The notes beneath the pieces are model-generated. The model saw nothing but the letters and a program-made list of their open reading frames with translations. It was not told the DNA's origin and ran no database searches. DNA of 28,794 nucleotides, from IMG/VR virus record IMGVR_UViG_3300043409_001331, positions 1 to 28,794 of that record, one strand, 5' to 3'. Positions 1-28,794 of the stretch are shown in pieces. How positions within the stretch are numbered: the stretch's first letter is position 1; each line of letters begins with the position of its first letter. Made by a program: the position numbers and the translations under genes. The DNA comes from a virus.

Positions 1-114
1 CTTTTCATCGGAGTGACGCAGTTACTTGAGGGCAAGTGCCAGTCCGCATTTGATGTGGCCGACTGCAATGGCACGTGGGTGTTCACCCCCGTTATTCCAG
101 AGGTGAAGCCATGA
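1..114 (+). CDS. C-terminal end of an unknown protein (5' end outside window)
   Basis: The first frame is open from base 1 and stops with TGA at 112-114, giving the last 37 residues of a protein that begins to the left of the window. The stop shares the ATGA overlap with the next start at 111, which is the coupling used throughout this early cluster. Two cysteines and the stretch NGTWVFTPVIPEV can be seen, but I do not recognise a family. It is called because of its position and overlap; the function is unknown. Confidence 0.6.
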   Translation, partial: LFIGVTQLLEGKCQSAFDVADCNGTWVFTPVIPEVKP

Positions 115-788
115 CCATCGACATCACACCAGAAGCGGTTGAACGGTTTAACCGAGCATGGAAACCAATGGACACCGCGCCACGCGACGGAACATGGTTT
201 GTTGCAAGAACGTCTTTCGGATATACAAGACTTGTCTATTTTTCAGACCATTTCGACAGGTTCCCGATATCTGACTGCAGTGAAGTATGGTCAACGGCTC
301 CTGTTGAATGGGCGTCGCTTGCAGATGTCTGCCACGCTATCGACGCCCTAACCGAGATGACCAAAGTTGCGGACGCGCATAAAAGAAATGCCGATGACAG
401 CTACAAAAAATGGGTCATCGCAAATGACGCCCTAACCGCGTCCCAAGCTGAAACGGCGGCGGCTTATGAGGCGGCTGCTCACATGGTTGAAACCCATGCT
501 GTCGAAAGCGGCAATTTCGGTAAGCGCGTTGTGCCAAGCCCTCTGGCGAAAGAGGATCAACACCATCGCAGTCTTGCAATTGCCATCCGCGCCCTCACCC
601 CCGACGACAGCAAGGCCGCGCTTGATCGAATGCTTGCGGATGCCGAGGAACGGGGTATGCGGAAAGTATTGGACGCTGCAAGTGATTATACACAACGAGT
701 TTACGGCGACGATTGGAAGTTCCTGAGCAATCCGATTGACCGCAAACGCATCCTCGCAGCTATCCCGAAAGGAATGCCCCATGATTGA
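111..788 (+). CDS. Early phage protein with DUF551-like N terminus
   Basis: A 225-residue protein. The ATG at 111 was chosen over an upstream in-frame start at 75 because it overlaps the previous stop as ATGA and has GAGGTG a few bases upstream. Residues 15-60 contain WKPMDTAPRDG followed by a W-containing stretch, the pattern of DUF551-type phage proteins of unknown role. The rest is alanine-rich and helical, with a repeated theme of IRAL plus acidic residues shared with the gene at 1116. The last 8 bases overlap the next gene. It probably belongs to an accessory early operon; no enzymatic motif is visible. The DUF551 link is from memory of the motif, not from a search. Confidence 0.8.
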   Translation: MTIDITPEAVERFNRAWKPMDTAPRDGTWFVARTSFGYTRLVYFSDHFDRFPISDCSEVWSTAPVEWASLADVCHAIDALTEMTKVADAHKRNADDSYKKWVIANDALTASQAETAAAYEAAAHMVETHAVESGNFGKRVVPSPLAKEDQHHRSLAIAIRALTPDDSKAALDRMLADAEERGMRKVLDAASDYTQRVYGDDWKFLSNPIDRKRILAAIPKGMPHD

Positions 789-1119
789 CCTAACAACCAA
801 CACTAGTGCGTTTGGCCTTTGCTCTGATGAGTGGCAGGCTTTGATGAAAGATTATGTCAGTGCCGGGGGAGAGTACCAGAGATATTGGCAAGGACGATGG
901 GAGGACGTTGATCTCGGGTATAGACATAACCTACACAAAGACCGCGTCTATCGCGCTAAGCCAGAACCAGTTGTGACTGTGGAAGTGAACGACGCGTTTT
1001 TTTCGGTTCATGGTAATTTTGTAGGCCTGTATATTGGTGGAGACCAGCGTACTCGTGGTACGCTAACAACTACTTTCCACAACGGAAAACCAGTAAAAGC
1101 AGAATGGGTGGTAAAATGA
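781..1119 (+). CDS. Small early phage protein, unknown
   Basis: A 112-residue protein. The start at 781 lies inside the end of the preceding gene and is preceded by AAAGGA; an upstream in-frame ATG at 736 lies deeper inside that gene and has no better ribosome site. Residues 20-55 hold tryptophans and the phrase YRAKPEP, a pattern found in many small phage proteins of unknown role, and the C-terminal half looks beta-rich. The stop overlaps the next start as ATGA. I cannot assign a function. Confidence 0.75.
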   Translation: MIDLTTNTSAFGLCSDEWQALMKDYVSAGGEYQRYWQGRWEDVDLGYRHNLHKDRVYRAKPEPVVTVEVNDAFFSVHGNFVGLYIGGDQRTRGTLTTTFHNGKPVKAEWVVK

Positions 1120-1457
1120 GTGACAACCCCCTAGCCGCACTGGCTATGCGTGAACGGGCTGCAAAAACATGCGACGTTATTGCGGGAAATGTCGCTGATT
1201 TTCCTAGAGACCATCGCCGAGCGGCTGGACAGTGTGCGGCGCTCATTCGCGCCCTGCCTACCGACTTCTCCGACGCCGAACTGTTGACCGCAGCGATACT
1301 TGGGCCAAGGGTGCGGGCGTTGGTGGGGGCGGCTAATGCGCTGGCAGATGAAGTTGTCAGCTACGGCAATGTCAACAACCTTGGTGATGGTGAACGTCTG
1401 CACTGTGTAAAGCAGGTCCGCGCCGCCCTCGCCCCATTCATGAAAGTCGACAAATGA
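1116..1457 (+). CDS. Small early phage protein, helical, unknown
   Basis: A 113-residue, alanine-rich, mostly helical protein. The ATG at 1116 overlaps the preceding stop in ATGA form and has GGGTGG just upstream; the in-frame ATG at 1104 has no good ribosome site. The middle has LIRALPTDFSDAELL, similar in style to the C-terminal part of the gene at 111, and the end has a VRAALAPF phrase common in early phage proteins of the Ea22/Ead sort. That resemblance is loose and gives no function. It stops in an ATGA overlap with the next small gene. Confidence 0.72.
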   Translation: MSDNPLAALAMRERAAKTCDVIAGNVADFPRDHRRAAGQCAALIRALPTDFSDAELLTAAILGPRVRALVGAANALADEVVSYGNVNNLGDGERLHCVKQVRAALAPFMKVDK

Positions 1458-1573
1458 CAGCCCGTCAAATAATCGAAACACGTCTTGGGCGTCCACTTGG
1501 ACCACTGGCAACGATGCCGCGTGACCTTCGCCGGGCGCTGTACTTACTCGCATTGCATCTGGTGAATAAATGA
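1454..1573 (+). CDS. 39-residue early ORF
   Basis: An ATG at 1454 overlaps the previous stop as ATGA and opens a 39-residue basic peptide (MTARQIIETRLGRPLGPLAT to LVNK). Its own stop at 1571-1573 overlaps the next start at 1570, again as ATGA. An ORF fitted exactly between two such junctions in a chain of coupled genes is unlikely to be chance. The family is unknown; the arginine-rich middle could bind nucleic acid, but that is only a guess. Confidence 0.6.
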   Translation: MTARQIIETRLGRPLGPLATMPRDLRRALYLLALHLVNK

Positions 1574-1740
1574 AAACCTACGGCCAAGCGCGGGCTGTCA
1601 AGATATTCAACGCCAGAGAGGCGCTGCGCAAAGCCATCATGGCCGAAGGCACCCCAGCAATACAGGACGCTTGGGACAGGCTTGCGCAATGGATTGACGC
1701 GCCGCAGGGGTTGCCAATCAGCGCGCCGAAAGACCAATGA
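1570..1740 (+). CDS. 56-residue early ORF, last gene of the cluster
   Basis: A 56-residue protein starting at the ATG that overlaps the preceding stop (ATGA). It has a basic helical first half (ARAVKIFNAREALRKAI) and a tryptophan-containing second half ending in SAPKDQ. The TGA at 1738-1740 is followed six bases later by a strong stem-loop, so this is the last gene of the rightward transcript. No family recognised. The exact fit of junctions at both ends supports it being real. Confidence 0.6.
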   Translation: MKTYGQARAVKIFNAREALRKAIMAEGTPAIQDAWDRLAQWIDAPQGLPISAPKDQ

Positions 1741-1745
1741 GTGAA

Positions 1746-1774
1746 CCACGGGCGGCAATGCCCGTGGCGGTTTT
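1746..1774 (+). terminator. Intrinsic terminator closing the plus-strand cluster
   Basis: CCACGGGC (1746-1753) and GCCCGTGG (1760-1767) form a perfect 8-bp stem with a 6-base loop, followed by CGGTTTT. It lies right after the last plus-strand stop and before the end of the convergent tailspike gene at 1797. The T tract is on the plus side only, so it acts mainly on rightward transcription. Confidence 0.8.
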
Positions 1775-1796
1775 GCAAATTAGGTGTTAAGATAAA

Positions 1797-3950
1797 TCAC
1801 GCGCGAGGGTCAGTATAAACTAGAGTGTTAAAGTTAAAATACGGCGTGGCCCCCGGATATATCGGTCCGGGGAATACGCTGCCGCCGTCCACTCTGGTTG
1901 CAAAACTAACTTCTGGTTCAAATGACGTATTAGGTATTGTCACTGGTGAAGTGAATGCGGCAACGTACTCGGCTATTGACTCGGATGTAGCTGGAAACGC
2001 GTCAGATGTGGTAAGCGAAACCGTGGCATTGCCAATGTCTGAAATCATAGTTCCGTCCTTGAAGTAAGCATTCGATATGTTATCCAGAAGGATAGCGGAT
2101 GATGTGTTACCCACAAAAATGGCTGGGTTTGATCCGCCCTGAGATGCGTCGATGCCTAAAATTCGGATAATGGTGTTTGACCGAACAGTCGCATTAATAG
2201 TTTTGCTAACACGAATGCCGTTTACAAACGTACCTACATAAATATTACCTTCAATCAGCCAGTTAGACCTGTCCGAGGTTGTACCTGTAGACCCTCCAAA
2301 TATCCCTTGACCGTCCGGCAAAACACTCCCAGGCGTTTCGCCTCGCGACATGATATTTCCGCGAATTTTAACATTATCCTGCGTAGGTATGGCCCCGAGG
2401 TTTTCATTGAACTGGATCATGTCGCCGTGAAGCGTCGCGGCGGCCTGCAACTCCCCGCCAAGACCGTCCCATGCTGGATAACCCGTAGAGTTTATGTTAA
2501 CGGTTATTGTTGTTCCTGTTTTAGCTGATATAGAGGCCATTTGACCGTTGATAGATGAACCAAACCCTCCTCCGAACCCAGTGAAAGCAGCAGGCTCGCC
2601 AACCGTCGCGGAAGAACTGTCTGCGACGGTAAATACTGTTGTAGCCCCAAGCGCAACAGCCGTAGGAGTTAGAGGTGTATAGCCATATATTTTTTCTGAA
2701 ATTCTGTTACCCTCGATAATCAAGCCTGTGCAATGGCTGATTTGCATAGCGTCCGACAGAACCCGTCTAATAGTATTTTTTCTAATAATTGACGATCTGC
2801 ACGTTCCGAAAATTCCATGTCTTGCGCCGTCAATTGAGTTGCCTTCAATCCATCTTGCTTCATCCACTGCTGTAGGTCCGCCAGTGCCTAGCGTAATGGC
2901 ACGAAACGCGCCTATAGTTGTACCAACAACGACATCAGTGTGTCGAAGTCTACAATTCGTAACAGCGGTATGTGAACCCCCATTAAAGTAAATCTGCGCG
3001 CTTGTGTTTATTGATACTCCGATGCCAAGGCCATTGCCGTCAGCGTTAAAAGGCGAAATAAAATCTAAATCATGTATCCGTAAATATCTTGGGTGCGGAT
3101 TGCCTAAACCAGCAACCTCCACAGCGCCCACAGTAACGGTTGCATCCGCATCTTTTGTCAAAGTAACCCAGTTGCCGTCCGACAGTATTGCCGTGCCAGT
3201 CCACGTCCCCGTTGGTGATGCGGACCTCTGAATGAGAGTTCTTGCGGCTGTTGGATTATGGGAACCCGCCCTAATTCTGATTGTATCCCCAAGAGACGCG
3301 GCGGCATATGCTGTGTTTACTTCTGAAAGGCTTGCAGCAGAGTATGTATTTGACTCCGTTAAAACCGAGACAGTTACCTGTATGGATGTGTTAGTGGTGA
3401 CTGTAACCACTACGCCTGATGGTGCCCCAGATCCACCGCCTGAAAAACGAAGTCCGCCGCCACTGATAGAAGGTACATATGCCCCCAACGATCCAGATGA
3501 TACGCCGTCATACGTAGAAATATCCACCGGGTTTCCCAAGTTGTCTAGCGGCTTCCATGCCCCTACCCCAGTTAGCGTTTTCGCGCCAAATGTCGCAGTT
3601 TGGTTCAGAGACACACTGGCCGCCGTCACAGTTAGAGAAAACCCTGTTTCTGCAAAGCCTGCCGCGTTTGTTGCGCGAATTACTAAGTTAAACACATTAA
3701 CGGACACGACTGCCCTATCCACCGAAACGACGCCCGTTGATGCGTTGATCGTGATGCCGGACGCAGCGCCAGTCATTGACCAGCTTGCGACTGCCCCAGT
3801 AAACGCGCCCGACGTGGTGTAAGTAACAACGCCAGTGCCCTGCTGTAATGATTGGTTGGATAATGTGCCAGATACTACAGGGGCAACAACTACGCTTGAC
3901 GAACCGCGCTTGCGAAACTTCGCTAAGGATATACCGACGCCAAATTTCAT
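1797..3950 (-). CDS. Tailspike or tail fibre with Ig-like domain and beta-helix
   Basis: A 717-residue protein. The ATG at 3950 was chosen because it overlaps the o-spanin stop (ATGA) and has GGGGTGG upstream; the longer ORF start lies inside the spanin gene. A short basic N terminus (KFGVGISLAKFRKRG) is followed by about 90 residues resembling a bacterial Ig/cadherin-like fold. From about residue 190 onward there is a long repetitive region with N-x-I rungs and many short beta segments, as in right-handed parallel beta-helices of phage depolymerases. It probably recognises or cleaves a surface polysaccharide. It lacks the P22 head-binding domain found in the other spike at 6426-8060, so it must attach differently. 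Base composition is clearly more AT-rich than the head genes, suggesting exchange. Catalytic residues cannot be assigned by eye. Confidence 0.78.
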   Translation of the reverse strand: MKFGVGISLAKFRKRGSSSVVVAPVVSGTLSNQSLQQGTGVVTYTTSGAFTGAVASWSMTGAASGITINASTGVVSVDRAVVSVNVFNLVIRATNAAGFAETGFSLTVTAASVSLNQTATFGAKTLTGVGAWKPLDNLGNPVDISTYDGVSSGSLGAYVPSISGGGLRFSGGGSGAPSGVVVTVTTNTSIQVTVSVLTESNTYSAASLSEVNTAYAAASLGDTIRIRAGSHNPTAARTLIQRSASPTGTWTGTAILSDGNWVTLTKDADATVTVGAVEVAGLGNPHPRYLRIHDLDFISPFNADGNGLGIGVSINTSAQIYFNGGSHTAVTNCRLRHTDVVVGTTIGAFRAITLGTGGPTAVDEARWIEGNSIDGARHGIFGTCRSSIIRKNTIRRVLSDAMQISHCTGLIIEGNRISEKIYGYTPLTPTAVALGATTVFTVADSSSATVGEPAAFTGFGGGFGSSINGQMASISAKTGTTITVNINSTGYPAWDGLGGELQAAATLHGDMIQFNENLGAIPTQDNVKIRGNIMSRGETPGSVLPDGQGIFGGSTGTTSDRSNWLIEGNIYVGTFVNGIRVSKTINATVRSNTIIRILGIDASQGGSNPAIFVGNTSSAILLDNISNAYFKDGTMISDIGNATVSLTTSDAFPATSESIAEYVAAFTSPVTIPNTSFEPEVSFATRVDGGSVFPGPIYPGATPYFNFNTLVYTDPRA

Positions 3951-4159
3951 TTTGCCACCCCAGTGCTTGCTTGATAAATCGCCACGACAGGCAGGCATTC
4001 GGCCCGCGCTTGAGGCATGTTTTCGCCCGCCAATGCCCCAGCGCAACGCCGCAAGGGCGCGTCCAGAGCATCCGCGAGCGCGTTATCGCTTGGCTGCGAA
4101 ATCTGACAGGCGCTTAATGCGCTCGACATCACTAGCGCCAATCCCAGTTTCAGCATCAT
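3947..4159 (-). CDS. Outer-membrane spanin (Rz1-like lipoprotein)
   Basis: A 70-residue protein starting at 4159 (tandem ATGATG with AAAGG upstream). Residues 1-17 form a lipoprotein signal peptide (K at 4, hydrophobic core) ending in the lipobox LSAC, so Cys18 should be lipidated and carry the protein to the outer membrane. The rest is short and soluble. The gene begins inside the i-spanin gene in another frame and runs past its end, the usual Rz/Rz1 arrangement. Its role would be fusing inner and outer membranes in the last step of lysis with the product of 4083-4325. Its stop overlaps the tailspike start. Assignment rests on lipobox, size and nesting. Confidence 0.78.
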   Translation of the reverse strand: MMLKLGLALVMSSALSACQISQPSDNALADALDAPLRRCAGALAGENMPQARAECLPVVAIYQASTGVAK

Positions 4160-4325
4160 CAATCGCCTTTCGTGTTTTCGCATACCGTTCAGCCGCCGCA
4201 AGAGCCGTCTCTGCTCGGGCTTCACGCTTGGCCGAGGCGCGGATAGCCCAGAAGGCCGCAAGGCCAGCCAGAAACCACGCCACAGCTCGCTTGACGGGTT
4301 TCGGGATGAGGGATGCCCAAATCAT
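4083..4325 (-). CDS. Inner-membrane spanin (Rz-like)
   Basis: An 80-residue protein with one membrane segment near residues 14-29 and then a charged, alanine-rich helix likely to form a coiled coil in the periplasm. This N-in, C-out plan is that of i-spanins, although at 80 residues it is short. The start at 4325 overlaps the previous stop (ATGA). The last 77 bases overlap the o-spanin gene in a different frame. It would bind the o-spanin across the periplasm to disrupt the outer membrane. Sequence similarity to Rz is not evident; the call rests on topology and context. Confidence 0.7.
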   Translation of the reverse strand: MIWASLIPKPVKRAVAWFLAGLAAFWAIRASAKREARAETALAAAERYAKTRKAIDDAETGIGASDVERIKRLSDFAAKR

Positions 4326-4570
4326 TCCCGTTGCCCCATGCCGCTCAAAAATTCATGCTGTAGAAGCGAGATTGCCGCGACCATTGGGATTGCTTGATCG
4401 CCACCCGACCAGCGCGTCGCAATGGTGCCGTCAGCGTTCACATAGGCCATGCTCATGGCGGTGATTTGCCCTGATCGCGCCCGGCTCAGCATTTCCTCGA
4501 GCTGCTCGACCAGATCGGGGTTTCCCGCCGCGCTGGCAGGCTCGCCGCTCCAAAGATTAACGACGCTCAT
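4322..4570 (-). CDS. Conserved phage protein of unknown function in lysis cassette
   Basis: An 82-residue protein. The ATG at 4570 overlaps the stop of the membrane protein upstream (ATGA) and was preferred to a start at 4582. The N-terminal half is an acidic helix (VEQLEEMLSRARSGQ). The second half has the pattern AYVNADGTIATRWSGG followed by a helix, which I associate with small phage proteins of unknown role. There is no membrane segment or signal peptide. It sits between the holin candidate and the i-spanin, so a part in lysis is possible but unproven. Confidence 0.65.
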   Translation of the reverse strand: MSVVNLWSGEPASAAGNPDLVEQLEEMLSRARSGQITAMSMAYVNADGTIATRWSGGDQAIPMVAAISLLQHEFLSGMGQRE

Positions 4571-4782
4571 GGCTTGCCCCACTTGAACCAGACCGCCACG
4601 GTTGCGACGGTCGATGCCACAGGCCCGGCAATGAAGCCAGCCAGCCAGCGCACGTCAACCGGGTTGATATCCAAGACCCAAGTCGCACGGTCAAAGCTTG
4701 CCGCGCCGACCAGCGCCAAGAGCGATGCCAAGCCTGCAAAGGCCGTTGTCAGGTAGATTGTCAGTCGTGCCTTCGTCCACAT
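4567..4782 (-). CDS. Small two-segment membrane protein, holin candidate
   Basis: A 71-residue protein with two hydrophobic segments (about residues 6-27 and 47-65), a short acidic loop between them and a basic end (KWGKP). It lies immediately downstream of the endolysin gene and upstream of the spanins. Size and topology fit a class II-like holin that would permeabilise the inner membrane and release the endolysin. Other small membrane proteins lie upstream in the same cassette (5375, 5482 and 5679), so which one is the true holin is open. No sequence-based family assignment was made. Confidence 0.6.
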   Translation of the reverse strand: MWTKARLTIYLTTAFAGLASLLALVGAASFDRATWVLDINPVDVRWLAGFIAGPVASTVATVAVWFKWGKP

Positions 4783-4783
4783 A

Positions 4784-5365
4784 TCAGCGGCCTTTCCAGA
4801 TGCCCGCTAGGGCGGTGAATAGCGATGCCCAGAAGCCGGGCGCTGGGCCGGGGGTTGGCGCTGGGGCGGAAACATCCTTGACCGCGCGCACCGCCGCTAA
4901 GAACTCCTCGACCGACACGTGCGATTTGTTCAGCCCGTCGCCTGCATAGAAGCTGCGCCCAGCCTTGGGGCCAGTCACCACCGGCAAGCTGGCCCACTCG
5001 CGGGCAAGGTTGTTTGCGAACTCCTCGGCGCTGATTTGACCGGCGAGGAACTTGTCCAGACCGCGCCTGCGCAGCAATACCGTTGCCAAGGCGTCTTGGT
5101 TTGCCTCGTTGAAAAGATCATACATCTTGAGGCCAGCCGCTGCCGGTAATGGCCGCAGGGTGTCCTCCATGATTTGATAACGCCCCGCCGCCTCGCTTTG
5201 GTATCGGGCGTCAATGCTTTCCTGCCACGCCAAGACCTCGGCAATGGTCATGCTGACAATCGGGCGCTTTGGTCGGTCTGCAGGTTTGATCCTGCCCCAG
5301 ACCACGTTATAGTCGCCGCCGCTCTCGGGCTTGGCGATGAAATCAAGCAAAGGCTTCACGTTCAT
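4784..5365 (-). CDS. Endolysin, lambda R-like muramidase fold
   Basis: A 193-residue protein. The motifs PESGGDYN (Glu14, probable catalytic residue), AGRYQIM (60-66), NQDALA (89-94) and EWASLP (123-128) line up in order with the lambda endolysin R pattern (GAGRYQL, SQDAVA, WASLP), which cleaves the glycan strands of peptidoglycan. Residues 167-177 form a Pro/Ala/Gly linker, followed by a hydrophobic, tryptophan-containing tail (177-193) that could touch membrane. There is no N-terminal signal or anchor, so release should depend on a holin. Whether it is a transglycosylase like lambda R or a hydrolase cannot be told by eye. GGGG lies upstream of the ATG at 5365. Confidence 0.82.
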   Translation of the reverse strand: MNVKPLLDFIAKPESGGDYNVVWGRIKPADRPKRPIVSMTIAEVLAWQESIDARYQSEAAGRYQIMEDTLRPLPAAAGLKMYDLFNEANQDALATVLLRRRGLDKFLAGQISAEEFANNLAREWASLPVVTGPKAGRSFYAGDGLNKSHVSVEEFLAAVRAVKDVSAPAPTPGPAPGFWASLFTALAGIWKGR

Positions 5366-5374
5366 TCTCGGCCC

Positions 5375-5485
5375 CTATTTCCCAGCCCGCGCCGCGTGTG
5401 TCGCGGTAGGGTAATATCCCAAAATCTCTGTCACAGAATTGGCAGTTGCCAGCGCTATGAATGCCACCGCTGCAAGCTTGGTCAT
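5375..5485 (-). CDS. 36-residue single-span membrane peptide
   Basis: The ATG at 5485 overlaps the stop of the gene at 5482 (ATGA) and has a G-rich ribosome site. The product is one hydrophobic stretch (LAAVAFIALATANSVTEIL) followed by a short basic tail. The longer ORF in this frame starts inside the neighbouring gene and is not favoured. It is part of the lysis-region membrane cluster just upstream of the endolysin. It could be a lysis regulator or pinholin-like peptide, but there is no direct evidence. The junction and hydrophobic core are the only support. Confidence 0.55.
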   Translation of the reverse strand: MTKLAAVAFIALATANSVTEILGYYPTATHAARAGK

Positions 5486-5682
5486 TTGATTGCCCCCCCG
5501 GACGCAATGAAATCCCAAAGCTGCGCCGCGAGGTAGACAGCCGCTGCCCATATTGTGCGCACACCCCATGTCATAACGGTCTGTATCCCGCCGACGGTTT
5601 TCTCAAGGGCGGCAAGCCGATGATCAATGCCAGCCTCGGCCTTTGCCTTTTCGCTGATCTCTCTGCGCTCATCATCAGTCAC
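5482..5682 (-). CDS. XhlA-like small membrane protein
   Basis: A 66-residue protein starting with GTG at 5682, which overlaps the stop of the 164-residue ORF as GTGA; GAGG lies upstream and no in-frame ATG is nearby. The first 30 residues are a charged coiled-coil helix (DDERREISEKAKAEAGIDHR), then a short turn, then one membrane segment (about 37-60). This plan resembles the XhlA family of haemolysin or lysis-associated proteins, which help holins. Position before the endolysin gene agrees. Assignment is by topology only. Confidence 0.65.
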   Translation of the reverse strand: MTDDERREISEKAKAEAGIDHRLAALEKTVGGIQTVMTWGVRTIWAAAVYLAAQLWDFIASGGAIK

Positions 5683-5821
5683 CCCTGCACCTCATCGCCG
5701 TTAGAACCCATGCCCAAGCCTTGCGCATGAATGCCACTGTCTCTGCGCGGTACTGCATCAAAAAGAGGAGCAGCCCCACGTCCACGGCGATTGCGAGAAC
5801 CATTATCACCACGGGGTCCAA
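5675..5821 (-). CDS. Membrane peptide in an alternative frame, or frameshifted end of the upstream protein
   Basis: A 48-residue frame (MDPVVIMVLAIAVDVGLLLF onward) from a TTG at 5821, with AGGGA nine bases upstream, to a TGA at 5675-5677. It has one strong membrane segment and a basic amphipathic end. In this frame most third codon positions are G or C, as in neighbouring genes. The overlapping frame of the 164-residue ORF is rich in third-position T and gives an unlikely Gly/Arg-rich tail. I read this frame as the coding one here, either as its own gene or reached from the upstream gene by a +1 shift near 5820. The call does not depend on which is right. Confidence 0.55.
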   Translation of the reverse strand: MDPVVIMVLAIAVDVGLLLFLMQYRAETVAFMRKAWAWVLTAMRCRGD

Positions 5822-6173
5822 TCGTCAGCATCCCTAATTGGGCTAATCCAATGAGGTACACTAACGCAAAGGTTGCGTTGAGGGAAATGCCCAGCACTAT
5901 ATTTAGCGAATAAATCGCCACGTTGAGCGCATAGCCCCAAGCAATAACCCGCGAAAGTCCGCCGCGCGTAGCAAGTACAACGCCGGAAACCAGATCGACC
6001 AACATCATGAATAGCGTTGCATCCGATCTATCAACCGCCCCCAAGTCCATAAGGCCGCATACCGCAAGGATGCCCAGCGCATTGGCGCAAACCACCCAAA
6101 CGGCAAAGCATGGCGGGCGGATAACAAACACCGCCACCAGCCATGCCAGATAAATGATTTGCGCGTCGCTCAT
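5679..6173 (-). CDS. Multi-span membrane protein of the lysis region
   Basis: The ORF is 164 residues, with about five hydrophobic segments in residues 5-118 (IIYLAWLVAVFVI, then FAVWVVCANALGILAVCGL, ATLFMMLVDLVSGVVLAT, VIAWGYALNVAIYSLNIVL, and ATFALVYLIGLAQLGMLTI). After residue 118 the frame turns into a Gly/Arg/Ser tail with atypical codons, while another frame over the same bases encodes a membrane segment (see 5675-5821). The true C terminus may therefore lie in that other frame. The start at 6173 overlaps the previous stop (ATGA). The function is unknown; location suggests a phage membrane protein linked to lysis or superinfection. Confidence 0.65.
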   Translation of the reverse strand: MSDAQIIYLAWLVAVFVIRPPCFAVWVVCANALGILAVCGLMDLGAVDRSDATLFMMLVDLVSGVVLATRGGLSRVIAWGYALNVAIYSLNIVLGISLNATFALVYLIGLAQLGMLTIGPRGDNGSRNRRGRGAAPLFDAVPRRDSGIHAQGLGMGSNGDEVQG

Positions 6174-6409
6174 CGAACCGGACCGCGCGTTACAACGTCG
6201 CCCGCAAATTCGGGGAAATGCTCAAATAGCCGTTCCGTGGCTTTGCCGTGCCACACGTTCAGCTCTGCCAGCGTCAAAAACGCCGCGTTTTGTCGCCGTG
6301 GATTGCCAGCCTCAACTTGCATCTTGATCAGGTCTTTCAGGCCCGCCGCCATGTCAGCTTTTGCCGACTGGATAACCTCGATCAATTCGCGCTCTGTTTT
6401 GTTCGCCAT
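6170..6409 (-). CDS. Small hypothetical phage protein
   Basis: A 79-residue soluble, helical protein (MANKTERELIEVIQSAKADM onward) with strong ribosome site AAGGA seven bases before the ATG. A central NPRRQNAAFLTLAELNVWHGKA helical stretch is the most distinctive part. It lies between the P22-type tailspike gene and the membrane cluster and overlaps the next start (ATGA). I do not recognise the family. It could be a spike-associated or lysis-associated accessory protein; nothing in the sequence decides this. Confidence 0.7.
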   Translation of the reverse strand: MANKTERELIEVIQSAKADMAAGLKDLIKMQVEAGNPRRQNAAFLTLAELNVWHGKATERLFEHFPEFAGDVVTRGPVR

Positions 6410-6425
6410 GGTTTTTCCTTTTCAA

Positions 6426-8060
6426 TTATCCGAATGTAACCCAAGTACCCGGCGAGCCGCCAACAGTGCAGCGCCAAGCCCCCGGAGTTCCCGCCGCCTC
6501 GTTAAACACAATCGACCCGACAAGCCAAACCGGGCTGCCATATGCCGCCGCGTTTGTTTGTGGGTTAAGGGTGCCGAAGTTCACTTTTTCCGACATGAAA
6601 TTTGTCTTATTTGCGCTCAGGTTGTGGACGACCTCTACCAGCGAAACGTCGTTCCCGATAGCCACCCGCGCGGTTGCTGGAATGGTGTGCAGCCGGCCAT
6701 CGCTGAAATTGCCCGATGCAAAACCTTTGTCACCGTTCCCCCAAACGATGCTTGAATAAGACCCCGACGCGAGGTTGGCTGCAGACTGTGCAAACAGGTT
6801 TCCAGAGATTGCAACGCCACGGTTGGCTGTGCCTCCAGAAAGCAAGACATCAGCACCCGCGTTTCCCTCAAAGTACATGTCCGAAATAGTAATTCCGCGC
6901 CCCCCGCGAATTCGGATAGGTGTGCCGGTCAAGCCTTCAATCACCGAGCCGGAAAACGAACACCCAGATGCAGATTTTGCGCCTGCTGCGTCCGTCAAAA
7001 TAAAGCCTTCTCCGCCATGCTCAATCACATTGTTCGGGTTGACGCGGATATCATAGTTTCCACCGTTGCTGTCGAATATAGCGCCGGTCCAATACCGCAT
7101 ATTGCAGCCGTCAAAATAAATGGACTGGGCGTAAACCGTGCCTTCGGTCAGAATTTTAATACCGTCCAAGGTGCAGCCCGTAAACTGTACCCGAAGGAAG
7201 CGAGCGCCATGCAGGACGTAAGCCGCAAGCACGTTGTTCGTGCATTTAAACGTCACGCCATCGAAGCGCACCGTCTGCGATACCGGGTTGGCGGTATAAG
7301 TTGTGGTGGACGTAAAGATATTGATCGCCGTTGAAACCGTAATTGACCCGCCGCTGATGGTGAACCAGTCAGCCGTCAGCGGGCCGTCAATAGCCCGGTT
7401 GATCACAAGGCTGTCCGAGATTATGTGCTCAGAAAGCACCATCTCTACGGTTGGATATTCCGCATTGCAGGCGTCGATACATGCCTGAATTGATGCCCGA
7501 TCATCGACCAAGCCGTTACCCACCGCACCAAAGGCCGCCGTCGAAAACTTTCCGCCGGATTTTTGCACGTACCACTTCAAAGGCGACGCCGTATGGCTCA
7601 AGTGCGAACTGACCGCAGCGCGCTGATAGGTTGCATTAATATTCTTGACCCGCGCAAACTCGCCGACTGCAAGCTGGCTAGACGTAACGGCCACAAGATC
7701 GGCAAAGGTGTTGACTTCGAATTTGGTTGACACCTCAATACCAAGCGCAGCCCGTGGGTCATAGGTCAGAGAGGAAAAGATCAGAACATCGTTTTGGTCC
7801 TTTACAGTGATAGAGCAGGGGCCGTCCGCGTAGATCAGCGAAGGCGCGCCATTGTAGACCGCATACCCGCCGTTAATCCGAACCGCCGCGCCCGAGGCAG
7901 ACCCCGTTGGAATGGTCATTTCCACGTCGAAAAACGATGCCTTTGGGGTCGATTGCGCCTCAAAGCCCGGTTGCCCGATGTAAAGATAACCACCATTGAG
8001 CGGGTATCCGTCCTGATCGTTGAATGTCGGGAATGGCGGGTTGATTTGGTTAACGGCCAT
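6426..8060 (-). CDS. Tailspike with P22-type head-binding domain and beta-helix
   Basis: A 544-residue protein. The ATG at 8060, inside the end of the tail lysozyme gene, was chosen because the P22-like domain begins right there; the longer ORF start gives a low-complexity leader. Residues 4-105 (PPFPTFNDQDGYPLNGG, then YLYIGQPG and later GGYAVYNGAPSLIYADG) match the plan of the P22 tailspike N-terminal domain that binds the tail hub. Residues after about 160 carry a FGAVGNGLVDD motif typical of the start of pectate-lyase-type beta-helices, then repeated beta rungs to the end. It should be a trimeric receptor-binding or depolymerising spike. The active site is not identifiable by eye. Confidence 0.85.
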   Translation of the reverse strand: MAVNQINPPFPTFNDQDGYPLNGGYLYIGQPGFEAQSTPKASFFDVEMTIPTGSASGAAVRINGGYAVYNGAPSLIYADGPCSITVKDQNDVLIFSSLTYDPRAALGIEVSTKFEVNTFADLVAVTSSQLAVGEFARVKNINATYQRAAVSSHLSHTASPLKWYVQKSGGKFSTAAFGAVGNGLVDDRASIQACIDACNAEYPTVEMVLSEHIISDSLVINRAIDGPLTADWFTISGGSITVSTAINIFTSTTTYTANPVSQTVRFDGVTFKCTNNVLAAYVLHGARFLRVQFTGCTLDGIKILTEGTVYAQSIYFDGCNMRYWTGAIFDSNGGNYDIRVNPNNVIEHGGEGFILTDAAGAKSASGCSFSGSVIEGLTGTPIRIRGGRGITISDMYFEGNAGADVLLSGGTANRGVAISGNLFAQSAANLASGSYSSIVWGNGDKGFASGNFSDGRLHTIPATARVAIGNDVSLVEVVHNLSANKTNFMSEKVNFGTLNPQTNAAAYGSPVWLVGSIVFNEAAGTPGAWRCTVGGSPGTWVTFG

Positions 8061-8724
8061 AGGGCGGGTTTCCTTTTGCTGCGCCGAGAAGCTGCGCGAA
8101 TTGGTTTTCGATTGACTTGGACGGGTGCGCGAATTGCGCCAAGGGTTGCGCCTGCATCCGGGGCATGACGGGGGCTTGTGATACCTGCTGCGCATAGACC
8201 GCCAAGGGGTCGATCATTGGCGCTTGTGGCCTTGATGTGGGCTGCTGCGCTGGCTGTCCGGGGTTGGCAGTTGTTTGCTGATTTTGCAAAGAAGGTGGCG
8301 GCGCGCGAAAGCCCGCCATTTCCTCGGCATTCTTGCGCCGGGTATCATAGCGAGGAACGCCGGGCCGCAGGAATGTGTCTGTGATCGCCCGCGCCGCTGA
8401 AACGGTATCGCCAGCGCTCTGAATGGATTGCCAAGCCCGGTTTTCTGGCCCTTGCAGCTCCATGACAAGAAAGTCCATTTGCAAATCTGGGTCCGCTGGA
8501 GCAACGCCTCTTTCCGCTGCGAAAGCCTCAAGCTGGCGACGCCTTGGCCCGGTCCATTGCATCAGGCCAAAGCCGCCGCGCGACCCCGGCACTGTGGGGT
8601 TTTGCTCGTTTATGCCAGGATCAAGCCCAGCCTCGCTTTTGGCCTCAGCCGTAAACGCGCGGGCGATGTGTTCGGGGATGCCGCGCCGCACTAAGCCGCC
8701 GATCATATAATCAGGCTCGATCAT
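8050..8724 (-). CDS. Virion-associated tail lysozyme
   Basis: A 224-residue protein. Residues 8-140 match the phage tail lysozyme pattern: AEAKSEAGLDPG with Glu31 as likely catalytic acid, GFGLMQWTGPRR at 51-62, then Q-x-x-F-x-x-x-EL and a helical end. Such proteins locally open the cell wall during DNA entry. From about residue 141 the protein is Pro/Gln-rich and disordered, probably a virion-anchoring or flexible tail. The ATG at 8724 overlaps the stop of the large ejection protein (ATGA) and has AGGAAGCGGGGG upstream. Placement right after the ejection genes suggests it is carried in the virion, unlike the endolysin at 4784. Confidence 0.82.
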   Translation of the reverse strand: MIEPDYMIGGLVRRGIPEHIARAFTAEAKSEAGLDPGINEQNPTVPGSRGGFGLMQWTGPRRRQLEAFAAERGVAPADPDLQMDFLVMELQGPENRAWQSIQSAGDTVSAARAITDTFLRPGVPRYDTRRKNAEEMAGFRAPPPSLQNQQTTANPGQPAQQPTSRPQAPMIDPLAVYAQQVSQAPVMPRMQAQPLAQFAHPSKSIENQFAQLLGAAKGNPPYGR

Positions 8725-11138
8725 TTAACCCCCGCTTCCTGCGCAACCGTTGCCGCGCCTGAAACCTTAACCGACGCAGGGGGCGACACAACCGCCTTTG
8801 CAAGCCATCCGCGTGGATCGGGCAAGGCAACCGCCCGCGCCCACTGGCGGAATGCGCCGTGGTTGGCAAACTTTTCGATGATCTCAGCCGACACCTCGGG
8901 GGCCGCTGCCGCCTCATTGGCAAACCGCTGGAAAGCATCGCTGCGAAACATGCGCCCCGCCGCCTCGACTGCTTTGGGCGATGATCGGGTGAGCGCCTCG
9001 ACCAGAGGGAAGGCCACAGCCGCCCCGCCGACCCCGCCAACCGCGCCAGCCGCGCCCGTTGCCGCCATTTGCGAAACCCTGCGCCCGACCGGATTGGCGA
9101 GGACCTTAGACACGACGTTTTCCGCCGCGTTGTTCAGCATGTCACGCGCCAGAACGGCCTTGCCGGTGCCCATTACCTCGCCGCGCGCCTCGGTGATCCG
9201 CCGAGACGCAATCAGCAGGTCGTCAAGCATCTGCGCGCCCTCTTTGCCGAGCGCATCTGTGATGCGGTTAAATACAGGCTTGTTGTCGCGGATATCGCCA
9301 AAGGTCTTGGCAAACTCGGCAAAGCCAAAACCCGGCTCAACCGCGCGCTTTGAACGTGTCACGCTGGAAAGCGCCGTTGCAAGCGCCTCGGGAACCAGCT
9401 CTTTCGGAATGATTGCAAGCACCCGGTTTAGGCCCGCGATATTGCCAGACCGCCCGCCCGTGATCGCGCCCGTCAAAGCGTTGGCAATGCTGCCCTGCTG
9501 ATCTTTGCCAAAGGCCGCGACGATCTGCTCCTCAAGGCCCTTTTGGCGCGCGGTCAAGGCTTGAGCCGCCTCATATTCGGCCCGCAAAGCGTCGTCACCA
9601 ACTGCCGCGACCGCCGCGCGCTGGTCCTCGGCCATAGCCCGTTGCAGGTCGCGCGCGTCCTTGGTCCCCACGTCAATATATCTTGACCCCGGCTTATACG
9701 CAGACGCGCCCAGCTCGGCTTTTTCCTGCTGTAGAAAGGCGAATGTCACTGGCCGATCAGTTGACACCATATCCGAAAAGCCGCGAAGACCCGCCGGGAG
9801 CCTATCCACGCCGCCTACGTCAGCCGCCTTATTCTTGAGCCATTCGCGCACCTTCGGAAGCTGCACCTCAGTGCGCGGCCCGACAATTTCTGTCACCTTG
9901 TTGTAAATGTCGCCCGCCTGTTTGCGCAGGTCATCGCGAACAGTGGTCAAGGAGGCTTTCACATTATCCGACACAGAGGCCAGATCGCGCCCGGCCCCGA
10001 GCGATGCCATCGCTTCGTCAGCCTTGGCAATCGCCCCGCGCACGGTGCCCTCCCATGCCGCCGCGTCCTCAGACCCAACAACGCTGCGAACCGCGCCGCC
10101 GAATTGACGCACAGACGCATTGTCAGAAAGCACATCTGGGGGCAGTTCAATGCCCAGTCGATCAACAGCAGCCTTTGCCTCGGGGTTTACCTTTGACAGC
10201 GCGGCAAGCCGCTTTTGCGCAATCTCGGCCCCGCGCCCAGAGCCAGCGGCGCGAACGACAAGCCCCGCCACGTCCTCAGCGCTCTTAATGGCCGCAGGGG
10301 CCACCGTTGCCGCCCGTGCAGGACCAAGCCCCGCCGCGACGCGCTCAGCAGCCACAGGGGCCTTTGCCGCAGCGCTTGCACCAGCGCGCGCGCCCATGCC
10401 TGCAACCGAAGAAACGCCCGCAAGCTCGGGAACCGCGAATTGAGACATTCCGAGAAGGTCATTGCCGAGCCGCCGCTCGTTTACATCAGTTTGACCCGGC
10501 ACAAGTTCGGTCGCAAGGCCAATGCCGCCGCTCACCCCAGCTCCAAGGCCGGAGAGAAGCATACCACCGAGGTCGCCCACGCCAGCCACAGGGGCTTTGA
10601 TCCAGCCGGGCAGTTGACCCGCCGCAGGGTCCGCGTCGAGGTATGACCGCGAAGGGCTTGGCCCGCCTGTCAATCCGCCACCGAAAGCTTTCGCCGCGTC
10701 GATAGGCCCCGCCATCATATCGCTGGCCGTGCCGCCGAAGCTATCCTTTGCCCGTGAAATATCCGCCGCAAGGTATGGCTGAACGGTATAGCGCGCGCCG
10801 CCCGAACGACCGCCGCCGCCCGATCCCATAACCGTGTCGCCAGCGCGCGGCAAACGGTCGCCGGGCTTGTACTTGCCCGCCAGCGTGGGGTTTGCTGCCT
10901 CAAATGCCGTGTGCGCTTTTAGCTCCGCCGCCGCTTCCTCTTCTGGCGTAGGATCGACCGCGCCAGCCGGAGCCGTTGCGACATCGCTTTGAAGCTTGGC
11001 AGGGGTTGCGTCTGCGGTCTGTGGCGCAGTCTGCGCTGCGAGTTCCATACCCGCGCGCGCAAGCTCTTCTGCCGCAGCGACGTTTCCTGCCGCTAAGGCT
11101 TTCTTTGCCGCCGTGCGATATTGATCAACAGTCCACAC
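8721..11138 (-). CDS. Large internal virion (DNA ejection) protein, gp16 position
   Basis: An 805-residue protein with a GTG start at 11138, two bases after the preceding stop, with AAGGGAA upstream. The first 75 residues are an alanine-rich helix, then a Gly-rich linker, a hydrophobic Gly/Ala-rich region (about 145-290) able to insert in or cross membranes, and a long helical domain (about 300-680) with a second Gly/Ala hydrophobic patch near 695-725. This is the size and layout of large ejection proteins, and it is the last of four genes in the P22 gp14-gp7-gp20-gp16 order. It would be released into the host envelope to form a DNA conduit. No enzymatic domain was seen. Assignment is by order and composition. 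Confidence 0.68.
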   Translation of the reverse strand: MWTVDQYRTAAKKALAAGNVAAAEELARAGMELAAQTAPQTADATPAKLQSDVATAPAGAVDPTPEEEAAAELKAHTAFEAANPTLAGKYKPGDRLPRAGDTVMGSGGGGRSGGARYTVQPYLAADISRAKDSFGGTASDMMAGPIDAAKAFGGGLTGGPSPSRSYLDADPAAGQLPGWIKAPVAGVGDLGGMLLSGLGAGVSGGIGLATELVPGQTDVNERRLGNDLLGMSQFAVPELAGVSSVAGMGARAGASAAAKAPVAAERVAAGLGPARAATVAPAAIKSAEDVAGLVVRAAGSGRGAEIAQKRLAALSKVNPEAKAAVDRLGIELPPDVLSDNASVRQFGGAVRSVVGSEDAAAWEGTVRGAIAKADEAMASLGAGRDLASVSDNVKASLTTVRDDLRKQAGDIYNKVTEIVGPRTEVQLPKVREWLKNKAADVGGVDRLPAGLRGFSDMVSTDRPVTFAFLQQEKAELGASAYKPGSRYIDVGTKDARDLQRAMAEDQRAAVAAVGDDALRAEYEAAQALTARQKGLEEQIVAAFGKDQQGSIANALTGAITGGRSGNIAGLNRVLAIIPKELVPEALATALSSVTRSKRAVEPGFGFAEFAKTFGDIRDNKPVFNRITDALGKEGAQMLDDLLIASRRITEARGEVMGTGKAVLARDMLNNAAENVVSKVLANPVGRRVSQMAATGAAGAVGGVGGAAVAFPLVEALTRSSPKAVEAAGRMFRSDAFQRFANEAAAAPEVSAEIIEKFANHGAFRQWARAVALPDPRGWLAKAVVSPPASVKVSGAATVAQEAGVK

Positions 11139-11140
11139 TA

Positions 11141-12571
11141 TCAGTTCCCTTCAAGGAATTTCATTGCTTCTGGTGACAGCGTGATTGGGGATTTTTTATC
11201 GCCCCCACTTCCTGCGCTCGGCGGCGCTTCTTCCCAAGGAGACGGGGGTAGATCATTCAACGCTTCTGGTGGGAGCTTGCCCGCCTCCACAAGTTTACGC
11301 GTCCCCGCATCAATCGCGCCCCATAGGTCCTTTAAAGCTTCATCAAATGCGGCTTCATCTTTTACACGGCTTAGCCGTGCCATTGCACCTTCTGCCTTTC
11401 GGCTCTCATAGTCAGTAATTGTCCCGCCGCCCTTAAGGAGTTCACGCGCAGAAAACCAAGTCGTGTTTTGAAGTTGCGCTATTTTCTCAATAAGAGCGAG
11501 GCCGTCTCCGCCATAATAAACTCTTGCCGCCGTTCCTATTTGGTCCACATCATTTCCGCCGCCGCCCTGAACTGGCCCTAAAACTTTGCTTAGCACCGGG
11601 TCAGATTTAATTTCAGCAATAGAGGAAAGCATTGTTGGCGCGGCGCGCGGGTCAATAGAAGCAACTGCGCCGCCGTTAGGAGCTCCGCCGCCTTCTTGAA
11701 TAACGACGCGCCCTGTTGCTTGGTCTATCGTTGTCGTCGTGCCTCGTGGCAGCTGTGGGGCTGCGTCAAATTTTCCAGTCACGATGTTGATTTGCCCCGC
11801 AACAGAGCCGTTTGCAGCCGCTTCTTCTGCCGTTGCGGGTCGCCATTCGGGGCCTTTTGGAGGCTCAGAATAAATTACTTCCCCGGTATTGCGGTCAACG
11901 ATATTACCGCCAACAACAACATTTTCCGTCCCGCGGCCTTCGTCAAACACGGTTTTAAATGCGTCCTGATCCAGCCCTTGCAGCATTAGCCCGGCCATTG
12001 TTAGGCCAGCCTCGGGCGACGCCTTAATGGTATCCGCCGCGCCCTGCCACATGGCCGCGTCACGCGCTAAACCCGCGTTCTGTGCAGCGTCTGCCCGCTC
12101 TTGCGCGATCTGAATTGCGAGTTCAGTGCTGCCCGCCTTTAGCGCCGCCGCGACACGCGACACGTCGAACACCTCGGCGCGTTTGCGCTCTGGTTCGTAA
12201 GCGTCCATCGACGACGAAAGTTCGCTTGCAAGGTCGGGATATTTCAGCGTCAGCGCCGCGAAATCTTGTTGCGTTGCCGTGCCGGCCTGAACCCGCTCGG
12301 CAAGCCCGGTCAGGTCTGCTTGCATTGCAGCCGCGCGCTGTTGCGATGCCGCTGCCGATTGCTGCTCAGCCGCCAAAGCCGCTGCGCGGTCGGTCTGGCC
12401 TTGAGAAAAGGTTGTTTGCGCGCGTTGCTCTTGGTTCGCCAATATGTCTGACGCCTGCTTATTTTGGGCGGCCTGATCTTGCAGCGCCAAGCGGTTTTGA
12501 CCGTTATTGAAGCCATTCATAACCGCCGCGAAGGGGTCTTGCACGTTTAGTACGTAATCTAGCGGTCCCAT
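11141..12571 (-). CDS. Internal virion (DNA ejection) protein, gp20 position
   Basis: A 476-residue protein starting at the ATG at 12571, which overlaps the stop of the upstream gene as TGATG. Residues 20-90 are Gln/Ala-rich and strongly coiled-coil; the middle contains a Gly-rich turn region, and the C-terminal third is helical again (ESRKAEGAMARLSRVKDEAA). There is no signal peptide or membrane segment. The order between a gp7-like and a gp16-like gene fits the P22 gp20 ejection protein, which is also about 470 residues long. Direct similarity to gp20 was not established. It should be packaged in the head and ejected with DNA. Confidence 0.65.
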   Translation of the reverse strand: MGPLDYVLNVQDPFAAVMNGFNNGQNRLALQDQAAQNKQASDILANQEQRAQTTFSQGQTDRAAALAAEQQSAAASQQRAAAMQADLTGLAERVQAGTATQQDFAALTLKYPDLASELSSSMDAYEPERKRAEVFDVSRVAAALKAGSTELAIQIAQERADAAQNAGLARDAAMWQGAADTIKASPEAGLTMAGLMLQGLDQDAFKTVFDEGRGTENVVVGGNIVDRNTGEVIYSEPPKGPEWRPATAEEAAANGSVAGQINIVTGKFDAAPQLPRGTTTTIDQATGRVVIQEGGGAPNGGAVASIDPRAAPTMLSSIAEIKSDPVLSKVLGPVQGGGGNDVDQIGTAARVYYGGDGLALIEKIAQLQNTTWFSARELLKGGGTITDYESRKAEGAMARLSRVKDEAAFDEALKDLWGAIDAGTRKLVEAGKLPPEALNDLPPSPWEEAPPSAGSGGDKKSPITLSPEAMKFLEGN

Positions 12572-13242
12572 CAGAAGCCCCACGATCCAAAGAGTTTTGC
12601 GCCTGCTGGCTGTTGAATACCGCCCATGAGATTGCCTAGAGCGCCGCCAATGCCGCTGATCATGTTCACGTTTGCCGTCCCGTTTGCTTTTGCCAGACCC
12701 GCTTGAGCCGCACCGGTTTGCTGTAGAAGGTTTGCAATTGAGGTGCCAGAGTTTTGCGCTGCCGTTCCGATGCCAGCCGCCGCATTTGCCCCGACCGCCT
12801 GCCCGCTTTGCAAGCGCCCGATCTGCTGCTCAATCAGCGAGGAAAGCATGTCAGGCCGGAATTGCGCCAAGGCCGCTTGAGTATTGCCGCCGCGAAGGCC
12901 GCCTGTTGCGCTTGCGTTGGAAAGGATTGCGTTCTCGCCATTGCGCACAAGCGAGCCGAATTGCGCGCTGTTCTCAATGCCAGAAATCGCATTGGCCTGC
13001 GCCGGGTTGCCCGATAGGCCCAGCAGCGCCGAAAGCATGGTGTTTGATTGCGTCCCGCTGTCCATGAATGGTTGCAGGTTCTTTTGCACTAGATCGAACT
13101 GGCGACGGGTTTCAGCAATCCCCGCGTCACTCGCTGCGGTCTGCGCTGCCGAGGCTTGGCTGGCTGCTTTCTTCTGAGCGTTTGCGGCAAGAGCGCCGCC
13201 GCCGAGAGACGCACCCGCCGCAATGATAAGTGGATTAGGCAC
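12571..13242 (-). CDS. Internal virion / DNA transfer protein, gp7-like
   Basis: A 223-residue protein. The GTG at 13242 was chosen because GGGGGAG lies seven bases upstream and it overlaps the previous stop by 8 bases; the longer ORF runs through the other gene. The N terminus has a Gly/Ala hydrophobic segment (LIIAAGASLGGGALAAN), then a helix with FDLVQKNLQPFMDSG and LLGLSG, a run common to phage DNA-transfer and injection proteins. After that come a GGLRGGNTQAAL phrase and Gly/Ala repeats. P22 gp7 is of similar length (229) and sits in the same place. It probably acts in the host envelope during DNA entry. Confidence 0.75.
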   Translation of the reverse strand: MPNPLIIAAGASLGGGALAANAQKKAASQASAAQTAASDAGIAETRRQFDLVQKNLQPFMDSGTQSNTMLSALLGLSGNPAQANAISGIENSAQFGSLVRNGENAILSNASATGGLRGGNTQAALAQFRPDMLSSLIEQQIGRLQSGQAVGANAAAGIGTAAQNSGTSIANLLQQTGAAQAGLAKANGTANVNMISGIGGALGNLMGGIQQPAGAKLFGSWGF

Positions 13243-13678
13243 TCGGGAACTCCCCCAAATAATCGGCCAAGGTTTCGCCATAGATCGCCATGACGGTATC
13301 TGCTTGAGCCGCTGCAATTTCTGGCCCGTTTGTGATGATACAAGCGAGCAACACGATGTCATAAAAACCCGCGCGCCACATGTAGGACCGCGCATCCGCT
13401 GCACCCCTGCGCTCGGCTATATCGCTGCCCTGCCACTTCATAATCGCGGTCGCAATCACCGGAATGAGAAGCGCCGAGTTGGCCGCGTAGAAGCGATTAA
13501 GCTGGATCCCGACAAGGCAATCCCAAAGGGTGCGATTAAGGTCTGCGCGCTTGATCCGCCCGCCATCCGCGCAATCATCGAAGAACTGCGCCGCGCCCCA
13601 AAGCTGCAAAAGCATGTCCGCCGCATCTTGCGACAGGCCGAGAGCTTTGAAGTTTTCGCGGAGGATTGCTGCTGGCAT
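13235..13678 (-). CDS. Head-associated protein in gp14 position
   Basis: A 147-residue, largely helical protein (MPAAILRENFKALGLSQDAA onward). The ATG at 13678 is used; a TTG at 13687 is the alternative, and neither has a strong ribosome site, so the start is uncertain. It contains WGAAQFFDDC, NRFYAANSALLIPVI and a basic WRAGFYD segment. It precedes the gp7-like gene, as P22 gp14 precedes gp7; gp14 assists assembly of the ejection proteins. I see no direct sequence match, so the role is inferred from order. Confidence 0.6.
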   Translation of the reverse strand: MPAAILRENFKALGLSQDAADMLLQLWGAAQFFDDCADGGRIKRADLNRTLWDCLVGIQLNRFYAANSALLIPVIATAIMKWQGSDIAERRGAADARSYMWRAGFYDIVLLACIITNGPEIAAAQADTVMAIYGETLADYLGEFPSA

Positions 13679-13725
13679 GACCGTCAATCAAATGAGGGGC
13701 CGCTGGTGGCCGTATCACAGCAAAG

Positions 13726-13756
13726 ATAGTATCACCGAAAATCAGGCTGATTTCAA
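13726..13756 (-). promoter_or_regulatory. Possible internal promoter before the ejection genes
   Basis: The 73-82 base gap between the glycine-repeat gene and the ejection block contains, on the minus strand, TTGAAA (13751-13756) and TACTAT (13726-13731) with a 19-base spacer. The spacer is longer than the ideal 17. It is one of few untranslated gaps in the structural operon, which is the main reason to note it. Confidence 0.25.
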
Positions 13757-13760
13757 GCCC

Positions 13761-14528
13761 TCAAGCGCTTAGTGCTGCCGCCAGTTTTGCCGCGCGCAAT
13801 GCCTTTGCCAGCTCGTCGCCTTTTGACCCCGGCGTGACCGTCTCGGCCCATGCCCAAACCGCGTCGGCAATCTGATCAATGACCGCGCCTGATATGCCGC
13901 CGCCGCCCGCCGCGTTGAGCAGATCGCCCATTGTGCCGGGGCTGTTGTTTTGCGCCGCAAGAGCCCCCCATACCGCAGCGGCAAGACCTTCTGGAGAGAG
14001 AGCAGGAGCGCCGCCCCAAGAGCCTTCCAAGTCAAGGTCGCCGCGCATGGACGCAAGCCCCGAAAGGCCAAACGCGCCCGTGCCATCGATAGGCACAATT
14101 AAGGAAAGCCCGCCCGCACCCGTAAGGGAAAGCGCACCGGAACCAGCAAGGCCGATGGTCAGCGCCAGCCCGCCCGCACCCGTGATTGTCAAGGCCCCGT
14201 TGCCGCCAAGTGCGACAGTCAAGGACAGCCCACCAGCGCCGACAAAGGTCATTGCTGCCGTGCCGGTCATAGGCCCGCCAGCGATTGCATTGCCCGCGCC
14301 TGTGAGGCCGAATTGAGCCTGCCAAGAGGACATGCCCCCGGCTTTGATCGGCAAGAGCCACGCACCCCCGGCGCTGTATCCGTCAGGCATTGCGCTTGTC
14401 TGGACAATCGTCTCGGCGGTATGCGTGACGCCCTTTGCAACATGGACAAGCCGCGTCTGTTGCGGCAGGCCGATATAGCCGTAATTCAGAAAGCCAACTG
14501 CGCCAAGAGAGCCTGCCGGATATTGCAT
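13761..14528 (-). CDS. Glycine-rich repeat tail protein
   Basis: A 255-residue protein starting at 14528, where it overlaps the upstream stop as TGATG. The N-terminal 75 residues look like a small beta domain (YPAGSLGAVGFLNYGYIGLP). Residues 97-156 are three tandem 20-residue units of the form GAGGLSLTVALGGNGALTIT with decreasing similarity. The C-terminal part has LAAAVWGALAAQ and SPGTMGDLLNAAGGG, phrases seen in many phage tail proteins, and ends in a helix. It is probably a tail or fibre component rich in beta turns. Role unknown; it has no counterpart in the P22 gene order. Confidence 0.68.
   Translation of the reverse strand: MQYPAGSLGAVGFLNYGYIGLPQQTRLVHVAKGVTHTAETIVQTSAMPDGYSAGGAWLLPIKAGGMSSWQAQFGLTGAGNAIAGGPMTGTAAMTFVGAGGLSLTVALGGNGALTITGAGGLALTIGLAGSGALSLTGAGGLSLIVPIDGTGAFGLSGLASMRGDLDLEGSWGGAPALSPEGLAAAVWGALAAQNNSPGTMGDLLNAAGGGGISGAVIDQIADAVWAWAETVTPGSKGDELAKALRAAKLAAALSA
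14061..14240 (-). repeat. Three tandem 60-bp coding repeats
   Basis: Three successive 60-base units encode 20-residue motifs beginning GAGGL. The first two are close in protein sequence; the third has diverged. The nucleotide match is visible as recurring CCCGCCCGCACCCGT on the plus strand near 14111 and 14168. They lie in frame, so copy-number change would keep the gene open. Confidence 0.7.
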
Positions 14529-15403
14529 CAGCCCCAAACCTTTTCTGCGTGGCCAAAGAACGTAGAGGAAGCCGCCGTTGCAGCGCCTGCCGTGTAAACC
14601 CAGACCAAGCAAGCGCCATCTTTGATGACAGGCATTGATGGAAACTGGTTCACGAAATCTTTCTCGTGATACAGCGCGTTGACCCCGAGCGTGATAGTCG
14701 CGATTGGCTTAGCAACGCAGAGCGCGAAGGTGCCAGTGTTTGCCGCCGACATTGTGACCGTTTGGACACTGCGCACGCCGTTGTCGCCGCTGCTCATTGG
14801 CAAAAATGGGCCGTAGTTGTTTGCCGCCACGCCGCTATGCGATATATGCCCGACGATTGCGCTGGCGGTCATTGATACGGTCGTGGACAAAGCCCGGCCC
14901 GCCGTTCCCGCTTGGTTGGTGTAGCTTAGCGCGATGTTTTGCGCCGTAGCGCCCGCCGTCGCGGTCTGGACCTGATACATGCGCAAGCCGTCGCCGTTGG
15001 TATAGCGCATGGTTGGCGTTCCAGTCAGCGTTTGCGCCGCCGTGGTGTTGTTGCTGATGCCGGGATAGTAGCCCTGCAAATCGACCAGCGTCAGAGTGCC
15101 GGGAACACCCGTTGTTGAGGTTGTCTGCGCCCCGAGCGTCAGCAGGTGCTTGATGTCAGGCGTTACGTTCCCGCCCGTTTGCAGGCCGAAAATCTGCGTC
15201 CCGTTGCCCGCAGCCTCATTGCAAGCCGTCCAAGCCAGAGCTGTCCCTGCCCAAGCGTTTGCCGTGGGATATCCTGTCAGGAGCGAAAAGTCATAGGTCC
15301 GGCCCAAGGTATAGCCCAGCGCCGTAATTTTGTTCCAGTCTGTTCGGATGGATTTGCCAGCCGAAATCGCGGCCTTAAGGTTGTCAGTCGATTGAATAGC
15401 CAT
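14528..15403 (-). CDS. Phage structural protein, paralogue of the gene at 15407
   Basis: A 291-residue protein with a start at 15403, GGGGA seven bases upstream and a 3-base gap after the previous stop. The C-terminal two-thirds can be laid over the protein at 15407-16273: a phrase with D-x-x-G-x-YP (LTLVDLQGYYP), YTN-x-DG, GVRSVQTV, AKPI, EKDFVNQF, then VIKDGACLVWV and a final FFGHAEKVWG. The N-terminal part is different. The beta-rich, low-charge composition fits a virion surface or tail protein. The function is unknown; tandem paralogues suggest a heteromeric tail part or recent duplication. Confidence 0.72.
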   Translation of the reverse strand: MAIQSTDNLKAAISAGKSIRTDWNKITALGYTLGRTYDFSLLTGYPTANAWAGTALAWTACNEAAGNGTQIFGLQTGGNVTPDIKHLLTLGAQTTSTTGVPGTLTLVDLQGYYPGISNNTTAAQTLTGTPTMRYTNGDGLRMYQVQTATAGATAQNIALSYTNQAGTAGRALSTTVSMTASAIVGHISHSGVAANNYGPFLPMSSGDNGVRSVQTVTMSAANTGTFALCVAKPIATITLGVNALYHEKDFVNQFPSMPVIKDGACLVWVYTAGAATAASSTFFGHAEKVWG

Positions 15404-15406
15404 TGG

Positions 15407-16273
15407 TTATCCCCAAACAAAAGTTGCATTGCCGTGCATACTGATTGACCGCGCGCCGCCGTTGGACATGAAAAACATGCCAAGCCAAGCACCATCTTTC
15501 ACCGCAGGCAAGATAGCGGCGTTTTGCGTCATAAACGATTTGCTGGCAATAACCGAAGCCTGCGCGCCAACAAGGTTGCGGCTGGCAAAGTTGCCAAGGG
15601 GCTTGCACATGTAAATCGCCCAAAGCCCGCCCGGGGCTGCCGAGAACTGCACGGAATTGATAGACCGCACCCCACGATCTGCGCTTTCAAGTCGGCAATA
15701 GATCGGCCCAGCGCCGCCGCCTGCAACGGTCGTATAACAAACGCGGTTTACCCCGAACGCCGTGGCGTTCCACGTTTGCGTTCTGGCTACCCCGTCAGAG
15801 TTTGTATATTCGACAACCATATCCGCAGCCACGAGCGAGGGTGCAACGTGATTGACAAGGACCGGGAACACCCCCGCGCCGTCAGCATACCGAGGGAAGC
15901 CGAGCGTGTTGTCCATCGCCTGTAGGTCTGTGCTGTCGCCGTCAATAAGCGGATAGACACCGACAATATCGTAAAGGTGAAACTCGACGTTGAGCTGGCT
16001 TATCCCCGTAGGAAGCGCGCCGACCTCAATTTCAAGCAGTCGCCGGTCAAGGCCGGGGGCTGGGGGAAAGTAGATCGCATCATTCCCCACCGCGACCATT
16101 GGCTTGAAGGCCGTGGCGTTTCCAATTCGCGCGTCATAGGCTGGTTGCCCAGACGCGAAAGACCAGTCGTGCCAGACGCTATCTGTGCCGCCGCCCACGT
16201 TCTTGACGAACCGCTGCACATGCACACGGCCCGCGTCGATAGCGTCAACAATGTCTTTGACGCTGCGGATCAT
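15407..16273 (-). CDS. Phage structural protein, paralogue of the gene at 14528
   Basis: A 288-residue protein. The ATG at 16273 (overlapping the previous stop as TAATG) is used; the longer ORF start lies in another gene. The N terminus has an MIRSVKDIVDAIDAGRVHVQ helix and a region with VWHDWSF, then a beta-rich body: FHLYDIVGVYP, VEYTNSDG, DRGVRSINSVQF, MCKPLGN, KSFMTQ, VKDGAWLGMFFM and the same FVWG ending as its neighbour. The shared order of these phrases shows common origin. Probably a tail or capsid-surface component of unknown role. Confidence 0.72.
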   Translation of the reverse strand: MIRSVKDIVDAIDAGRVHVQRFVKNVGGGTDSVWHDWSFASGQPAYDARIGNATAFKPMVAVGNDAIYFPPAPGLDRRLLEIEVGALPTGISQLNVEFHLYDIVGVYPLIDGDSTDLQAMDNTLGFPRYADGAGVFPVLVNHVAPSLVAADMVVEYTNSDGVARTQTWNATAFGVNRVCYTTVAGGGAGPIYCRLESADRGVRSINSVQFSAAPGGLWAIYMCKPLGNFASRNLVGAQASVIASKSFMTQNAAILPAVKDGAWLGMFFMSNGGARSISMHGNATFVWG

Positions 16274-16713
16274 TAATCGGCAGTCCCTGTCAAGCTTCCG
16301 CTGTTGAATAGTGGGGTGATACCGGCAGAAATAGCCCGCGAAGCAGACAGCGCGCCGCGATATAGAATGGCCGTCGCGCCAGAAGTTGCCACACCCACCG
16401 AGAAATAAGTCACCGTGGCAGATCCTGCCGTACACTCGCCGAATTGCACCGTGGCCGTGTTCGACACTTGGTTGCCTGCAACCGTAAAGCCGCCAGCAGA
16501 TCGGGCGACCGAAACGCGCGCATAGCCCGTATATGCCGCCTCTGAGGTGCTTTGGTTGCCAGTCTCGCCGGGGTCTGCCGTATGAAGCGCGATGAACAGG
16601 TTCCCCGCAGCCACAGAAGGCTGCAAGCCGCCCGCGTCGCCAATTCCGGCCCACGCGGTATTATTGAACAACAGCGAAAGAAGCGCCGTTTCTGATGCGT
16701 TTGATAAGCTCAT
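16273..16713 (-). CDS. Conserved phage structural protein, LHTADPG type
   Basis: A 146-residue protein starting at 16713. It has an N-terminal helix (LSNASETALLSLLFNNTAW), then NLFIALHTADPGETGNQSTSEAAYTGYAR split over two beta strands, then alternating Gly/Ala/Thr beta strands and a GITPLFNSGSLT end. The LHTADPG plus AYTGYARV combination is a recognisable phage family found in tail regions, probably a small fibre-like or baseplate-like domain. The exact role is not known. It is the first of a group of extra tail genes between the gp10-like and ejection genes. Confidence 0.75.
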   Translation of the reverse strand: MSLSNASETALLSLLFNNTAWAGIGDAGGLQPSVAAGNLFIALHTADPGETGNQSTSEAAYTGYARVSVARSAGGFTVAGNQVSNTATVQFGECTAGSATVTYFSVGVATSGATAILYRGALSASRAISAGITPLFNSGSLTGTAD

Positions 16714-16724
16714 TTTGCGCCCCT

Positions 16725-17213
16725 TTAGCTATAGCTAATCGCGGTTAAATCACCGCTTGTGTATGACAAAGACTTTATCAGATTTATACCCGAAGGCAAA
16801 GCCCCCGAGAGCGTGACCGTAGACAGCCCATCAGGACCGTATGCGAAAGACTTCACAACCCCGTTGGCGTATGTGATCTGGGATAGATCGCCGCCTGAAT
16901 AGGAAAACGCAGCGCCCGAGGCGTCAAGGTTTGCAGCGACAGTCTCAAAGCTTGCGACCCCGTACCCGGCCAGCGTCGTGGGGGTTCCAGTAACGATAGA
17001 CCAAGCAATCGACGTTGGTGCGGTGTTTAGGTTGCCAGCCCCAAGGATTGACGCCCCGTTTATCGTCTTGATATTGACGCCGGAAACAAGCGTCTCCTGC
17101 TTGTCGTCAAACTCATCCAGCCCGTCGAAAAGGTCTTCGAACGCCCGGATTGCCTCGGGAATGTTGTTCGCAACCTTTGCAATGACGCTGCGCGGAAGCC
17201 TCAATTTAGGCAT
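16725..17213 (-). CDS. Tail fibre or needle-like protein
   Basis: A 162-residue protein. The ATG at 17213 overlaps the gp10-like stop by 8 bases; the longer ORF start lies within that gene. After a basic helix (RLPRSVIAKVANNIPEA) and an acidic stretch comes KQETLVSGVNIKTINGASIL and later IVTGTPTTLAGYGV, both standard tail-fibre phrases. The end has two copies of a LSSLTY/ISYS-type beta repeat (residues near 100-115 and 148-162). It occupies the place of the P22 tail needle gp26, directly after gp10, but I see no coiled-coil needle, so tail fibre is the safer name. Confidence 0.65.
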   Translation of the reverse strand: MPKLRLPRSVIAKVANNIPEAIRAFEDLFDGLDEFDDKQETLVSGVNIKTINGASILGAGNLNTAPTSIAWSIVTGTPTTLAGYGVASFETVAANLDASGAAFSYSGGDLSQITYANGVVKSFAYGPDGLSTVTLSGALPSGINLIKSLSYTSGDLTAISYS

Positions 17214-18603
17214 TGAGCGTCTCCATCGTCGCCTCGAGACGAGCGAACGAAAGCATGGCCCGGCTGTCACCCTCAAACCGCTGCGCGCGCCAATTCCGCA
17301 TTGAGCCTTGGCGACGCCAGACAAGCCTGCGCATACGGTTGCCGGTCATGCCCGCTTCGATGTATTTGGGCTGCGACCAGATTTTTCCATCATCACTATA
17401 GCTTGTGCTGATCTTGGCCTCGTCGCCAAAGGCCGAGTTGCCGGGCAGCGCAATCAATTCCAGCTCGTGAATGGTCACGCCCTTGCCCGCGTTGTGAATG
17501 ATCGGGGTCGTAAAGCGCCATGTGGTCAGCTCGCCGTAATGGCTGGCGATGGTGTCGCTCAGGTAGCCATATGCCGTTGAGTAAGGGTCGCCCACGCTCC
17601 AGCGCTCATTGCACCAGACCATACCGCGCGCGCGATACCCCGCGCCGCCGTCACCAGAGGCCAGCACAAACCAGACAGGCTGTTGCGCCGCCGTTGATCC
17701 GTTTTGGTCATAGACGATGGTTTGATCTGGCAGGTGGATATAGAGGAAATCATGCCCCCGATCCGTCCGGCTTTCCATAACCGCGCCAGCCAAGACCGTC
17801 TCGGGGTAAGACTTGATCACATCATCAATTTCGCGGGTGCTGATCTTGGCCGACTGCCCCGATGCCCCCACCCAGACAGCGCAAGGCTCGTTGAACCCGC
17901 CGCCGAGAAAGGCGATCTCGTCCGCAAACTGGCAGCAAGCCCGCGATCCAATGACGCCCTTTTGGATTTGCGCGCCCTCGATGCGTTGAAACGGGAACCC
18001 AGCCCCCCCGACGTTGCGGAAAACCTCGACTGTAAAGCGGTTTAGCGCCACGACCTCGTTTCTGATCTTGTGCAGCGCAACCACTGGGTCCGGATTAATC
18101 TCAGAGGCCCCATATTTCAGCGGATCAACCGCAAAGGGGTTGTTCAGCTCCGTCACCACCAAAAATTCGCCGTCAGTCGATACGAAGTAGCCGTCGATCC
18201 AGATCACATCAAGCGAGGCCCCTAGATCGGGATCTGTCACTTCGGCCAAGGTCGCGCCGTTGTACAGGAACAGCCGATTGCCGCCGTTGATGGCCAGATA
18301 GTCAAACGAGTTGTCAAACGTCACGGGGTTTGCGCCCGCAATGTATCCGATATCAATGGCCGAACCATTCGCGGCAATACGGACAAGGCGCTCGCCCATA
18401 ACCCGGTAAACCTGCCCATTCCACGCCACGCCGCCGCGATCAAAGCCGGGGCCGACCCCTTGCGAAACGATGCCGTCCGCTGGCCGCAAATAGCCTTCGC
18501 TGATGCCCGTCACCTTGGGCACCGGAATGAGGTTCAACGGGTAAGCCGTGCTAAAATCAGCCCCCCGCGTTGAAATACCGCTGATGATAGGAATGGCTGT
18601 CAT
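17206..18603 (-). CDS. Packaged DNA stabilisation protein, P22 gp10-like
   Basis: A 465-residue protein, close to the length of P22 gp10 (472). It starts TAIPIISGISTRGADFSTAY, with the YPLNLIPV phrase typical of the family, and continues with beta-propeller-like repeats (WNGQVYRVMGERLVRI, FLYNGATLAEV, WIDGYFVSTDGEF). These proteins sit between the gp4 ring and the needle and close the portal channel. Its start TAAATG comes directly after the homing endonuclease stop, and its ribosome site GGAAGGA lies within the last codons of the endonuclease gene. Next gene overlaps by 8 bases. Confidence 0.85.
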   Translation of the reverse strand: MTAIPIISGISTRGADFSTAYPLNLIPVPKVTGISEGYLRPADGIVSQGVGPGFDRGGVAWNGQVYRVMGERLVRIAANGSAIDIGYIAGANPVTFDNSFDYLAINGGNRLFLYNGATLAEVTDPDLGASLDVIWIDGYFVSTDGEFLVVTELNNPFAVDPLKYGASEINPDPVVALHKIRNEVVALNRFTVEVFRNVGGAGFPFQRIEGAQIQKGVIGSRACCQFADEIAFLGGGFNEPCAVWVGASGQSAKISTREIDDVIKSYPETVLAGAVMESRTDRGHDFLYIHLPDQTIVYDQNGSTAAQQPVWFVLASGDGGAGYRARGMVWCNERWSVGDPYSTAYGYLSDTIASHYGELTTWRFTTPIIHNAGKGVTIHELELIALPGNSAFGDEAKISTSYSDDGKIWSQPKYIEAGMTGNRMRRLVWRRQGSMRNWRAQRFEGDSRAMLSFARLEATMETLNA

Positions 18604-19152
18604 TTAGGCAGTCCTTCCGTGGTTTTCATGATATCCAAACTTAATTTCAGCTTCACGCCTTGCATGGATAGCGTCTTCTTTGTTTTTGAAATACCCCAAG
18701 CTGTATGATTTATTCTCGAAATGTATCCGCGCCACCCATCGTTTAGTCTGCGGAAACCAGCAAACACCCTGAAACCCACTAGTGTTGCACGCGAATAGCT
18801 TCATGTTTAGATTATTTTCGCTATTAGTGACGTTGCGAAGGTTTACGATCCTATTGTCTGATTTTATGCCATTGATGTGATCGACAAGATTGGGCCATTC
18901 TCCGTTCCAAATCGCCCACGCCACTCTATGGGCGAACAAGGATTGATTGAAAATTGAACCTCTCAGGTAACCGTAGACGCCTACATACGAAAAAGCCTCT
19001 TTGCCAGCGCGCAAAATATTCCACCGCTTACACGCCAACGCACTAGGGAAAAATACTTCTGATCTTTTTAGCCAAAACAATTTTCCAGTATCAGCATCAT
19101 ATTTCAACAATTGACGCAACACTTCTGGTGATGGTAGATCAACCTTAGCCAT
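18604..19152 (-). CDS. HNH homing endonuclease with AP2 DNA-binding domain
   Basis: A 182-residue protein. The ATG at 19152 has GGAGAG six bases upstream; an in-frame ATG at 19251 would add 33 residues with no family look. Residues about 75-115 form the HNH core: His75, the DHINGIK segment starting at Asp91, DNR at 99-101 and the ENNLN helix. Residues about 123-174 form an AP2-type DNA-binding unit (NTSGFQGVCW, RWVARIHF, YSLGYF, EDAIHARREA). Such enzymes cut alleles lacking the gene and spread it by repair. It is free-standing between two tail genes and is markedly AT-rich: a hand count of one 60-base line gave 40% G+C. This is good evidence of recent arrival. Confidence 0.9.
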   Translation of the reverse strand: MAKVDLPSPEVLRQLLKYDADTGKLFWLKRSEVFFPSALACKRWNILRAGKEAFSYVGVYGYLRGSIFNQSLFAHRVAWAIWNGEWPNLVDHINGIKSDNRIVNLRNVTNSENNLNMKLFACNTSGFQGVCWFPQTKRWVARIHFENKSYSLGYFKNKEDAIHARREAEIKFGYHENHGRTA

Positions 19153-19180
19153 TTTGAACTCTCCATGTTCGATTTGGTCT

Positions 19181-19214
19181 GGCACGGCGTGGCGGTTCAG
19201 CGTCCACCCGTGCC
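19181..19214 (-). promoter_or_regulatory. Hairpin in the leader of the homing endonuclease gene
   Basis: GGCACGG and CCGTGCC plus GTGG and CCAC pair into an 11-bp stem with one bulged base and an 11-base loop. It lies 17 bases before the GGAGAG ribosome site of the endonuclease, in the 99-base untranslated piece between the upstream stop and the start. No T tract follows on the minus strand, so it is not a normal terminator. It may shape translation or stability of the message. Confidence 0.5.
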
Positions 19215-19251
19215 ATTTAACTATATTGTTTTTTAATGAAATATCAAGCAT

Positions 19252-19698
19252 TTACCCCACACGGAACCAAGCACTTAGCACAGCGTCATAGGTCATGGTG
19301 AAGAAGGCATTTGCCGCCAAGGTTGCAGGCGCGCCGGTAACGGTTGTCCCAGCCCCCGCGACGGTCAAGGTGGTGACGGCCTGTGTGCAGCTTACCTGCA
19401 CCCGCTGGCCAGCCGTGCGCGACGTTGGCAGCGTGATCGTGCCAGCGGCAAAGCCAGCCGTTGGCGTCAGGATCAGCCACGTGTCGCCAGCCGTAACCGT
19501 TACGCCGAATGCCGTGGCCGAGGGGGCCGCATACTGCGCAGCCAATGGCGCTTGGGTTGCTGGCGATGCCGATGCAATGAAAACCCGCATGACGCTTTCA
19601 GGTACGCGCCGCGTGTCTTGGTTGTCGCCCGACCAAATGGCAAAGCTATCGCCCGGCGAGACTGCCGAGGCCGCCGAAAGTGCTCCAATGTTGCTCAT
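19252..19698 (-). CDS. Small virion structural protein
   Basis: A 148-residue protein with start at 19698 in an ATGA overlap with the gp4-like stop. The first 45 residues (VSPGDSFAIWSGDNQDTRRV) resemble the entry of small phage head or tail proteins with a short helix; the rest is a Thr/Ala/Gly-rich beta domain with GDTWLILTPTAGFAAGTITL and a WFRVG end. No membrane segment. It lies between the gp4-like and gp10-like genes, a place empty in P22. Likely a virion decoration or tail-hub accessory protein; the precise role is unknown. Confidence 0.65.
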   Translation of the reverse strand: MSNIGALSAASAVSPGDSFAIWSGDNQDTRRVPESVMRVFIASASPATQAPLAAQYAAPSATAFGVTVTAGDTWLILTPTAGFAAGTITLPTSRTAGQRVQVSCTQAVTTLTVAGAGTTVTGAPATLAANAFFTMTYDAVLSAWFRVG

Positions 19699-20141
19699 TC
19701 TAGCCCTATCCCTAAATTGCCATCTGGCCCAGTTTCAATCAATGATGCAGCGCCGCGCAGGCGTGGGTAACGGTAGCCCGACCCTCCATAGCCCGTTGGC
19801 GTGATTTCCGTTGGCATGATCATTTTTGCCATGAGGACGTTATAAGCTGATTTCTGCGCGGCCTTTGTTTCGGGCGCAGGGGTCTTGCCAAGCGAGGGGG
19901 CAAGCCGGACAGCGAGGGTAAGAAACAGCGCATTGACGGCCCAATCAGGGACGCCAGTCTGTGCTGCGATATCATCGCCTGAATTGTAAGCGACCCGAAT
20001 GCCGTGGATATTCCACTCGGCCATCAACAGGTCAAGAATGCGCAAGCCGGTTTGCATCTCCTCGGGGGAAACGTCGAACTCATAGGACGCAATCCCGAGC
20101 TCCTCATACGCCTGCTTGATAACTTGCTTTTTCGTCCACAT
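19695..20141 (-). CDS. Tail accessory factor, P22 gp4-like
   Basis: A 148-residue protein, similar in length to P22 gp4 (166). It is mostly helical: TKKQVIKQAYEELGI, an EEMQTGLRILDLLMAEWN helix and a PDWAVNALFLTLAVRLAP helix, with a KSAYNVLMAKM helix before a disordered tail (YRYPRLRGA). This is the usual head-tail connector plan. It should bind the portal ring and start tail assembly. GAGGGG lies upstream of the ATG at 20141. It is the first gene after the coat gene, as in P22. Confidence 0.8.
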   Translation of the reverse strand: MWTKKQVIKQAYEELGIASYEFDVSPEEMQTGLRILDLLMAEWNIHGIRVAYNSGDDIAAQTGVPDWAVNALFLTLAVRLAPSLGKTPAPETKAAQKSAYNVLMAKMIMPTEITPTGYGGSGYRYPRLRGAASLIETGPDGNLGIGLE

Positions 20142-20165
20142 GTCGCGCCCCTCAGTGAAGTGGAA

Positions 20166-20181
20166 GGGGGCCGAAGCCCCC
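20166..20181 (-). terminator. Stem-loop after the coat gene, weak terminator or attenuator
   Basis: On the minus strand GGGGGC, TTCG and GCCCCC form a 6-bp G-C stem with a UUCG tetraloop, one of the most stable RNA loops. It lies between the coat stop and the gp4-like start. The bases after it are TTCCACTTC, not a clean T run, so it may lower read-through or protect the coat message from decay rather than end transcription. Confidence 0.5.
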
Positions 20182-20189
20182 CACCGATT

Positions 20190-21482
20190 TTATGGCTGTG
20201 AAAATTGGATGATCCCGGACATTTCCGGTTGTTTGTTCACCACACCGAAGAGAACGTCCATCCGGTAACGGGTCAGCAAGTTGGTGATGCCCGCCTGCTT
20301 GGACATGCTCACCGTGATGCCGTTGTCGGTCGTGGCCGACATGGTGGCCATGCCTGCGTCGCTTGGGATTGCCAGCTTGCCGGGCAGGATTTCCAGCGCG
20401 TCGCGGTGCCAAAATGGGTTCATGGCTGCGGTCGCGGTGTTCAGGAAAGTGATCGTCGCGCCGTTTGCAGGCACTGCCGACACGTTCTTGTACTGCTGTT
20501 CCGCCACGGTTGGCGCGCTGTCTGCCGAGATAATGGCGGGGCTGATGCGGATCGTGTTCGCACCCGCGGTACCGCCGCCGGTCAGAACCGCGATGATGCG
20601 GAACGTCTTGAGCTGGCCTGTGGGCTGCTTGGTGATCAGGTGGACGCTTTCAACACCGGGGATGGTGAAGCTGTCGCCCGCCTTGATGCCGCCAGCCGCG
20701 CCGACAGTCACCGAAAGCGTTTGGTAACGGTTGTCAACGTTGGCGACTTCGCCCGTGCCTGCCGTGGAAGTGGCGCGCGGAACATAGCGCTGGTTTGCGC
20801 CGTTGATCGTGACGCCAGCACCGGGCACCGCAACGTTTTGGCGTAAGGCGTAGTCCATTTTGAAGCTGTCGAAGCCCGCAATGTTGCCGATATAGGCTTT
20901 ATCGTATGCGCTCAGGACTTTGCCCACAACGTTTTGACGCGCAGCAAGGTTGCCCGCCATAGCGTTGTAATCGCGGGTTGCAAACGCAGCCGCGCGGTCG
21001 CCCATTGGCACACCGATTTCGTTCATTGCCGCATCAGCCGCAGCGATGTCGTCAAAGCCCGAAGCCGCAGCAGTACGCTTGACAACCAAGGTGCCTTGCA
21101 GCGAAGCAACGTTCAACAGCGCGACGTTGATGTCCGAGGTCAGCTTTTGCTTTGCAGCATCGCCGAGGCGGCCTTCCTGCAACTGGTCGCGCAATTCCTT
21201 CGCGTCAAGCTGCCAAGGCGAGTTCTTGGAAAAGCCGAGGGTCGCGGGGACCGAAAGCTGGGTCTGATCCGCGAAGTTTGCGGTCGTGTCCAAGCCGTCA
21301 AACGAGCGGGCGATGTAAGGCATCGGACGCCAGATGATATCAGACGCGCGCTCCATTGCTTGGCCATTGGTAGAATATGTCTGGTAGGTCGAAACGTGGT
21401 TGCTCAGAACCAGCGCGTCTTGAAAGCCCTCGATCATCTGATCAAAGGCGACCTTTTCTTCTTTGGAAAATGCGTTAGGCAT
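20190..21482 (-). CDS. Major capsid (coat) protein, P22 gp5-like
   Basis: A 430-residue protein, the same length as P22 coat. The segments near residues 45-55 (RASDIIWRPM against P22 RSSNTIWMP), the VDNRYQTLSV segment near 247-256 followed by GAAGGIKAGDSF and IPGV, and the WHRDALEI phrase near 360 match the P22 coat pattern (VDNRFATVTL, GMKRGDKISF, FWADDAIRI). It has the HK97 fold with an inserted Ig-like domain in that family. It assembles on the scaffold upstream. AGGAG lies seven bases before the ATG. Very good confidence. Confidence 0.92.
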   Translation of the reverse strand: MPNAFSKEEKVAFDQMIEGFQDALVLSNHVSTYQTYSTNGQAMERASDIIWRPMPYIARSFDGLDTTANFADQTQLSVPATLGFSKNSPWQLDAKELRDQLQEGRLGDAAKQKLTSDINVALLNVASLQGTLVVKRTAAASGFDDIAAADAAMNEIGVPMGDRAAAFATRDYNAMAGNLAARQNVVGKVLSAYDKAYIGNIAGFDSFKMDYALRQNVAVPGAGVTINGANQRYVPRATSTAGTGEVANVDNRYQTLSVTVGAAGGIKAGDSFTIPGVESVHLITKQPTGQLKTFRIIAVLTGGGTAGANTIRISPAIISADSAPTVAEQQYKNVSAVPANGATITFLNTATAAMNPFWHRDALEILPGKLAIPSDAGMATMSATTDNGITVSMSKQAGITNLLTRYRMDVLFGVVNKQPEMSGIIQFSQP

Positions 21483-21637
21483 TTGAAGCTCCTATGGTGT
21501 GAGATTGCTATTCGTTCTCGCGCCATAGCGGGGCACGGGGCCGCATATCTCACCCTTAGAGGCGGGCGGTGCCTGTCTCGCCTTAACGGAAGCGGGCCGA
21601 TGCAGACACATTGCCACATCGGCCAGCAAAACACAAG
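21483..21637 (-). other. 155-base scaffold-coat gap with hairpin and a possible 39-residue ORF
   Basis: This is a larger gap than others in the structural operon. It holds an 8-bp inverted repeat GGCCGATG/CATCGGCC (21595-21602 and 21617-21624, 14-base loop), and the coat ribosome site AGGAG at its end. On the minus strand an ORF runs from ATG at 21611 to TAG at 21492-21494 (39 residues, two Cys). It has no good ribosome site, and I list it only as possible. The gap may be there to raise coat translation or hold an mRNA-processing site. Confidence 0.4.
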
Positions 21638-22438
21638 TCAGCCGCGCATCAGCTTTTTCAAGCGGATAACTTCGCTGCGGTCGCCGGTCTTTTCTGCCAG
21701 TTTTTCCGCCGCATCAATGCGCGCTTGGCTGATTGCAATGGGCGAGCCGCTGCCGCCATTGATACGGGCCTCTGGGGCTGGGGGGGCTTTGCGTTCCACC
21801 TTGATTTTCCCTTTCAATTCACCGACATGAACTGCAAACGCGGTAATGTCGTTTTCTTTTGCGAAATATTCCATAAGTTTTTTATTACCGGCGATTGCAC
21901 AAATCATTTGCGCGGCGTCTGGGACAGTATGATAAATCACAGCAAGATGATTGTCCGATAACGCGTCTCTAAAATTTGATTCAATGGTTTCAAAGTCCCG
22001 AGATAGCGTTTTCCCAGTTGATCGCGCCTTGGCTTGCTTTTCTTCAAACCGATGCTGTCTTTCCAGCCCGCGCGATTGCTGGGCTTTCGCCTCGGCCTTG
22101 CGGGTTGCTTCACGCTCGGCCCACGCCACGACCGCATCCGCGTGAGCGGCCTCATCCCATTGGTGGTCGCGCAGCTCTGGCCGCGGGTCGGCCTTTGGCT
22201 CTTGCGCAGCCTCGGTCGGCATCTTTGCCTTGAGTTCGCGAAGCTGGCGCTCCCGATCCTTTAGCGCCTCACGAAGCTGCCGCACCGCGTTTGTGGGGGC
22301 TTCCTCTTGCTCAGGCTCGGGGTCCATCCCTTCGATGGTGATTGTGATTTCGTCCTCGACCTGCTCAGGCTCCGGCGCTTCGACCTCTGCGACCTGCTCT
22401 TCAATCACCGGCTCAATTTCGGCCTGTTCCTCAACCAT
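21638..22438 (-). CDS. Scaffolding protein, P22 gp8 position
   Basis: A 266-residue highly charged protein: an acidic Glu/Pro/Val-rich first 50 residues, a long helical coiled-coil middle (REALKDRERQLRELKAKM, EAKAQQSRGLERQHRFEEKQ), and a basic helical C terminus (RSEVIRLKKLMRG) like the coat-binding end of P22 gp8. It lies between portal and coat, as in P22. It would assemble inside the procapsid and exit before packaging. The start at 22438 overlaps the portal stop by 8 bases. Confidence 0.82.
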   Translation of the reverse strand: MVEEQAEIEPVIEEQVAEVEAPEPEQVEDEITITIEGMDPEPEQEEAPTNAVRQLREALKDRERQLRELKAKMPTEAAQEPKADPRPELRDHQWDEAAHADAVVAWAEREATRKAEAKAQQSRGLERQHRFEEKQAKARSTGKTLSRDFETIESNFRDALSDNHLAVIYHTVPDAAQMICAIAGNKKLMEYFAKENDITAFAVHVGELKGKIKVERKAPPAPEARINGGSGSPIAISQARIDAAEKLAEKTGDRSEVIRLKKLMRG

Positions 22439-24452
22439 TGTTCATCATCCCCTGTTGAATTGCGTTGACGCCATCGATAGCCGCCTTCTGTTGGCTGATC
22501 GGTATTCCTGCAAGCGTTTCCGCCGTTTGCGCTTTGGCCTGCTCTGTGCGGGCCTTGGCCAGCTCGGCATCTGCTGCGGCCTTGAGTGCCTTGGCTTGGC
22601 TTTCGGTTGCCAATGCCGCAGCCAGTGCGGCTTGACCGTCTGGGGCCGGGGCTTGCGCCTGCTCCATCTCGGCCTTTTCTTCTTTGTTCGGTTCCTCGAC
22701 ACCCATAGACACAAGCTTCTTGCGGGCATAGTCGCGAATGGTCTGCATCCCTTCGCCGTCCGTATTGCGCAGCGCAGTCATGGACAGCACTTGCAGCGTC
22801 TCGGGGTCGGTGATGACGCCCATTAGCGCCGTGATTGTGCGCTGCGTCGCGCGACGGCGAGCCGCCGATGCCGGACCCACGTCAACAATCACTTCCATTT
22901 CGTGATCCGCAAAGTCCATTTCGTGCCGGATTTCGCCTGTCTTTTCGTCAAGCATTGGCCTGCGCACCTCGGCAGAGCCGCGCTTGCCTTCCTCGGTCAT
23001 GGTTTTGATCATGCGGCCTTCCTCGTGGTAGAGGTCCGCCGCCATCGACAGCCAAACCTCCGCCGCGCGCCGCTCAGCCTTGGCAAGCGCGTCAAGGTAT
23101 CCGCTGGTCTGCACGTCAATGCGGGCCTGCACCATCTCCATCGCCACGCCAGATTGATTGGGCTGCAAGGTTTCCGCGTTCATCGGATTGCCGAGAAGGT
23201 CTTGCAGGTGAGCATCAGATAGCCCCAACAGCGTTGCAGTCGCCTCGGGGATGTTTGGTGGCTCAAGATAGGCCGAGGGGCCAAACGCAACCGGGTTGCC
23301 GTCATTGTCCAAGATCGGGTCGGCCAAGCGGTAGCGATATTTGGCGCTGCTGTCCCACATGTTTTGATATTTGGCAATCTGCTCAGCCGCGAAGATAGGC
23401 ACCCGCACCGGGCTTTCCGCCGAGGTTTCATAGACTGACGACGCCTGAACGTTCAGAATGATCTGCGTGTCCATCGGCTTTTGCGCGTGGCCTTCGAAGT
23501 ATTCCACCCCGTCAATGACCCGGCGGTGGGCATAACCGACGATAACAGGGATATTGCGCCCGGCGATCACACCGTCATCGCGCAGCACCTTAGAACCGCA
23601 GAGCGTATACTTGCGCACCTCGTCCATTTCGACCGAATAGCTTTCGCCCTCGATCAAGCCAGTGGCCAGCAAGTCCGCTGCCTCTTCCTCGGTCAGGTCA
23701 GACGCCAGATATTCGCTCTCTGTGCCGTCAAATGCCGTGAACACGCGCATGGTGTCCTTGCCTTTGGCCTTCACGAAGTATTCCGCCACAATCACTTGAT
23801 CAGGCTGGAACCATTGGTATGTCGGCTGGTATTCAATCCCGACCGGGAAAGATGCCGCCTCCTCGCCCCATTCATCAGCGAACGCCTCTTTTGTCGTCGG
23901 GGTCAGAAGGAAGGCCCACGCCGCGTCTGATTTGTCTTCCATCTTGGCGTTATCGTCGAAATAAACCCGCAAGGCTGCATCGCTGATCGGCTCAGAGCAA
24001 ACGCGCTGATGGCCCTTGCGCTTGTCCTCGTAATCCGCCCGCAGACGCCATGCGCCCATTCCGCCAGTCACCAACTCGTCAAAGGCGTTGTCGCGCGACT
24101 GCCGACCGGCTGCATCGTATGTATCAGCCCGATACCGGCCCGCGCAGATATCCGAAAGCTCACTGTTTTCGCTGCCGTCCTTGGGCATGAACTCGGCGCT
24201 GATGCGGTTGTTCCGGTATTCGTTCAGGATGCGCGTCACCGCCAGCGCAGTCTTGTTGATCTCAAGCTTCATACGGCTTTCGAAGTCGCCGTCTTCATCC
24301 CATAGCCATTGACCGCCGGGAACGCTGGTAAACTTGCGGCACAATGCCGACCGCCTGCGCACCTCGGCGTTGTAGTTTGACGCCTGATCAAAGCGGCGCA
24401 GCGCCTGCTGATGTATTTCACCAAGCTTACGCGAAGGGGTCTTGCGGGCCAT
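22431..24452 (-). CDS. Portal protein, P22 gp1-like
   Basis: A 673-residue protein (P22 portal is 725). It begins with a basic, helical N terminus containing FDQASNYNAEVRRRSALCRKF, then GGQWLWDED, ILNEYRNNRISAEFMP and GAWRLRADYED, the pattern of P22-type portals; the central part has VIVGYAHRRVIDG and YFEGHAQKPMDTQIILN. The C-terminal 130 residues are Gln/Ala-rich, with a long coiled coil like the P22 barrel. It forms the DNA gate at one vertex. It lies right after the large terminase and overlaps it by one base at 24452. Confidence 0.9.
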   Translation of the reverse strand: MARKTPSRKLGEIHQQALRRFDQASNYNAEVRRRSALCRKFTSVPGGQWLWDEDGDFESRMKLEINKTALAVTRILNEYRNNRISAEFMPKDGSENSELSDICAGRYRADTYDAAGRQSRDNAFDELVTGGMGAWRLRADYEDKRKGHQRVCSEPISDAALRVYFDDNAKMEDKSDAAWAFLLTPTTKEAFADEWGEEAASFPVGIEYQPTYQWFQPDQVIVAEYFVKAKGKDTMRVFTAFDGTESEYLASDLTEEEAADLLATGLIEGESYSVEMDEVRKYTLCGSKVLRDDGVIAGRNIPVIVGYAHRRVIDGVEYFEGHAQKPMDTQIILNVQASSVYETSAESPVRVPIFAAEQIAKYQNMWDSSAKYRYRLADPILDNDGNPVAFGPSAYLEPPNIPEATATLLGLSDAHLQDLLGNPMNAETLQPNQSGVAMEMVQARIDVQTSGYLDALAKAERRAAEVWLSMAADLYHEEGRMIKTMTEEGKRGSAEVRRPMLDEKTGEIRHEMDFADHEMEVIVDVGPASAARRRATQRTITALMGVITDPETLQVLSMTALRNTDGEGMQTIRDYARKKLVSMGVEEPNKEEKAEMEQAQAPAPDGQAALAAALATESQAKALKAAADAELAKARTEQAKAQTAETLAGIPISQQKAAIDGVNAIQQGMMNNG

Positions 24453-25789
24453 TATAGTCTCCTACCTGCGCCCAGCGATGCCGCAGGCTGTGGAATGAAA
24501 GCTGCAACTTGCGGCTTGCGGGTCATGCTTGGGAATAGCTCTGAGAAGGCCCAAACCAGCGCGTCTACACGGTCGGGACTGTAGCCCTTTTCCTTGCGGT
24601 CAAACGAAACTGTGAAGGCGCACATCTGATCTTCTAACTCCGGGAATGCCGCAGTATGCCTGATCTTGCCTTGCTCGTAAAGCGCAGCAATCGGCTCGGC
24701 CCTGATGTGCTTGGCGCGGGTTGCCGTGACCTTGATCACCCGGATTATTCGCCCTCTGGCCTCGGCCTTGATCATGGCCTCCACCATGTCACCGCCTTGG
24801 TTGACCTCGCACACGATAGCGTCGGCTTGGAATGTGTCATAAAGGCTAATCGCCCTTCGCGACCACTCCTCCGGCCTGTATCGCCCGCTTTCATCGGCCA
24901 GCACATAGCCGCGTTTATCGCCGCCCATGCCTGCTACGATTATTCCGGTTTCATCACTCCCCGGCGTGTTTGTTATAGCCGGGTCAATTGATACAATCAC
25001 GCGGCCCAGTTCCGGCGCGGTGTCGCGCTGTATCCATTGCCGACGCCATAGCGCGTTGTCATCGTCAGCGGTGTAGGCCCCCTCAAAGAAACGCCGCCGC
25101 ATACGCTCGGGAAGGTTGCGCAGGGCGTCCAGATAATCCGAGGGCAGGTTTGCAGCGTTGTCCATCGGGTTGCACACCACGGCACGATAAGCGTCCGCAT
25201 GGTTTGGAATTGCCGTCTTGTCGTCGGGGTTGATCCCGTTGAACCATATCTGATAAGTCCAGTGCGCCGACACTGTGGGGTTAAGGTCCACATACAGCCG
25301 CAAAGGCAGGCGCTTACCGTCAACCTGCATGACCGACTGGGCGAGGCGCGTCTGCACAACGCCAAAAGCCTCAAGCGTGATCTGCGATGCCTCGTTCAGG
25401 TAGATCGTGGCAAATTCCTTGCCCAACACCTTGTCGAGACGCTTCTTGTCCTTAAGCCCAGCAAGCCAAAGCTGCGAGCCGTTCTCGGCCTGATAGTAAT
25501 TGTCTTCGCCGTTCCACTTCAGCACCAATCCGGGATATGCCAAAGCAATCACGGCTGGCACGGTTTCATTCCCGATCGATTGCTTTGCGTCAACACCATC
25601 GTTGCGGAACACAACATGACGCGACCCCGGCGCTTTTAGCATCCGGGTGATAATCGCATAGATGATAAAGAAAGTTTTGCCAGATCGTGACCCACCATAA
25701 ACAAGAAAAAACTTAGCGCCGGTAGCGAATACCGCGCGGATTTCCTTTTGCTTGGTTGTTAGGTCAAAGGTCTGCGTCAGGGCCAGCAA
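24452..25789 (-). CDS. Terminase large subunit
   Basis: A 445-residue packaging motor. Walker A is GGSRSGKT at 32-39; Walker B and the catalytic Glu are in FATIYLNEAS (126-135, Glu133); DLNP at 168-171 is a likely coupling motif. The C-terminal nuclease has Asp269 in SIDPAI, Glu328 in CEVNQGGD and Asp409 in RVDALVWA, as in RNase H-type terminase nucleases. The start is TTG at 25789, preceded by GGTGG, and overlaps the small subunit by 26 bases; there is no ATG nearby. Headful packaging is inferred from the P22-type context, not from the sequence. Confidence 0.92.
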   Translation of the reverse strand: MLALTQTFDLTTKQKEIRAVFATGAKFFLVYGGSRSGKTFFIIYAIITRMLKAPGSRHVVFRNDGVDAKQSIGNETVPAVIALAYPGLVLKWNGEDNYYQAENGSQLWLAGLKDKKRLDKVLGKEFATIYLNEASQITLEAFGVVQTRLAQSVMQVDGKRLPLRLYVDLNPTVSAHWTYQIWFNGINPDDKTAIPNHADAYRAVVCNPMDNAANLPSDYLDALRNLPERMRRRFFEGAYTADDDNALWRRQWIQRDTAPELGRVIVSIDPAITNTPGSDETGIIVAGMGGDKRGYVLADESGRYRPEEWSRRAISLYDTFQADAIVCEVNQGGDMVEAMIKAEARGRIIRVIKVTATRAKHIRAEPIAALYEQGKIRHTAAFPELEDQMCAFTVSFDRKEKGYSPDRVDALVWAFSELFPSMTRKPQVAAFIPQPAASLGAGRRL

Positions 25790-26144
25790 TCGTCACCACC
25801 ATTCCGCCGCCGTGGTTTAGGTCGATCTTTTCGCCGTACTTCTTGGGTTGCGCTTTGCCTGCCGCCCACTTCAACGCATCAATCGCCACGCGGGCAGATG
25901 CGGGATCATATTCGCCGGTTAGAGTTCTGGCCGCGATATCACCAATTGCATCAGCGTCGGCGTCGGCTTTAGCTTCCCTCGCGCGCGCGTATTCTGGCCT
26001 AAAGTCTTCCCGCTCCGCCAGCCACCGCATGACTGTTCGCACACTTGGCATCTTTGGGTCTCGGCACACTTCTGCTAGGCTCTTGCCCTCGGCGATGCGC
26101 GCGCACACCTCTGCTGCTTTGTCTGGCAGGAATTTGGCTGTCAT
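25764..26144 (-). CDS. Terminase small subunit
   Basis: A 126-residue protein. The first 60 residues form a helix-turn-helix DNA-binding unit (AAEVCARIAEGKSLAEVCRD, then SVRTVMRWLAER), followed by a helical oligomerisation region (EAKADADADAIGDIAAR) and a C-terminal tail with KKYGEKIDLNHGGG, a phrase common in terminase small subunits. It lies directly before the large subunit and overlaps it. It would recognise the pac or cos site; in P22 the pac site lies in the small subunit gene, but I cannot see one here. AAGGGC lies right before the ATG at 26144. Confidence 0.85.
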   Translation of the reverse strand: MTAKFLPDKAAEVCARIAEGKSLAEVCRDPKMPSVRTVMRWLAEREDFRPEYARAREAKADADADAIGDIAARTLTGEYDPASARVAIDALKWAAGKAQPKKYGEKIDLNHGGGMVVTIAGPDADL

Positions 26145-26148
26145 GCCC

Positions 26149-26427
26149 TTACACCGCGTCGATGATTGAAATCGCTTGGCCTTCGGTCATGGCAATGAAG
26201 GTTGGCACGTTTGCCGGGCAGTAGATGCCGTTGGTCAGCGTGACGCCTGTGCCTGACTTCGCATAGACGTGCGTGGCGCATAGCACCTGCGCTGCTTGGC
26301 CCACACGCGCAACTATGGCACCGTTAGCGGCTGCGCCTGATGTGGTGACGGCTTCAGACCGTGCGTCGATGCCGTTGAAGATATCACGGGTGACGACCGT
26401 GCCGATTGTAACGTATGCTGTAGCCAT
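26149..26427 (-). CDS. Small phage protein upstream of the terminase, unknown
   Basis: A 92-residue protein (MATAYVTIGTVVTRDIFNGI onward), beta-rich, with few charges in its second half (VTLTNGIYCPANVPTFIAM). GAGG lies nine bases before the ATG at 26427. It is the first gene of the packaging and structural operon, after a 229-base gap. Its composition would fit a small decoration or head-fibre protein, but I do not recognise a family and no such claim is made. Only 4 bases separate it from the terminase small subunit start. Confidence 0.65.
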   Translation of the reverse strand: MATAYVTIGTVVTRDIFNGIDARSEAVTTSGAAANGAIVARVGQAAQVLCATHVYAKSGTGVTLTNGIYCPANVPTFIAMTEGQAISIIDAV

Positions 26428-26576
26428 TTTGGGAACCTCGCTGTTTGGGTCAATCTATCATGGTGGTCTTGCGTTGTCTATCCAAGGGCCAGCGGCGAGA
26501 GGTACTGGCGTTAAACCGCGCCCTTGGTGCTATGGTTTGGGGGTATTTATCGAATGCCAGCCCCCTGCACTCATAG

Positions 26577-26606
26577 CTTACAGCCCATTGTAACGCTATG
26601 GGTCAA
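26577..26606 (-). promoter_or_regulatory. Possible late-operon promoter
   Basis: The 229-base gap 26428-26656 separates the regulator gene from the structural operon, all on the minus strand. In it TTGACC (26601-26606) is followed after 18 bases by TGTAAG (26577-26582). The -35 is good and the -10 poor, as might be expected if an activator is needed. The nearby inverted repeat at 26606-26657 touches the -35 element. No other clear promoter was seen in the gap. Confidence 0.3.
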
Positions 26607-26657
26607 GCGATCTGTTGCCGCATCTTGGCGGGTTTGTTGTTAGGGCGCAAGATCGCT
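26606..26657. repeat. Inverted repeat next to the possible late promoter
   Basis: AGCGATCT (26606-26613) and AGATCGCT (26650-26657) are perfect 8-base inverted repeats separated by 36 bases. The right arm ends at the stop of the tandem winged-helix regulator gene. They could be paired operator half-sites or the base of a loop; no T tract follows. Confidence 0.4.
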
Positions 26658-27373
26658 CATTCTGCGCACCTCCGCTGGCGCTCAATCTTGCCTGCGTCGG
26701 TCAGGCGGTAGGTGTACACCGAACCGATCCGCGCGCCGCGCTCTAGCTGGCCGCTTTTGATCATGTTGGACACCGCGTTATAGCCTGCGGTTTGTGAAAC
26801 GCCTGCGGCCTCGATCAATGTATGGTCGATGGTCGCGAACGTCTCCGACGCGATCGACAGCACCACAGTGCGCGCGTCAACCGGGGCGACGTACATTAGC
26901 GGCGAGGGGCCATCGCCAAGCCTGCGCTGGCGCTCAATGCGGCCCGCTTCAGTCAGCAGATATGTGGGCTTCCCGTTGTCATAGGGTCCGCTGGCGATAT
27001 GGCCCACGGCCTTGAGGTCAGAGATTGCGCGATAGATCGTATCGACCGAAAGCCCCGCCGCGAAGGCCAAGGGCTTGCCGATCTTTTCCGGAGTGTCGCC
27101 AAGCATTCCCAAGATGATCGACCGGGCGCTGGTGGTCTTGATGTTTGGGCGCCGCGGCTTGTCGGGCGCAGGTGGTGCGGCGCGTTGAGCCTCTGGCACT
27201 TTGCCAATGTGGCCGCTCTTTCGTTCAAGAATTTGCATCGCCTTCGCCGCCGTGTGGCCCTGCTGCATTAGATCAAGGATAGCCAAGACACCGGCGGGAA
27301 CCTTTGCTTCCGACTTCGGGGGCAAGATGCGGGGAATGGTCTTGGTGATGATTAGGCTGTGGTTCTGTATCAT
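26657..27373 (-). CDS. DNA-binding regulator with two winged-helix units
   Basis: A 238-residue protein. Residues 1-80 hold a short helical region and a Pro-rich linker. Residues 81-151 and 167-235 are two similar winged-helix units, the second ending YRLTDAGKIERQRR and the first YLLTEAGRIERQRR, which shows internal duplication. The recognition helices would be near SVDTIYRAISDL and SQTAGYNAVSNM. It lies between the replication genes and the start of the structural operon, which suits a late-gene switch or replication regulator. The start overlaps the loader stop (ATGA). Its target and sign of action are unknown. Confidence 0.72.
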   Translation of the reverse strand: MIQNHSLIITKTIPRILPPKSEAKVPAGVLAILDLMQQGHTAAKAMQILERKSGHIGKVPEAQRAAPPAPDKPRRPNIKTTSARSIILGMLGDTPEKIGKPLAFAAGLSVDTIYRAISDLKAVGHIASGPYDNGKPTYLLTEAGRIERQRRLGDGPSPLMYVAPVDARTVVLSIASETFATIDHTLIEAAGVSQTAGYNAVSNMIKSGQLERGARIGSVYTYRLTDAGKIERQRRCAE

Positions 27374-27909
27374 TGCTCGTTCTCTCTGTTGCTGGTGAAA
27401 GTCTTTGGGGCGAAGCCTGCCGCCTCCATGATCTGTTGCGCCCTCTCTTTGGTCACGGGCATTCTTTCCTCCTCTGCTGGCTTTGGCAAGGCGTTAAGCT
27501 TTGCCGCCTCACGTTTTCCCCGCATCGCAGTCAGCAGGCCCAGGATATCGCCGGGGGTTGGCCGGGCCCGTGAATTTTCGCGGTTCCATTGGCGCAAACC
27601 CCAGACAACCTGCTCGCGCGTCCAGTCTTGCAGCTCATCGCACCACCAAGCCAGTTGACCAGCACGAACCTCATCATCTTCAAACGGCCTGAAATATGAG
27701 CTTAGAACAATCTTAACCTCAGAAGCAATCTGGCGACGGTGATCTTGCAGCTCTTGCGGCGAAAGCAATTTCGAGTGCCGAGGAGTTGGGGTTGGATATG
27801 CCGCGCGAAAACTTTCTTGCGTTGCCAATCCATGTTCGCCAGCCTGCGTCCCAGTCTGCGAAAACGGTTGCTTTGGCTGCGTGGTGATCTCTGAACTTGT
27901 CGGCTTCAT
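27370..27909 (-). CDS. Putative replicative helicase loader
   Basis: A 179-residue protein. The ATG at 27909 has GAGGAAA upstream; a longer ORF from 28050 is not favoured. Residues 1-45 are Gln/Thr/Pro-rich. Residues 50-130 hold LSPQELQDHRRQIASEV, SYFRPFEDDE, LAWWCDELQDW, VVWGLRQWNREN and ARPTPGDILGLL, a helical pattern like G39P or DnaT-type phage loader proteins. It follows the O-like initiator, as P follows O in lambda. It would bring the host DnaB helicase to the origin. No ATPase motif is seen, so a DnaC-type ATPase loader is not supported. It overlaps the initiator gene by 191 bases in another frame. Confidence 0.6.
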   Translation of the reverse strand: MKPTSSEITTQPKQPFSQTGTQAGEHGLATQESFRAAYPTPTPRHSKLLSPQELQDHRRQIASEVKIVLSSYFRPFEDDEVRAGQLAWWCDELQDWTREQVVWGLRQWNRENSRARPTPGDILGLLTAMRGKREAAKLNALPKPAEEERMPVTKERAQQIMEAAGFAPKTFTSNRENEQ

Positions 27910-28423
27910 TTCTGATTTCCTCGTCGGTGAATTGCTTCGAATATGCATCCTGAATGTTGCGCTCACTTGGCACCCAGCCCTCAGGCAATCTGCATCGGCG
28001 GGCTGGCTTTTTTTCCTTTGGCTTACTATCGCCAAAGAATGACGGTTCATTGATGGTTATATATGATGGTTCGGGGGCATGTGATGCCGGGGGGGTGGGG
28101 CATGTGATGCCGGGGGGGGCGGCATTTAGTGCCGGGGGGCATGTGATGCCGGGGGCATGTGATGCCGGGGTATGTATGCGATAACGATTTGCGCCCGATC
28201 GAGCTGCGCCTATTTCGGTTTGGAGCCATCCCTCTGCCTCAAGGTGCCTCAAAGCCAGCCTTACGCTGCGCTCGCAAATCCCTGTTTTCCGTGAAATTGT
28301 CGCAATCGAAGGCCAGCATTCGCCGTCATCGTTTGCATTGTCAGCAAGGGCTATAAGGACAAAACGATGCGTCGACCCCGAAGGCCCGCCGTCCCAAATA
28401 GCCGACATTAATTTGATGCTCAA
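27719..28423 (-). CDS. Replication initiator, lambda O-like, with internal origin
   Basis: A 234-residue protein. The TTG at 28423 has AGGA eight bases upstream; the next in-frame ATG is at 28408. Residues 1-82 are a helix-turn-helix/winged-helix domain of the phage initiator type (RFVLIALADNANDDGECWPS, then RKTGICERSVRLALRHLEAE). Residues 86-116 are a Pro/His/Cys linker encoded by the iterons, followed by a charged patch (KPKEKKPARRCR). Residues 146-204 (LPEGWVPSE, FRDHH, FADWDAGWRTWIGNARKF) match the end domain common to phage replication proteins. It probably binds the iterons in its own gene and recruits the loader. Confidence 0.82.
   Translation of the reverse strand: MSIKLMSAIWDGGPSGSTHRFVLIALADNANDDGECWPSIATISRKTGICERSVRLALRHLEAEGWLQTEIGAARSGANRYRIHTPASHAPGITCPPALNAAPPGITCPTPPASHAPEPSYITINEPSFFGDSKPKEKKPARRCRLPEGWVPSERNIQDAYSKQFTDEEIRNEADKFRDHHAAKATVFADWDAGWRTWIGNARKFSRGISNPNSSALEIAFAARAARSPSPDCF
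28076..28166. repeat. Five palindromic iterons, probable replication origin
   Basis: GGCATGTGATGCC (5-bp arms around GTG) occurs at 28076-28088, 28099-28111, 28138-28150 and 28154-28166. A degenerate copy, GGCATTTAGTGCC, is at 28121-28133. Start-to-start distances are 23, 22, 17 and 16 bases, and G tracts of 4 to 8 separate them. On the left is an AT-rich stretch (28045-28070, TTATATATGATGG), a possible unwinding element. Iterons in the middle of an initiator gene with AT-rich DNA beside them is the lambda ori plan. Confidence 0.75.
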
Positions 28424-28530
28424 TTGCCCATTCCTGCTTGGGCAGGGTCTTGATCACGGTAACCAGCCGTGCTATCAATAACCTGCATTGGTATTGCACC
28501 GACCTTGCCGCAACCACGGCTAATAGTCAA
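28420..28530 (-). CDS. Possible 36-residue ORF before the initiator gene
   Basis: A TTG at 28530 with AGGGGCGGG just upstream (within a hairpin) opens a 36-residue frame containing SRGCGKVGAIPMQVIDSTAG and ending GMGN. Its TGA overlaps the TTG start of the initiator as TTGA, like the 4-base junctions elsewhere in the window. The Gly/Cys-containing start reads like real protein, but codon use is not clearly biased. No family recognised. Confidence 0.4.
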   Translation of the reverse strand: MTISRGCGKVGAIPMQVIDSTAGYRDQDPAQAGMGN

Positions 28531-28557
28531 GGCCCGCCCCTAAAAAAGGCGGGCCTT
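28529..28557 (-). terminator. Strong stem-loop after the GapR-like gene
   Basis: AAGGCCCGCC (28529-28538) and GGCGGGCCTT (28548-28557) form a perfect 10-bp stem with a 9-base loop. On the minus strand the loop contains TTTTTT and no T tract follows; on the plus strand a weak CGCTTTATT follows. It lies between the GapR-like stop and the replication genes, so it may partly end leftward transcription or act as a plus-strand terminator. Confidence 0.6.
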
Positions 28558-28569
28558 CGCTTTATTGAT

Positions 28570-28794
28570 TTAGGCCATGCCCAGAGCGGCCATGTATAGG
28601 TCGAGCACAGCCGCTTCCTCTGCGATATCATCAGCAGAGCGCTTGCGAAGGGCGATGATCTTGCGCAGCACGGCGGTATCGTACCCGCGCCCCTTGGCCT
28701 CAGCCATCACCTCTTTTTGCGCCTCGGCAATGGCGGCCTTTTCGCTTTCGAGTTGCTCATAGCGCTCCACGAATTGGCGCAGTACTTCGGCGGT
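28570..28794 (-). CDS. GapR-like (DUF2312) DNA-binding protein, 5' end outside window
   Basis: The frame is open to the right edge; 74 C-terminal residues are seen, from TAEVLRQFVERYEQLESEK to LDLYMAALGMA. An in-frame GTG at 28770 is not the start, since the family pattern LRQFVERIE continues upstream of it. Recognisable parts are the coiled coil (ERYEQLESEKAAIAEAQKEV), EAKGRGYD, LRKIIALRKR and the ILDLYMAALGM-type end, the signature of GapR/DUF2312. Alphaproteobacterial GapR binds over-twisted DNA and helps topoisomerases ahead of replication and transcription. A phage copy next to replication genes may ease phage replication. The 5' end is missing. Confidence 0.85.
   Translation of the reverse strand, partial: TAEVLRQFVERYEQLESEKAAIAEAQKEVMAEAKGRGYDTAVLRKIIALRKRSADDIAEEAAVLDLYMAALGMA

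Follow-up and report, generated by a model that had tools for sequence, protein, structure and literature searches.

Results

Initiator gene and its neighbours

The window, meaning the whole 28,794-nucleotide stretch of viral DNA from an IMG/VR contig analysed here, contains a minus-strand gene that, judged by its sequence matches, encodes a phage replication initiator of the HTH_36 type. The gene, the domains of its product and the ORF that follows it are listed below.

27719-28423, minus strand: replication initiator gene, 234 aa, TTG start
Product domains: winged-helix HTH_36, residues 1-84; disordered linker, residues 85-140; helical C-terminal domain, residues ~145-208
28259-28261, minus strand: codon of Arg55, a residue of the predicted recognition helix that co-varies with the outer iteron-arm base (GGCA vs CGCA)
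27370-28050, minus strand: downstream ORF overlapping the 3' part of the initiator gene, in the position of lambda P (helicase loader)

The product matched HTH_36 (PF13730) at 1.9e-12, with 47.2 bits against a curated cut-off of 25, as well as phrog_1032, "replication initiation protein" (1e-30, over residues 2-210), and phrog_391, "O-like" (7e-22). A preliminary description had called the gene lambda O-like, and the PHROG matches agree with a phage replication initiator; the lambda O family itself was not recovered, as the Pfam Phage_rep_O model gave no match up to E 0.1 and only HTH_36 and weak HTH models were found. No RepA_N match was observed in Pfam up to the same E-value. In a structure model built on 37 relatives, the winged-helix domain (1-84, recognition helix at 51-64) and the C-terminal helical domain (~145-208) were confident and flanked a poorly structured linker (85-140, pLDDT 54-63). 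The palindromes described below map to this linker, where they had been placed before. Fold comparison picked out no single family; the RepA N-terminal domains 4pql and 4pt7 were among the matches over 93-95 residues, but their Z scores of 8.8 and 8.5 were equalled by many unrelated winged-helix proteins, and the closest solved folds were mostly transcription regulators. A search for sequence-related solved structures gave none that was convincing, the best being a regulator at E 0.007. The C-terminal domain had its best match in a plasmid of Paracoccus denitrificans (66% over 73 aa), and an alphaproteobacterial host is plausible for this phage.

The downstream ORF had no family match in Pfam or PHROG and no pairwise match to the P-like loader of MD8 or to Bcep176 gp10. 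In the relative MD8, an annotated P-like loader lies directly downstream of the initiator; since the ORF here has no family match, a helicase-loader role for it can only be guessed from where it lies. The protein encoded at 26657-27373 (minus strand), immediately after the replication genes in the downstream direction, gave weak winged-helix matches (PadR/PaaX/AbiEi-like). A GapR-like DNA-binding gene (PF10073, 2.2e-30), truncated at the window edge, occupies 28570-28794 on the minus strand, directly upstream of the initiator gene. As proteins of the GapR type bind AT-rich DNA that is overtwisted, this gene might conceivably be linked to replication. A strong hairpin (28530-28565) was observed between the two genes, and 12 nt of its upstream arm (28548-28559) are perfectly complementary to early codons of the initiator (28379-28390), a pairing that could be an alternative, attenuator-like one.

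Palindromic iterons in the linker-coding region

Five iterons, numbered in gene order, were observed across 28076-28166.

28154-28166: iteron 1, GGCATGTGATGCC, read as PASHAP
28138-28150: iteron 2, GGCATGTGATGCC, read as PGITCP
28121-28133: iteron 3, GGCATTTAGTGCC, arms intact and centre changed, read as PALNAA
28099-28111: iteron 4, GGCATGTGATGCC, read as PGITCP
28076-28088: iteron 5, GGCATGTGATGCC, read as PASHAP

The four exact copies of the 13-mer reported in the preliminary description were found again, with no further copy in the 28.8 kb record. The 13-mer is strictly an interrupted palindrome, with 5-bp arms around a 3-nt centre. The fifth copy, previously described as degenerate, was also confirmed, but it differs in its centre alone and retains both GGCA/TGCC arms, bringing the total to five copies of GGCA-N5-TGCC. 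Plus-strand G-runs between the palindromes (28089-28098, 28112-28120, 28134-28137) could form G-quadruplexes.

The copies are not all translated alike. One frame (CCC GGC ATC ACA TGC) gives PGITCP and was used twice, while the other (CCG GCA TCA CAT GCC for PASHAP) was used three times, for PASHAP or PALNAA. The linker had been described as a repeated PGITCP dictated by the DNA repeats; the second part of this statement holds and the first is only half right. As the copies are read in two frames, the DNA word is what is conserved. As a control, we shuffled synonymous codons 20,000 times with the protein unchanged. Five arm-pairs never arose (the maximum of four was reached 28 times), nor did four exact 13-mers (the maximum of three was reached once).

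Palindromes in related initiators

We compared 86 non-redundant initiator genes collected from viral contigs and bacterial genomes. Each gene was divided into three equal segments, and the best repeated dyad of each segment was compared with those of 40 synonymous shuffles. The linker segment beat all 40 shuffles in 47 of 86 genes (2.1 expected), whereas the N-terminal segment did so in 2 of 86 and the C-terminal segment in 0 of 81. Palindrome families with at least three copies used two or more frames in 33 of 43 cases, and all three frames in 17 of 43. Arms differed by lineage and included GGCA-N5-TGCC, CGCA-N5-TGC, GAAC-N3-GTTC, GTGCC-N7-GGCAC, TGTCGG-N5-CCGACA and GGTGAA-N6-TTCACC, among others. 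Because of this variation, it is the position in the linker that keeps palindromes, without any single sequence or peptide. The preliminary description had set against its own reading the case of relatives that retain the linker peptide and lose the palindromes; we observed the opposite, with lineage-specific palindromes kept and the peptide not.

A near relative (protein 97-98% identical) is represented by a 36 kb contig with both ends inside the iteron linker, terminating in GGCATTATAT, which has the arm seen in the window and a different centre. Contigs of a second lineage likewise break in the iteron linker. These breaks probably arise because short tandem palindromes defeat assembly, and failed assembly at the repeats seemingly opened the near-complete genomes of two relatives at the origin.

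Recognition helix and iteron half-site

Iteron similarity between genes, corrected for that of the rest of the domain, correlated best with the stretch in which the recognition helix begins (partial correlation 0.36). The value was ~0 immediately before and after this stretch, and a second, weaker peak was observed near the NDDGECW motif. We then compared half-sites in a non-redundant set of initiators whose helix reads ER-x-[VI]-[RQ]. At the position of R55 in the window, initiators with Arg had GGCA in 22 of 22 cases and CGCA in none, while those with Gln had CGCA in 22 of 22 and GGCA in none, with the GGCA set partly retrieved via its DNA pattern. All clustered GGCA-pattern hits with a readable helix carried Arg at this position. 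In a tree computed with the helix masked, the initiator of the window fell among Gln/CGCA lineages, yet it has Arg and GGCA. Arg/Gln and GGCA/CGCA switched together five times on this tree, the window being one of the switches; only two pairs lie on well-supported branches, so that the coincidence is suggestive and not significant alone.

A box array in the AT-rich segment

The AT-rich stretch noted beside the repeats in the preliminary description was confirmed, with 34% G+C at 28035-28072 compared with 57% for the whole record. It directly adjoins the iterons. The segment also holds a specific array that had been missed, namely three phased TGAYGGTT (AACCRTCA) repeats.

28064-28071, minus strand: AACC box 1, AACCATCA, read as EPS, 4 bases past the last iteron
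28051-28058, minus strand: AACC box 2, AACCATCA, read as TI in a different frame
28040-28047, minus strand: AACC box 3, AACCGTCA, read as EPS
28035-28072: AT-rich segment with the box array, a candidate DNA unwinding element

The three boxes are spaced 13 and 11 bp apart, an arrangement with p ~4 in 10,000 under synonymous shuffling. In relatives, GAACCRTCA boxes usually start 3-7 bp after the last palindrome and are spaced 10-13 bp. Within the 86 genes, which were selected without regard to the box motif, AACCRTHA was observed 161 times on the coding strand and 5 times on the reverse, against a synonymous-shuffle expectation of 21. Spacings of 10, 11 or 12 bp accounted for 86 of 94 close box pairs. 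The boxes were always in one orientation and about one helical turn apart, and they occurred in all three frames (EPS; RTV or TI; NHQ or NRK). Their frame order varied freely across 58 loosely defined linker clusters, some of which were found through the box motif and two of which are simple repeats. In 38 GC-rich genes, third-position G+C fell from ~0.7 to 0.24-0.30 at the boxes.

The box was nearly constant across initiators with entirely different palindromes. We observed the array in dozens of initiator lineages, from Proteobacteria to Actinobacteria, in initiators that differ in their C-terminal domain and in phages whose hosts are distant. Phages of Stenotrophomonas, Microcystis and Pseudomonas carry boxes, and those of an Arthrobacter phage read AACCRTCC and fall in three frames. 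When viral contigs were scanned unguided for triple boxes, ~70 of 73 stretches, with simple repeats set aside, lay in winged-helix initiator ORFs or their truncated linkers, as judged by reading the ORFs. Bacterial genomes with box-bearing prophages contained exactly one array in 5 of 6 cases, and the reversed control gave 0. Triple-box surveys of random genomes yielded few hits, and these included simple as well as unrelated repeats; the array is thus rare outside prophages, and the triple pattern alone is no proof.

Zero boxes were counted in 23 of the 86 initiator genes, and the array was not found in lambda (O), P22 (gene 18), Pam5, Bcep176, Sansa and a few others. With this sizeable minority of relatives lacking them, the boxes are not essential to every such origin. 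Bcep176, a Burkholderia phage, has GAACAGTRG repeats past the linker at similar spacing, possibly a variant box.

Discussion

A proposed origin within the initiator gene

A lambda-type replication origin very probably lies inside the gene of its own initiator, in the part that codes for the linker. We infer palindrome binding, DNA opening and origin activity at this locus, and propose that the N-terminal winged-helix domain would bind the five palindromes as dimers, with Arg55 of the recognition helix reading the outer G of each half-site. The initiator-iteron complex would then bend the DNA and open the adjoining AT-rich segment. There, sequence-specific melting and strand capture may fall to the GAACCRTCA array, in analogy to the DUE 13-mers of RK2, and the helicase would be loaded from it. 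This role is suggested by the uniform orientation of the boxes and their spacing of about one helical turn. Labour would thus be divided, the palindromes serving recognition and the boxes opening and capture. The linker would need flexibility only, and DNA-level selection could therefore dictate its peptide. A search for a replication-linked skew had been suggested as a check; the only signal observed was a weak GC-skew sign change at 27.0-28.5 kb, which is too weak to count as support.

The boxes could play another part in the same origin. They may be recognised as duplex by a conserved host or phage partner (a loader, a primosome or a DNA-bending protein) and not be melted or held by the initiator, an arrangement we consider possible while leaning against it. 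A near-constant box beside wholly different palindromes would suit a shared partner, as helical-turn spacing would suit duplex binding. However, the boxes accompany varied C-terminal domains in phages of distant hosts, the box segment is the local AT-rich minimum, and no candidate partner is known.

It is very improbable that the palindromes are instead operators, with the HTH protein acting in transcriptional regulation of its own gene and not at an origin. Winged-helix proteins commonly target palindromic operators, and the regulators among the nearest solved folds would fit such a role. Nevertheless, the palindromes are ~260 bp inside the coding region and not at a promoter, the box array that follows them is coupled to them (mostly 3-7 bp away), and the matching protein families are named for replication initiation. 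We hold it very unlikely that the repeats act in RNA, either as mRNA hairpins or as protein-binding sites. The segment did fold better than shuffled RNA (z -3.3), and the strand specificity of the boxes (161 to 5) is expected of RNA signals, but an Rfam search of the segment gave no match, and the arms in relatives are only 4-6 bp with loops often of 5-7 nt. Moreover, box spacing follows the turn of the DNA helix, and the half-site co-varies with a DNA-recognition helix. Finally, PASHAP, PGITCP and EPS recur in many relatives, as repeats produced by selection for a proline-rich linker and an EPS motif might, but we rejected this reading as extremely improbable because single genes read one DNA word, and likewise the boxes, in two or three frames, and synonymous shuffles destroy palindromes and boxes alike.

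Returning to the initiator-driven origin, an in-gene iteron origin is of a known kind, and what we provisionally regard as new is the array of boxes, the conservation of this array in three frames and the correlation of the half-site with a single residue. We give about even chances to a broader reading, in which the helically phased GAACCRTCA array would be an undescribed second origin element that belongs to winged-helix phage initiators and is deeply conserved among phages infecting Proteobacteria, Actinobacteria and probably Cyanobacteria. The array would form a constant melting and loading module beside freely changing, initiator-specific palindromes whose half-site would be set largely by one helix residue (Arg for GGCA, Gln for CGCA). 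Searches of open-access papers for the box strings returned one irrelevant text hit and no description of the boxes, and searches of the same literature on iterons, in-gene origins and HTH_36 yielded work on lambda, plasmids and Stx phages in which the boxes were likewise not described; as this coverage extends to open-access papers only, "undescribed" is provisional.

If this reading is correct, the origins of a very large group of uncultured phages could be read from sequence to within tens of bases, and the binding half-site could be predicted from the recognition helix. Constant boxes beside changing palindromes would separate the shared from the initiator-specific parts, so that opening and helicase loading at lambda-type origins could be tested with natural variants. 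The locus would also provide a clean example of how selection on DNA can write a protein linker in every one of the three reading frames.

Comparison with known systems

Several plasmid systems share parts of this arrangement. In repABC plasmids, silent mutations of the AT-rich part of repC abolish replication (PMC3155836); as here, the origin is within the coding sequence of the initiator, and RepC is alphaproteobacterial, but no iterons were reported there (PMC3155836) and the plasmid system is of its own kind. The repeats of the RK2 unwinding element are needed as sequence and not for AT content only, and the Rep protein binds one strand (PMC4081077). RK2 resembles the present locus in having iterons beside repeated elements of an AT-rich unwinding region, and differs in that TrfA has two winged-helix domains and the repeats are 13-mers, compared with 8-9-mers every 10-13 bp here. 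In pSK41, Rep boxes are inside the rep gene, and the linker is dispensable and encoded by the origin (PMC5703833). This RepA_N protein likewise combines a winged-helix N-terminal domain with in-gene sites; it belongs to Firmicute plasmids with other boxes, and the initiator here has no RepA_N Pfam match. Plasmid pPR9 has an N-terminal domain of the same HTH_36 family as the initiator described here, and this domain together with the adjacent in-gene region drives an autonomous mini-replicon (PMC5703833). It differs in its direct repeats and its pSK41-type C-terminal domain, and a search of pPR9 for AACC boxes found none.

The plan matches that of lambda and P22. Lambda O binds both iterons and AT-rich single-stranded DNA, with two iterons plus the AT-rich region as the minimal unwinding unit (PMC7466680), and it bends DNA and opens the AT-rich segment (PMC7466680, PMC5043065). 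The present locus differs from lambda and P22 in its iteron sequence, in its HTH_36 N-terminal domain without a Pfam lambda O match, and in its AACC-box array, which both lack. In lambda and P22 a replication-partner gene follows the initiator. As at lambda ori and in P22 gene 18, dyad iterons occupy the middle of the initiator gene, where the linker is encoded, and an AT-rich segment lies immediately 3' of them, an architecture that supports the earlier proposal of a lambda ori plan with a different iteron sequence.
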